NCBI RefSeq assembly: GCF_003940805.1
Contig: NZ_CP034328.1
Location: forward strand, 1,656,001 to 1,720,000
Source of the DNA: Tabrizicola piscis
GTDB taxonomy: Bacteria > Pseudomonadota > Alphaproteobacteria > Rhodobacterales > Rhodobacteraceae
Direction: 5' to 3'
DNA length: 64,000 nucleotides
Part shown: positions 1 to 64,000 of the stretch, piece by piece
Position numbering within the stretch: the first letter of the stretch is position 1
Layout of the letters: each line of letters begins with the position of its first letter
The notes under the pieces: model-generated
Told to the model about the DNA's origin: nothing
What the model saw: only the letters and a program-made list of their open reading frames with translations
Database searches by the model: none
Program-made: the position numbers and the translations under genes

Positions 1-1304
1 TCCTGACGTTTCGCCCGCAGTTTGGCGAAGTAGTCGATCCGCTTCTTCAACTCACGTTCGAAACCGCGTTCGGGGGGCAGATACCAGACCGGGCGCTTCA
101 TGCCTTCGGGGAAGTAGTCCTGCCCGGAAAAGCCGTCTTCGGCGTCATGGTCATAGGCGTAGCCGGTGCCATAGCCGATGTCCTTCATCAGCTTGGTCGG
201 CGCGTTCAGGATGTGCTTGGGCGGCGGATGGCTGCCGGTTTCCCGCGCCGCCGCCCGTGCCGCCTTGTAGGCCGTGTAGACCGCGTTCGATTTCGGCGCG
301 AGCGCAAGGTAGACCACCGCCTGCGCCAGGGCCAGTTCCCCCTCGGGCGAGCCCAGACGTTCATAGGTCTGCCAGCTTTGCAGGCAGACATCCTGCGCCT
401 GAGGATCGGCCAGGCCGATATCCTCCACCGCCATGCGGGTGATGCGGCGGGCAAGGAAACGGGGATCCTCGCCCCCTTCCAGCATCCGGGCGAACCAGTA
501 GAGGGCGGCGTCGGGATCGGACCCGCGCACGGATTTGTGCAGGGCCGAGATCAGGTTGTAATGCTCCTCGCCCGACTTGTCGTACTTGGCCGCGCGGCGC
601 ATCAGGCGGGTGGAGAGCGCGTCACGATCCAGCGGGGTTTCAGTCTTCCAGGCGGCGACCTGTTCGATCAGGTTCAGCAGCGCGCGGCCGTCACCATCGG
701 CCATCTCCAGAAGCGCCTCGCGCGCTTCGCCTTTCAGGGGCAGGGCGCGGCCAAGCTCTTGCTCGGCCCGCTGGGCAAGGCGTTCAAGGTCGACGAGGCC
801 AAGCCGGTCCAGCACGATGACCTGCGCGCGGGACAGAAGCGCTGCGTTCAGCTCGAAACTGGGGTTCTCGGTGGTGGCACCGACCAGAAGGATCGTCCCA
901 TCCTCCATATGCGGCAGAAAGCCGTCTTGCTGGGCCTTGTTGAAGCGATGGATCTCATCCACGAACAGCAGGGTCCCCTGCCCGTTCTGCCGCCGGATCT
1001 TGGCGGTTTCGAACACCTTGCGCAAATCCGGGACGCCGGTGAAGATGGCCGAGATCTGAACGAAGGTCAGGTCCGTCTCAGCCGCCAGAAGCCGGGCGAT
1101 GGTGGTCTTGCCCACCCCGGGCGGGCCCCAGAGGATGAGTGAGGACAAGGACCGCGCCGCCAGCATCGCCCCAAGCGGGCCTTCAGCCGACAGCACCTTT
1201 TCCTGACCGATCACCTGCGACAGCGCGCGCGGGCGCAGACGGTCCGCCAGCGGGCGGGGTGCGTCGGGCTGTGCAGGGGCGGCGATGTCGAAAAGGTCTG
1301 CCAT
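1..1304 (-). CDS. rarA: Replication-associated recombination protein A (AAA+ ATPase), 3' end outside window
   Basis: This is a clamp-loader-like AAA+ ATPase of the RarA/MgsA/WRNIP1 family that acts at stalled replication forks. Reading the minus strand from the ATG at 1304 gives MADLFDIAAP, then RPRALSQVIGQ, a Walker A motif GPPGVGKTT near residue 60 and a Walker B/sensor stretch LLFVDEIHRFNKAQQ near residue 105. Further on come ATTENPSFELN and the RarA C-terminal domain (KSVRGSDPDAALYWFARML). The frame stays open to position 1, so about 434 codons are present and the last few are missing. It lies 131 nt downstream of the luxI-type gene on the same strand and is probably transcribed separately. 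Family assignment is firm; only the C-terminus is unseen. Confidence 0.93.
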   Translation of the reverse strand, partial: MADLFDIAAPAQPDAPRPLADRLRPRALSQVIGQEKVLSAEGPLGAMLAARSLSSLILWGPPGVGKTTIARLLAAETDLTFVQISAIFTGVPDLRKVFETAKIRRQNGQGTLLFVDEIHRFNKAQQDGFLPHMEDGTILLVGATTENPSFELNAALLSRAQVIVLDRLGLVDLERLAQRAEQELGRALPLKGEAREALLEMADGDGRALLNLIEQVAAWKTETPLDRDALSTRLMRRAAKYDKSGEEHYNLISALHKSVRGSDPDAALYWFARMLEGGEDPRFLARRITRMAVEDIGLADPQAQDVCLQSWQTYERLGSPEGELALAQAVVYLALAPKSNAVYTAYKAARAAARETGSHPPPKHILNAPTKLMKDIGYGTGYAYDHDAEDGFSGQDYFPEGMKRPVWYLPPERGFERELKKRIDYFAKLRAKRQ

Positions 1305-1435
1305 GGTGGCAGTCTAGGCGCAGCGGCGGGAAACCGGAAGCGGCAAGCACGCTGGCAATCGGCCCGGCCAGACGGCCCGGGCGATGGTGGGGTCCTCCAG
1401 CGTGGAAGACCCCTTCGAACCCCACCGGGGTCCTT

Positions 1436-2023
1436 TCAATGCAGCTTGGTTGCCATGCTGATCGTGACGCAGACCGACCGCGTGCCCCCGGCATCCATCA
1501 CCGGACCGGACGGGACGCAATCAAGACCCACCCGGCGGGCAAGGCGGGGCGAGTGTTCGGGGATGATCCCCAGAAGGGTGGTTGCGCCAAGCGTGCGGGC
1601 GGATACCACCATCTCATGGATCAGCTGCATCTGGACCCGCAGCCGTTCGGCGGCAGGCACGTCGTTGGAGACGAAGACACGACTGGATTCCCAGATGTTG
1701 GGATCAATCGGCGCTTCGAAGTTCAGCAGGTCGCGCGGGATGGTTTCCAGAAGCCCCCGCTGTGCATCGCGGATCATGTAGGTGTAGATTCCGCAGCGAT
1801 GGGTCGTGGGCGTCAGCCGCACACCAGCCATCACCTCGCCATCACGATGAACACAGACCCAGCGGCTGGCGGGAGTGTCATACTGGTCGAACTCCATCCC
1901 GTTCGCCTCTGGCAGGTCCCAGCGATTGTTCTGGATGAACGTCCGATGCCTTGCACGGAACATGTTGGCGAACAGTTCGCCATGATTGTGCAAGTTGTCG
2001 TAAGACAACGTGGTGGCTTGCAT
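1436..2023 (-). CDS. Acyl-homoserine-lactone synthase, LuxI family
   Basis: This enzyme makes an N-acyl-homoserine lactone signal from S-adenosylmethionine and an acyl-ACP or acyl-CoA. The 195-aa product starts MQATTLSYDN at an ATG preceded by AGAAGGAG. It carries the LuxI signature in order: R and F of FRARHRTF (about residues 23-30), the RWDLP tryptophan, GMEFDQYD (about 42-49) and ESSRVFV near residue 105. Length is normal for the family. It lies 52 nt downstream of a LuxR-type regulator on the same strand, the usual regulator-synthase arrangement. The acyl chain made cannot be read from sequence. Two GC-rich hairpins without a T-run follow the stop codon at about 1392-1437. Confidence 0.93.
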   Translation of the reverse strand: MQATTLSYDNLHNHGELFANMFRARHRTFIQNNRWDLPEANGMEFDQYDTPASRWVCVHRDGEVMAGVRLTPTTHRCGIYTYMIRDAQRGLLETIPRDLLNFEAPIDPNIWESSRVFVSNDVPAAERLRVQMQLIHEMVVSARTLGATTLLGIIPEHSPRLARRVGLDCVPSGPVMDAGGTRSVCVTISMATKLH

Positions 2024-2075
2024 TTCCCTCTCTCCTTCTTCTGGTTCGTCAACCTGTCGAAGGGAAAGACACGGA

Positions 2076-2687
2076 TCAGAGCAGCCGGTATTCCCGTGCC
2101 TTGCGGATCGCTTCCGACGTGGTGCGGGCCTCCAGCCGGACACGCGCCGACTGAAGCCGCGCCTTGAAGGCGCTTTCCGTAATGCCAAGCTTTTCCGCGG
2201 CCGCGGCGTGCCTGTCCCCGTTGGCAAGGCATTGCAGCGCCTCGATCTGCGCTTTCGTCAGGTCGGAGGGCGGCTTTGCCTCGATATGCAGCTGGATGGT
2301 CAATTCGCGCAGATGCGCAAGTTCTTCGTCGTCGAACTCTCTGTCCGACCGGCTGATCCCGACGATCGAACGCGAGGTGATAGGGCCGTAAGACGAAACC
2401 GCGCCGTAGTTCAACCCGTGGCTGGCGGCCTTCTTCATGACGCCGAACGGGTCCGGCAAGGGGATCGCGCTCCACCGGGTGGTGCCTTCGACACCCACGC
2501 CCCAGAAAACCAGCGGATCCCGCAGATAGTAGGAATGACTGTTGTAGTGATCGACCCATTCAACAGGGTACGAACTTTTATAGACAAGAGGCGTGGCAAA
2601 GCGGATGTGCAGCCCGACCGTGTACCCCATAGGGGCAAGATGATCGAGCCGCTCAAGCAGCACGGCAATGGCTTTCTTGTCGGACAT
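2076..2687 (-). CDS. LuxR family transcriptional regulator with autoinducer-binding domain
   Basis: The 203-aa protein has an N-terminal autoinducer-binding domain (about 1-135) and a C-terminal helix-turn-helix (about 140-203). The ligand-pocket residues conserved in TraR/LuxR are present with correct spacing: W44, Y48, D57, P58 and W72. The HTH begins DLTKAQIEALQCLANGD, keeping the conserved Glu and Gly, but its recognition helix (ITESAFKARLQ) is unlike the common TVxxH form. It is about 35 residues shorter than typical LuxR proteins, with the shortening at the N-terminus. No better upstream start was found, since a TGA lies just before the ATG in frame. It precedes the synthase gene and probably responds to its product. 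Confidence 0.9.
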   Translation of the reverse strand: MSDKKAIAVLLERLDHLAPMGYTVGLHIRFATPLVYKSSYPVEWVDHYNSHSYYLRDPLVFWGVGVEGTTRWSAIPLPDPFGVMKKAASHGLNYGAVSSYGPITSRSIVGISRSDREFDDEELAHLRELTIQLHIEAKPPSDLTKAQIEALQCLANGDRHAAAAEKLGITESAFKARLQSARVRLEARTTSEAIRKAREYRLL

Positions 2688-2772
2688 TCAACAACACATT
2701 CTAACCCGTACGATTCTACTCTCGATTGATCTTGGTCCTTGGTAGCACAAGTGCAAGCCTAATTGCCAAAAT

Positions 2773-2786
2773 CCTGTTGAATCAGG
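2773..2786. promoter_or_regulatory. Short inverted repeat upstream of luxR-type gene (candidate regulator site)
   Basis: CCTG-6 nt-CAGG lies 86 nt upstream of the LuxR-type start in an AT-rich spacer. Its half-sites resemble the ends of a lux box, but classical boxes have a 10-nt centre, so this is only a weak candidate. A second small repeat, GCAC-AA-GTGC, lies about 35 nt closer to the gene. Confidence 0.2.
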
Positions 2787-2808
2787 TGTTTCTATGGAAT
2801 TTTAATGG

Positions 2809-2833
2809 AAAAGGCCCGCCTCGGCAGCGGGCC
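2809..2833 (-). terminator. Rho-independent terminator after rplQ
   Basis: On the minus strand a perfect 7-bp stem GGCCCGC/GCGGGCC with a 7-nt loop is followed by TTTT. It sits 26 nt after the rplQ stop and marks the end of the alpha operon, separating it from the quorum-sensing genes. Confidence 0.8.
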
Positions 2834-2858
2834 GTTCCAATTTCATGCGTGGCGGTGT

Positions 2859-3269
2859 TCAGCCTTCGGCGGCTTCGCTGCGGGCGTGGTCGGCGGCGCC
2901 TTTGGCCGAAGTGTCGCGATCAACAAACTCGATGATCGCCATCGGGGCCATGTCGCCATAGCGGAAACCGGCCTTCAGAACCCGGACATATCCGCCCTGA
3001 CGGTCCTTGTAGCGGGGGCCGAGGATTTCAAACAGGCGGGCGGTGTGCATGTCCTGCTTGAGCTGGGCATGGGCCTGACGGCGGGCATGCAGGTCGCCGC
3101 GCTTGGCCAGCGTGATCAGCTTTTCGATGATCGGACGCAGTTCCTTGGCTTTCGGCAGGGTGGTCTTGATCTGTTCGTGTTCGATCAGCGAACCGGCCAT
3201 GTTGGCGAACATCGCCTTGCGGTGTTCGTGGGTCCGGTTCAGCTTGCGGTAGCCGCTTGAGTGACGCAT
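2859..3269 (-). CDS. rplQ: 50S ribosomal protein bL17
   Basis: This large-subunit protein is recognised from its N-terminus [20 protein letters not shown] and the following block of the bL17 family. At 136 aa it is longer than the roughly 120-127 aa of many homologues, because of a charged C-terminal tail after residue 118. It is the last gene of the supercluster, 175 nt downstream of rpoA. The gap to rpoA is unusually wide and holds a paired REP-like repeat. Confidence 0.97.
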
Positions 3270-3383
3270 TGGAATCTCCTATCGCGCGTTTTGCTTTGTC
3301 CGGCGGGTCCTACGTTTGGTCCCGCTCACCTTGGGGTTTCTGCAACCCGTGTTTTCCCCGGCTGTCCGGGCATTTGTCCTCTC

Positions 3384-3440
3384 GGTGGGTTGGCACCCAC
3401 CCTACGCCACATGTCGGCCGTAGGGTGGGTGGAACCCACC
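3384..3440. repeat. Paired REP-like palindromes with GTAG heads between rpoA and rplQ
   Basis: Two inverted copies of one element face each other: 3384-3405 ends in CCCTAC, and 3420-3440 begins GTAGGG. Each is a small palindrome of GGTGGGTT/AACCCACC type. Related single or paired copies occur at 14876, 18824, 22302 and 38971. The head-to-head arrangement resembles bacterial interspersed mosaic elements. Confidence 0.75.
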
Positions 3441-3444
3441 AAAC

Positions 3445-4461
3445 TCAGAACTGGTCTTCGAAACGCTTGGCCAGGTCTTCGATATTCTCTGGCGGCCAGT
3501 CTTCCACGTCCATGCCAAGGTGCAGGCCCATGCCCGACAGCACTTCCTTGATTTCGTTCAAGGACTTGCGGCCGAAGTTCGGGGTGCGCAGCATTTCGGC
3601 TTCGGTCTTCTGGATCAGATCGCCGATGTAGACGATATTGTCGTTCTTCAGGCAGTTGGCCGAACGGACCGACAGTTCCAGCTCATCAACCTTCTTGAGC
3701 AGGAGCGGGTTGAATTCGAGACCCGAATCCACTTCGCCCAGCTTGGCCGATTCCGGCTCGTCGAAGTTCACGAAGATCGACAGCTGGTCCTGCAGGATGC
3801 GCGCGGCATAGGCCACGGCGTCGTCCGGCGTCAGCGAGCCGTCGGTTTCGATCTTCATCGTCAGCTTGTCATAGTCCAGCACCTGGCCCTCACGGGTGGG
3901 CTGCACTTCGTAGCTGACCTTCTTGACCGGCGAATAGATCGCGTCGATCGGGATCAGGCCGATCGGCGCATCTTCCGGGCGGTTCTTGTCGGCCGCGACA
4001 TAGCCCTTGCCGGTCGAGACCGTCAGTTCCATGAACACGTCAGCACCGTCGTCGAGGTGGCAGATCACGTGATCCTTGTTCAGGATCTCGATCCCGTTGG
4101 ATTCCGAGATGTCACCAGCGGTCACGACGCCCGGGCCCTTGGCCGAGATCGACAGCCGCTTCGGCCCTTCGACTTCCATCTTGATGCTGACGCCCTTGAG
4201 GTTCAGCACGATGTCGGTCACGTCTTCGCGCACGCCAGCCACGCTGGAAAACTCATGCAGGACGTTGTCGATCTGCACCGAGGTGATGGCCGCGCCTTGC
4301 AGGCTGCTCATCAACACCCGACGCAGCGCGTTGCCGAGGGTGAGGCCAAAGCCCCGCTCCAACGGTTCGGCGATCACTGTCGCGGTGCGGGCGGCATCTG
4401 CCCCCGCCTTCACGACAAGCTGCGTCGGCTTGATAAGTTCCTGCCAGTTTTTGTGGATCAT
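3445..4461 (-). CDS. rpoA: DNA-directed RNA polymerase subunit alpha
   Basis: The 338-aa alpha subunit begins [15 protein letters not shown], followed by the dimerisation domain ([20 protein letters not shown], about residues 52-71). The C-terminal domain carries [16 protein letters not shown] and [13 protein letters not shown], used for UP-element and activator contacts. Length and motifs are normal for alphaproteobacteria. The ATG at 4461 is preceded by AGGGG with 7-nt spacing. It lies 120 nt downstream of rpsK across a strong hairpin, so part of its transcription may be uncoupled from rpsM-rpsK. Confidence 0.98.
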
Positions 4462-4530
4462 GCTGAAGCCCCTATACTTGTCCGCTGCCGATGTCCAAAG
4501 CCGCAGGACGCCCGAGGATCGTAAACGACG

Positions 4531-4567
4531 AAAACCGGGCCGCGAGGGATGTGCCCCCGCGGCCCGG
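4531..4567 (-). terminator. Terminator or attenuator between rpsK and rpoA
   Basis: A perfect 10-bp stem (4535-4544 with 4558-4567) is followed on the minus strand by TTTTCG. It begins 15 nt after the rpsK stop. Its strength implies partial termination before rpoA, or a separate start for rpoA. Confidence 0.7.
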
Positions 4568-4581
4568 CAGAAAAGAATGCG

Positions 4582-4977
4582 TCAGACGCGGCGACGCTTT
4601 GGCGGACGGCAGCCGTTGTGGGCCAGCGGCGTCACGTCGCGGATCGAGGTGATGTTCAGCCCCACGGCGGCCAGCGCGCGCAGTGCCGATTCACGACCCG
4701 AACCCGGACCCTGCACTTCGACCTCAACGGTCTTCATGCCATGTTCTTGCGCCTTGCGAGCGGCGTCTTCAGCGGCCATCTGGGCAGCATAAGGCGTCGA
4801 CTTGCGCGAGCCCTTGAAGCCCATGGTGCCCGAAGACGACCAGGAAATCGCGTTGCCCTGAACGTCGGAGATCAGGATCTTGGTGTTGTTGAACGAAGAG
4901 TTCACATGAACCACGCCAGCGGCGATGTTCTTGCGTTCTTTTTTCTTCGTGCGGGCGGCCTTGGTATCGCGTGCCAT
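4582..4977 (-). CDS. rpsK: 30S ribosomal protein uS11
   Basis: The 131-aa protein shows the uS11 signatures [38 protein letters not shown] and the basic C-terminus [11 protein letters not shown]. It forms part of the small-subunit platform. It follows rpsM by 12 nt, as in alpha operons generally. Confidence 0.98.
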
Positions 4978-4989
4978 ATCCGGGCCCCC

Positions 4990-5358
4990 TTATTTCTTCT
5001 TGCCGGCAATGGCCTTTGCGGGGCCTTTGCGGGTACGAGCGTTGGTGTGGGTGCGCTGGCCGCGGACCGGCAGGCCCTTGCGGTGGCGCAGGCCGCGGTA
5101 GCAGCCCAGATCCATCAGACGCTTGATGTTCATCGTGACTTCACGGCGCAGGTCGCCTTCGACCGTCACGTTCGCATCGATGTATTCGCGGATCGCCAGC
5201 ACTTCGCTGTCGTTCAGCTGATTCACCCGGCGGGCCGGATCGATCTTGAGCGCTTCGCAGATCGTGTCTGCGGTGCGCGGGCCAATTCCGGTGATATAGG
5301 TCAGCGCGATCGGAACCCGTTTTCCGGTCGGAATGTTGACGCCAGCAATACGTGCCAA
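4990..5358 (-). CDS. rpsM: 30S ribosomal protein uS13, TTG start
   Basis: The uS13 N-terminus [15 protein letters not shown] is encoded from a TTG at 5358, 8 nt after the Shine-Dalgarno sequence AAGGA. No ATG or GTG lies at the right place, and the open frame upstream (to 5520) has no homology-like sequence. The product is 122 aa, the normal length, with the [20 protein letters not shown] signature and a lysine-rich C-terminus. It is separated from adk by a 180-nt spacer that may hold its own signals. Confidence 0.96.
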
Positions 5359-5538
5359 ACGTGTCGTCCTTCTAGGTTGCGGTTCCGTAGTGCCAGAACC
5401 TTTTTTCACAACTCCATCAGGGGACTGGCCCCAGATGGTCCGAACTTCCAATAAGGAAGGCCCGCAAGGCGATTCCACCGCGGGACGCTGTGCATTAGGG
5501 GGTTTTCCCGGGGCCGTCAAGGCCGCAGAAGAAGTTTG

Positions 5539-6189
5539 TCAGGCTTTGTCAAGAACCGATGCGATGGCATCGGCAACACTGTCCACATCAGCCAGGCCGT
5601 CCACGGCGGAAAGCTGCCCCTTGGCGTAATAATAGCCGATCAGGGGTGACGTCTTCTTGTAATATTCCATCAATCGGGTCTTGAGCGTTTCCGCATTGTC
5701 GTCAGCGCGGCGCTTGAGGTTCGTGCTGCCGCAAACGTCACAGGTGCCGGGAACCTTGGTCGGGTGCGTCTGGTCGTGATAGACCGCCCCGCAATTGCCG
5801 CAGGTGAAACGCCCGGTGATCCGCGCGACCAGCGCTGCGTCATCCACCTGCATCTCGATCACGGCGTCCAGCCCCTGCCCGGTGCGCGCGAGCAACGCGC
5901 CCAACGCATCGGCCTGCTTCAGCGTACGGGGAAAGCCGTCAAAGATGAACCCGCCCTTGGCGCCGTCGTGCATCTTTGCCTCGATCAGGCCGATGACGAT
6001 GTCATCCGTCACCAATTCGCCCCGGGCCATGATGCCTTCGACGCGGCGACCAAGGTCTGTCCCCTTGGCGATGGCTTCCTTCAGCATGTCGCCGGTGGAC
6101 AGTTGCACCATGCCTCGGCTGTCTTCCAGCCGCTTGGCCTGAGTGCCCTTGCCAGCACCCGGCGGGCCCAGAAGAATGATGTTCGTCAT
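5539..6189 (-). CDS. adk: Adenylate kinase
   Basis: This cytosolic enzyme interconverts ATP + AMP with 2 ADP. The 216-aa sequence has the P-loop [14 protein letters not shown] (residues 7-20), the AMP-binding [14 protein letters not shown] and the long LID domain. The LID carries a four-cysteine zinc site, CGNCG and CDVCG, around residues 126-151. It follows secY by 3 nt, the classic spc-operon position. Confidence 0.97.
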
Positions 6190-6192
6190 GGA

Positions 6193-7554
6193 TCAGCGCC
6201 GGGCGGGGGCCTTGGGGGGCCCTGTACGCTTGCGACCGCGCAGCTGCGACTTTTCGATCAGCGATTCATACTGATGCGCCAGAAGATGCGACTGAACCTG
6301 CTGGATCGTGTCCATCGTGACCGACACCACGATCAGCACCGACGTACCGCCGAAATAGAACGGAATGCCGACGCGGCTGATCAATATCTCTGGCAGCAAA
6401 CAGACCGCCGTCAGATAGGCCGACCCGAGGACGAGGATGCGGTTCACCACATATTCCAGATACTCCTCGGTCTTCTTGCCGGGACGGATGCCGGGGACCG
6501 AGGCATTCTGCGACTTCAGGTTCTCGGCCACGTCATCGACCTTGAAGCTGACGTTGAGCGTGTAGAAATAGCTGAAGAAGACGATCATGGCCGCCAGGAA
6601 CAAGAGATGCAGCGGCTGGCCATAGCCAAGGCTGGCAGCCAGCCATGACAGAACCGGGTTGGTCGTGCTGCCGGAAAAGGTGCTGATCGTCGTCGGCAAC
6701 AAGAGGATTGACGAGGCGAAGATCGCCGGGATGACGCCTGCAGGGTTTACCTTGATCGGCAGGTGCGACGACCCGCCTTCGTACACTTTCATCCCCACCT
6801 GACGGCGCGGGTAAAGGATGGAAATCTTGCGCAGCGCGCGCTCCATGAAGACGACGAAGGTGATGACGGCGAATACCATCACGATCACCCCAAGGATGAC
6901 CGGCGTGGACAGGGCGCCCGACCGGCCCTGCGCCAGGAACTGGGCGATTGCGGCCGGAATCTCGGCGACGATGCCGACGAAGATGATCAGGGAAATGCCG
7001 TTGCCAATACCGCGGGCGGTGATCTGTTCACCCAGCCACATCAGGAACATCGTGCCGCCGACAAGCGTGATGACACAGGATGCGATAAAGAACGGCCCCG
7101 GGCTGTGGGCCAGCCCGCCGCCCTGAATCGACACGGCGATGCCGTAGCCCTGCAGGATCGCCAAGGCGACCGTGCCATAGCGGGTGTACTGGTTCAGCTT
7201 CTTGCGGCCTTGCTCGCCTTCTTTTTTCAGGGCCTGCCAGGGGGCATACATCGTGCTGAGAAGCTGCACGATGATCGAGGCGCTGATGTAGGGCATGATG
7301 CCCAGGGCAAAGATCCCCATGCGGCTGATCGCGCCGCCGGTGAACAGGTTCAGCATGCCGCCGATGCCCTGACTGACCTGAGCCATCACATCACGCAACG
7401 CTTCGCCGTCAATGCCGGGCACCGGAATGTAGGTCCCAAGCCGGTAGACCATCAGAAGGCCGATCGTGAAGAAGATGCGTTGGCGAAGGTCAGTTGCCTT
7501 GCCCAGCGCGCCCCAGCTTAGGTTCGCCGCCATTTGCTCTGCAGCAGATGCCAT
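6193..7554 (-). CDS. secY: Protein translocase subunit SecY
   Basis: This is the central channel of the Sec translocon in the inner membrane, 453 aa with ten predicted hydrophobic segments. Recognisable blocks include the FTGGAISRMGIFALGIMPYI plug/TM2 region, RQVGMKVYEGGSSHLPIKVN and the C-terminal KSQLRGRKRTGPPKAPARR. The last of these is an unusually proline- and arginine-rich tail. It is probably co-transcribed with rplO upstream and adk downstream. Confidence 0.98.
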   Translation of the reverse strand: MASAAEQMAANLSWGALGKATDLRQRIFFTIGLLMVYRLGTYIPVPGIDGEALRDVMAQVSQGIGGMLNLFTGGAISRMGIFALGIMPYISASIIVQLLSTMYAPWQALKKEGEQGRKKLNQYTRYGTVALAILQGYGIAVSIQGGGLAHSPGPFFIASCVITLVGGTMFLMWLGEQITARGIGNGISLIIFVGIVAEIPAAIAQFLAQGRSGALSTPVILGVIVMVFAVITFVVFMERALRKISILYPRRQVGMKVYEGGSSHLPIKVNPAGVIPAIFASSILLLPTTISTFSGSTTNPVLSWLAASLGYGQPLHLLFLAAMIVFFSYFYTLNVSFKVDDVAENLKSQNASVPGIRPGKKTEEYLEYVVNRILVLGSAYLTAVCLLPEILISRVGIPFYFGGTSVLIVVSVTMDTIQQVQSHLLAHQYESLIEKSQLRGRKRTGPPKAPARR

Positions 7555-7575
7555 ATCAGGTCTCTTTCAAGCCAA

Positions 7576-7607
7576 GCGCCGCCAGACCGTTCTCCGGTTG
7601 GCGGCGC
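7576..7607 (-). other. Strong hairpin between rplO and secY
   Basis: An 8-bp GCGCCGCC/GGCGGCGC stem is extended by ACCG/CGGT after a small bulge. It lies about 20 nt upstream of the secY start, with no T-run on the minus strand. It could modulate secY translation or stabilise the rplO 3' end; neither is shown. Confidence 0.45.
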
Positions 7608-7656
7608 GGGAAAACTGATGGTTGATGTAAGCGACCTTCCGGCCGCTCACAATCCC

Positions 7657-8136
7657 TTATTCAGCCGCGGCCGCGACTGGTGCCGTAAGCGTGACGCTGC
7701 CGCCCGCCTTCTCGATCGCTTCCACGGCCGAGGCTGACGCGCCAGAGACCTTCAGCGTGATCTTCGATTTGATCTCACCCTTGGCCAGCACGCGGATGCC
7801 ATCGCGCTTGTGCGAGGTCAGGCCAGCGGCGACCAGAACGTCTTCGGTGATCTCGGCCTTGGCGTCCAGCTTGCCGGCGGCAATGAACTTCTCGATCAGG
7901 CCGAGGTTCACGACGGCGTATTCCAGACGGTTCGGCTTGTTGAAGCCGCGCTTGGGCAGACGGCGGTACAGCGGCATCTGGCCGCCTTCGTAGCCGCCGA
8001 TGGCGACGCCCGAACGGGATTTCTGACCCTTGATACCACGGCCAGCGGTCTTGCCCTTGCCCGAGCCCGGGCCGCGCGCAACGCGCTTTTGCTTCTTGGC
8101 AGCGCCGGGATTGTCGGCGAGTTCATGCAGTTTCAT
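7657..8136 (-). CDS. rplO: 50S ribosomal protein uL15
   Basis: The 159-aa protein begins [12 protein letters not shown] and has the uL15 signatures [17 protein letters not shown] and [18 protein letters not shown]. It follows ectC rather than rpmD, its normal neighbour, so it now needs its own transcription start; a promoter is proposed at 8234-8262. The C-terminus is alanine-rich (PVAAAAE). Confidence 0.98.
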
Positions 8137-8233
8137 GTCGCAATCTCCTTGGCCGGAAGGTCCCTACCTGCGACGGATGGGGACAACGCGGCATTTCTTG
8201 TTGATTCTCGTGGACCATGCAGTCCACCGGGGG

Positions 8234-8262
8234 CCGATACACGACCCGTGGGCCGATGGCAA
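8234..8262 (-). promoter_or_regulatory. Candidate sigma-70 promoter for rplO-secY-adk-rpsM-rpsK
   Basis: On the minus strand TTGCCA (-35, 8257-8262) is separated by exactly 17 nt from TATCGG (-10, 8234-8239). It starts 12 nt past the ectC stop and about 100 nt upstream of rplO. A small perfect hairpin, GTGGAC/GTCCAC, lies in the predicted leader at about 8210-8227. Confidence 0.6.
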
Positions 8263-8273
8263 GGCGCAGGGCG

Positions 8274-8657
8274 TCAGCCGGGGGCGGGATAGCTGCCCGA
8301 GGCATCGTGCTTTTCCTGACCAGTCAGGGCCGGAGTGAAGACGCAGATGATCCGCAGGTCGGTTTCGGCGCGCAGCAGATGCGCCTCGTGGTGGTCAAGC
8401 ACGTACACCGTGCCGGGGCCAAGCGGCCAGACCTGCCCCGTGGCCACGTTGGTCACCTGGCCTTTGCCTTCGATGACATAGTTCGTTTCGACGTGGTTCT
8501 TGTATTCCAGCAACTGCTCGGACCCGGCCTTGCAGATGGTGTCATGCAGCGAATAGCCAAGCCCATCTGCGGCCAGCAGGATCCGGCGGCTTTCAAAGGA
8601 CGCGCCCTTCACATGGGACGGGGTGTCAAGGATCGAGGCAAGCGTACGGACGATCAT
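8274..8657 (-). CDS. ectC: L-ectoine synthase, orphan copy inside the spc operon
   Basis: EctC is a cupin enzyme that cyclises N-gamma-acetyl-diaminobutyrate to the compatible solute ectoine. The 127-aa sequence matches the family throughout, with MIVRTL at the N-terminus, [29 protein letters not shown] and [14 protein letters not shown]. Residues E57, Y85 and H93, the iron ligands known for EctC, are all at the expected positions, so the protein looks catalytically intact. No ectA, ectB, ectD or ask_ect lies in the window. The gene sits between rpmD and rplO on the same strand, after a terminator. It may act on imported or chromosomally unlinked substrate, or do the reverse hydrolysis reported for orphan EctC proteins. 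Confidence 0.93.
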
Positions 8658-8760
8658 GGGGCGGGCTCCTGCAGGTCAAGCTGTTCGCGGATCATGACTG
8701 CGGGGCCTTGTCGATGGCAACAGACAGATTGCAGGAGACCCCGCCATGATGGCACCGTCG

Positions 8761-8797
8761 AAAAGCAAAACGCCCCCGCGTTTCCGCAGGGGCGTTT
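8761..8797 (-). terminator. Rho-independent terminator after rpmD
   Basis: On the minus strand AAACGCCCC pairs with GGGGCGTTT (8768-8797), with an inner GCG/CGC pair closing a 4-nt loop, followed by TTTTGCTTTT. It lies 36 nt after the rpmD stop and about 100 nt before ectC, separating them transcriptionally. Confidence 0.85.
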
Positions 8798-8832
8798 GAT
8801 GTTACGGGGTCGGGGCAGGCCCCGACCGACGC

Positions 8833-9021
8833 TTAGCCGCGCTCTTCGATGATCTCGACGAGGTGGCTGATCTTGTTGACCATACCGCGCACGGAAGGGG
8901 TGTCTTCCAGCTCGCGGGTGCGGTTCATCTTGTTCAGTCCCAGACCCTTGAGGGTCGCGGTCTGCTTGGCCGGGCGGCGGGCGGCGGAAGCCACCTGCTT
9001 GACGATGATGGTTTTGGTCAT
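8833..9021 (-). CDS. rpmD: 50S ribosomal protein uL30
   Basis: The 62-aa product has the uL30 pattern [24 protein letters not shown] and [11 protein letters not shown]. It starts 2 nt after the rpsE stop and is followed by a strong terminator instead of rplO. Confidence 0.96.
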
Positions 9022-9023
9022 GC

Positions 9024-9590
9024 TCAGGCCTCCACGACTTCGGCTTCGGGCTTGCGAAGGATTTCCGCAACCTTCTTGCCACGACGCGATGCCACGTTGC
9101 GGGGCGAGGCTTCGTGCTTCAGCCCGTCAATGGTGGCGCGGATCATGTTGTAGGGGTTGGCCGAACCGATCGACTTCGCCACGATGTCCTGGATGCCAAG
9201 CATCTCGAACACGGCGCGCATCGGGCCGCCGGCGATGATGCCGGTACCTGCAACAGCGGTCCGCATCACGACTTTCCCGGCGCCGTGGCGGCCTTCCATG
9301 TCGTGGTGCAGAGTGCGGCTGTCCTTCAGCGGCACGCGGATCAGGCTGCGCTTGGCCTGTTCGGTGGCCTTGCGGATCGCCTCCGGCACTTCCTTGGCCT
9401 TGCCCTTGCCGAAGCCGACGCGACCACGCTGGTCACCGACGACGACCAAGGCTGCGAAGCCGAAGCGCTTGCCACCCTTGACGGTTTTTGAGACGCGGTT
9501 GATCGCGACCAGACGGTCGGCGAATTCCGGGTTTTCTTCCGGGCGGTTATCGCGGCGCTGGCCGTCCCGGCGGTTATCACGTTCTGCCAT
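9024..9590 (-). CDS. rpsE: 30S ribosomal protein uS5
   Basis: The 188-aa protein has an Arg/Asp-rich start ([11 protein letters not shown]) and the uS5 signatures [21 protein letters not shown] and [19 protein letters not shown]. The ATG at 9590 follows AAGGA at a usual distance; the frame open further upstream has no family match. The C-terminus KPEAEVVEA is a short acidic extension. It lies between rplR and rpmD. Confidence 0.97.
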
Positions 9591-9714
9591 AAGGCATTCC
9601 TTCACTGGTGGCGCATCGGCGCCGTTATCGCCAATCCTGGTGCTGGCCGGGTCAAGCCCGGGGCCCGGATCATCGGAGCGGCGCACCCGCAAAGGGAAGC
9701 GCCGCCCACCGAAA

Positions 9715-10074
9715 TCAGAACTTCAGACCACCCTCACGGGCAGCATCGGCCAAGGCCTTGATCTTGCCGTGGAACAGGAAGCCACCACGGTCGAAGTAGC
9801 ATTCCTCGACCCCGGCCTTCTTGGCCCGCTCGGCAATCGCGGCGCCCACTTTGGTGGAAGCCTCGACGTTGTTCTTGCCGACGACGCCCAGATCCTTTTC
9901 GAGCGACGATGCCGAGGCGACAGTCACGCCCTTCACATCGTCGATCAGCTGAACGCTGATGTTCTTCGAGGACCGGTGCACCGACAGGCGCAGACGACCA
10001 TGCGAGGTCGCCTTGATCTTGTTCCGGACGCGCATGCGGCGCTTGAGGAACAGCTCTCTCTTGTTGTTTGCCAT
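9715..10074 (-). CDS. rplR: 50S ribosomal protein uL18
   Basis: This 5S rRNA-binding protein of 119 aa has the uL18 motifs [21 protein letters not shown] and the C-terminal [24 protein letters not shown]. It lies 11 nt after rplF. A 124-nt spacer separates it from the rpsE start. Confidence 0.97.
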
Positions 10075-10085
10075 TTCTCTCGCCC

Positions 10086-10619
10086 TTACTTCTTCTTGCC
10101 TTCCTTGCGGAACACGAACTCACCCTTGTAGCGGATGCCTTTGCCCTTGTAGGGCTCGGGCGCGCGCCATTCGCGGATGTTCGCGGCGACCTGACCAACA
10201 AGCTGCTGGTCAATGCCTTCCACAATGATTTCGGTGTTCTTCGGAGAAGTCACGGTCACGCCGGCGGGCACCTCGAAGTTGACTTCGTGGCTGTAGCCCA
10301 ACGACAGCTTGAGCACATTGCCCGCCATCGCGGCGCGGTAACCCACGCCCTGGATTTCCATTTCCTTCTTGAACCCGGTCGAGACGCCGACAACCAGGTT
10401 GTCGACCATGGACCGGGTCATGCCCCACTGCTGACGCGCACGTTTGGACATGCCGCGGGGGGTGACCTTGACGGTATCCCCTTCCACGGTCAGCGTCACG
10501 TCATCGCCTGCGGTGAAGCTGCGGGTGCCTTTCGGCCCCTTCACTTCGATGGTCTGGCCGCTGATCGAGGCCGAGGTGCCCTTGACCAGGGTGACGGGCT
10601 TCTTGCCGATACGAGACAT
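10086..10619 (-). CDS. rplF: 50S ribosomal protein uL6
   Basis: The 177-aa protein starts [14 protein letters not shown] at 10619, preceded by GGAGGG, and ends in [20 protein letters not shown]. The family's duplicated-domain pattern is intact and the length normal. Confidence 0.97.
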
Positions 10620-10630
10620 TCCACCCTCCC

Positions 10631-11029
10631 TTAGAATACGGTGCAAAGCACTTCGCCGCCAACATTGGCAGCGCGTGCATTTGCATCCGACATGACGCCT
10701 TTCGGCGTGGAGACAATCGAGACACCCAGACCGTTGCGGACCGAGGGGATCTCTTTCACGCCCATGTACACCCGACGGCCGGGCTTGGACACGCGCTTGA
10801 GTTCGCGGATCACAGGCTCACCTTCGTAGTACTTCAGGCTGATCGTGAATTCGCCCTGACCGTTGTCGGTGTCAGCTTTTTCCCAGCCACGGATGTAGCC
10901 TTCGGAAACCAGCACTTCCAGAACCCGGGCCCGCAGCGTGGACGCCGGGGTCTTGACCGTGGACTTGCCACGCATCTGGGCGTTGCGAATGCGTGTCAGC
11001 ATATCGCCAAGAGGATCGTTCATCATCAT
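10631..11029 (-). CDS. rpsH: 30S ribosomal protein uS8
   Basis: The 132-aa protein has [18 protein letters not shown] at its start and the C-terminal uS8 signature [19 protein letters not shown]. Three consecutive ATG codons open the gene. AGGAGG lies 7 nt before the first, so 11029 was chosen. In E. coli this protein represses the spc operon by binding mRNA at rplE. Confidence 0.97.
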
Positions 11030-11041
11030 ATCCGGTCCTCC

Positions 11042-11347
11042 TTACCAGCTGGACTTGACCATGCCGGGGATCTGGCCAAACGAGGCGAGGTCCCGCAGCA
11101 TGATGCGGCTGAGTTTGAGCTTGCGATAGAACGCATGCGGACGGCCCGTCAGCTGGCAGCGGTTGTGCAGCCGGACGGCGGACGAGTTGCGGGGCAGCTC
11201 GGCCAGTTTGATCGACGCCTTGAAGCGTTCTTCAACCGGTTTCGCCTGATCGTTGATCACCGCTTTCAGCGCGGCCCGCTTGGAAGCGTGTTGCTTCACC
11301 AGCTTGGCGCGCTTCACTTCGCGGTTCACCATGGATTTCTTTGCCAT
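11042..11347 (-). CDS. rpsN: 30S ribosomal protein uS14, zinc-free type
   Basis: The 101-aa long form begins [14 protein letters not shown] and ends in [20 protein letters not shown] followed by the [11 protein letters not shown] tail. It lacks the CxxC pairs of the short zinc-binding paralogue. It lies between rplE and rpsH. Confidence 0.97.
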
Positions 11348-11364
11348 ATCTTTGTTCCTCGCGC

Positions 11365-11924
<560 letters not shown>

Positions 11925-11925
<1 letters not shown>

Positions 11926-12230
11926 CAGATCGCCTCCCCGGTGGTCTTGGCGAAACGGACCTTCTTGTCGCCTTCCATGCGGAAGCCGACGCGGGTCGGT
12001 TTGCCGTTCTTGTCCACGATGGCCAGGTTCGACAAGTCGATGGGCATCGCTTTCGGAACGCGGCCACCTTGCGAGGTCTGGCTTTGCTTGGTGTGGCGGA
12101 TCGCGACGTTCACGCCATCGACGATGGCCTTGTTCGCATCGGGATTGACGGACGAAATCTCGCCCTTCTTGCCCTTGTCCTTGCCGGTGAGCACGACGAC
12201 GGTGTCACCCTTCTTGAGTTTCGCAGCCAT
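11925..12230 (-). CDS. rplX: 50S ribosomal protein uL24
   Basis: The 101-aa protein begins [20 protein letters not shown], the KOW motif of uL24. It overlaps rplN by 1 nt (TGATG) on one side and rplE by 1 nt on the other. Confidence 0.97.
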
Positions 12231-12598
12231 CAGAGCACCTCCGGCGCCAGCGAGATGATCTTCATGAAGTTCTTGGCACGCAGCTCGCGCACGACCGGCC
12301 CGAAGATACGGGTGCCGACCGGTTCGCCCTGGTTGTTCAGGATGACGGCGGCGTTACGGTCGAAACGGATGGTGGTGCCGTCTTCACGGCGAACTTCCTT
12401 GGCGGTGCGAACGACAACGGCCTTGCGGACGTCACCCTTCTTCACGCGGCCCTTCGGAATCGCTTCCTTGACCGACACCACGATGATGTCGCCGACGGAA
12501 GCATAACGGCGGTGCGAACCGCCAAGAACCTTGATGCACTGAACCCGGCGCGCGCCAGAGTTGTCAGCCACATCCAGATTCGTCTGCATCTGGATCAT
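12230..12598 (-). CDS. rplN: 50S ribosomal protein uL14
   Basis: The 122-aa protein shows [17 protein letters not shown] and [20 protein letters not shown], both diagnostic of uL14. It lies 58 nt after rpsQ and is coupled to rplX through a 1-nt overlap. Confidence 0.98.
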
Positions 12599-12656
12599 TT
12601 GGTAGTCTCCCGACCTGCAGGGACACGCCCTGCGGTTTCGTTAGAGACGGAGGGGG

Positions 12657-12896
12657 TCACGCAGTTGCGTCGACCACTACCGTCCAGCGTTTCGTTTTCG
12701 AAATCGGCGCGCATTCTTCAATGCGCACGGTGTCGCCGACCTTGAACTTGTTCTCCGCATCGTGAGCGCGGTATTTCTTCGACTTACGCACTGTCTTCTG
12801 CAGCAGCGGGTGCTTGAAGCGGCGTTCGACGGAGACGGTGATCGTCTGCTCGTTCTTGTCCGAGGTGACGGTGCCCGTCAGGATACGTTTTGGCAT
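12657..12896 (-). CDS. rpsQ: 30S ribosomal protein uS17
   Basis: The 79-aa protein begins [19 protein letters not shown] and contains [20 protein letters not shown], typical of uS17. It starts 11 nt after rpmC. Confidence 0.97.
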
Positions 12897-12907
12897 GGCG
12901 GTTCCCC

Positions 12908-13108
12908 TTACTTCGCAGCTTCAGTGGCTTTTTGAACCAGCACCGTCTTGATGCGGGCGACGTCACGGCGGACGGCACGCATGCGGGCGGTGTTCTCAAG
13001 CTGGTTCGTCGCCTGCTGGAAACGCAGGTTGAACGCTTCCTTCTTGAGCTGAACCAGGCTGTCGCGCAGCTGGTCCGGCGTCTTCGACTTCAGTTCTTCG
13101 GCTTTCAT
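12908..13108 (-). CDS. rpmC: 50S ribosomal protein uL29
   Basis: The 66-aa product [20 protein letters not shown] has the uL29 coiled helices and the [19 protein letters not shown] block. The ATG at 13108 follows GGAAGCGGC. Here rpmC is not next to rplP, its usual partner; 1.8 kb of accessory genes intervene. It is therefore the first gene of a ribosomal segment with its own proposed promoter. Confidence 0.96.
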
Positions 13109-13219
13109 GCCGCTTCCTTTTCCACAATCGCCAGACGGCCCCTGCTTGAGGGTCACCGAGGACCTGGCGGATCAATGACAAACCAACGAATCCGGAGGTC
13201 CGGAATCGCTGGATGGCGT

Positions 13220-13248
13220 CGTATAGGGGGGATGGGCTTGGGGGGCAA
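13220..13248 (-). promoter_or_regulatory. Candidate sigma-70 promoter restarting the ribosomal genes at rpmC
   Basis: On the minus strand TTGCCC (13243-13248) and TATACG (13220-13225) are 17 nt apart, about 105 nt upstream of rpmC. The spacer is almost all C on that strand. The same TATACG -10 preceded by a C-run is seen in the rpsL promoter at 25562. Confidence 0.6.
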
Positions 13249-13300
13249 GGGGGAAGTTGGGGGGAATGCGAGGCTGACGTCAACCGATGCCCGCCACGCG

Positions 13301-13516
13301 CTATTCCTCGTCTTCTCGCAATAAGCGATCCAATTCAATCGGATCCATTTGACGTATCTGCTTTTCGACGTCGCGATCGTGTGTGCGGTCATTGGGATCC
13401 GCATTTTTTTGAGCCCTTCGCCCATACTTCTTAACGAAGATACTTAGTTCCGCGGTTCGCAGGGCCCTGCGTTCGGCTCGGTTTGGATGCCTCCGTTCTT
13501 TGTCTTCGACGCGCAT
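13301..13516 (-). CDS. Hypothetical 71-aa charged protein downstream of brnA
   Basis: I do not recognise this family. The protein starts MRVEDKERRHPNRAERRALR, is strongly basic in its first half and acidic at its C-terminus (MDPIELDRLLREDEE). It contains no hydrophobic segment or signal peptide. It starts 9 nt after the brnA stop on the same strand, so it is probably translated from the brnTA message. Codon use is somewhat less GC-biased than the flanking ribosomal genes. It could be a third component of the toxin-antitoxin locus or an unrelated passenger. Confidence 0.65.
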   Translation of the reverse strand: MRVEDKERRHPNRAERRALRTAELSIFVKKYGRRAQKNADPNDRTHDRDVEKQIRQMDPIELDRLLREDEE

Positions 13517-13525
13517 GCCAGTATG

Positions 13526-13759
13526 CTACCCCAACTTCTCCGCGATCCACATCTTGATCAGCGACTGCCGCGTCACTCCCAGACGCCCGGCCTCCTTGTC
13601 GAGGTCGCGGACCATCCAAGCCGGAAAGTCCACGTTCACGCGCCGCGCCTCCTGATTGGGGCGGCGGGCTTTGGACCAGTCGACGTAAGCGCTGACATCT
13701 TCGCCATTGTCGAACATTTCGTCGAACTGTTCGGTCGTAATCGTCTCACGCGCCGTCAT
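13526..13759 (-). CDS. brnA: BrnA-type antitoxin (ribbon-helix-helix)
   Basis: This is the antitoxin of a type II BrnT/BrnA module: it binds BrnT and represses the operon. The 77-aa sequence ends in a ribbon-helix-helix domain, RRVNVDFPAWMVRDLDKEAG followed by VTRQSLIKMWIAEKLG. It is preceded by the acidic DEMFDNGEDVSAYVDWSKA segment typical of BrnA. Its first 14 nt overlap the end of brnT, the usual toxin-first order. Confidence 0.9.
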   Translation of the reverse strand: MTARETITTEQFDEMFDNGEDVSAYVDWSKARRPNQEARRVNVDFPAWMVRDLDKEAGRLGVTRQSLIKMWIAEKLG

Positions 13760-14009
13760 AGAACATCACCTCCGTTTTTCGCGCCCTCCGGACCGAGATG
13801 ATCCGCACCACCTCACCGCGAAGAGTGCAGACCGCCGTCCAGTGCTTGCCGTCGATCCGACCGATCACAAGGAAGCGCGGCTCGCCATCCGATACGACCG
13901 GAGCATCGGCCAGCCCGTCATCCTGCCAAAGTGCCTGAGCCTCGACGAAGTCGATGCCGTGCTTGACTTTGTTGGCGGCACTCTTGTCTGGGTCGAACTC
14001 GAACTCCAT
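13746..14009 (-). CDS. brnT: BrnT family toxin (RelE-fold ribonuclease)
   Basis: BrnT toxins are RNases that stop translation until neutralised by BrnA. The 87-aa sequence has the family pattern FEFDPDKSAANKVKHGIDF, FLVIGRIDGKHWTAVCTLRG and RIISVRRARKTE near the C-terminus. All the usual conserved basic residues appear present. It lies between the 2OG oxygenase gene and brnA inside the S10 cluster. A promoter with an embedded operator lies directly upstream, and the predicted transcript would be nearly leaderless. Confidence 0.92.
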   Translation of the reverse strand: MEFEFDPDKSAANKVKHGIDFVEAQALWQDDGLADAPVVSDGEPRFLVIGRIDGKHWTAVCTLRGEVVRIISVRRARKTEVMFYDGA

Positions 14010-14014
14010 GAGGC

Positions 14015-14043
14015 AATATAGTATAGAAACTATACCATTTCAA
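14015..14043 (-). promoter_or_regulatory. brnTA promoter with a palindromic operator in the spacer
   Basis: On the minus strand TTGAAA (-35, 14038-14043) and TATATT (-10, 14015-14020) are 17 nt apart. The perfect palindrome GTATAG-AAA-CTATAC occupies 14021-14035, inside the spacer. A repressor bound there would block polymerase, which fits BrnA autoregulation. The -10 ends 5 nt before the brnT ATG, so transcription should start at or next to the start codon. Confidence 0.75.
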
Positions 14044-14051
14044 GTGCGCGG

Positions 14052-14675
14052 TCACGCCCACCCATAGTTGAAGCTGACCGAGATCCGTTCCTCCTCGGAC
14101 ATGTTCATCGGTACCTCGTGGCGCAGCCAGCTTTCCCAGAGGAGAACCTCGCCCACCGCGGGCTTCACATAGACGAACCGCTGCAGTTCTTGCGGCGCGG
14201 TTTTCAGGGGGACCGGGGCCAGCATCATCATCGGCAGGCGGGGGTCCTCCAGCTTGAGCGCGGAGGTCCCCTCCGGCATCGCGACATAGGTCGTGCCCGA
14301 GATCACCGAGTGCGGGTGGATGTGGCTGGCGTGGGTGCCGCCTTCGGGCAGGATGTTGATCCAGAGGGAATTGCATTTCAGCTTCTTGTCGCCAAGGTCG
14401 AAGCCGAGGTCCTTGCAGAAGGCCGCGACGTGCTTGTCCAGCGCCTTTTCCAGATCACCAAAGATCGGCATCCGCCAGGGCAGGTCGTCCAGCGAGGCAT
14501 AGGAGGTGTAGCCGGGATACCCGTTCGCCTCGCACCATTCCTGCCCGGCCTCGTCATCCTCGGCCACCATGTCGCAGGTCTGGTGGAGTTCGGCATAGTC
14601 GACCTTCTTCTTTGCAAGGTCATTGAGACCGGCGCGGTAGAGACGGGTGACGAAGAGGGAGGTGATGGTGGGCAT
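14052..14675 (-). CDS. TIGR02466-type putative 2OG-Fe(II) oxygenase
   Basis: The 207-aa protein MPTITSLFVTRLYRAG resembles the TIGR02466 family, thought to be 2-oxoglutarate/iron-dependent oxygenases. The core has SLWINILPEGGTHASHIHPH, with H118 and H120 as likely iron ligands, then SVISGTTYVAMPEG. A later His (H186, in ESWLRHEVPM) and R197 (ERISVSFNYGW) fit a third metal ligand and the 2OG-binding arginine. The ATG at 14675 was preferred to a longer frame reaching 14735. It is transcribed in the ribosomal direction, 226 nt after rplP. Its substrate is unknown; hydroxylation of a ribosomal protein is one possibility. Confidence 0.78.
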   Translation of the reverse strand: MPTITSLFVTRLYRAGLNDLAKKKVDYAELHQTCDMVAEDDEAGQEWCEANGYPGYTSYASLDDLPWRMPIFGDLEKALDKHVAAFCKDLGFDLGDKKLKCNSLWINILPEGGTHASHIHPHSVISGTTYVAMPEGTSALKLEDPRLPMMMLAPVPLKTAPQELQRFVYVKPAVGEVLLWESWLRHEVPMNMSEEERISVSFNYGWA

Positions 14676-14779
14676 CGGTTCGTTCCGAATGATATGCGTG
14701 TCTCCTGAAATAGCAGCCCTTTCGGTCGGGTGCAAAGCTGACCGCGACCGGCACGCTGGGGTGGGAGCGATATATCGCG

Positions 14780-14834
14780 CCCGCCCCAGGGGGGCGGGTC
14801 GGGCGCGGTCAGATTTGCTTTGGGCAAATCTGAC
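14780..14834. repeat. Two perfect hairpins in the rplP-oxygenase spacer
   Basis: CCCGCCCC/GGGGCGGG (14780-14798) is followed by the AT-rich 10-bp palindrome GTCAGATTTG/CAAATCTGAC (14808-14834, 7-nt loop). The second is unlike the surrounding GC-rich sequence and has no T-run on either side, so it does not look like a simple terminator. Confidence 0.55.
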
Positions 14835-14868
14835 AAAGAAAGAAGCCCCCGCCGTTTCCAGCGGGGGC
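14835..14868 (-). terminator. Rho-independent terminator after rplP
   Basis: On the minus strand an 8-bp stem GCCCCCGC/GCGGGGGC (14845-14868) is followed by TTCTTTCTTT. It lies about 34 nt past the rplP stop and ends the rplB-rplP segment before the accessory insert. Confidence 0.8.
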
Positions 14869-14875
14869 CGATCTC

Positions 14876-14900
14876 GTAGGGTGGGAGTTAACCCACCACC
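14876..14900. repeat. REP-like GTAGGG palindrome after rplP
   Basis: GTAGGGTGGG is followed by AGTTAACCCACCACC, a single copy of the GTAG-headed element also seen at 3384, 18824, 22302 and 38971. It abuts the rplP stop codon at 14902. Confidence 0.7.
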
Positions 14901-14901
14901 C

Positions 14902-15315
14902 TTACCAGTCTTCCTTCGCGACGACGCGCGTGGTGACCGGGAGTTTCATAGCGCCCAGACGCAGGGCCTCACGCGCGATTTCTTCGGACACGCCGTCGAT
15001 TTCGAACATGATCCGGCCCGGCTTGACCTTGGCCGCCCAGTAGTCGGTGGAGCCTTTGCCTTTACCCATACGCACTTCGACGGGCTTGGCCGACACTGGA
15101 ACGTCCGGGAAAATCCGGATCCAGACCCGGCCCTGACGCTTCATGTGGCGGGTGATCGCGCGGCGGGCCGCTTCGATCTGGCGGGCGGTGACACGCTCCG
15201 GCTCGGTCGCTTTCAGGGCGAAGGAGCCGAAGTTCAGCAGGAACCCACCCTTGGCTTCGCCATGGATGCGGCCCTTGTGCATCTTGCGGAATTTCGTGCG
15301 CTTTGGTTGCAGCAT
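14902..15315 (-). CDS. rplP: 50S ribosomal protein uL16
   Basis: The 137-aa protein starts [19 protein letters not shown], with [20 protein letters not shown] and [20 protein letters not shown]. In E. coli an arginine in this region is hydroxylated by the oxygenase YcfD. The next gene downstream here is a putative 2OG oxygenase. rplP is followed by a terminator instead of rpmC. Confidence 0.98.
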
Positions 15316-15328
15316 CTCATTCTACTCC

Positions 15329-16045
15329 TTACGCGCGTTCGCGGTCGCGGCGCGGACCACGGGGGGCCGGGCCGTCAGCCGCTTCGGCAAGACGACGATC
15401 ATGGGCCTGCGGATCATGCTCAAGGATTTCGCCTTTGAAGATCCAGACCTTCACACCGATGATCCCGTAAGGGGTCTCGGCTTCCGACAGCGCATAGTCG
15501 ATGTCGGCGCGGAGCGTGTGCAGCGGCACACGACCTTCGCGGTACCATTCGGTCCGGGCGATTTCGGCGCCGCCAAGACGGCCGGCGACGTTCACGCGGA
15601 TACCAAGCGCACCCATCCGCATCGCGTTCTGCACGCCACGCTTCATGGCGCGACGGAAGGAGACGCGACGTTCCATCTGCTGGGCGATCGACTCGGCCAC
15701 CAGTTGGGCGTCAAGTTCCGGCTTGCGGACTTCGACGATGTTGAGGTGCAGTTCGGACTTGGTGAACACGGTCAGCTTCTTGCGAAGCGTCTCGATGTCC
15801 GCGCCCTTCTTGCCGATGATCACGCCAGGACGTGCAGTGTGAATGGTCACACGGCACTTCTTGTGCGGACGTTCGATGATCACACGGCTGATGCCGGCCT
15901 GCTTCAGTTCCTTGTGGATGAACTCGCGCATGCGGAGATCTTCCAGCAGGAGGTTGCCGTAGTCTTTCGATTCAGCGAACCAGCGGCTGTCCCAGGTACG
16001 GTTGACCTGGAGGCGCATACCGATCGGATTGACCTTCTGACCCAT
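15329..16045 (-). CDS. rpsC: 30S ribosomal protein uS3
   Basis: The 238-aa protein starts [20 protein letters not shown] at 16045 and has the KH-domain segment [20 protein letters not shown]. The start overlaps the rplV stop by 1 nt (TAATG). The frame upstream to 16252 lies within rplV and was not used. Confidence 0.98.
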
Positions 16046-16434
16046 TATGCAGACTCCCCGGCTGCCGCGGCTTGGCGGACCTTGATGGTGATCTCGGAAA
16101 ACGGCTTCATGATCTTGCCGAACCGGCCCCGAGCACGCGGACGACCGCGCTTCATGACAAGGTTCTTGCCGACCCAGGCTTCCGCCACGATCAGGCTGTC
16201 CACGTCGAGGTTGTGGTTGTTTTCCGCATTGGCGATGGCCGACTGCAGGCACTTCTTCACGTCACCCGCGATGCGGCGCTTGGAGAAGGTGAGGTCGGCA
16301 AGCGCCTTGTCCACCTTCTTGCCCCGGATCAGACCGGCGACGAGGTTCAGTTTCTGCGGCGAGGTGCGAAGCATGCGGCTGATCGCCATGGCTTCGTTGT
16401 CCGCCACGCGGCGCGGATTGTTGTCCTTACCCAT
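16045..16434 (-). CDS. rplV: 50S ribosomal protein uL22
   Basis: The 129-aa protein contains [20 protein letters not shown] and the beta-hairpin [18 protein letters not shown] that lines the exit tunnel. It lies 3 nt after rpsS and is coupled to rpsC. Confidence 0.98.
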
Positions 16435-16437
16435 GGC

Positions 16438-16716
16438 TTACTTCCTCTTCGCTTTCTTGTCGGCGGCGTGACCGTAGTAGGTCCGCGTCGGCGAATATTC
16501 ACCGAACTTCTGGCCGATCATTTCCTCAGTCACGTTGACCGGGATGTGCTTCTTGCCGTTGTAGACCGCGAAGGTCAGGCCAACGAACTGCGGCAGGATG
16601 GTGGACCGGCGCGACCAGATCTTGATCACTTCGGACTTGCCACCGGCCTTGGCCTTTTCGGCCTTCTTCAGGACATAGCCGTCGACGAACGGGCCCTTCC
16701 AGATGGAACGTGCCAT
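16438..16716 (-). CDS. rpsS: 30S ribosomal protein uS19
   Basis: The 92-aa protein [20 protein letters not shown] has the uS19 core [20 protein letters not shown] and the basic C-terminus. It starts 3 nt after rplB. Confidence 0.98.
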
Positions 16717-16719
16717 GGA

Positions 16720-17559
16720 TTAGCGCCCTTTCTTCTTGGCGTGCCGCGAGCGGACGATCAGGCTGTCAGAAGCCTTCGGCTTGCGGGTCTTGTTGCCTTT
16801 GGTGCCTTTGCCCCACGGGGTGACCGGGTGACGGCCGCCCGAGGTACGGCCTTCGCCGCCGCCATGCGGGTGGTCGATCGGGTTCATCGCAACACCGCGA
16901 ACGGTGGGGCGAACGCCCTTGTGCCGCATACGGCCGGCTTTACCAAAGTTCTGGTTCGAGTTGTCGGGGTTCGACACGGCACCGATGGTGGCCATGCATT
17001 CCTGACGGACAAGACGCAGTTCGCCAGACGACAGGCGGATCTGCGCGTAAGAGCCGTCACGGCCGACGAACTGGGCATAGGTGCCCGCCGCACGGGCCAA
17101 CTGGCCGCCCTTGCCGGGCTTCAGTTCCACGTTGTGGACGATCGTCCCGATCGGCATGCCGCTGAAGGGCATGGCGTTGCCCGGCTTCACGTCGGTCTTG
17201 GCGCCAGCGATGACGCTGTCTCCAACGGCCAGACGCTGCGGCGCCAGGATATAGGCCAGCTCGCCATCGGCGTACTTGACCAGAGCGATGAAGGCGGTGC
17301 GGTTCGGATCATATTCGATCCGCTCGACGACCGCCGCGATGTCGAACTTGGTGCGCTTGAAATCGACCACACGGTAAAGGCGCTTGGCGCCCCCGCCCTT
17401 GTGCCACATCGTGACACGTCCGGTGTTGTTCCGGCCACCGGTACGGTTCAAACCCTCAGTAAGGGCTTTGACCGGACGGCCTTTCCACAGCTCCGAACGG
17501 TCGATCAGAACCAGCCCTCGCTGGCCAGGCGTCGTCGGCTTATACGACTTGAGTGCCAT
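16720..17559 (-). CDS. rplB: 50S ribosomal protein uL2
   Basis: This peptidyl-transferase-centre protein of 279 aa starts [20 protein letters not shown] at 17559. It carries [20 protein letters not shown] around residues 222-241, including the conserved His of the active region. The usual upstream neighbour rplW is displaced by a DUF4238 gene. rplB therefore appears to be restarted from its own promoter and 5' leader (17560 to about 17706). Confidence 0.98.
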
Positions 17560-17676
17560 GTTTCTCTGTCTTCCGTTTGCATGCAGGGTCTTGCAACCTC
17601 TGCGGTGAAGGGCTCCGAAGATCCCCGATTTGGTGCCCATTCCTTCTGCGGCTGCATCGGGAACGAACAAACCAAG

Positions 17677-17698
17677 AGCCCCGGACGAATCCGGGGCT
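17677..17698 (-). other. Hairpin in the rplB 5' leader / after the DUF4238 gene
   Basis: A perfect 9-bp stem AGCCCCGGA/TCCGGGGCT closes a 4-nt loop and is followed on the minus strand by CTTGGTTTGTT. It may terminate DUF4238 transcription. The predicted rplB promoter lies upstream of it, so it would also sit in the rplB leader and could act as an attenuator. Confidence 0.55.
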
Positions 17699-17712
17699 TC
17701 TGGCGTGGCGCG

Positions 17713-17741
17713 GGATTAGCAGACGGGGGTGGGGGTGGCAA
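17713..17741 (-). promoter_or_regulatory. Candidate promoter for the rplB-rpsS-rplV-rpsC-rplP segment
   Basis: On the minus strand TTGCCA (17736-17741) is followed after 17 nt by TAATCC (17713-17718). The -10 match is weak, but position and -35 agree with the rplO and rpmC promoters. It lies between the DUF4238 stop and rplB. Confidence 0.45.
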
Positions 17742-17776
17742 TGGGGGGAAGAAGGATTCTTAGTGGTCGGGACCCC

Positions 17777-18766
17777 TTACAACTTCCGCTTCACATTGAT
17801 CGAAGGCACGTCACTGCTCGTGACAATCTTCGGGCGCTTCTCGCGATCCAACCACTTGTCGCAGAGCCTTACAATGCCGTCGTCGTTAAGAGAAGCATAG
17901 ACGAAACGCTCCGCTTGCGCCGCTCGAAGTCCGTTCATTTCGCGAGCCATTCGCTTCGGTATTTCTACGACCCGCTCCCTTTCTTCTCCCTGCCACGTCA
18001 GCTCAACGATTCGTGTTGGGGTGAGCGGGAAACTGACCCGTACTGTCTTGTTTGCGAAAGCGCCGTCCCCGTAGAACGGCCTGTGTGTTGCCGGATCAGA
18101 TACCCTCGTAACCGGACTATCCGACGTGATAAGGTGCTGGTCCTTGCTGCGCCCAACAACCCATTTCATATTCAAGAAGATGTTCGCGAGGTTCCCTATT
18201 CCACCCAGCATTGGCAGCCCCGCCGAGCGCAGGACACTTATCGAGAAATTGCTCGGGTCATTTAGAAAAGTGCGCATCTTTTCGCGCTCTTCTGGTGAAA
18301 TCACATCGCCCGTTGCTTCCTCGTACCGGTCGACAGACTGCTCATGAACTTCTTGGTCGGAGGCGATTAACTGGGCGGTATGATGTGCCAAGTGGGCCAT
18401 CATTTCTGCGCCTGCACCAACGACAGAAGGGGAGCGCAGATACTGTGCGGCTAGGAAGAGAGCTATGTGTTCACGCTCTTCTCCCTTGAATACCTTTCCC
18501 TCCGTTAGCTTATCCCATAGAGGAGCAGCGTTACCTTCGATTGCCCCCAAAAGCTTTTCAACCTCGTCGAACCTTTCACCGGTCCCACCAATTGGACTGT
18601 AGAAGTTTGTCTCTACGGCAGTAGCTTCTGGCTTGTCAGCACGCGGGTTGTTCCCGCTCGAGTACGTCCAAACGAGTCCGCCGGGGTCGCAGAACTTGTT
18701 CAGATAGAAGCGTGGAACAACATGCTGCTTCTTGGTCCTTGAAGTCATTTCGAGCACCACGTTCAT
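17777..18766 (-). CDS. DUF4238 domain-containing protein inserted between rplW and rplB
   Basis: The 329-aa protein has the DUF4238 opening TKKQHVVPRFYLNKFCDPGG (about residues 11-30), then an acidic helical body and LITSDSPVTRVSDPATHRPF near residue 220, also typical of the family. No function is established. No membrane segment or signal peptide is seen. Either the ATG at 18766 or that at 18748 could be the start; neither has a strong ribosome-binding site. Codon use is clearly less GC-rich than the ribosomal neighbours, which suggests acquisition by transfer. A terminator lies just upstream and no obvious promoter was found, so expression may depend on read-through. Confidence 0.85.
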   Translation of the reverse strand: MNVVLEMTSRTKKQHVVPRFYLNKFCDPGGLVWTYSSGNNPRADKPEATAVETNFYSPIGGTGERFDEVEKLLGAIEGNAAPLWDKLTEGKVFKGEEREHIALFLAAQYLRSPSVVGAGAEMMAHLAHHTAQLIASDQEVHEQSVDRYEEATGDVISPEEREKMRTFLNDPSNFSISVLRSAGLPMLGGIGNLANIFLNMKWVVGRSKDQHLITSDSPVTRVSDPATHRPFYGDGAFANKTVRVSFPLTPTRIVELTWQGEERERVVEIPKRMAREMNGLRAAQAERFVYASLNDDGIVRLCDKWLDREKRPKIVTSSDVPSINVKRKL

Positions 18767-18780
18767 CGATGAAGATCATT

Positions 18781-18816
18781 CAATGCAAAAAGCCCCCACC
18801 TTTCGGCAGGGGCTTT
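18781..18816 (-). terminator. Rho-independent terminator after rplW
   Basis: On the minus strand AAAGCCCCTGCC/GGTGGGGGCTTT (18789-18816, one mismatch) with a GAAA loop is followed by TTTGCATT. It lies about 36 nt after the rplW stop and would end the rpsJ-rplC-rplD-rplW transcript. Confidence 0.85.
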
Positions 18817-18823
18817 CGCAAAT

Positions 18824-18845
18824 GTAGGTCGGGCTTCAGCCCGAC
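18824..18845. repeat. REP-like GTAGG palindrome after rplW
   Basis: GTAGGTCGGGCTTCAGCCCG is followed by AC, a GTAG-headed palindrome of the CGGGCTTCAGCCCG subtype, also present at 22302-22351. It lies 6 nt beyond the rplW stop. Confidence 0.7.
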
Positions 18846-18851
18846 TCTCGC

Positions 18852-19172
18852 TCAAAGACCAGTCGTGACGTCGATCGTCTGACCATCTTCCAGCATGACA
18901 TAGGCCTTCTTCTTGTCCGAACGCTCGCCTGCGCGACCGCGGAACTTCTTGGCCTTGCCTTTGGTGATGGTGGTGTTCACGGCCTTCACCTTGACGCCAA
19001 AGATCGCCTCGACGGCTTCCTTGATCATCGGCTTGGTGCTGTCCATCGCGACCTGGAACACTACGGCACCAGCTTCCGAGGCCATGGTGGCCTTTTCGGT
19101 GATGACGGGCTTGCGGATCACGTCGTAATGCTCGGGCTTCACAGCCACGGCGCTTTTGGGTGCTTTGCTCAT
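18852..19172 (-). CDS. rplW: 50S ribosomal protein uL23
   Basis: The 106-aa protein has [19 protein letters not shown] and [20 protein letters not shown], typical of uL23 at the tunnel exit where SRP and trigger factor bind. It overlaps rplD by 4 nt. It is the last gene before a terminator and the DUF4238 insertion. Confidence 0.97.
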
Positions 19173-19789
19173 TTCAGGCGAGCCTCCAGGGCTTCGAGAC
19201 CGGCCTTGGTGATGACCAGCGTATCGCGCTTGAGGATGTCATAGACGTTGGCGCCCATCGTCGGGAGCACGTCCATGCCGTCCAGATTGCGGGCCGCCAG
19301 CGCGAAGTTCGCGTCGACGGAAGCCCCGTCGATCACCAGAACGCGCTTCCAGCCCAGCTCCGACTTCATCTTGGCCAGCGTACCGGTCTTGGCATCGGCC
19401 AGCGTGGCCGCGTCAAGGATCACCAGCTCACCCGCCTTGGCCTTGGCCGACAGAGCGTGCCGCAGCCCAAGGGCGCGGAACTTCTTCGGCAGGTCATGGG
19501 CGTGGCTGCGCGGGGTCGGGCCCTTCACGACGCCACCGTGCCGGAAGATCGGCGCCTTCTTGGAACCGTGGCGTGCGCCGCCGGTGCCCTTCTGGCGATA
19601 GATCTTCTTGGTCGAGTACGAAACCTCGGCCCGGGTCAGCGTCGAATGGGTGCCGGCCTGGGATTTCGCCCGCTGCCAGCGCACCACGCGGTGCAGGATG
19701 TCGGCGCGCGGGTCGAGCCCGAACAGCGCCTCGTCCAGATCGATGGAACCGGCCTTGCCGCCATCGAGCTTGATCACATCGAGTTTCAT
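19169..19789 (-). CDS. rplD: 50S ribosomal protein uL4
   Basis: The 206-aa protein has [20 protein letters not shown] and [20 protein letters not shown], the uL4 RNA-binding loop. Its start overlaps rplC by 4 nt and its end overlaps rplW by 4 nt. In E. coli uL4 represses the S10 operon; no comparable leader was identified here. Confidence 0.98.
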
Positions 19790-20646
19790 GCTTCACCGCC
19801 TTCGGGCTTCGTCTCGCCCGCTTCATTTTCGGCTGCAGTGCCTTCTGCTGCCGAGGCTTCCAGCGCCGCCTGCTCGGCAGCCTGCGCTGCCAGCTTGGCT
19901 TCTTCCGCTGCTGCCGCTTCGGCTGCTGCCGCTGCTGCTGCCGCTTCAGCTGCTTCCGCTGCTGCCTTGGCAGCCGAACGCAACGCCGCAGGCAGAATCG
20001 CCATGGTCGGGAACGGCTTCTTCACCGCATCCTTGACCGTGACCCAGCCGCCCTTCGATCCGGGGACCGCGCCCTTGATCATGATCAGACCACGGTCGGC
20101 ATCGGTACGGATGACCTGCAGGTTCTGCGTGGTCGTGCGCACGGCACCCATGTGGCCAGCCATCTTCTTGCCCTTGAACACCTTGCCGGGGTCCTGGCAC
20201 TGGCCGGTCGAACCGTGCGAACGGTGCGAAACCGACACACCGTGCGACGCCCGAAGGCCGCCGAAGTTGTGCCGCTTCATGGCACCCTGAAAGCCTTTAC
20301 CGACCGACGTGCCGGCAACATCCACGAACTGACCGGCAAAGTAGTGGTCAGCGGTGATTTCTTCCCCAACGCCGATCATGCAGTCCGGGGTAACCCGGAA
20401 TTCTGCGATCTTGCGCTTGGGCGCCACGTTCGCACGGGCAAAGTGCCCACGCTGCGCAGCGGTGGTCCGTTTGGCCTTGGCCACACCAGCGCCAAGCTGG
20501 ACGGCGGTGTAGCCATCCTTGTCGGCAGTGCGTTGGGCGACGACCTGAAGGCTGTCCAGCTGCAGAACCGTCACCGGAACCTGCTTGCCATCTGCCAGGA
20601 ACAGCCGGGTCATGCCCAGCTTCTTTGCAATAACGCCAGAGCGCAT
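19786..20646 (-). CDS. rplC: 50S ribosomal protein uL3 with alanine-rich C-terminal tail
   Basis: The first 220 residues are ordinary uL3: [40 protein letters not shown] and [20 protein letters not shown]. They are followed by about 65 residues of mostly Ala and Glu, from GCT/GCC-rich repeats at 19900-19990, ending ETKPEGGEA. Total length is 286 aa against about 210 in E. coli. Extended tails are known in Rhodobacterales; the function is not. Confidence 0.97.
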
Positions 20647-20658
20647 CTTGATGCCCCC

Positions 20659-20967
20659 TTACACTTTGATTTCGACGTCGACGCCGGCGGCAAGGTCGAG
20701 CTTCATGAGCGCGTCCACGGTCTGCGGGGTCGGGTCTACGATGTCGAGAAGGCGCTTGTGCGTCCGGATTTCCCACTGGTCGCGCGACTTCTTGTCGATG
20801 TGCGGACCACGGAGAACCGTGAACTTCTCAATCTTGTTCGGCAGCGGGATCGGGCCGCGCACTTGCGCGCCGGTCCGCTTGGCGGTGTTCACGATTTCCT
20901 GGGTGCTGGCGTCCAGCACGCGGTAATCGAAGGCCTTGAGCCGGATGCGGATGGTCTGACCTTGCAT
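20659..20967 (-). CDS. rpsJ: 30S ribosomal protein uS10
   Basis: The 102-aa protein has [40 protein letters not shown] and [14 protein letters not shown]. It also serves as NusE in antitermination. It lies 128 nt downstream of tuf, with a REP-like hairpin between, so str and S10 operons are contiguous. Confidence 0.98.
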
Positions 20968-21053
20968 CGGTTTTTTCCTTTTAGAACATAGGCGCCGGCG
21001 CGGATCGCCGACCCAAGAGGTTCTGTTTCGTTGGTCGTCTGGTAGAGGTCGAA

Positions 21054-21076
21054 GGGCGGGCTTCTACAGCCCGCCC
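21054..21076. repeat. GGGCGGGCT palindrome after the first tuf copy
   Basis: GGGCGGGCT-TCTAC-AGCCCGCCC is a perfect 9-bp stem 20 nt past the tuf stop. It resembles the CGGGCTTCAGCCCG repeats and could also act as a weak terminator, though no T-run follows. Confidence 0.5.
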
Positions 21077-21095
21077 CGCGTTAGTGCAACCGCCT

Positions 21096-22271
21096 TTAGG
21101 CGATGATTTTCGACACGACGCCGGCGCCGACGGTGCGGCCGCCTTCGCGGATGGCGAAGCGCAGTTTTTCTTCCATCGCGATCGGGGCGATCAGCTCGAC
21201 CACGAACTTCAGGTTGTCGCCCGGCATCACCATTTCAGTGCCTTCCGGCAGCTGCACGGTCCCGGTCACGTCCGTGGTGCGGAAGTAGAACTGCGGACGG
21301 TAGTTCGCGAAGAACGGCGTGTGGCGGCCGCCTTCTTCCTTGGTCAGGATGTAGGCCTCAGCCTCGAACTTGGTGTGCGGGTTCACCGACTTCGGCTTGC
21401 AGAGAACCTGGCCACGCTCCACGCCCTCACGGTCGATGCCGCGCAGCAGGATGCCGACGTTGTCGCCAGCTTCCCCACGGTCGAGGAGCTTGCGGAACAT
21501 TTCCACACCGGTGCAGACCGACTTCTTGGTGTCGCGGATGCCGACGATTTCGATTTCGTCGCCAACGTTGATCACGCCACGCTCGATACGCCCCGTGACA
21601 ACCGTGCCGCGGCCCGAGATCGAGAACACGTCTTCGATCGGCATCAGGAACGGCTGGTCGATCGCCCGCGCCGGGGTCGGGATGTAGCTGTCAACCGCCG
21701 CCATCAGCGCGCGGATCGAGTCTTCACCGATGTCCTTGCGCTCACCGATCATGGCCTGGTGGGCCGAACCCTTGATGATCGGAATGTCATCGCCCGGGTA
21801 TTCGTAGCTGGAGAACAGCTCACGGATTTCCATTTCCACGAGTTCGATCAGTTCCTCGTCGTCGACGAGGTCGATCTTGTTCATGTAGCAGACCATGTAC
21901 GGAATGCCGACCTGACGGCCAAGCAGGATGTGCTCGCGCGTTTGCGGCATCGGGCCGTCCGAGGCGGCGCAGACCAGGATCGCGCCGTCCATCTGGGCGG
22001 CACCGGTGATCATGTTCTTCACATAGTCGGCGTGGCCGGGGCAGTCGACGTGGGCGTAGTGACGGTTCTCGGTCTCATATTCCACGTGGGCGGTCGAGAT
22101 CGTGATCCCGCGAGCCCGCTCTTCCGGCGCGCCGTCGATCTGGTCATAGGCGCGGAATTCGCCGAAATACTTCGTGATCGCCGCCGTCAGCGTCGTCTTG
22201 CCGTGGTCAACGTGGCCGATCGTGCCAATGTTGACGTGCGGTTTGTTCCGTTCAAACTTTGCCTTGCCCAT
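21096..22271 (-). CDS. tuf: Elongation factor Tu, copy 1
   Basis: The 391-aa GTPase delivers aminoacyl-tRNA. It has the P-loop [34 protein letters not shown] and [10 protein letters not shown]. The start is the ATG at 22271 ([16 protein letters not shown]). It is the str-operon copy, downstream of fusA. Comparing by eye with the copy at 42025-43200, only two synonymous differences were found (22128 and 22131), so the proteins are identical. Confidence 0.98.
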
Positions 22272-22301
22272 CAGGGTCACTCCTCATTCGATTTTCGGGG
22301 C

Positions 22302-22351
22302 GCCGGGCTGAAGCCCGGCCTACAGGGTGGTAGGGCGGGCTTCAGCCCGCC
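22302..22351. repeat. Paired REP-like palindromes between fusA and tuf
   Basis: GCCGGGCTGAAGCCCGGC with CTAC at 22302-22323 faces GTAGGGCGGGCTTCAGCCCG at 22330-22351, an inverted pair 6 nt apart. This matches the paired layout at 3384-3440, though with a different palindrome core. Confidence 0.75.
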
Positions 22352-22357
22352 GCACCG

Positions 22358-24481
<2,124 letters not shown>

Positions 24482-24490
24482 GATGCCCTC

Positions 24491-24961
24491 TTACCAGCGG
24501 TAATGGCTGAACGCTTTGTTCGCGTCGGCCATCTTGTGGGTGTCTTCGCGCTTCTTCACGGCGGTGCCGCGGTTCTGCACGGCGTCGGACAGTTCGGCAG
24601 CCAGACGCTCTTCCATGGTGTTCTCGTTGCGCTTGCGGGCAGCGATGATCAGCCAGCGGATCGCCAGCGCCTCACGGCGCTCGGTGCGGACTTCGACGGG
24701 GACCTGATAGGTCGCACCGCCAACGCGGCGTGAGCGGACCTCGACCGACGGCTTCACGTTGTCGAGCGCTTCGTGGAACGCCTCGACAGCGGGACGCTTC
24801 AGACGGGTCTGAACCCGCTCAAGCGCGCCATAGACGATACTTTCGGCGACGGACTTCTTGCCGTCCAGCATCAGGTTGTTCATGAACTTGGTGACCACCC
24901 GGTCGCCAAACTTGGCATCGGGCAGGATTTCGCGCTTTTCGGCGGCGTGACGACGGGACAT
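24491..24961 (-). CDS. rpsG: 30S ribosomal protein uS7
   Basis: The 156-aa protein begins [20 protein letters not shown] and has [20 protein letters not shown] and [20 protein letters not shown]. In E. coli it represses the str operon. Gaps are 11 nt to rpsL and 9 nt to fusA. Confidence 0.98.
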
Positions 24962-24972
24962 GCTCTATCTCC

Positions 24973-25344
24973 TCACTTCGGACGCTTGGCGCCGTATTTC
25001 GAACGACGCTGACGACGCTCTTTCACGCCCTGGGTATCCAGAACGCCGCGGAGGATGTGGTAACGCACACCCGGAAGGTCTTTCACCCGGCCGCCACGGA
25101 TCAGGACGACAGAGTGTTCCTGAAGGTTGTGCTTTTCGCCGGGGATGTAGCTGATCACCTCAAAACCATTGGTCAGGCGCACCTTGGCGACTTTCCGCAT
25201 GGCCGAGTTCGGCTTCTTCGGGGTGGTGGTATAGACGCGGGTGCAAACCCCACGCTTTTGCGGGCAGGATTCCAGGTGCTGGGACTTGGACTTCCGTGGC
25301 GCTGCTTCCCGGGGCTTCCGGATCAGCTGTTGAATCGTCGGCAT
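24973..25344 (-). CDS. rpsL: 30S ribosomal protein uS12
   Basis: The 123-aa protein has [20 protein letters not shown] and the decoding loop [20 protein letters not shown], with streptomycin-sensitive-type lysines at the usual positions (PKKPNS and [11 protein letters not shown] regions). It is the first gene of the str operon. Confidence 0.98.
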
Positions 25345-25561
25345 TCACGTTCCTCGTTTCGATACTCGCCCCCTTAGCCGTAAGGGGCGCCGCTTCTCGA
25401 CCGTGCCTTGCGCGAATCGCAAAACACGAACACCGCACCCACCCCCTATCCGGGGATGCCGCGGTGGACTTCCAGAGGATCGGGGCGTCAAGCCCGGATC
25501 ATGACCACTTCAAGCGCTCTGACCCCTGCCCCGATTTTGACCGGTAGCTTGGGTTGCGGCG

Positions 25562-25590
25562 CGTATAGGGGGAATCACCGAGGGTGTCAA
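25562..25590 (-). promoter_or_regulatory. Strong sigma-70 promoter of the str operon
   Basis: On the minus strand TTGACA (consensus -35, 25585-25590) is 17 nt from TATACG (-10, 25562-25567). The leader to rpsL is about 210 nt. The 412-nt gap between rpsL and the VPEID-CTERM gene (25345-25756) otherwise shows no gene; the plus-strand promoter for the latter was not identified. Confidence 0.8.
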
Positions 25591-25756
25591 CACGGGCCCC
25601 AGAGGTCGCCCCAAGGTCGCCCGGAACGCCCTTGGCGCGAGGGTTGCCACACCCACTCCACCTCTAGATGAAAAACTGAATATGTCCTGATTGTGGCTTC
25701 CGCGACAGGCCGATTCCGTTTATCTTCAGTTAATGTGTTGGTTCCAGAGGGATGTC

Positions 25757-25957
25757 ATGAACAAGATTTTTGCTAGCCTAACCACGTCCGGCCTGCTCCT
25801 TGCGGTCACTGCGCTGCCGGCTCTGGCGCAACGGCCTCGCTTCAATGGCAACCGCCATTCCGTGCCCGAGATTGATGCGTCTGCCGGCCTGCTGGCAATC
25901 GCAGCAGTTCTGGCGATCATGGCTTTTGTCTGGGAACGCAACCGCCGCGCTGCCTAA
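25757..25957 (+). CDS. VPEID-CTERM sorting domain protein, 66 aa
   Basis: A signal peptide (residues 1-24, MNKIFASLTTSGLLLAVTAL ending ALA) is followed by a short stretch QRPRFNGNRHS. The C-terminal sorting signal comes next: VPEID at 36-40, a hydrophobic helix at about 44-59 and a basic end ERNRR. This is the tripartite VPEID-CTERM signal recognised by exosortase E, whose gene lies convergently 57 nt away. The ATG at 25757 has GAGGGAT upstream; an upstream TTG-type extension was not used. If both ends are processed, only about 12-16 residues remain. The role of the mature peptide is unknown. Confidence 0.9.
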   Translation: MNKIFASLTTSGLLLAVTALPALAQRPRFNGNRHSVPEIDASAGLLAIAAVLAIMAFVWERNRRAA

Positions 25958-25986
25958 GCGACGACGCACTGCCAATCGACAGTTCA

Positions 25987-26014
25987 GGGCCCCCAAGTGG
26001 GGCCCTTGCCTTTT
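25987..26014 (+). terminator. Terminator after the VPEID-CTERM gene
   Basis: GGGCCCC/GGGGCCC with a 5-nt loop is followed on the plus strand by TTGCCTTTT. It reaches the last codon of the convergent exosortase gene. Confidence 0.8.
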
Positions 26015-27618
26015 CAGATCAGGCTCCAGTCTCCGCGCCACGCGGCAACCGCAGCCACAACGCCATTGGCCACGGCATGCGACCAGATCGCATCAGACAC
26101 GCGGCCCCGGCGCAGCATGACCGCGGCAAACACCAGACCTGCCAGACCGGCCTCGAACCAGCGGCCATGCAGAAGTGCAAAGGCCGCGCTCGACAGGACA
26201 ACGGCCCCGGCGCGCCGCCACAGCTGTGGCCCATCCAACCGCGCCAGCAGATAGCCGCGGAAAAACATCTCTTCGACGATGGGCACCAGAACGACTGTGC
26301 CGATGATCCGGGTCACGGCCCAAAGCGCAAGCGCCCAGACCGGCAGAGCGAACAGGCTTTCGGTCAAAAGATCATCTGCCGCCGGCGCAGCAAGCACCCA
26401 GCCGATACCAACGACCGCGCCGGAGGCCAGTGCCACCGCATCCGGCTGCCATTCAAAGCGGCGGAACACCGGCAGGAAGAACAGGACCGCAAAGCCAAGA
26501 ACAAAGGTGTTGACCGGCATCCCCAACCCGGGGTGCAGGAACAGGGCCGCAATCAGCGTGCTTGTCACCATGAACAGCGCAAAAGGCAGCAGCTGGGCAG
26601 CAATGATGTCGCTGCGCAATGGCTGCGCGACGACCGGGCGCGTCCCCTCGCGGTGCAGCCAGGTGACCTTCTGTGCCAACGCCATCAGCCCGAAGGCAAG
26701 GCAGGTGAACATCAGCCAGCCAGCGTAGGAATGAAAACCGTTCACCGCTATTTCGGGCGAGATCCGGGCTCCGATCAGGATCAGCAGCGCGATGCGCAGG
26801 ATGTTCAAGATCCAGCTCATGAGCAGCGCAATTGGCAACATCACCAACAGGAACCGCTTCATCCGAACGTCCTGCCGGAAGATGAAGGCATAGATTGCCA
26901 CGAAGACCGTCACGAGGGCGAACCCCTCAACCCCGGAACATTGCGGTGCAATGCTGACGTAGAAATCGTCGATGCCGATGACATATTCGATGGCTTCGGA
27001 ATCCACATTGGCGCTGAACAGACGAAGCGTGGTCTCAACCGCAGAAAAGGTCAGGGCCGTCAGGGCTTGCCAGTCCCAGATTGGACGGATGCTCAGCACA
27101 AGGTCGGGCACCAGTGCCGCAAGCAGCAGGATTGGCACGGTGCTGTGACGCCGGGTCCACAGCACCCTTCCCCATGCGTCCATGGGGGCAAGCCACAAAA
27201 GCCCCCCCGCAATTGACAGAACGGCGCCTGCCGCCCAAGGCAAGAATGCCTGCGAGAAATGCGCGGACAGGTCCTGCCCCCAGAAAACTACCAGCGGGGT
27301 GGCCATCAAGAGGACACCCAGGAAATGGACAGCGCGGGCTGCGCTGTTGCGATGTGTTCGGGTGCTTTGCAGGAATTCAGCAAAAGTCTCTGGCCATGCC
27401 CGGATCAGCAGGGCCGCAACCCCAAGCACGACCAGCGCCCGCAGCACCATGCCCCGAAGGAAGTTGCAGGCACCCATCGCGTCGGTATGCTCACAGACGA
27501 TATCAGCCAGGAATTGATAGGCCAGAGAGATCGCCACCAGTTCCAGCACGAAGATGGCCAGCAAGATCCCTGCCCGACCAAGCCATACGGACGAGATCCT
27601 TGCTGCATCAACTGTCAT
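26014..27618 (-). CDS. xrtE: Exosortase E / CPBP-type intramembrane protease fusion, VPEID-CTERM system
   Basis: This 534-aa polytopic membrane protein has two enzymes in one chain. The N-terminal half is an exosortase with catalytic Cys227 (APQCSGVEGF), Arg275 (LNILRIALLI) and His296 (GFHSYAGW). The C-terminal half is a CPBP/CAAX-protease-like domain, with Glu449-Glu450 (VEEMFFRGYLLARL), His484 (LLHGRW) and His514/Asn518 (SHAVAN). The architecture matches TIGR04162, and the cognate small VPEID-CTERM substrate is encoded tail to tail. No polysaccharide-export genes, the usual companions of exosortases, are nearby. Cys, Arg and His are all intact, so activity is expected. Confidence 0.93.
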   Translation of the reverse strand: MTVDAARISSVWLGRAGILLAIFVLELVAISLAYQFLADIVCEHTDAMGACNFLRGMVLRALVVLGVAALLIRAWPETFAEFLQSTRTHRNSAARAVHFLGVLLMATPLVVFWGQDLSAHFSQAFLPWAAGAVLSIAGGLLWLAPMDAWGRVLWTRRHSTVPILLLAALVPDLVLSIRPIWDWQALTALTFSAVETTLRLFSANVDSEAIEYVIGIDDFYVSIAPQCSGVEGFALVTVFVAIYAFIFRQDVRMKRFLLVMLPIALLMSWILNILRIALLILIGARISPEIAVNGFHSYAGWLMFTCLAFGLMALAQKVTWLHREGTRPVVAQPLRSDIIAAQLLPFALFMVTSTLIAALFLHPGLGMPVNTFVLGFAVLFFLPVFRRFEWQPDAVALASGAVVGIGWVLAAPAADDLLTESLFALPVWALALWAVTRIIGTVVLVPIVEEMFFRGYLLARLDGPQLWRRAGAVVLSSAAFALLHGRWFEAGLAGLVFAAVMLRRGRVSDAIWSHAVANGVVAAVAAWRGDWSLI

Positions 27619-27696
27619 TCTTGCTCCAAGGTTTTTTCACATCGCGATCCGTTACAGATCGGCAATTCTGCAGACAAGTGCGCGCGTGACAAGCCC

Positions 27697-28578
27697 TTAG
27701 GTCTTGGCCAGCAAACGGATCTTGCGCTCACGCCAGAGGGTGAAAAGCCCCGCCCCCACGACGATCGCCGCGCCCAGAAGGGTCCAGCCATCGGGCAGGT
27801 CGCCAAAGACCAGCAGGCCAAGCGCGATGGCCCACAGCAGTGAGGTATAGCGGAAGGGGGCCACAAGGCCGATGTCGCCGCTGCGCATGGCCATGACTGA
27901 TGTAAGGTAGCCCACGATCAGGAACAGGCCGGCGCCAAGGACCTTCAGGGCCTCACCTCCGGAAAGCGGTTGCAGCCCCTGCACCCCGGCCCCGATCCAG
28001 CCCATCGACGTGACGGCCACCGCCGCCCCAAGCGCCACGAGCGCAGAGGGCACTTGGCCCTGCAAGGGCCGTACCGAAAGGTCACGCACCACGACGCAGA
28101 GGACCGAGGCCACGCCGAGGAGTGCCCAGCGGTCGAAGCCCTCGGTTCCCGGCCGGATGATGATGAGGACCCCGATCAGACCCACCAGAATGGCGGTCAT
28201 CCGCCGCCAGCCGATCCGGTCGCCATAGACCAGCGCCGCGCCGAGGGTGATGGCCAGCGGCATCGCCTGGAGGATGGCCGAGAGGTTGGCCAGCGGCATG
28301 CGCAGGAGGGCCTCCAGAAACAGGACCGTCGCGGCCACGTCGGCGAGCGAGCGCAGCAGGATCAGCCAGCCATCCTGCCGGTTCAGCCGCACCCGAAACG
28401 CCCCGGTCGCCAGCACCAGAAGGCCAAGGCCGACCACGGCGATCAGCCCGCGCAGGCCGATGGTCTGGTAGAGCGGCAGAGTCAGGGTCACCGACTTCAT
28501 GAAGGCGTCGTTGATCGTGAAGGCCGCCATCGAGGCACACATCAAGAGGATGCCACGCAGGTTGTCGGTGAGGGGCAA
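27697..28578 (-). CDS. EamA family (DMT superfamily) transporter
   Basis: The roughly 293-aa protein has ten hydrophobic segments in two EamA repeats. Landmarks are AFTINDAFMKSVTLTLPLYQ and RMPLANLSAILQAMPLAITL in the first half and SGDIGLVAPFRYTSLLWAIA in the second. Members export amino acids, nucleosides or similar small metabolites; the substrate here is not predictable. The TTG at 28578 follows AAGGAAGG with suitable spacing. A GTG at 28602 adds eight residues and is the alternative. It ends 78 nt upstream of the exosortase start, same strand. Confidence 0.85.
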   Translation of the reverse strand: MPLTDNLRGILLMCASMAAFTINDAFMKSVTLTLPLYQTIGLRGLIAVVGLGLLVLATGAFRVRLNRQDGWLILLRSLADVAATVLFLEALLRMPLANLSAILQAMPLAITLGAALVYGDRIGWRRMTAILVGLIGVLIIIRPGTEGFDRWALLGVASVLCVVVRDLSVRPLQGQVPSALVALGAAVAVTSMGWIGAGVQGLQPLSGGEALKVLGAGLFLIVGYLTSVMAMRSGDIGLVAPFRYTSLLWAIALGLLVFGDLPDGWTLLGAAIVVGAGLFTLWRERKIRLLAKT

Positions 28579-28752
28579 GATTGGGGTCCTTCCTTGTTCC
28601 ACCTGCCTAGCAGGCGGAATTGGGAAGGGGAAGTGTCCCTTGCCGGGACAGGGACCGTGGTCAGGAAAATCAATGCTTTAGCGAGGTGGACTAAGACCTT
28701 GTTCAGATATGGGCACCAGAGGCGCGCGTCTGTCCCGGGGTACGACGGGAGC

Positions 28753-28795
28753 GCATCCGGGGTGATCTGGGGTGCATCCGGGGGCGATCTGGGGT
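28753..28795. repeat. 21/22-bp tandem duplication in the EamA-rpoC gap
   Basis: GCATCCGGGGTGATCTGGGG plus T at 28753-28773 is repeated with one insertion and one change at 28774-28795. The surrounding gap, 28579-29071 (493 nt), otherwise holds the rpoC terminator and a GGGGGCG/CGCCCCC hairpin near 28883-28898. I see no gene in it. Confidence 0.6.
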
Positions 28796-29006
28796 CGCGG
28801 TTGTCAGATTGAGCGCTTTCAGCGCGAAGACCTTTCATCTCGCCTCTGCGCGCAAGCGCGCAACCGGCTTGGGCGATGGGGGCGTTCCGCCCCCAAACCC
28901 CCTGAGAGCATTTGGCAAAGAGCAACTGGTAGCGGCGGAGGGTGGTCCGGCACCACCGGCGCTGCGCGCGTTCGAAGCCTCGGGAAAGGGGCCTTCGATT
29001 GGGCAC

Positions 29007-29043
29007 AAAAGGAAACCCCCGCCAGCCTTTCGGCTGGCGGGGG
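29007..29043 (-). terminator. Rho-independent terminator of the rpoBC operon
   Basis: A perfect 12-bp stem CCCCCGCCAGCC/GGCTGGCGGGGG with a GAAA loop is followed on the minus strand by TTTCCTTTT. It begins 29 nt past the rpoC stop. Confidence 0.92.
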
Positions 29044-29071
29044 CAGATGGTTTTGTCCGCGGAGGATCAGA

Positions 29072-33316
<4,245 letters not shown>

Positions 33317-33351
33317 ATCCTTGAAAGGGGGCGGCGGTCAGAAGTGGGCGG

Positions 33352-33402
33352 CCACAATTTTTCTGCGAAAAAATGTGGCTTCGAGTTTTCGCTGAAAACT
33401 CG
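33352..33402. repeat. Two AT-rich palindromes between rpoB and rpoC
   Basis: CCACA-rich 33352-33378 (CCACA/TGTGG arms around TTTT/AAAA) is followed by CGAGTTTTC-GCT-GAAAACTCG at 33382-33402. A closely related palindrome, CACGAATTTTC-GGC-GAAAATTCGTG, occurs at 47338-47362. Their low GC and recurrence suggest a dispersed repeat family. Confidence 0.6.
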
Positions 33403-33406
33403 TGCC

Positions 33407-37540
<4,134 letters not shown>

Positions 37541-37568
37541 GTTCGTGGTCACCTTTCATCATTTCGCT

Positions 37569-37745
37569 GGCGCACCACCCGTCGGGCCACGGGTGCGCAC
37601 CGCTTGCGAAGCAGACTATGGGGTTCCATTCGTGCCACCCGTCCCGAAGGGTGGCTCCCGAACCCGCATCGCGCCTGGGGAGGGGCTTTCGCGAAAGCCG
37701 CTTCCAAGACGCGCATGGCTGGGCCCGAAAATTCCGGACCCAGCC
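37569..37745 (-). other. Structured rplL-rpoB spacer with four hairpins
   Basis: Reading the minus strand from rplL there are stems at 37717-37745 (GGCTGGG/CCCAGCC), 37684-37699 (GGCTTTC/GAAAGCC), 37634-37655 (GCCACCC/GGGTGGC) and 37569-37601 (GGTGCGCACCCGT paired with its complement, one bulge). None has a clear T-run. In E. coli this junction holds an attenuator and an RNase III site; a similar role here is inferred from position only. Confidence 0.5.
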
Positions 37746-37776
37746 CTGCTTTCCGGTGGGGTTGCCCCCGCCCGAA

Positions 37777-38151
37777 TTACTTCAGTTCAGCCTTGGCGCC
37801 AGCTTCTTCGAATTTCTTCTTCAGAGCTTCAGCATCAGCTTTCGAGACGCCTTCCTTGATCTTGCCACCGGCTTCGGTGAGATCCTTGGCTTCTTTCAGG
37901 CCCAGACCGGTGATTTCGCGCACGACCTTGATCACGTTGATCTTGTTCGCGCCGGCGTCCGTCAGGACGACGTCGAATTCGGTCTGCTCTTCGGCCGGAG
38001 CGGCCGCAGCAGCCGGACCAGCAGCCATCATGACGGCGCCACCGGCGGCCGGCTCGATGCCATACTTGTCCTTCAGGATGGTTTTCAGTTCCTGTGCCTG
38101 GAGAAGGGTCAGACCAACGATCTCTTCGGCGAGTTTGTTCAGATCAGCCAT
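37777..38151 (-). CDS. rplL: 50S ribosomal protein bL12
   Basis: The 124-aa stalk protein has the dimerising N-terminus [20 protein letters not shown], an alanine-rich hinge (about 43-53) and the factor-binding C-domain with [20 protein letters not shown]. The start is the ATG at 38151. It lies 63 nt after rplJ. Confidence 0.98.
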
Positions 38152-38214
38152 TTTACATATCCGTTCAGTTAAGATGGGTTCCAACGGCGTGGGTTCAACC
38201 ACGCGGGACTAAGA

Positions 38215-38730
38215 TCAGGCAGCAGCCTTTTCTTCGATGGTCGACAGGATGCTCGCGATATTCGCGCCAGGCGCGCCAATGGCCCCGGCGATGGCAGAAC
38301 CCGGAGCACCGATGCACGACACGATCTGAGCGATAAGCTCTTCACGCGACGGCATGGACGCCACGGCCTTGACACCGGCCTGGTCCAGAACCGTGTCACC
38401 CATTGCCCCGCCGATGATGACGAACTTGTCATTCGTCTTGGCGTAGGCCTCGCAGACCTTGGCCGCAGCCACAGGGTCTTCCGAGAAGGACAACATGGTC
38501 ATGCCCGAGAGCAGGTCACCCATCTTTGCAGCGGGCTTCCCTTCAAGGGCGATCTTGGCGAGCGTATTCTTGGCAACGCGAACGGACCCGCCTACTTCAC
38601 GCATCTTCGCGCGCAGGTCCTGCATCTGTGCAACCGTCATTCCCGCGTAGTGGGCAACCACCACGACGCCAGAGCTTTCGAAGATCTGGCCGAGTTCCTC
38701 GACCACTTTCTCTTTCTGGGCTCTATCCAC
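38215..38730 (-). CDS. rplJ: 50S ribosomal protein uL10
   Basis: The 171-aa stalk base protein begins [20 protein letters not shown] and has [20 protein letters not shown]. The C-terminal helix that binds bL12 dimers is present. A probable L10 autoregulatory leader lies upstream. Confidence 0.97.
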
Positions 38731-38850
38731 AGTTTCACTCCAAGGTTGGGGGTTTCCCCCCGGCTCATGTGTGCCCCCAAGGGGGCGTTCGGGTCCGTTT
38801 TCAGGTTCCCGAGGCCAAGATCACCCGCGAAGGGTGCCTTCAATCTCGAT

Positions 38851-38911
38851 CCCCATCTCAGGCAGCAGATTAAGGCGTTTGCGCGCCAGCCACCGTCTCG
38901 GACAGTACCGG
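38851..38911 (-). promoter_or_regulatory. Probable L10 (rplJ) leader RNA
   Basis: Upstream of rplJ the minus strand reads CCGGTACTGTCCGAGACGG, then GGCGCGCAAACGCC, TTAATC and GCTGCCTGAGAT. The GGCG/CGCC hairpin flanked by the TTAATC and CTGAGA bulge sequences resembles the kink-turn leader bound by the L10(L12)4 complex in many bacteria. The family match is from memory of the motif, not from a covariance search. Confidence 0.5.
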
Positions 38912-38970
38912 GCCTCAAGATGCTTCTCTTGGCCCGGGTCGTCTCCCTCACCTTGCGGATCAGGAATTTC

Positions 38971-38995
38971 GTAGGGTGGGTGTTAACCCACCACC
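38971..38995. repeat. REP-like GTAGGG palindrome between rplA and rplJ
   Basis: GTAGGGTGGGTGTTAACCCA followed by CCACC is almost identical to the copy at 14876-14900. It starts 3 nt outside the rplA stop, again hugging a ribosomal 3' end. Confidence 0.7.
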
Positions 38996-38997
38996 GA

Positions 38998-39696
38998 TCA
39001 GTTCGCGGTCGCCGAAGCGATGTCGACCGACACGCCCGGACCCATGGTCGAGGACAGCGACACCTTCTTGACATAGGTGCCCTTTGCCCCGGCGGGACGG
39101 GCCTTGCTGACGGCGTCAACAAAGGCGCGGACGTTTTCGGCCAGCTTGTCTTCGGTGAACGAGACCTTGCCGATCCCGGCATGGATCACGCCGGCCTTTT
39201 CGACCTTGAACTGGACCTCGCCACCCTTGGCAGCCTCAACAGCCGTTTTCACGTCCATCGTCACCGTGCCGACCTTCGGGTTCGGCATCAGGTTGCGGGG
39301 GCCAAGGATCTTGCCCAGACGACCGACCAGCGGCATCAGGTCCGGCGTCGCGATGCAACGGTCGAACTCGATCTTGCCGGACTGGATGGTTTCCATCAGG
39401 TCTTCGGCGCCGACGATGTCAGCCCCAGCGGCCTTGGCCTCATCAGCCTTGGCGCCACGGGCGAACACGGCGACGCGCACGGTCTTGCCGGTGCCGTTCG
39501 GCAGCTGGACCACACCGCGGACCATCTGGTCAGCGTGGCGCGGGTCAACGCCGAGGTTCATCGCAATCTCGATCGTTTCGTCGAACTTGGCCGAGGCCGC
39601 GCCCTTGATCAGCTTGACGGCATCTTCAACAGTGATGTTGGCCTTGCCGGCGAAGGCTTCGGTCGCCTTGGCGACGCGCTTTGCAACTTTTGCCAT
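38998..39696 (-). CDS. rplA: 50S ribosomal protein uL1
   Basis: The 232-aa protein has [20 protein letters not shown], the uL1 signature region [20 protein letters not shown] and [12 protein letters not shown]. It lies 4 nt after rplK. uL1 represses rplK-rplA translation in many bacteria. Confidence 0.98.
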
Positions 39697-39700
39697 GATC

Positions 39701-40153
39701 TCAGCCCTTCACTTCGATGCCGCAGGATTTCGCCGACCCGAGAATGATCTTCATCGCGGCCTCAACCGAGTTCGCGTTCAGATCCTTCATCTTGGTCTCG
39801 GCGATCTTGCGCAGCTGGGCCGCGGTGATCGTTCCGGCAACGTCATGGCCCGGCTTGACCGCGCCTTTGGTGCGGTTGCGCTTGCCAACCGACGGCAGAC
39901 CAGCTGCCTGCTTCACCAGGAAGGCGGCGGGGGCGGTCTTGAACTCCAGGCTGAACGACTTGTCCTGGTAGTAGGTGATGATCACGGGCGTCGGGGTGCC
40001 CGGGGGCACGTCGGCAGTCTTCGCGTTGAATTCCTTCACGAAGGCCATGATGTTCAGCCCGCGCTGACCCAGCGCCGGACCAACCGGCGGGGACGGGTTC
40101 GCCTGGCCCGCTTTCACTTGCAGCTTCAGGCTGCCGATAATCTTCTTGGCCAT
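39701..40153 (-). CDS. rplK: 50S ribosomal protein uL11
   Basis: The 150-aa protein has [35 protein letters not shown] and [26 protein letters not shown] ending ([20 protein letters not shown]). It forms the GTPase-associated centre. A GCATCC/GGATGC hairpin lies in the 99-nt spacer to nusG at about 40174-40200. Confidence 0.97.
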
Positions 40154-40252
40154 CTGGCCTTCTCCTTTGTCACTGCATCCGGCCCGGGATTGGGGGATGC
40201 GGTTTAGTGGTCCGGTCCGTCACCCTTTCAGGCGCTCGCCTCCCACGTCCGC

Positions 40253-40786
40253 TCAGTTCCCTTTCGAGACCTGAGTGAATTCCAGTTCCACCGGGGTCGC
40301 ACGGCCGAAGATCGACACGGTGACCTTCAGGCGGTTGTGCGCCTCATCAACATCCTCGACCATGCCGGAGAAGCCCTCGAACGGGCCATCGGTCACTTGC
40401 ACGGTTTCGCCGATGTCGAAACGGATCAGGTTGCGCGGGGCTTCCAGACCTTCTTCGACCCGGTTCAGGATCATGTTCACTTCGGCATCGCGCATCGGCA
40501 TCGGCTTGCCTTGCGGGCCAAGGAACCCGGTGACGCGATTGATCGACGAAATCAGGTGGTAGCCCCGGTTCGTCATTTCCATGTGAACCAGCACATAGCC
40601 CGGCATGAAGCGACGTTCCGACGTCACCTTCTTGCCACGGCGCATCTCGATCACTTCTTCGGTAGGGACCAGGACTTCGTCAATTTCTTCCTCAAGGCCG
40701 GCATCTGCAACGGCGGTCTTGATCTGCTCGGCGATCTTCTTCTCGAAGTTCGAGAGAACGCTCACCGAATACCAGCGCTTCGCCAT
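40253..40786 (-). CDS. nusG: Transcription termination/antitermination protein NusG
   Basis: The 177-aa protein MAKRWYSVSVLSNFEKKIAE has the NGN domain (FMPGYVLVHMEMTNRGYHLI) and the C-terminal KOW domain (VTDGPFEGFSGMVEDVDEAH). The ATG at 40786 was chosen; an upstream frame extension has no homology. It is separated from secE by a terminator-like hairpin. Confidence 0.97.
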   Translation of the reverse strand: MAKRWYSVSVLSNFEKKIAEQIKTAVADAGLEEEIDEVLVPTEEVIEMRRGKKVTSERRFMPGYVLVHMEMTNRGYHLISSINRVTGFLGPQGKPMPMRDAEVNMILNRVEEGLEAPRNLIRFDIGETVQVTDGPFEGFSGMVEDVDEAHNRLKVTVSIFGRATPVELEFTQVSKGN

Positions 40787-40847
40787 CGTCACATTCTTCC
40801 TTGCTGCCCGGAGCCTTTTCGGCCCACGTTTCTTAACATCCCGGAAC

Positions 40848-40880
40848 AAAAAACAGCGCGCACCCCGAATCGATGCGCGC
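40848..40880 (-). terminator. Terminator-like hairpin between secE and nusG
   Basis: GCGCGCA/TGCGCGC (40856-40880) is followed on the minus strand by CTGTTTTTTG, a six-T run. It lies about 67 nt past secE, in a pair of genes that is usually co-transcribed. Confidence 0.7.
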
Positions 40881-40946
40881 CGGTTGTCCCTTTGGTTGGC
40901 GCGGGCTTACCGCCTGCCCGCCGTCATTTCAAGAGGGAACCGCCGC

Positions 40947-41138
40947 CTACGACCCGATGATCGCCTGCAGGCCGGTCCTGATTCCCAGATCGACCAGGCT
41001 GAAGAACACCGCGGCGAGGGCCGACAGCACGAAGACCATCAGCGTGGTCAGCAGGACTTCGCGCCGGGTGGGCCAGACGACCTTGGCGACTTCGGCACGG
41101 ACCTGCTGGAGAAACTGGAATGGGTTCATGGTGGCCAT
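40947..41138 (-). CDS. secE: Preprotein translocase subunit SecE
   Basis: The 63-aa single-membrane-span form has the conserved cytoplasmic helix FLQQVRAEVAKVVWPTRREV followed by a hydrophobic segment (LLTTLMVFVLSALAAVFFSL). It clamps SecY. A promoter with 17-nt spacing lies just upstream. Confidence 0.96.
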   Translation of the reverse strand: MATMNPFQFLQQVRAEVAKVVWPTRREVLLTTLMVFVLSALAAVFFSLVDLGIRTGLQAIIGS

Positions 41139-41170
41139 GGGGGGTCGCTCCCGCGATAGGTGTTTGCGGT

Positions 41171-41199
41171 CAGATACGTTGAATGGGTGGGCAATTCAA
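41171..41199 (-). promoter_or_regulatory. Candidate promoter of secE
   Basis: On the minus strand TTGAAT (41194-41199) and TATCTG (41171-41176) are 17 nt apart, 33 nt upstream of secE and downstream of the tRNA gene. Confidence 0.65.
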
Positions 41200-41273
41200 G
41201 CGGCGCGCCACAAGAAGCCAGCGCCAAGGGTGCCAATCAGGGGCATCGCTGGCCAAACGGGTGTTTCGAAGAA

Positions 41274-41349
41274 TGGCAGGGGCAGCAGGGATCGAACCCG
41301 CGACCTACGGTTTTGGAGACCGTCGCTCTACCAGCTGAGCTATACCCCT
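41274..41349 (-). tRNA. trnW: tRNA-Trp (CCA anticodon)
   Basis: The 76-nt gene has a 7-bp acceptor stem (AGGGGTA with TGCCCCT), D arm GCTCAGCTGGTAGAGC, anticodon loop CTCCAAA with anticodon CCA, T arm GCGGGTTCGATCCCTGC and an encoded 3' CCA. tRNA-Trp upstream of secE-nusG is a widely conserved arrangement. Confidence 0.97.
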
Positions 41350-41360
41350 ACGCGGGGCAC

Positions 41361-41389
41361 GGGTTACGGCAGGAGCAGGACAAGGTCAA
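41361..41389 (-). promoter_or_regulatory. Candidate promoter of tRNA-Trp
   Basis: On the minus strand TTGACC (41384-41389) is 17 nt from TAACCC (41361-41366), 12 nt before the tRNA 5' end. Confidence 0.6.
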
Positions 41390-41437
41390 GGGGCGAGGCG
41401 CGGGTTCAGCGTCAGGAATGCCAAGTCATCGGGCGCA

Positions 41438-41953
41438 TCAGGACTTTCGGGTGAACTGGCACAGGATCACGATCTGCTGGCCGTTTACCCGCCCTTCGAT
41501 CTGGTCTGGATTATCCCGCACAAGGCGGATGCCGCGCACCGCAGTGCCGCGCTTTGCAACCATCGAACTGCCCTTGACCGGCAGGTCCTTAATCAGCGTG
41601 ACCGTATCACCGGGTGCAAGCAGCACGCCGTTGCTGTCACGGTGCTCCACGCCCGGCAAGGCAGTTTCACCGGCTTCGGCACGGGCCAGCACCTCGGGGT
41701 TCAGATAGACGCTCTCCAGTAGCTCTGCAGCCCATCCCTCCCCCGGCAGGGCTTTCAGCAGTCGCCATGCGGCGATCTGGGTGGCTGCGTCCTCGGACCA
41801 GATGGCGTCGCCTAAGCAGCGCCAGCGCGGTCCAGGGGTGATGTCTCCGGCGAGCGCAGCAGTGCAGACCGGGCATAGCACGGCCACATCTGTGCCAGGA
41901 GCAAGCGTGACGGGTGCGGCATCGGGAGCCGCGCAGAGAACGCAATCAGTCAT
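41438..41953 (-). CDS. phnA: PhnA/YjdM family protein
   Basis: The 171-aa protein has an N-terminal zinc ribbon (CVLC at about 4-7 and CPVC at about 27-30). Its C-terminal PhnA domain reads RDSNGVLLAPGDTVTLIKDL, VKGSSMVAKRGTAVRGIRLV and NGQQIVILCQFTRKS. PhnA homologues were named for phosphonate use, but their biochemical role is unclear. The middle segment of about 60 residues is specific to the longer form. It lies between the second tuf terminator and tRNA-Trp, interrupting the usual tuf-trnW-secE order. Confidence 0.9.
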   Translation of the reverse strand: MTDCVLCAAPDAAPVTLAPGTDVAVLCPVCTAALAGDITPGPRWRCLGDAIWSEDAATQIAAWRLLKALPGEGWAAELLESVYLNPEVLARAEAGETALPGVEHRDSNGVLLAPGDTVTLIKDLPVKGSSMVAKRGTAVRGIRLVRDNPDQIEGRVNGQQIVILCQFTRKS

Positions 41954-41971
41954 GGGAATGCCTTACAAATG

Positions 41972-42002
41972 AAAAAAGGCGCGCGGGATGCCGCGCGCCT
42001 TT
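41972..42002 (-). terminator. Rho-independent terminator after the second tuf
   Basis: A perfect 12-bp stem AAAGGCGCGCGG/CCGCGCGCCTTT with a 4-nt loop is followed on the minus strand by TTTC. It begins 22 nt past the tuf stop. Confidence 0.9.
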
Positions 42003-42024
42003 GGAGAGCTTTTCTGCAGGTCGC

Positions 42025-43200
42025 TTACGCGATGATTTTCGACACGACGCCGGCGCCGACGGTGCGGCCGCCTTCGCGGATGGCGAAGCGCAGTTTTTCT
42101 TCCATCGCGATCGGGGCGATCAGCTCGACCACGAACTTCAGGTTGTCGCCCGGCATCACCATTTCAGTGCCTTCCGGCAGCTGCACGGTCCCGGTCACGT
42201 CCGTGGTGCGGAAGTAGAACTGCGGACGGTAGTTCGCGAAGAACGGCGTGTGGCGGCCGCCTTCTTCCTTGGTCAGGATGTAGGCCTCAGCCTCGAACTT
42301 GGTGTGCGGGTTCACCGACTTCGGCTTGCAGAGAACCTGGCCACGCTCCACGCCCTCACGGTCGATGCCGCGCAGCAGGATGCCGACGTTGTCGCCAGCT
42401 TCCCCACGGTCGAGGAGCTTGCGGAACATTTCCACACCGGTGCAGACCGACTTCTTGGTGTCGCGGATGCCGACGATTTCGATTTCGTCGCCAACGTTGA
42501 TCACGCCACGCTCGATACGCCCCGTGACAACCGTGCCGCGGCCCGAGATCGAGAACACGTCTTCGATCGGCATCAGGAACGGCTGGTCGATCGCCCGCGC
42601 CGGGGTCGGGATGTAGCTGTCAACCGCCGCCATCAGCGCGCGGATCGAGTCTTCACCGATGTCCTTGCGCTCACCGATCATGGCCTGGTGGGCCGAACCC
42701 TTGATGATCGGAATGTCATCGCCCGGGTATTCGTAGCTGGAGAACAGCTCACGGATTTCCATTTCCACGAGTTCGATCAGTTCCTCGTCGTCGACGAGGT
42801 CGATCTTGTTCATGTAGCAGACCATGTACGGAATGCCGACCTGACGGCCAAGCAGGATGTGCTCGCGCGTTTGCGGCATCGGGCCGTCCGAGGCGGCGCA
42901 GACCAGGATCGCGCCGTCCATCTGGGCGGCACCGGTGATCATGTTCTTCACATAGTCGGCGTGGCCGGGGCAGTCGACGTGGGCGTAGTGACGGTTCTCG
43001 GTCTCATATTCCACGTGGGCGGTCGAGATCGTGATCCCGCGAGCCCGCTCTTCCGGTGCACCGTCGATCTGGTCATAGGCGCGGAATTCGCCGAAATACT
43101 TCGTGATCGCCGCCGTCAGCGTCGTCTTGCCGTGGTCAACGTGGCCGATCGTGCCAATGTTGACGTGCGGTTTGTTCCGTTCAAACTTTGCCTTGCCCAT
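42025..43200 (-). CDS. tuf: Elongation factor Tu, copy 2
   Basis: The 391-aa product is identical to that at 21096-22271. The two genes differ, by eye, only at 43057 and 43060, both silent, in adjacent Gly and Ala codons. Homology stops within a few nt of the start and stop codons, which points to gene conversion limited to the coding region. This copy has its own promoter and terminator. Confidence 0.98.
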
Positions 43201-43258
43201 TGCGAATTCCGCCTTGTTTTGATCGGGCCGCGAGGGACCCCCAAGTTACACGCGCGGC

Positions 43259-43287
43259 GACTTAGCCCGCCGGGCCGGGAAATTCAA
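43259..43287 (-). promoter_or_regulatory. Candidate promoter of the second tuf
   Basis: On the minus strand TTGAAT (43282-43287) and TAAGTC (43259-43264) are 17 nt apart, with a leader of about 50 nt. Confidence 0.5.
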
Positions 43288-43313
43288 GCCTGATTGGCTG
43301 GTGCAGGCGACGC

Positions 43314-43376
43314 CTCCTCGTGCGACTGCGTCTTCTCGTCGGAACGGCAGCGAGGAGTGACGAAGTCATCGACGAG
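43314..43376 (-). repeat. Long imperfect palindrome 3' of parC (copy A)
   Basis: The arm at 43352-43376 (25 nt) is identical, in reverse complement, to 52025-52049. The second arm, 43314-43342, is its imperfect complement, giving a hairpin of about 25 bp. Relative to transcription it begins 8 nt after the parC stop, the same geometry as copy B after hbd. Confidence 0.75.
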
Positions 43377-43383
43377 CGATGGG

Positions 43384-45696
43384 TCAGGTAAAGCGGTTGT
43401 CGCGTGGAAAGCCGCGCGGGGCCATCTTGCCGGCGCTGGCGCGGGCGCCCTGCCATTCGGCAAGGTCGGTTTCCGTGCGGGTGCGACCGGCGGGGTCCTT
43501 CCAGCTGAGACCCTCGGCCAGAACGAATGTGGTCGCGTCGGACAACCCGCCGTCCTTGTACTTTTGCAACCGCACACCCTTGCCTTTGGCCATCTCTGGC
43601 AGCTCGGCCACTGGAAAAACCAGCATTTTGCGATTGTCGCCGACCACGGCGATGCTGTCGCCGCGCACTGGCACACAGACCGCCGTCTTGCTGCCGTCCC
43701 GCACCGTCAGGACCGCCTTGCCGGCCTTGGTCTGGGCGACCAGTTCTTCCGAGGGCACGATGAAACCATCCCCGGCCGTGGAGGCGACCAGAAGTTTTTC
43801 GCCCGGGCGGAAGATCATCAGGTCGCTGATGCCGGTGTCATTCGGCAGGTCAACCATCAGGCGCACCGGTTCGCCCATCCCACGCCCGCCGGGCAGGTTC
43901 GCGCCCAGCAGGGTGTAGAAGCGGCCGCTTTCGGCGACCAGCAGGATCTTGTCCGTCGTTTCGGCATGGAAGGCGAAACGGGGGCCGTCGCCGTCCTTGA
44001 ACTTCTGTTCGGCGCTCAGGTCGACATGGCCCTTCATCGCCCGGATCCAGCCCATGCGAGAGCAGATCACGGTGATCGGTTCACGGTCGATCATCGCCTC
44101 GTAGGGCACCTCCTCGATCTCTTTGGCATCGGCGAACTGGGTGCGGCGGGCGCCAAGCGCGGTGGCCTTGCCGTAAAGCTTGCGAACATCGTTCAGGTCC
44201 TTGCCCACGCGCTTCCACTGGCGGCGGTCGCTGTCCAGAAGGTCGGCAAGGTCGGCGCGCTCCTTCGTCAGCGCATCGCGTTCGGCGTTCAGCTCCATCT
44301 CTTCCAGCCGGCGCAAGCTGCGCAGGCGCATGTTCAGGATCGCTTCGGCCTGGTTTTCGGTCAGGACGCCCTGCCCCTTGGCCGGGGGCTTGTAGTCCCG
44401 TTCTGATGTGGCCCGGATGTGCGATTTCGACCAATCCTCGGCCATCAGGGCGGCTTTGGGGTCGTCATCGTAGCGGATAATGTCAATCACGCGGTCAAGG
44501 TTCAGATAGGCGATCAGCAGGCCGCCCAGAATCTCCAACCGGGCGTCGATCTTTTCCATCCGGTGCAGCGACCGGCGCCGCAGAACCTCTCGCCGGTGGT
44601 CAAGGAAGGCGCGGAGCACCTCTTTCAGCGAGCAGACCTTCGGCACCTTGCCGTCGATCAGCACGTTCATGTTGAGCGAGAACCGAACCTCAAGGTCAGA
44701 GTTCCTGAAAAGGCTGCCCATCAGCATTTCCGGTTCAACCGTGCGGGCGCGGGGTTCCAGAATCAGGCGGATGTCGTCGGCGCTTTCGTCGCGGACATCG
44801 GCAAGAAGCGGCACCTTCTTGATCTGGATGAGTTCAGCCAGTTTTTCGATCAGCTTGGACTTCTGCACCTGAAACGGGATCTCGGTGACCACGATCTGCC
44901 AGGTGCCGCGGCCAAGGTCTTCGACCTGCCACTTGGCGCGCAGCCGGAAGGCGCCGCGACCGGTGCGGTAGGCGTCAAGGATGCTGTCGCGCGGTTCGAC
45001 GATCACGCCGCCGGTGGGGAAATCGGGGCCGGGGATCAGGGCGACCAACGCCTCATCCGCAAGGTCAGGGTCAGCGAGCAGCGCCTGACAGCCGTCAATC
45101 AGCTCATCAAGGTTGTGCGGCGGGATGTTCGTGGCCATGCCGACGGCGATGCCCGAGGAGCCGTTGGCCAGAAGGTTCGGGAAAGCGGCTGGCAGGACGA
45201 CGGGTTCTTCCAGACGGCCGTCGTAATTCGGGCGGAAGTCGACGGCGGTTTCGTCAATCCCCTCCATCAGCGCTTCGGAGGCGGCGGTGACCCGCGCCTC
45301 GGTATAGCGGCTGGCCGCCGGGTTATCGCCGTCGATGTTGCCAAAGTTGCCCTGCCCGTCGACCAGCGGGTAGCGCATGTTGAAATCCTGCGCGAGGCGG
45401 GCCATCGCGTCATAGATCGCCGCGTCGCCATGGGGGTGAAAATCCCCCATCGTATCCCCCGCGATCTTGGCGGATTTCAGGAAGCCCCCCGTCGGTGTCA
45501 GCCGCAGGCGGCGCATGGCCCAGAGGATTCGGCGGTGGACCGGTTTAAGCCCGTCGCGCGCATCGGGCAGGGCGCGGTGCATGATGGTGGAAAGCGCATA
45601 GGTCAGGTACCGCTCACCTATGGCGCGGGACAGCGGTTCGGACAGGGTAAGGGCCGTCGGCCCCTCGATCTTGGGTTCGTCATCATCGGTGGTCAT
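43384..45696 (-). CDS. parC: DNA topoisomerase IV subunit A
   Basis: The 770-aa subunit starts [20 protein letters not shown] at 45696. It has the breakage-reunion domain with active Tyr131 ([10 protein letters not shown]) and the helix [15 protein letters not shown]. The serine usual at the E. coli S80 position is alanine here (A92), and D96 takes the acidic position. The C-terminal beta-pinwheel lies at about 500-740. The 913-codon open frame extending further upstream is not family sequence. ParE is not in the window. Confidence 0.96.
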
Positions 45697-45842
45697 GGAT
45701 GTTGTGTATGACGGTCGAAGGCTTCGGTCCAGATGGCATGCGCAGCGACGCCAAGGAACCTTCGGCAGGGTGATGCGTTTTGGACTCAACCCCGCTACCC
45801 GGCCTGTGGTATGAGAGGGGCAATCAATTGACGGAATTCCCA

Positions 45843-46496
45843 ATGCTGCGACTGACCTTGCTCCTGTGTGTTGCCATGATCGGCGCGCTGATGCTGTTGG
45901 GCGAGGATCGCGGGCAGATGCGTCCGGGTCTGGCGAAAGCCGCGGCAGAAGGCCGGCTGCCGGTGGCGGACGCAGAGCCTGCACCGGTTGAGATTGCGGC
46001 AGAGGCTGAACCGGTTGAGATTGCGGCACAGGCTGAACCGGTGCCCGAACCGGTTGCCGTGCCAGTTGCAGAGCCCGTTGCCGAGGCTGTGGATGCCGCC
46101 ATCGCGGAAGCGACGGCAGAGGCATCTGTCGAGCCAGATCCCTATGTCGAACCCGTGCGCGAAGTTGTTCAGGCCGTGGAAGAGCCGGTCTTCACCCTGT
46201 CAGCCTTGGGCAATGAATTGGTCCCGGGCGAAGCGGGTTCGGTGGTCGATACGTCTGCGGTGGATACACCGGCAATCCAGCCACCGGGGGACGGCACGAT
46301 CTGGTATGTGAATGCGACGTCCGTGAACGTGCGCGCCGCACCGACAACCGAGGCCGAGGTGCTGGGCAAGCTGGCCAATGGCGAAGCTGCGCTGCTGGTT
46401 GAGGATTACGACGGCGAATGGGCGCGGATCGTGATCCAGGGTGACGGCGTAGAGGGCTATGTCGCGCTGCGCTACCTTAGCCCCGAGGCGCCCTGA
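45843..46496 (+). CDS. SH3 domain-containing protein with repetitive acidic linker
   Basis: The 217-aa protein has a signal/anchor helix (MLRLTLLLCVAMIGALMLLG), a Pro/Ala/Val/Glu-rich linker (about 42-115) built on repeats such as EPVEIAAEAEPVEIAAQAEP, and a C-terminal bacterial SH3 domain (about 157-213). The last has VNATSVNVRAAPTTEAEVLG and GYVALRYLS. It probably acts in the periplasm on peptidoglycan. Two tandem 30-bp repeats encode part of the linker. It is divergent from parC. Confidence 0.85.
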   Translation: MLRLTLLLCVAMIGALMLLGEDRGQMRPGLAKAAAEGRLPVADAEPAPVEIAAEAEPVEIAAQAEPVPEPVAVPVAEPVAEAVDAAIAEATAEASVEPDPYVEPVREVVQAVEEPVFTLSALGNELVPGEAGSVVDTSAVDTPAIQPPGDGTIWYVNATSVNVRAAPTTEAEVLGKLANGEAALLVEDYDGEWARIVIQGDGVEGYVALRYLSPEAP

Positions 46497-46502
46497 CGGC
46501 AC

Positions 46503-47333
46503 ATGACCGCCCGCTCGATTCTGATCACCGGCTGTTCGTCGGGCATTGGCCTTGACGCTGCGCGGGTGCTGCGGCAGCGCGGATGGCGTGTCTTTGCTAC
46601 CTGCCGGCAAGAGGCGGATTGTGCCAAGCTGCGCGCCGAGGGGTTGGAAAGCTTTCGGCTCGACTATGCCGACGAAGACAGCATCACCGAAGCCGTTGCC
46701 GAGGTCGTGGCGCGCACAGGCGGCACGCTGGATGCCTTGTTCAACAACGGGGCCTTCGCCTGCCCTGGCGCGGTCGAGGACCTGCCGCGGGGCGCGCTGC
46801 GCGAAATCTTCGAGACCAACCTTTTCGGCTATCATGACCTGACGCGTCAGGTGATCCCGCTGATGCGGGCGCAGGGGCATGGGCGGATCATCAACTGCTC
46901 CTCGGTGCTTGGGCTGGTGGGGCTGACGTGGCGCGGGGCCTATGTGGCGACAAAGTTCGCCATGGAAGGGCTGTCGGACGTGCTGCGGATCGAGATGAAG
47001 GGCACTGGCATCGAGGTGATCCTGATCGAACCCGGGCCAATCGCGACCAAGATCCGTGAAAACGCCATTCCGCATTTCGAGAAGTGGATCGACTGGGAAC
47101 ATTCGGCTCGGCGGGACCAGTATCTGTCGTTGCGCGGGCGGCTTTACGACAAGAAGCTGAAAAAGGACGCTTTCGAGCTGGAACCCGCCGCGGTGACGGC
47201 CAAACTGATCCATGCCCTTGACGCGCGGCGGCCCAAGGCGCGCTATTATGTGACGGTGCCGACCTATCTGATGGGCTTTGCCCGGCGGGTCCTGCCCACG
47301 CGGGCGCTGGACTGGCTGATCGCGAAGGGCTGA
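46503..47333 (+). CDS. Short-chain dehydrogenase/reductase
   Basis: The 276-aa classical SDR has the NAD(P)-binding TGCSSGIGLDAARVLRQRG (residues 9-27), NNGAFACPGA, the catalytic Ser of INCSSVLG and the YVATK active-site Tyr/Lys. Arg after the first strand suggests a preference for NADP. It starts 6 nt after the SH3 gene and may be co-transcribed. The substrate is unknown. Confidence 0.92.
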   Translation: MTARSILITGCSSGIGLDAARVLRQRGWRVFATCRQEADCAKLRAEGLESFRLDYADEDSITEAVAEVVARTGGTLDALFNNGAFACPGAVEDLPRGALREIFETNLFGYHDLTRQVIPLMRAQGHGRIINCSSVLGLVGLTWRGAYVATKFAMEGLSDVLRIEMKGTGIEVILIEPGPIATKIRENAIPHFEKWIDWEHSARRDQYLSLRGRLYDKKLKKDAFELEPAAVTAKLIHALDARRPKARYYVTVPTYLMGFARRVLPTRALDWLIAKG

Positions 47334-47337
47334 TCGC

Positions 47338-47362
47338 CACGAATTTTCGGCGAAAATTCGTG
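47338..47362. repeat. AT-rich perfect palindrome after the SDR gene
   Basis: CACGAATTTTC-GGC-GAAAATTCGTG is an 11-bp perfect stem 4 nt past the SDR stop, followed by GGCCACAAAATTTGC. It matches the CGAGTTTTC-GCT-GAAAACTCG and GGCCACAATTTT sequences at 33351-33402. Confidence 0.6.
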
Positions 47363-47437
47363 CGCTGCAGCTGGCCACAAAATTTGCTTCGCTTTTACGG
47401 CACGCGCGCCTAAATCACCCTGAAAGGGAGTGCACCC

Positions 47438-47644
47438 ATGTTTTCCGATCCGCTGTTTGCCTTCGCCGCAATCGCCTGCCTTGTCGTGCTGGCGATCCTG
47501 CTGTTCGGTATTGGCACTTTCGCCAAAGGTGGCGAGTTCAACAAGCGCAACGCAAACAAGATCATGCGCTGGCGGCTGGGGGTGCAGTTCGTGGCGGTGA
47601 TCGCCATCGTGGCCTTTGCCTGGCTGCGCGCACGCGGCAACTGA
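47438..47644 (+). CDS. Twin-transmembrane HIG1-domain protein
   Basis: The 68-aa protein has two hydrophobic helices (about 8-26 and 48-63). They flank the HIG1-type motif GEFNKRNANKIMRWRLGVQF. HIG1 proteins associate with cytochrome oxidase in mitochondria, and bacterial members are probably respiratory accessory factors. It lies 24 nt before the adenosyltransferase gene. Confidence 0.87.
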   Translation: MFSDPLFAFAAIACLVVLAILLFGIGTFAKGGEFNKRNANKIMRWRLGVQFVAVIAIVAFAWLRARGN

Positions 47645-47668
47645 CGCGAAACGTGACTGGGGAATAAG

Positions 47669-48241
47669 ATGGTCGTCCTGTCGAAGATCTATACGAAAAC
47701 CGGCGATGCCGGGGAAACCGCCTTGGGCAATGGCGCGCGGGTCGCCAAGCATTCGGTCCGGGTCAGCGCCTACGGCACGGTGGATGAGACCAATGCCACC
47801 GTCGGACTGGCGCGACTGCATGCGACCGGCGACATGGCAGAGGCGCTGAAGCGGATCTCCAACGACCTTTTCGATCTTGGCGCTGATCTTTGCACGCCCG
47901 ACCGTCATCTGGATGCAGGCCTCAGCTACACGCCCTTGCGGATGATCGAGGGGCAGATCAGCCGGCTGGAGCGCGAGATCGACGCCATGAACGAAAAGCT
48001 GACACCGCTGCGCAGTTTCATCCTTCCGGGTGGGTCGGTTCTCGCCGCGCAGCTGCATCTGTGCCGCACGGTTTGTCGCCGGGCCGAGCGGTTGGTGGTG
48101 GAAACCGCGACGATGGAGGACGTGAATCCCGACGCGGTCCGCTATCTGAACCGCTTGTCGGACTGGTTCTTTGTGGCAGGCCGGATTGCCAACAATGATG
48201 GCAAGGATGACGTGCTTTGGGTGCCGGGCCTGACGCGCTGA
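47669..48241 (+). CDS. PduO-type cob(I)alamin adenosyltransferase
   Basis: The enzyme makes adenosylcobalamin from cob(I)alamin and ATP. The 190-aa sequence has KIYTKTGDAGETALGNGARV (N-terminal ATP site), DELGAD-like FDLGADLCTP, LRSFILPGGSVLAAQLHLCR and ATVC-type CRRAERLVV, then NRLSDWFFVAGR. Adenosylcobalamin is the cofactor of the mutases in the ethylmalonyl-CoA pathway, whose mcd gene is also in this window. Confidence 0.92.
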   Translation: MVVLSKIYTKTGDAGETALGNGARVAKHSVRVSAYGTVDETNATVGLARLHATGDMAEALKRISNDLFDLGADLCTPDRHLDAGLSYTPLRMIEGQISRLEREIDAMNEKLTPLRSFILPGGSVLAAQLHLCRTVCRRAERLVVETATMEDVNPDAVRYLNRLSDWFFVAGRIANNDGKDDVLWVPGLTR

Positions 48242-48388
48242 ACGGCGGTTGATCGGCCTTTACGATCAGAACGCGGCGTCGTGTCGCCGGAAGGTGTCGT
48301 ATTTGCTCTGTTCCGAGGGCTTTCGCTGCGGTAACAGGCGGGCAAGAGCTTGTGCGCCTGTATGGCGCGGAACGAAAGAGGTGCTTCC

Positions 48389-49150
48389 ATGAAGGTGCTG
48401 GTCCCGGTCAAGCGGGTGATCGACTACAACGTGAAGGTGCGCGTCAAGGCGGACGGGTCGGGCGTGGACTTGGCCAATGTGAAGATGTCGATGAACCCCT
48501 TCGACGAGATTGCCGTAGAAGAGGCAATCCGGCTGAAGGAGAAGGGCATCGCGACCGAAGTCGTCGTTGTGTCGATCGGCGTGAAGCAGGCGCAGGAAAC
48601 GCTGCGCAACGCGCTGGCGATGGGGGCGGATCGCGCGATCCTGATCGAAGCCACCGATAACGTGCATGTCGATATCGAGCCTTTGGCCGTGGCCAAGCTG
48701 CTGGCAGCGGTCGTGAAGGAAGAGGCTCCGGGTCTGGTCCTGTGCGGCAAGCAGGCCATCGACAATGACATGAACGCCACCGGGCAGATGCTGTCGGCGC
48801 TGCTGGGCTGGAGCCAGGCGACCTTTGCCAGCGAAGTGGCGATCGAGGGTGACACCGCCAAGGTCACGCGGGAAGTGGATGGCGGTCTGCAGACCATCAC
48901 CGTCAAGCTGCCGACGATCATCACGGTCGACCTGCGCCTGAACGAGCCGCGCTATGCGTCGCTGCCCAACATCATGAAAGCCAAGGCCAAGCCTTTGGCG
49001 GCCAAGACCCCGGCGGATTACGGTGTGGACGTCACGCCGCGTCTGGCGGTCGTCAAGACGGTGGAACCGGCAGGCCGCAAGGCGGGCGTGAAGGTGGGTT
49101 CGGTGGCCGAACTTATTGCGAAACTCAAAGACGAAGCGGGGGTGCTCTGA
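48389..49150 (+). CDS. etfB: Electron transfer flavoprotein subunit beta
   Basis: The 253-aa subunit starts [20 protein letters not shown]. It has [20 protein letters not shown], the AMP site region [11 protein letters not shown] and the signature [20 protein letters not shown]. It passes electrons from acyl-CoA dehydrogenases such as Mcd to the quinone pool with EtfA. Its stop overlaps the etfA start by 1 nt. Confidence 0.97.
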
Positions 49151-50076
49151 TGGCCGTTCTTCTTCTTGCCGATGTGAATGACGGCCAGCTGGCGACCGAT
49201 CAGGTGGCAAAGACGCTGACCGCGGTAAAGTCGCTGGGCCCGGTGACGGTGCTGGTGGCTGGCACGGGCGGTGATGCTGCGGCGGCCGAGGCTGCGACAT
49301 TGGACGGTGTGGCCAAGGTGCTGTTTGCCGATGACCACGCCTATTGCCACGGCATGTCGGAGCCGACGGCAGCCTTGGTCGTGTCGCTGGCCGGCGACTA
49401 CGAGCATATCGTCGCGCCTTCGGGCGCGCTGTCCAAATCCGTGCTGCCGCGTGTGGCGGCGCTGCTGGACGTGATGGTGATTTCCGAGGTGCTTTCAGTC
49501 ATCGACGGGTCGACCTTCGAGCGCCCGATCTATGCCGGAAACGCGATCCAGACGGTCAAGACGTCGGACGCGAAGAAGGTGATGACCATCCGCACTGCGA
49601 CGTTTGACGCCGCAGGCAAGGGCGGTTCTGCGGCGGTCGAGAAGATCTCGGCCAGCGTGGACGGCGGAATGTCGGCCTGGGTCGAGGACAAGGTGGCGTC
49701 GAGCGACCGGCCGGACCTGACCAGTGCCGGGATCGTGGTTTCGGGCGGGCGTGGCGTTGGCTCCCAGGCCGATTTCGCGCTGATCGAAAAGCTGGCCGAC
49801 AAGCTGAATGCGGCTGTCGGTGCCTCACGCGCGGCGGTGGACAGCGGCTATGCGCCGAACGACTGGCAGGTTGGGCAGACTGGCAAGGTCGTGGCGCCTG
49901 ACCTTTATGTTGCGGTCGGCATCAGCGGCGCGATCCAGCATCTGGCGGGGATGAAGGACAGCAAGGTCATTGTCGCGATCAACAAGGACGAAGAGGCCCC
50001 GATCTTCCAGGTAGCGGATTATGGGCTGGTCGCAGACCTGTTCACCGCAGTGCCAGAGATGATCGAAAAGCTTTAA
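49150..50076 (+). CDS. etfA: Electron transfer flavoprotein subunit alpha
   Basis: The 308-aa subunit has the C-terminal FAD-binding block: [59 protein letters not shown] and [20 protein letters not shown]. It is translationally coupled to etfB and followed by a bidirectional terminator. Confidence 0.98.
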
Positions 50077-50111
50077 GGTCGGCAGCATAGCCCATCTTGG
50101 GGAATCGGTTG

Positions 50112-50139
50112 AAGGGGGTCAGGCAGCTGGCCCCCTTTT
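50112..50139. terminator. Bidirectional terminator between etfA and the DUF6473 gene
   Basis: An 11-bp stem (AAGGGGGTCAG with CTGGCCCCCTT, one G-T pair) closes a 4-nt loop. It has TTTT on the plus side and, on the minus side, AAAAGGGGG at its base followed by CTTCAA. It serves the two convergent genes. Confidence 0.8.
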
Positions 50140-50144
50140 GCGTG

Positions 50145-50972
50145 TCAAAGCATGCGGGCGATGACCGGGCCCAGCAGCGCCGCCACCTCGTGATGCGCGG
50201 CTGATCCGGGCAGATGGCGGGCCTGTTCCACCTCAGTCAGCGGGACGTGCATGCGGGCGGGACCTTCGGCCCGTGCGAACGGGCTTGGCACGGCGACCAC
50301 CAGCGCGGTGGAGACCGGGCACAGGGCCGCGAGCATGTCTGCCGTGACAAGCAGGGGCCCCAAACCGGGATCAAGATCTTCCGACCGCTGCGGCGGTGGG
50401 GCGTTGGCCAGCCACAGCAGAACCCGACGAATCGGAAGATGTGCCATCAGCTGACGCATTCGGCAAAGCCAATTGGCCTGCAGCCCCGCACGCAGCTGGT
50501 CAAAGCGGGCGGCATCGGTGCGGGCCAGTACCGACAGCAGATGGCGGGTGAAGTGAATCTCGGCAAAGTCGACCTCAGGGTAAAGCGCACGAAGGGCCGG
50601 GGTGGCGGCAAGGAAGCGATCATTGCGACGGGCGTGGACGGTATAGAACGGGTTTGACAGCCCATCGGCACCGGTGACCTGAAGGATTGCCACCTGCGCG
50701 CGAGAGGCGACGCGCAGTGCCGCAGGGTCAGACAGATAGAAATCAGGGCCTGCGTTCAGCCCACCCAGATTGGCGACAGGTTGGCCAACAGCGCGTTCCA
50801 GCAGCACCGGATAGGGCCGGGCGACATATTTTCCAAAGGTCGGCGACCCGCCCAGTGCCACGATGTAGGCGCCGGAAAGATCCCGCTCCGGCCCCCGAAA
50901 CAGGGCCCGTGATGCGCCATAACGGCATGGAAAATAGTCGAGCGCCCCCGCGCCCGCCTGTACTGGCATCAT
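50145..50972 (-). CDS. DUF6473 family protein
   Basis: The 275-aa protein resembles DUF6473 proteins of Rhodobacteraceae: GALDYFPCRYGASRALFRGP, LGGSPTFGKYVARPYPVLLE and NLGGLNAGPDFYLSDPAALR. The early GGSPTFGK and later H-containing region recall SGNH/sulfotransferase-like folds, but no activity is known. Two ATGs (50972, 50969) follow a GTG. It lies on the opposite strand between etfBA and hbd. Confidence 0.8.
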   Translation of the reverse strand: MMPVQAGAGALDYFPCRYGASRALFRGPERDLSGAYIVALGGSPTFGKYVARPYPVLLERAVGQPVANLGGLNAGPDFYLSDPAALRVASRAQVAILQVTGADGLSNPFYTVHARRNDRFLAATPALRALYPEVDFAEIHFTRHLLSVLARTDAARFDQLRAGLQANWLCRMRQLMAHLPIRRVLLWLANAPPPQRSEDLDPGLGPLLVTADMLAALCPVSTALVVAVPSPFARAEGPARMHVPLTEVEQARHLPGSAAHHEVAALLGPVIARML

Positions 50973-51140
50973 CACACCACCCGATTGTCAGCTACCCGGG
51001 CCAAGCGTTGCAGAGAGTGGTTGCCGACTGGCTAAAATCGGGCGGTTCAGGACAAGTCGAGGCATTTTCCCTTGGCGCGCCCATCCTTGCGCGGGCCGGG
51101 GCCAGCGGGCATAAGCGAACAGTCAACAGGAGGCGTTGCG

Positions 51141-52016
51141 ATGGACATCAGGCAGGTGGGCGTGGTTGGCGCGGGCCAGATGGGCAATGGCATTGCCCAT
51201 GTTTTTGCGCTTGCGGGCTATGACGTGTTGATGACCGATATCTCGGAAGACAGCCTGTCGAAGGCGCTGGCCGTGATCGAACGCAACATCGAACGGCAGG
51301 TGGCACGCGGCAAGGTCATGCCCGCCGACAAGCGTGCTGCGCTTGGGCGGATCAAGACGACGCTGAAGCTGACCGATCTGGGCCAGTGCGACCTGATCAT
51401 CGAAGCCGCGACGGAACGCGAGACGGTCAAGCAGGCGATCTTCGAGGACCTTCTGCCACATCTGAAGCCGACGACGATCCTGACGTCGAACACTTCGTCG
51501 ATCTCCATCACTCGTCTTGCAAGCCGGACGGACCGGCCGGAAAAGTTCATGGGGTTCCACTTCATGAACCCGGTGCCGGTGATGCAGCTGGTAGAGCTGA
51601 TCCGCGGCATCGCGACTGATCAGGAGACATGGGACACCCTGCACGAGGTCGTCCGCAAGCTGGGCAAGACGGCGGCGAGTGCCGAGGATTTCCCCGCATT
51701 CATCGTCAACCGCATCCTGATGCCGATGATCAATGAGGCGGTCTATACGCTGTACGAAGGGGTCGGCAGCGTGAAGTCGATCGACGAATCGCTGAAGCTG
51801 GGCGCCAACCACCCGATGGGGCCGCTGGAGTTGGCGGATTTCATCGGGCTGGATACGTGTCTTGCGATCATGAACGTGCTGCATGAGGGGCTGGCGGATA
51901 CCAAGTACCGGCCCTGTCCCTTGCTGACGAAGTATGTCGAGGCGGGGTGGCTGGGTCGGAAGACCCAGCGGGGGTTCTATGACTACCGGGGCGAAGTGCC
52001 AGTGCCGACAAGGTAA
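51141..52016 (+). CDS. hbd: 3-hydroxybutyryl-CoA dehydrogenase
   Basis: The 291-aa enzyme interconverts 3-hydroxyacyl-CoA and 3-oxoacyl-CoA with NAD(H). It has the Rossmann motif VGVVGAGQMGNGIAHVFALA, the catalytic EAATERETVK and GFHFMNPVPVMQLVELIRG, and the C-domain NHPMGPLELADFIGLDTCL. The ATG at 51141 follows AGGAGG. Proximity to etfBA fits a fatty-acid/PHB acyl-CoA role. Confidence 0.96.
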   Translation: MDIRQVGVVGAGQMGNGIAHVFALAGYDVLMTDISEDSLSKALAVIERNIERQVARGKVMPADKRAALGRIKTTLKLTDLGQCDLIIEAATERETVKQAIFEDLLPHLKPTTILTSNTSSISITRLASRTDRPEKFMGFHFMNPVPVMQLVELIRGIATDQETWDTLHEVVRKLGKTAASAEDFPAFIVNRILMPMINEAVYTLYEGVGSVKSIDESLKLGANHPMGPLELADFIGLDTCLAIMNVLHEGLADTKYRPCPLLTKYVEAGWLGRKTQRGFYDYRGEVPVPTR

Positions 52017-52024
52017 GAGGGCTG

Positions 52025-52089
52025 CTCGTCGATGACTTCGTCACTCCTCGCGCGGGCCTCCGACGAGGAGACGAAGTCGAACGAGGAGG
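52025..52089 (+). repeat. Long imperfect palindrome 3' of hbd (copy B)
   Basis: The 25-nt arm 52025-52049 is identical to the reverse complement of 43352-43376. The second arm at 52057-52088 pairs imperfectly with it. It starts 8 nt after the hbd stop, matching the position of copy A after parC. Confidence 0.75.
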
Positions 52090-52091
52090 GT

Positions 52092-52982
52092 CTACTTGCC
52101 CAACGCCAGCGTATGCTCACGCAGCCAGGCCAGGAAGCCCCTCGGGTTGCCCTCCCATTTCTTCAACTCCTCGGCCGGGATCGGGTGGCCGATGACCGGG
52201 CGCTGGGGTTTGAAGAGGCTGCGCTTGATTTCATAGAGCAGCAGGCCCTGGCGGATCGTGTCGCTGACCTGATTGGCGATCTGGAACGCGCGGGAGTTCT
52301 GGCCGGGGAAGTAGATCGGCAGGATCGTCGCGCCCGAGGATTTCACGATCTTGTGGGTGAAGACGTTCCACTCCGCCTCGACAGCCTTGCCCCACCAGCC
52401 GGGGCTCATCGCGACCTTCCCTGCGGGGAAGACGATGATGACGCCCCCGGCCTTGAGGTGCTTCATCGTGTCATCGCGCATCTTCAGGCCCAGTTCGCGG
52501 GCGTTGTCCTCATGCGGGAAGGGCACTGGGATCATGAACTCCTCGACCTCGGGGATCCCGGTGAGGAGCGAGCGGGTGAGGATCTTGAAGTCAGACCGGA
52601 CGCGATTGATCATCTCGGCCATGACCATGCCGTCAACCAGACCCGAGGGGTGGTTTGCCACCACAACCAAGGGGCCGGTCGCGGGGATGCGGGCGATTTC
52701 TTCGGGCGGGGTGTCGATACGGATGCCCATGTGGCGGATCGCCTTGGGCCAGAAGGGCGCGCCGTGCGGGGCGCCGGATTTTTCAAAGCTGCGGATCAGG
52801 CGCAGAAGCTGCACCTTGGCGGTCACCCATTCGATGGTGCGAATCGTGCCAGCCTTGAACGGGTTCTTGAAAGTGCCAGCATAGGACAGCCGGCGCATGT
52901 CATAAACGGGCTCAGCCGGAGCAACAGGCGCCAGACCCTCCAGCGGTTCGCCCGCTTTCCCGATATGCGTCTGTTCCGTCAC
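52092..52982 (-). CDS. Lysophospholipid acyltransferase family protein
   Basis: The roughly 296-aa PlsC-superfamily protein has VVVANHPSGLVDGMVMAEMI, where HPSGLVD replaces the common HxxxxD, plus the glycerophosphate-binding VIIVFPAGKVAMSPGWWG. It probably acylates a lysolipid or related acceptor at the inner membrane. Start choice is uncertain: GTG at 52982 has GAAGG upstream, while TTG at 53015 overlaps the ptsH stop. It follows the PTS genes on the same strand and may be the last gene of that operon. Confidence 0.88.
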   Translation of the reverse strand: MTEQTHIGKAGEPLEGLAPVAPAEPVYDMRRLSYAGTFKNPFKAGTIRTIEWVTAKVQLLRLIRSFEKSGAPHGAPFWPKAIRHMGIRIDTPPEEIARIPATGPLVVVANHPSGLVDGMVMAEMINRVRSDFKILTRSLLTGIPEVEEFMIPVPFPHEDNARELGLKMRDDTMKHLKAGGVIIVFPAGKVAMSPGWWGKAVEAEWNVFTHKIVKSSGATILPIYFPGQNSRAFQIANQVSDTIRQGLLLYEIKRSLFKPQRPVIGHPIPAEELKKWEGNPRGFLAWLREHTLALGK

Positions 52983-53011
52983 GAAGCGACTGCCTTCATC
53001 CCCAGCGCGCT

Positions 53012-53281
53012 TCAATACTCCTCACCGAAGCGGGCTGCAACCAGGGCCTCCAACGCATCGGCGAGCTTCCCCGCTTCTGCCCCGGATGTCTGAACCTCAA
53101 TAGTGGTTCCGCGCGAGGCTGCCAACATCAAAAGCCCCATGATGCTGTCGCCCGAGACGGAGAGGCCGTCCTTCAGCACTTCGGCCCGGGCATCATGTGC
53201 CTCTACCACTTCGACAAACTTGGCGCTGGCGCGGGCATGCAGACCCTTTTCGTTGACGATGCGCAACGTGCGGCTGGTCAT
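53012..53281 (-). CDS. ptsH: HPr family phosphocarrier protein
   Basis: The 89-aa protein has the phosphorylated His15 (NEKGLHARASAKF) and regulatory Ser46 (SVSGDSIMGLLML), the sites used by enzyme I and HPr kinase. It lies 2 nt after the EIIA gene. No sugar permease EII is nearby, so this is a regulatory PTS. Confidence 0.95.
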   Translation of the reverse strand: MTSRTLRIVNEKGLHARASAKFVEVVEAHDARAEVLKDGLSVSGDSIMGLLMLAASRGTTIEVQTSGAEAGKLADALEALVAARFGEEY

Positions 53282-53283
53282 TC

Positions 53284-53679
53284 TTAGCCCCCAGTCCCAA
53301 GATCGAGGGCGTTGATGTATTTGCGCCCGGCGTCAAGCGCGGCGGCGACAGCCTCAGGCACGGTCATGTCGCGCGATTTGGCCAGTTTGATCAGCATCGG
53401 CAGGTTGGCACCATACAGGATTCGGCGACCGGTGGTGGCGCAGGCGGGCAGCGACAGGTTGGACGGCGACCCACCGAACATGTCTGTCACAAGGACTACG
53501 CCCTGCCCGGTATCCACCGCATCGGCGGCCACGCAGATTTCCTGCTGCTTGGCGCTGCGGTCATGGTCATCTTCAATGGCAATGGCGCGGACACCGTCCT
53601 GCTTGCCCACGACATGCTCGACCGCCGAGAGATATTCCCGCGCCAGCCCGCCATGCGCCACAATCACGATACCGATCAA
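53284..53679 (-). CDS. PTS EIIA-Man-type regulatory protein
   Basis: The 131-aa domain of the mannose/fructose EIIA family has the phosphorylatable His9 ([11 protein letters not shown]) and [16 protein letters not shown]. Its start overlaps the rapZ stop by 4 nt. Without EIIB/C partners it is probably the terminal phosphate acceptor of a regulatory cascade. Confidence 0.93.
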
Positions 53680-54590
53680 GCGACTGCCACCTTCGTTGCG
53701 TCAGGCGCGCCAGAGGCCGCCTTGCGTTCAAGTTCCCGGTGTCGTTTTGACACCGGCCAGCCGGCATCTGCAAGCGCGTTCCCGACCAGTTCCGCTACGG
53801 CGACCGACCTGTGTTGCCCTCCGGTGCAGCCAAAACCGATGGCGAGGTGGGCCTTGCCTTCGTCCACATGGGCCGGAAGGAGAAACAGGATCAAATCCTG
53901 CAACTTCTGGAAGAATTCAGCAAAACGCGGATCGGCGCGGACAAAGGCTTCGACTGTTGGGTCGCGGCCATCCAGCGCGCGCAAGTCGGGCTGCCAATGC
54001 GGGTTGGCCAGAAAGCGGCAGTCAAAGATCATGTCGACCCCACGCGGCACCCCACGCTTGTAGCTGAAGGACTGGACCGACACGGAAAGCCGCCCGGTTG
54101 CCCCGGTGTCAAACAGGGCCGCGACTTCGGCTTTCAGGTCGTGCTGGGTCAGGTCGGTCGTGTCAATCAGGTGGTCGGCCCGCACCCGGATTGGGGCGAG
54201 CAGGTCAATCTCACGCTCCACCCCCTGCGCGGGGGTTTCGGCGGGGGCCAGCGGGTGACGGCGGCGGGTTTCGGAAAAGCGGCGGATCAGGACCGATGGC
54301 GCGCAGTCAAGATACAGGACATCCAAAGCCACGCGGGGGTCGCGGGTCAGGCTGTCGATCAGTTCGATCAGGGCGGTGGCGTTGAAGTCGCGGTTGCGCA
54401 CGTCGAGGCCCAGCGCGATGGGGCGGCCAAGGGGCGTGCCCTCGATCAGGCGGGGAACCAGCGACAGGGGGATGTTGTCGATGCCTTCATAGCCCAGATC
54501 CTCAAGCACGCGAATCGCAGTTGTCCGCCCGGCGCCCGAGGGGCCGGTGACAAAGACAAAGCGGTGATCAGGTTCGGGGTTGGCGATCAT
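53676..54590 (-). CDS. rapZ: RapZ/YvcJ family nucleotide-binding protein
   Basis: The 304-aa protein has an N-terminal P-loop, [20 protein letters not shown], where Arg22 replaces the usual Lys. It continues with [24 protein letters not shown] and the C-terminal [18 protein letters not shown] and [17 protein letters not shown]. coli RapZ is an RNA-binding adaptor for glmZ decay; the role in alphaproteobacteria is less clear. It lies between hprK (19-nt gap) and the EIIA gene. Confidence 0.94.
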
Positions 54591-54609
54591 TGGGTGCGTC
54601 CTGCAGGGC

Positions 54610-55038
54610 CTATGCCTGCCGTCCGTGACGAAGATAGAGCATCAGCGCATCGGGAAAATGGTCATTCTGCGGGTGCAGCACAAGATCAGCCGTGCATCCC
54701 AGGATCGTGAAGCTGCGAAGGGGGGGCAAGCGCTGGTCTTCCACCCGTCCCAGATCGGCCACCAGGGCGATCGTGGCGGTTTCCACCGTGGGTGCACGCA
54801 GTAGGCCGACACCCCGAGCTTCGATCAGGCTGCGGATCGGGCCGGGACAACGGGCGACAAGGCGGCCGGTTTCAACCGAAAGCAGGGTCTGGTCATCAGC
54901 CACCAGCGACGCCCCAAGTGAGATCAGCCGAAGCGCCAGAGACGACTTGCCCGACCCGGACGGCCCAAGGATCAAAAGCCCCCGATCCCCCACCGCCACA
55001 CAAGAGGCGTGCAGCGTCTGGGTGGCGGGGTCGGTCAC
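54610..55038 (-). CDS. hprK: HPr kinase/phosphorylase, short alphaproteobacterial form
   Basis: The 142-aa protein corresponds to the C-terminal catalytic domain only, against about 310 aa in Firmicutes. It has [20 protein letters not shown] (P-loop), [10 protein letters not shown] and RGVGLLR. It phosphorylates HPr on Ser46. Its start overlaps chvG by 4 nt, coupling it to the two-component system. Confidence 0.92.
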
Positions 55039-56729
55039 ACGGGCAGGCCGACGACGAAGCGCGCGCCCAAGGGTTCGGACGTGGGGTCGGCGGCGGTGGG
55101 GCGGATGTTTTCGGCCCAGATCACCCCGCCATGCGCCTCGACGATCTGCTTTGAGATGGCCAGACCAAGGCCGGAGTGTTGGCCAAACTCGGCCTGCGGG
55201 CGTTCCGAGTAGAAGCGCTTGAACACCTTGGCCAGCGCCTGCTCGGGGATGCCGGGGCCGGTATCCTCGACCACGACAAGCACGCGGTTTTCGCGGCGAC
55301 GGGCCCAGACCCGCACTGCATCGCCTTCTTCGCAGAACGAGATTGCGTTGGTCACCAGATTGACGAAGACCTGCGCAAGACGCGCCTCAAGCCCATGGAT
55401 GGCGATCGGGTCGGCGGGCAGGTCAATGATGAAGTCCACGCCCTTTTCGCCGGCCTGCTGGCTTAGATACTGGCACAGGTTGGACAGGGTTTTCAGCAGG
55501 TTGAATTCTTCTTCCTCTTCCTTGACCAGTTCGCTGTCCAGTCGGGACGCGTTGGAAATATCGCTGACCAGACGGTCCAGACGGCGGACGTCATGTTCGA
55601 TCACATCCAGCAATTTCTCGCGCTGGTCTTCCTTTTTGACAAAGCGCAGCGACCCCACGGCTGACCGCAAGGATGCCAACGGGTTCTTGATTTCATGGGC
55701 CACATCGGCGGCAAACTGTTCATTCGCGTCGATCCGGTCATAAAGCGCCGAAACCATGCCCCGCATGGCCACCGACAGGCGCCCGATTTCGTCCGGGCGG
55801 GCGGCAAGGTCGGGGATGCGGACGCGGCTGGGGGCAACCCGGCGGGCATCGCGGTCGCGGCCAAGCTCAGCCGCGGCGGCAAGGTCGGACAGCGGGTTGG
55901 AGATGGTGGAGGCCAGCATCAGGCTAAGCCCGATGGATACGGCGACAGCCAAGAGGAACATCTGCAGGATCTGTTCGCGTTCATAGCGGACCAGACGGTC
56001 AATCTCGGCCGAGGTGGACGTCAGGACCACAACACCCACAATCTCGCCCGATACCGTGATTGGGGCTGCGACCGAAAACAGAAGGCTGCCTTCGCTATCC
56101 CGCGCGATGCGCGTGATGGAATCCCCGCCGCGCGCAGCGTCGAAGGCAACTTGTGCCTGCTGGGCAGCGTCGATGGTTTCGGTGGTGACCGCCCTGCCCT
56201 GACGCAGGATCGCGGTGACCCAGGTCCAGACGCCTTCAAGGAAGTCCGTCAGAATCGTCGGCTGGCCCCGGTTGGCCAGCAGCGTATCCGTGCCCTGCCC
56301 GACCTTGGAGGCGATGATGCGGCCGGTCGGATCGAACAGGAACACTTCCACCATCGGATCAACGTCGATATCCGCCAGCGGCTGACGGAAATCGAACCCG
56401 GCAGAGCCGGGACGCAGTTGCGCCTGGTATATGTTGGCAATCAGTTCGGCCTGCCGCGCCATGCCCTGCTGCCGCTGCAGGGCAAGGCTGTCACGGAAGG
56501 GGTTCATGAACAGAACGCCCACCACCAGCATGACCAGCGCCATGAGGTTGAAGACGATGATCTTGCGCGCAAGCGGCGAACGGTTCAGCGCCACAATGCT
56601 GCGACCGCCGCGGCCGTCCTTCAGCCGTTCGACGGTAGCTTCGGGGGAAACCCAGTCTTCGCCCAGAAGGACATCACCCGACCGTTTCGGCCGCGGGTCT
56701 TCAAGTCCGATCCTGGGTGCCGCGGTCAT
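55035..56729 (-). CDS. chvG: Sensor histidine kinase ChvG
   Basis: The 564-aa kinase has a cytoplasmic N-terminus, TM1 (about 57-75), a periplasmic domain (about 80-250), TM2 (about 254-273), a HAMP region, HisKA with His345 (ADVAHEIKNPLASLRS) and an ATPase domain (N461, EDTGPGIPEQALAK, HSGLGLAISKQIV). ChvG/ExoS homologues sense envelope acid stress and control succinoglycan, virulence and central carbon genes. It lies 12 nt downstream of chvI. Confidence 0.96.
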   Translation of the reverse strand: MTAAPRIGLEDPRPKRSGDVLLGEDWVSPEATVERLKDGRGGRSIVALNRSPLARKIIVFNLMALVMLVVGVLFMNPFRDSLALQRQQGMARQAELIANIYQAQLRPGSAGFDFRQPLADIDVDPMVEVFLFDPTGRIIASKVGQGTDTLLANRGQPTILTDFLEGVWTWVTAILRQGRAVTTETIDAAQQAQVAFDAARGGDSITRIARDSEGSLLFSVAAPITVSGEIVGVVVLTSTSAEIDRLVRYEREQILQMFLLAVAVSIGLSLMLASTISNPLSDLAAAAELGRDRDARRVAPSRVRIPDLAARPDEIGRLSVAMRGMVSALYDRIDANEQFAADVAHEIKNPLASLRSAVGSLRFVKKEDQREKLLDVIEHDVRRLDRLVSDISNASRLDSELVKEEEEEFNLLKTLSNLCQYLSQQAGEKGVDFIIDLPADPIAIHGLEARLAQVFVNLVTNAISFCEEGDAVRVWARRRENRVLVVVEDTGPGIPEQALAKVFKRFYSERPQAEFGQHSGLGLAISKQIVEAHGGVIWAENIRPTAADPTSEPLGARFVVGLPV

Positions 56730-56741
56730 GCCTTTGGGCCG

Positions 56742-57443
56742 TCACTCTTCGTTGTAGCGGTAGCCGATCCCGTACAGGGTCTCGATGGCCGAAAAGGTAT
56801 CGTCAACCGACCGCATCTTCTTGCGCAGCCGCTTGATGTGGCTGTCGATCGTGCGGTCATCGACATAGACCTGATCGTCATAGGCCACATCCATCAGCTG
56901 ATCGCGCGATTTCACAAAGCCGGGCCGCTGGGCCAAAGCCTGCAGCAACAGGAATTCGGTGACGGTCAGCGACACCTCCATCCCCTTCCAGGTGACCGAG
57001 TGGCGCAGCGGGTCCATCCGCAGGGCGCCGCGTTCCATCATCCGGGTTTCTTCGGTGGCCGCCGCTTCGCCGGTGTTGATCGCTTCCTGCCGGCGCAACA
57101 GCGCGCGGATGCGTTCCACCAGAAGGCGCTGGCTGAAGGGCTTTTTGACATAGTCGTCGGCCCCCATGCGAAGGCCCAGAACTTCGTCAATCTCATCATC
57201 CTTGGATGTCAGGAAGATGACGGGGATCGATGTCTTCTGCCGCATGCGCTGCAACAGGTCCATCCCGTCCATCCTTGGCATCTTGATGTCAAGAACCGCC
57301 ATATCCGGCATGCGGCGATTGAACGCCTCAAGCGCGGACTGGCCGTCGTTGTAGGTCTCGACCTCGAACCCTTCCGCCTCAAGGGTCATCGCGACCGAGG
57401 TCAGGATGTTCCGGTCGTCATCCACCAAAGCGATGCGCGACAT
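56742..57443 (-). CDS. chvI: Response regulator ChvI (OmpR family)
   Basis: The 233-aa regulator has the receiver acid pocket (LVDDDRN), phosphoacceptor Asp52 ([14 protein letters not shown]) and a winged-helix domain ending [20 protein letters not shown]. It is the first gene of the chvI-chvG-hprK-rapZ-EIIA-ptsH operon and divergent from pckA, a conserved alphaproteobacterial layout. Confidence 0.97.
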
Positions 57444-57799
57444 CTGCGAGCCTCCCTGTAACTGCTACTGCCACAAGCATATTTTGCCGCCAGTGTCGGT
57501 CCTTGGGGCCGGATAATCAACAGGAAACCGAATCACCCCCACAGAACTGCGGCGAAGGGTGGCAATTTCGCCGACCAGACGGGGATTTTGGCCCACAAGT
57601 CCGCGATGGTTCGCCATGGTGGCGCTAACGGCAGAATGATTGCGCTAACGCTTTGAAAACATGCTATTCTAGGGCAGAATCGTCATGCTATAGGCCGCTG
57701 GTGACCTGACCCGAAATGTCGTGTCACGGCATTCATTGGCCCGGATGCCCATGGGTAGGAACCGCCACATCGGCAGGTGTGGCAACGGGAGCTTGCAGG
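57444..57799. promoter_or_regulatory. chvI-pckA divergent control region with repeated GCGCTAACG boxes
   Basis: The 356-nt intergenic region holds two direct copies of GCGCTAACG at 57622-57630 and 57642-57650, exactly 20 bp apart, so on the same DNA face. Each is the right half of an imperfect palindrome centred on GCGC, the general form of LacI-family operators. TATTCT at about 57664-57669 is a possible -10 for pckA. No gene is seen in the region. Confidence 0.45.
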
Positions 57800-59410
57800 A
57801 TGACAGACCAATCCACTCGCGGACGCGTGAACCCTCTTCACCAGTTGGACCACCAAGGCATCTCGGGTGTGGCGGTCGCCCACTACAACTATGTCGAGGC
57901 GGCACTGGTCGAGGCCGCGGTCGCGCGGGGCGAGGGGCGTCTGGGCAAGGGCGGGGCGTTCCTGTGCAGCACCGGCACCTTCACCGGGCGGTCACCGAAA
58001 GACAAGTTCGTGGTCCGCACAGCTGCGACCGAGGACAGCATCTGGTGGGAAAACAACGCCGCGATGACGCCGGATGCCTTTTCGGTCCTGAAGGCCGACA
58101 TGCTGTCGCATCTGCAGGGGCGCGAGGTTTTCGTGCAGGACCTTTATGCCGGCGCAGACCCGCTGCATCGGCTGGACGTGCGCGTGGTGACCGAGCTTGC
58201 CTGGCACGGCCTTTTCATCCGCCATCTGCTGCGCCGCCCCGCGCGTGAGGAACTGGATGGGTTCGTGCCGGACTGGACGATCATCAACTGCCCCAGCTTC
58301 AAGGCTGACCCGGCCAAACATGGGTGCCGGACGGAAACCGTCATCGCGCTGAACTTTGACGAAAAGACCGTGCTGATCGGCAACACGGCCTATGCGGGCG
58401 AAAACAAGAAGGCCGTGTTCACGGTGCTGAACTACCTGCTGCCGGAAAAGGGCGTGATGCCGATGCATTGCAGCGCCAACCACGCGGTCGGCAACCCGGT
58501 GGATTCGGCAGTGTTCTTCGGCCTGTCGGGCACTGGCAAGACCACGCTTTCCGCCGCGCCCGACCGGACCTTGATTGGCGACGATGAACACGGCTGGTCA
58601 GACCGGGGCATCTTCAACTTTGAAGGCGGCTGCTACGCCAAGACCATCAACCTTGACCCCAAGGCCGAGCCGGAGATTCATGCCACCACGCACCGCTTTG
58701 CGACGGTGGTGGAGAATATGGTCTATGACGCGGAAACGCTGGAACTCGACTTTGCCGACAATTCGCTGACTGACAACACCCGCTGCGCTTACCCGCTTGA
58801 GGCGATCTCGAACGCGTCGGCCACGGGCCTTGGCGGCAATCCACGCCATGTGGTGATGCTGACCTGCGATGCCTTCGGCGTGCTGCCCCCCATTGCCCGG
58901 CTGACCCCGGCGCAGGCGATGTATCACTTCCTGTCCGGCTTCACCTCCAAGGTCGCGGGGACCGAGCGGGGGGTGACCGAACCGCAGCCCACGTTCAGCA
59001 CGTGCTTTGGCGCGCCCTTCATGCCGCGCCGCCCCGAGGTTTACGGCAAGCTTCTGCAAGCCAAGATCAACCGGCAGGGCGCGTCGTGCTGGCTGGTGAA
59101 CACCGGCTGGACCGGGGGTGCCTATGGTGTGGGCAAGCGGATGCCGATCATGGCGACGCGGGCGCTGTTGTCGGCGGCGCTGGACGGGTCACTGAACGGG
59201 GTGACCTTCCGCAGGGATCCGGTGTTCGGCTTTGACGTTCCGGTGGCCGTGCCGGGCGTCGGCAAGGGCCTGCTGGACCCGCGCAGCACCTGGGCCGATC
59301 CGGGCGAGTACGACGCGCAGGCGCGCAAGCTGGTGGAAATGTTCCAGAAGAACTTTGCCCAGTACGTCCCCTTCATCGATGCCGACGTGAAGGCGGCAGC
59401 CATCGGCTGA
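57800..59410 (+). CDS. pckA: Phosphoenolpyruvate carboxykinase (ATP)
   Basis: The 536-aa enzyme converts oxaloacetate and ATP to PEP, the gluconeogenic entry step. It has the substrate loop [18 protein letters not shown] (about 56-73), [14 protein letters not shown], the kinase-1a P-loop [18 protein letters not shown] (239-256) and the metal-binding GDDEHGW. The ATG at 57800 follows GGGAG; the frame opens earlier, to 57716, without homology. Regulation by ChvI is plausible from position and known in relatives. Confidence 0.97.
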
Positions 59411-59431
59411 TGGGCGGACGGGAAAGCCGGA

Positions 59432-59462
59432 GGGCCGCTTGCTGACTTAGGCGAGCGGCCTT
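59432..59462. terminator. Hairpin between convergent pckA and TauE/SafE genes
   Basis: GGCCGCT/AGCGGCC (59433-59460) is extended by an inner GC/GC pair with a 9-nt loop. It is followed by TTC on plus and CTCC on minus. It probably acts as a shared terminator, though the T-runs are poor. Confidence 0.45.
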
Positions 59463-60238
59463 CAGGAATCGACGAATGCCAACCGCACAAGGTTAAGGCC
59501 CGTCACCACCAAAAGCCCTTGCGTCCAGCGGCGAAAGCGCTGCTGGTCAAGCCGATCCTGAACCGCATAACCCAGAAACAGCCCCGCCAGCGCCGGGACG
59601 GACAGGGCGGCGGAAAAGGCGAGCGTCCGGCTATCTGCCACCCCGGTGCCCAGATGCGCGCCCAGAAACGCCACCGCTCCAATCAGGAAGACCACCCCTT
59701 GCGCGCGGATCGCCTCGGCCTTGTCGGCGCCGGTGGACAGCAGGAACACCAGAAGCGGCGGCCCCCAGATGCCAGAGATCCCCCCATAAAGCCCGCCGAT
59801 CACCCCAAGCCCCCATTCTGCGCGGTCCTGATGCTGCAGCTTGATCGAAAGGTCGGCCCCGATCAGTTGCAATGCCGCGAATGCGGTGATTGGCACGCCG
59901 ATCAGCAAAAGGTAGACGTCGCGCGGGATGGCGTCGGAGAACGGGGCTGAAATGGCGATGCAGATCACCGTGCCAATCAGGAACCGGCGGTAGGTGAACG
60001 CCGTCTGGCGCGCGGCGGGCACGCCTTGGCGAAAGGCCTGCGACAGGTTGGTGGTCAGCGTCGGCAGGATCAGCCCGGCAAGCGCCAGATCAGGGGGCAG
60101 GAAGATGGCAAAGGCTGACACAAGGATCATCGGCATCGCAAAGCCAACGGTTCCCTTGACCAGACCGGCCAGAAAGCTCACGGCAAGGGCGGCTTCGAAG
60201 GCCTGTATTGACAGGCCGGCCAACAGAAATTCGAACAT
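59462..60238 (-). CDS. Sulfite exporter TauE/SafE family permease
   Basis: The 258-aa protein starts MFEFLLAGLSIQAFEAALAV and has about eight membrane helices. The TauE/SafE repeat motifs are SFLAGLVKGTVGFAMPMILV and GGLYGGISGIWGPPLLVFLL. It probably exports a sulfur-containing or organic anion. A longer open frame, to 60403, adds a basic tail unlike the family and was rejected. Confidence 0.9.
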   Translation of the reverse strand: MFEFLLAGLSIQAFEAALAVSFLAGLVKGTVGFAMPMILVSAFAIFLPPDLALAGLILPTLTTNLSQAFRQGVPAARQTAFTYRRFLIGTVICIAISAPFSDAIPRDVYLLLIGVPITAFAALQLIGADLSIKLQHQDRAEWGLGVIGGLYGGISGIWGPPLLVFLLSTGADKAEAIRAQGVVFLIGAVAFLGAHLGTGVADSRTLAFSAALSVPALAGLFLGYAVQDRLDQQRFRRWTQGLLVVTGLNLVRLAFVDS

Positions 60239-60437
60239 GGGGTAGCCCTTTCCCTGCCCTTGTGGCGCAGTCGGATGACGGGGGGAAGAGGGCTGCATGC
60301 CTGTTTGCGCTACCGATTGCGGCAAGGAGCATCTTGCGACGGATGTGCAGCCTTGGCGGCGTGGCAACCGGGTGCCATCGAAAATCCGCTGCGACATTTT
60401 CATTCGCTTGCCCTGCCGCCAGCGAAATCTAATTGCT

Positions 60438-60474
60438 CTGCAGTTGCGAAGGCGCTAGGTCTTCGCAGGTGCAG
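60438..60474. promoter_or_regulatory. Large inverted repeat upstream of mcd
   Basis: CTGCA-gt-TGCGAAG and CTTCGCA-gg-TGCAG flank a 9-nt centre, 28 nt before the mcd start. The 12 matched positions per side make it a strong operator candidate for control of mcd. If transcribed, it could instead be a leader hairpin. The rest of the 263-nt gap (60239-60501) shows nothing else. Confidence 0.5.
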
Positions 60475-60501
60475 AATCCCGTTGTGACCGGAGGGGCCCA
60501 G

Positions 60502-62166
60502 ATGCCGCATGATGGACAAGCCATGACCCAGACCCCGATCCTTGCCGATGTGCTGGACCTGACCGCCGCCGCCCTGCCAGAGGTTGAGGCGCTGTTCGCC
60601 GAAGCGCGCGAAGTGCTGCGGACGGAGGTGACGGTTGGCGGACGCCTGTCCTCGCAAGCGCTGGAGGAACGGCAGCATCAGGCCCATGCCGTTGCCTGGC
60701 TTGCCACCTATTTGGAAGGCCTGCGCCAGCTGCGCGCCTGGGCAGGCCGGGTTTCGGACGCTGGCCAGTTCGGCCAGATGGAGGCGCTGATCCTGCAGAT
60801 CGGCTTTGGCGAATACCTGGCCCAGATCGCGGGCGGTATCCCGATGAGCCAGCTGGAATCTGCCCGCCTGACGGACATGGAGATCAGCTGGACCCCGTCG
60901 GACGCCGCAACCCGCCTGATGGCGCAGGGCAACACGGCTGCGGCGCGGGGGGCGCTTGTCGCGCTGATGCAGGACAACCACGGTCGCGCCACCTTTGGTG
61001 CCCCGGGGCTGGATGATGAGCTTGAGATGATCCGCGATCAGTTCCGCCGCTATGCGGATGAAAAGGTCATCCCCGTCGCGCATGACTGGCACCTCAAGGA
61101 CGAACTCATCCCGATGGAGGTGATCACCGAACTGGCCGAGATGGGCGTTTTCGGCCTGACCATCCCCGAGGAATACGGCGGCTTCGGCCTGTCCAAGGCC
61201 GCGATGGTTGTCGTCAGCGAGGAACTGTCGCGCGGCTATATCGGGGTGGGCAGCCTTGGCACCCGCACTGAAATTGCCGCCGAGCTGATCCTTTGTGGCG
61301 GGACCGACGCGCAAAAGGCCCATTGGCTGCCCAAACTGTCCAGCGGGGAAATCCTGCCGACTGCGGTGTTCACCGAACCGAACACCGGGTCTGACCTTGG
61401 GTCCTTGCGCACCCGTGCGGTCCGCGACGGCGATGACTGGACGATCACCGGCAACAAGACCTGGATCACCCACGCCGCCCGCACGCATGTGATGACCCTT
61501 CTTGCCCGGACCGAGCCCGACACCACCGATTATCGCGGGCTGTCGATGTTTCTGGCCGAAAAGACCCCCGGCACGGATGACGCCCCCTTCCCCACCCCCG
61601 GCATGACGGGTGGAGAGATCGAAGTGCTCGGCTATCGCGGCATGAAGGAATACGAACTGGCCTTCGACGGCTTCAAGGTCAAGGGCGAAAACCTGCTGGG
61701 CGGGGTGACCGGTCAGGGCTTCAAGCAGCTGATGCAGACCTTCGAATCTGCCCGCATCCAGACCGGAGCGCGGGCCGTGGGCGTGGCGCAATCGGCGCTG
61801 GAAACCGGAATGCAATACGCGCTGGACCGCAAGCAATTCGGCAAACCGCTGATCGCCTTCCCCCGCATTGCGGGCAAGCTGGCGATGATGGCGGTCGAGA
61901 TCATGATCGCCCGGCAGCTGACCTACTATTCCGCATGGCAAAAGGACCATGGCCACCGCTGCGACCTTGAGGCTGGGATGGCCAAACTGCTGGGTGCCCG
62001 GGTGGCCTGGGCGGCAGCGGACAACGCGCTGCAGATTCACGGCGGCAACGGCTTTGCGTTGGAATATCGCATCAGCCGGATCCTGTGCGATGCGCGCATC
62101 CTGAACATCTTTGAAGGCGCCGCGGAAATACAAGCCACCGTGATCGCGCGGCGTCTGCTGGACTGA
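60502..62166 (+). CDS. mcd: (2S)-methylsuccinyl-CoA dehydrogenase
   Basis: This flavoenzyme oxidises (2S)-methylsuccinyl-CoA to mesaconyl-CoA in the ethylmalonyl-CoA pathway of acetate assimilation. The 554-aa protein is longer than ordinary acyl-CoA dehydrogenases. It has a characteristic N-terminal domain of about 150 residues (LQIGFGEYLAQIAGGIPMSQ) before the dehydrogenase fold. That fold shows GLTIPEEYGGFGLSKAAMVV, TAVFTEPNTGSDLGSLRTRA, ESARIQTGARAVGVAQSALE and QIHGGNGFALEYRISRILCD. GGAGG lies 7 nt before the ATG at 60502; the next ATG at 60523 is less well placed. Electrons would pass to EtfAB. Confidence 0.92.
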   Translation: MPHDGQAMTQTPILADVLDLTAAALPEVEALFAEAREVLRTEVTVGGRLSSQALEERQHQAHAVAWLATYLEGLRQLRAWAGRVSDAGQFGQMEALILQIGFGEYLAQIAGGIPMSQLESARLTDMEISWTPSDAATRLMAQGNTAAARGALVALMQDNHGRATFGAPGLDDELEMIRDQFRRYADEKVIPVAHDWHLKDELIPMEVITELAEMGVFGLTIPEEYGGFGLSKAAMVVVSEELSRGYIGVGSLGTRTEIAAELILCGGTDAQKAHWLPKLSSGEILPTAVFTEPNTGSDLGSLRTRAVRDGDDWTITGNKTWITHAARTHVMTLLARTEPDTTDYRGLSMFLAEKTPGTDDAPFPTPGMTGGEIEVLGYRGMKEYELAFDGFKVKGENLLGGVTGQGFKQLMQTFESARIQTGARAVGVAQSALETGMQYALDRKQFGKPLIAFPRIAGKLAMMAVEIMIARQLTYYSAWQKDHGHRCDLEAGMAKLLGARVAWAAADNALQIHGGNGFALEYRISRILCDARILNIFEGAAEIQATVIARRLLD

Positions 62167-62231
62167 ATTTCTTGCGCTGATCCCGTCCGCCTGCGAAGCT
62201 GTTCCTTGCAGCGAAAGGGCGGGGGCGGCCA

Positions 62232-63245
62232 ATGTCGGGAACCGTGCTTCTTACCGGGTCTACCGGCTTTATTGCCAAGCATGTGGCGGTCAAGCTGCTG
62301 AACGCGGGCTATGATCTGCGCGGCACCCTTCGGCGGCTGGACCGGGCCGATGAAGTGCGGGCCGCCGTCACGCCGCATCTGACCGCCAAGGCAGGCGCTA
62401 TCAGTTTTGTGCAGGCCGATCTTGAGGCGGATGCGGGCTGGGCTGACGCCGTAGCTGGCGTCGTGGCCGTGGTTCACACGGCTTCGCCCTTTCCCATCGC
62501 GCAGCCGAAGGACCCGGCACAGCTGATCCGCCCGGCGGTCGAGGGGACCGAACGGGTGTTGAAGGCAGCCGCTGCGGCGGGGGTGGAGCGGGTGGTGCTG
62601 ACGTCATCCACCGTGGCGGTCATCAATGAGGCCAAGCACGATTTCATGCAGGATGAGGCGGATTGGTGCGACATCCATCTGCCGTCAACCACGCCCTACG
62701 CCAGATCAAAGACGCTGGCCGAACGCTCCGCCTGGGAGGTGGCCAAGGCGCGGGGGCTGAAGCTGACGACGATCAACCCGGGCCTCGTGCTGGGGCCGCC
62801 GCTGGACGAACACTATGGATCGTCGCTGGGCCTGATCGAACGGATCCTGAAGGGCAAGGATCCGATGCTTCCGGCCTTTGGCTTGCCCGTGGTGGACGTG
62901 CGCGACGTTGCCGAGATGCATCTGCGCGCGCTGCAGCGGCCAGAGACGGCAGGAAAGCGCTATCTCTCAACCTCCGGCTCGATGGCGATGGTCGACATGG
63001 GCCGCATGCTCAAAGCCGCCTACCCCACCCGGCGCATCCCCACGCGTGAAGCTCCGGCCTTCCTGCTGCGGTTGCTGGCGCTGGTCGATCCGCAGGTCCG
63101 GTCGATCCTGCCGAAGATCGGGCATCTGGAACGGGTCTCGAACGCCCGCGCCGTGAAGGAGATGGGGATGGAGTTCATCGCGCCGAAAGCTGCGCTGCTG
63201 GCATCGGCGGACTGGCTGGTCCGGCACGGCAAAATCTGGGCCTGA
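62232..63245 (+). CDS. Extended SDR, dihydroflavonol-4-reductase-like aldehyde reductase
   Basis: The 337-aa NAD(P)-dependent enzyme has VLLTGSTGFIAKHVAVKLLN (TGxxGxxx), VVHTASPFP, VEGTERVLKAAAAAGVERVV and the active-site YARSKTLAE. Members reduce aldehydes or ketones; the substrate is not predictable. It starts 65 nt after mcd, same strand, and may be co-transcribed. Confidence 0.9.
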   Translation: MSGTVLLTGSTGFIAKHVAVKLLNAGYDLRGTLRRLDRADEVRAAVTPHLTAKAGAISFVQADLEADAGWADAVAGVVAVVHTASPFPIAQPKDPAQLIRPAVEGTERVLKAAAAAGVERVVLTSSTVAVINEAKHDFMQDEADWCDIHLPSTTPYARSKTLAERSAWEVAKARGLKLTTINPGLVLGPPLDEHYGSSLGLIERILKGKDPMLPAFGLPVVDVRDVAEMHLRALQRPETAGKRYLSTSGSMAMVDMGRMLKAAYPTRRIPTREAPAFLLRLLALVDPQVRSILPKIGHLERVSNARAVKEMGMEFIAPKAALLASADWLVRHGKIWA

Positions 63246-63322
63246 CGAAAGCACCGGGGTTGATGTAGCCATCTACCTCGGTCCTTGGCGACGGGGCGGT
63301 TCCTCGCCAGCGCCTGATGGGG

Positions 63323-64000
63323 TCAGCCCCTGCCCCGCGACGGGCGCGCGCTGCCCAGCCGGGGGTGCAGACGTCCGGCCACCGCCCATGATGCCAGAAG
63401 CCCCACCCCGGCAGCGATGAAGATCCCGGGCAAGGGCGCTACCCACAGCACAAGCCAGGCCGCCCCCGGTGTCAGGATGCCGGACACATCCCGAAAGCTG
63501 GAATAGACGGCGGACATTTCCGTCCGCTCGCTGGGCTTGACGGACATCAGGAACGGCAACCCACCGACGACATCCAGCATGACCAGAAAGACCGAGGCGA
63601 CCATGACCAGCGCCACCGTGGCCCAGGGCAGGAAAGCCAGCAGACCGGCACTGCAGAACAGCGCACCGCACAGGCCAAAGGCCGTGCGCACCGACCGGCG
63701 CACCGAAAGGCGGCGGCCCAGCCGGTTCAGCGCCGGTGCGGCAAACAACAGCGCGTTCGTCACCGACAGCGCAATGCCGCCGACCTTGTCACCCAGCCCC
63801 GCCTCGATGCAGAAGATCGGCAGATAGACGACATAGACCCACCAGCCGCAGCTGCGCATCACCGCGAACATCCAGCCCGCAATCAGCCGGGGCTGGCTGA
63901 AGAACCGGCCCAGATAGCCCAAGGGATTGACCGCTGGCCGCTTGGCCCGGGTGATCTGCTTGCCGTTGCCCAACCGCAAGACCCAGAAGCTGACCAACAG
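63323..64000 (-). CDS. MFS transporter, 5' end outside window
   Basis: About 225 C-terminal codons are present and the frame is open to the right edge. Hydrophobic segments include LIAGWMFAVMRSCGWWVYVV, GIALSVTNALLFAAPALNRL and VALVMVASVFLVMLDVVGGL. The layout matches the second half of a major facilitator superfamily permease, with the RRLSVRRSVRT loop between helices. The substrate is unknown. The stop lies 77 nt from the convergent SDR stop. Confidence 0.82.
   Translation of the reverse strand: MLVSFWVLRLGNGKQITRAKRPAVNPLGYLGRFFSQPRLIAGWMFAVMRSCGWWVYVVYLPIFCIEAGLGDKVGGIALSVTNALLFAAPALNRLGRRLSVRRSVRTAFGLCGALFCSAGLLAFLPWATVALVMVASVFLVMLDVVGGLPFLMSVKPSERTEMSAVYSSFRDVSGILTPGAAWLVLWVAPLPGIFIAAGVGLLASWAVAGRLHPRLGSARPSRGRG

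Follow-up and report, generated by a model that had tools for sequence, protein, structure and literature searches.

A two-gene exosortase E unit in Tabrizicola piscis and its very small VPEID-CTERM client

Within the 64,000-nucleotide stretch of Tabrizicola piscis DNA that we analysed (hereafter the window), a gene for an exosortase E fused to a CPBP protease lies beside the gene for its sorting client, a VPEID-CTERM protein of only 66 amino acids. Judged from sequence, this pair probably forms a dedicated one-client exosortase E system that would make and display a very short peptide at the cell envelope, a reading in which we place moderate confidence. The evidence comes from the make-up of the two proteins, from a genome-wide search for further clients, and from the size, composition and selection of the corresponding peptides in relatives.

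The gene pair and its client

The client gene occupies positions 25757–25957 on the forward strand, and the enzyme gene, which encodes 534 amino acids, positions 26014–27618 on the reverse strand; both open reading frames were confirmed, and the two genes converge with 56 bases between them. Five bases upstream of the client's ATG at 25757, the sequence AGAGGG (25746–25751, forward strand) is a probable ribosome-binding site, and no site of this type precedes an earlier in-frame ATG at 25733, both as read from the letters. Between the convergent genes lies a terminator-like hairpin of eight pairs (25986–26006, forward strand), which is weak by count, as three hairpins of that kind were found and 2.8 were expected in shuffles. 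By gene calls, rpsL, rpsG, fusA and tuf flank the pair on one side and an EamA transporter gene and rpoC on the other. No polysaccharide or EPS genes are evident among these neighbours, as the first-pass annotation had noted. The ribosomal protein cluster of the window also contains an ectoine-synthase-like gene at 8274–8657 (169 bits, cut-off 128) and, at 13526–14675, a gene for the antitoxin BrnA (131 bits, cut-off 60), a small gene adjoining it and a TIGR02466 gene. The small gene has no family match but resembles a BrnT partner.

Both proteins exceed the cut-offs of their family models, which bears out the initial recognition of a two-gene exosortase E system. The client scored 43.7 bits against TIGR04161 (cut-off 33), covering profile positions 1–29 of 31 with motif, helix and basic end all present, and the enzyme scored 490.3 bits against TIGR04162 (cut-off 150), covering positions 2–516 of 516. 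The client is composed of MNKIFASLTTSGLLLAVTALPALA (signal peptide), QRPRFNGNRHS (core) and VPEIDASAGLLAIAAVLAIMAFVWERNRRAA (tail). Its predicted signal peptide comprises residues 1–24 (25757–25828, forward strand) and ends in ALA before the Q, which we placed from the sequence by the AxA rule for signal-peptide cut sites. The core (25829–25861, forward strand), delimited from the sequence and by comparison with relatives, has 11 residues and no tryptophan. It is followed by the VPEID-CTERM sorting tail (25862–25954, forward strand), recognized by TIGR04161 and by a wider tail profile, in which the motif at residues 36–40 leads into a hydrophobic helix and a WERNRR end. The first-pass annotation had placed the end of the signal peptide near residue 24 and VPEID at 36–40, just as we read them. 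It had also put the mature product at 12–16 residues; the tiny size stands, but the range does not, because the core has 11 residues, and the finished product would therefore span 11–16 residues, depending on the position of the cut. Compared with two near relatives, the whole client gene gave pN/pS values of 0.37 and 0.41, and its last 31 residues 0.12 and 0.14.

In the T. piscis genome, the general exosortase model found one exosortase, and TIGR04161 gave one match above its cut-off and two others at 11 bits. The wider tail profile (A4), which includes VPEV and VPEIS tails, gave one match at 66 bits and four others of at most 17 bits with partial profile cover. This profile is able to detect longer clients, because it found six strong places in a genome that has them (G141, discussed below). 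Client and enzyme are thus adjacent in a genome with a single exosortase and a single strong client match, as the idea of one enzyme with one very small client had it, and the genome-wide look for other VPEID-CTERM proteins that had been proposed found no longer client with either TIGR04161 or profile A4.

The exosortase domain of the enzyme (residues 61–315; 26674–27438, reverse strand) matches PF09721 at 64.8 bits and contains Cys227, Arg275 and His296, which we take to be its catalytic residues and which are invariant in alignments of 31 and of 80 sequences. The CPBP (Rce1-like) domain (residues 433–519; 26062–26322, reverse strand) matches PF02517 at 61.1 bits (cut-off 22.4) and contains Glu449, Glu450, Arg454, His484, His514 and Asn518, of which the first four are invariant in 80 of 80 aligned enzymes and the last two are conserved in at least 90%. 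Conserved residues are therefore present in both domains, in keeping with the original description of a fusion to a CPBP protease with intact residues. Hydropathy averaged over the 80 sequences revealed 16 hydrophobic stretches. The topology predicted from hydropathy and loop charges, which requires that the marginal stretch 189–207 not cross the membrane, places Cys227 and His296 on the periplasmic face and the Glu449-Glu450-Arg454 stretch on the cytoplasmic one. An AlphaFold2 model of the enzyme reached a mean pLDDT of 91.3 and a pTM of 0.80; compared with the PDB by fold, it returned 27 matches, the best at E 1.7 and none useful, and a PDB search by sequence returned nothing at E 0.01.

Distribution of the pair and the cores of its relatives

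In a sample of 295 genomes from the same family, searched at E 0.01, TIGR04162 matched in 34 and TIGR04161 in 37, of which 24 exceeded the cut-off and four were weak partial matches. The enzyme was present in 2 of 32 genomes of the genus sample, which counts against our preferred reading, and in 4 of 385 genomes of the class sample, three of them from the same family, Rhodobacteraceae. For the comparison of loci, relatives were drawn from named genomes, with the best 80 of 187 kept and nearly all titles belonging to Rhodobacterales. A tree of 93 enzymes contains a module A clade (12 labelled rows, SH-aLRT 96), in which the gene order is surface protein, small client, enzyme, and a module B clade (77 rows including the window, SH-aLRT 96).

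Among the 76 loci at which a client was found in either module, 73 have it convergent with the enzyme gene and just downstream, and the remaining three have it tandem and upstream. Nearby rpsL was observed in 12 of 80 loci, 11 of which have rpoC too, as in the window, and other loci adjoin genes for RND efflux, MipZ, homogentisate dioxygenase, an esterase, a lytic transglycosylase or a phosphate transporter. With neighbours as varied as these, the two genes seem to form a portable unit that has no constant partner. A client was not found at four loci, one of which ends at the enzyme (L139) and one of which lies on a short contig (L137); the other two (L068 and L075) have the enzyme and no client in the long flanks that were fetched, which counts against our preferred reading, as does a genome with a client and no exosortase match (G134). 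In yet another genome (G048), client and exosortase are both present, the latter failing the TIGR04162 search.

Several single loci deserve description. At the G134 locus (L152), a Wzz/tyrosine-kinase-like gene lies next to the client and its surface-protein neighbour. One enzyme reading frame is interrupted by one in-frame stop (L080, 6001–7557), and in G216 (L022 and L086) several VPEID motifs occur in one 242-residue open frame, an arrangement that suggests duplication and fusion of units.

Tiny predicted clients are usual among these relatives. We tabulated 104 distinct client tails with the sequence preceding them. The raw cores of 81 module B clients measured 9–43 residues, apart from a single core of 58, and those of 14 module A clients 6–18 residues; some of these raw cores are overlong because automatic parsing placed some signal-peptide cuts a few residues early. 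The length list excludes three mis-parsed rows (L073, L079 and L118), two further rows had no parse, and the module statistics exclude the rows from G141, G007 and G048. Outside Rhodobacteraceae, the client of G375 has a core of five residues. The enzyme at L160 in G141 scored 355 bits, above the TIGR04162 cut-off, and that genome encodes six full-size VPEV-CTERM clients, with the genes of five located near that of the enzyme. The enzyme is thus not inherently restricted to short peptides. A tiny predicted client characterizes modules A and B rather than the enzyme itself, and is not obligatory.

Among 69 non-redundant module B clients (less than 70% alike by text ratio in the last 22 residues), tryptophan accounts for 8.8% of the 22-residue stretch preceding the motif, compared with 1.64% in neighbouring proteins. 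At least two tryptophans occur in the last 22 residues of 40 of the 69 clients, compared with 6.1% of random 22-mers, and at least three in 26 of the 69, compared with 0.8%; in a control made of the last 22 residues of neighbour proteins, 27 of 564 had at least two. Tryptophan peaks 13 to 26 residues before the motif, and glycine, serine, threonine and asparagine dominate the last 12 residues in a linker. No tryptophan is present in 15 of the 69, most of them short, basic and proline-rich. The window client is among these, and its lack of a tryptophan head counts against our preferred reading. None of the 14 module A clients has the pattern of tryptophan head and linker. The 'arginine-rich' label originally given to the peptide accordingly suits the window's sub-lineage but not the family, in which tryptophan-rich heads are commoner.

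Over 15 close pairs, hand-picked, mutually non-independent and with gapped positions excluded, pooled pN/pS was 0.219 for the core, 0.074 for the tail and 0.212 for the enzyme, and the core values of single pairs ranged from 0.06 to 0.84. Core sequences are conserved at short evolutionary distances and differ from genus to genus. The low pooled value suggests that the core is of consequence at those short distances, and the suggestion that the product is a functional short peptide fits tiny cores under purifying selection.

We also looked for DNA motifs upstream of the clients. A full CtrA-type site was present in 1 of 78 module B regions, and a looser one in 6 of 78, compared with 2.6 in shuffles. 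Of 95 regions preceding module B clients, 32 contained a version of a 23-base palindrome, ATTGTTTCC-N5-GGAAACAAT, in which no fewer than 13 of the 18 bases agreed (L127, L126, L013 and L014 are examples), the motif having been derived from the same regions in which it was counted. The background was 1.2% in shuffled stretches and about 1.3% in random ones. In the window it is absent, with 9 of 18 bases at best. Of 16 sites that we chose in four other genomes, six fall within called ORFs (one of these being doubtful), and RTX, Hint or sugar-transferase genes are close to some of the others. The T. piscis genome has nine sites, compared with four for a control, and five of the seven inspected are inside called genes. 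Since it is absent from the window and its genomic sites are often inside genes, the palindrome says nothing about the window.

Processing of the client and rival explanations

In the mechanism that we propose, signal peptidase I would remove residues 1–24, and in relatives that lack a signal peptide the short N-tail would probably be translocated directly. The resulting intermediate would be oriented N-out and C-in, held by the VPEID tail with its arginines in the cytoplasm. The exosortase site, formed by Cys227, Arg275 and His296 on the periplasmic side, would then cut near VPEID and probably hand the peptide to an acceptor, for example a lipid. The CPBP domain, whose glutamates are predicted to face the cytoplasm, may act on the leftover helix or tail rather than on the signal peptide, and the product, 11–16 residues in T. 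piscis, would act at the cell envelope. These points bear on what exosortases attach their clients to and on why a whole sorting enzyme is kept for one client. A finished client of 11–16 residues could be read whole by mass spectrometry, which would give the cut site and any attached group directly.

Having two protease-like domains in a single chain invites the idea, raised in the first-pass annotation, that one protein makes both cuts and that the fusion removes signal peptide and tail alike. The predicted cut after residue 24, however, looks like an ordinary AxA signal-peptidase I site, and the CPBP glutamates are predicted to be cytoplasmic. Moreover, clients without a signal peptide make up 19 of the 93 tree rows and start directly with a short head (for example, MWNWFWSGGWSGG). 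The tree needs five signal-peptide changes, of which well-supported branches force four; the 'no signal peptide' labels behind this count were assigned manually (including those of L134 and L117), and seven rows were excluded from it. Because the signal peptide changed repeatedly while CPBP residues stayed invariant (80 of 80), the CPBP domain would have a job other than signal-peptide removal. It is unlikely to be a signal peptidase, and if the second of the two cuts is meant to be that of the signal peptide, we give the both-cuts idea hardly any credence. In G027 (L117 and L041), three tandem clients without a signal peptide lie beside the enzyme, and a fourth, with a signal peptide, lies elsewhere.

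In module A, a large surface protein adjoins the client, so the small protein might be an accessory that anchors or partners a larger surface protein, namely the neighbouring adhesin in module A and a partner encoded elsewhere in module B. A profile (A2) of the last 230 residues of ten module A surface proteins (L154, L156, L158, L157, L153, L155, L162, L163, L161 and L164) matched 16 of 295 genomes. Thirteen of these have a module A client, and in 13 of 13 such sampled genomes the match adjoins the client just upstream, 208–289 bases before the client tail. The ten proteins carry adhesin-type domains (SdrD_B in nine, Big_9 or cadherin in ten, a thioester domain above cut-off in two), and module A cores of 6–18 residues look more like stubs than effectors. 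Yet in the other three genomes the adhesin occurs with neither enzyme nor client, profile A2 found no match in 19 of 19 sampled module B genomes with the enzyme, T. piscis included, and SdrD_B had no match in the T. piscis genome. The window pair has no adhesin gene of the module A kind adjoining its client, in module B no partner gene stays with the pair from one context to another, and module B cores are conserved among close relatives. We consider an accessory role unlikely. The last residues of all ten module A surface proteins contain an invariant Cys-x-Cys, which resembles Rab-type CXC ends.

Somewhat more doubtful is a product that diffuses away as a signal or as a membrane-active peptide. 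Cores that are conserved among close relatives and divergent between genera, with a tryptophan-rich or arginine/proline-rich make-up, would suit such a product, and CPBP proteases are also known in peptide processing; the MroQ family gave a weak match of 18 bits. The contexts that we examined show no gene for a receptor, an immunity function or an exporter accompanying the pair, and, according to the accessible part of PMC11980579, the clients of such sorting enzymes are believed to stay on the cell surface. It is improbable that the client is never matured and serves as an uncut membrane subunit or regulator of the enzyme: the tail is indeed the most conserved stretch (pN/pS 0.074), but the conserved residues of both enzyme domains are invariant in 80 sequences, and the six unlike full-size clients of G141 share the tail type, which fits a sorting signal.

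Our preferred reading, a displayed envelope peptide made by a one-client system, may be extended to the family, though only tentatively. An exosortase branch may have turned from sorting surface proteins to handling one short conserved peptide, usually a tryptophan-rich head on a flexible linker, whose small size would have made the signal peptide dispensable in some lines. Ribosome and sorting enzyme together would then yield a processed envelope peptide or lipopeptide. If this pattern is true across the family, a sorting machine has become specialized for a peptide, not a structural protein.

Comparison with known systems

The system itself is already known and curated, and the window pair is a new instance of it: it belongs to the NCBIfam exosortase E/protease, VPEID-CTERM system (TIGR04162 with TIGR04161), from which no defining difference sets it apart. 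This analysis describes the size, make-up and selection of the client cores. In the literature covered, which included few subscription journals, we found no paper on core size, make-up or selection, nor any experimental study of a member.

Fusions of EpsH-like and CAAX-protease-like domains, four in number, appear in the available part of Haft 2006 (PMC1569441). The PEP-CTERM/EpsH systems, as that part of the source presents them, share with the window pair the exosortase domain and the tripartite C-terminal tail. They differ in having many clients, EPS loci and sigma-54 promoters, whereas the window has one tiny client and no EPS locus beside it. Within what PMC11980579 makes accessible, the myxosortase MrtX of the MYXO-CTERM system is likewise a CPBP protease that acts on C-terminal sorting tails and has Glu-Glu, His and Asn, but it serves many clients with an invariant cysteine and has no exosortase domain, whereas the window core contains no cysteine. 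MrtJ, described in the same part of that source, resembles the window pair in that the sorting enzyme and its single client, a JDVT-CTERM protein, are encoded as a unit of two genes. Unlike the window fusion, this CPBP protease has no exosortase domain, and its model matches the window CPBP domain at 30 bits, below its cut-off of 75.
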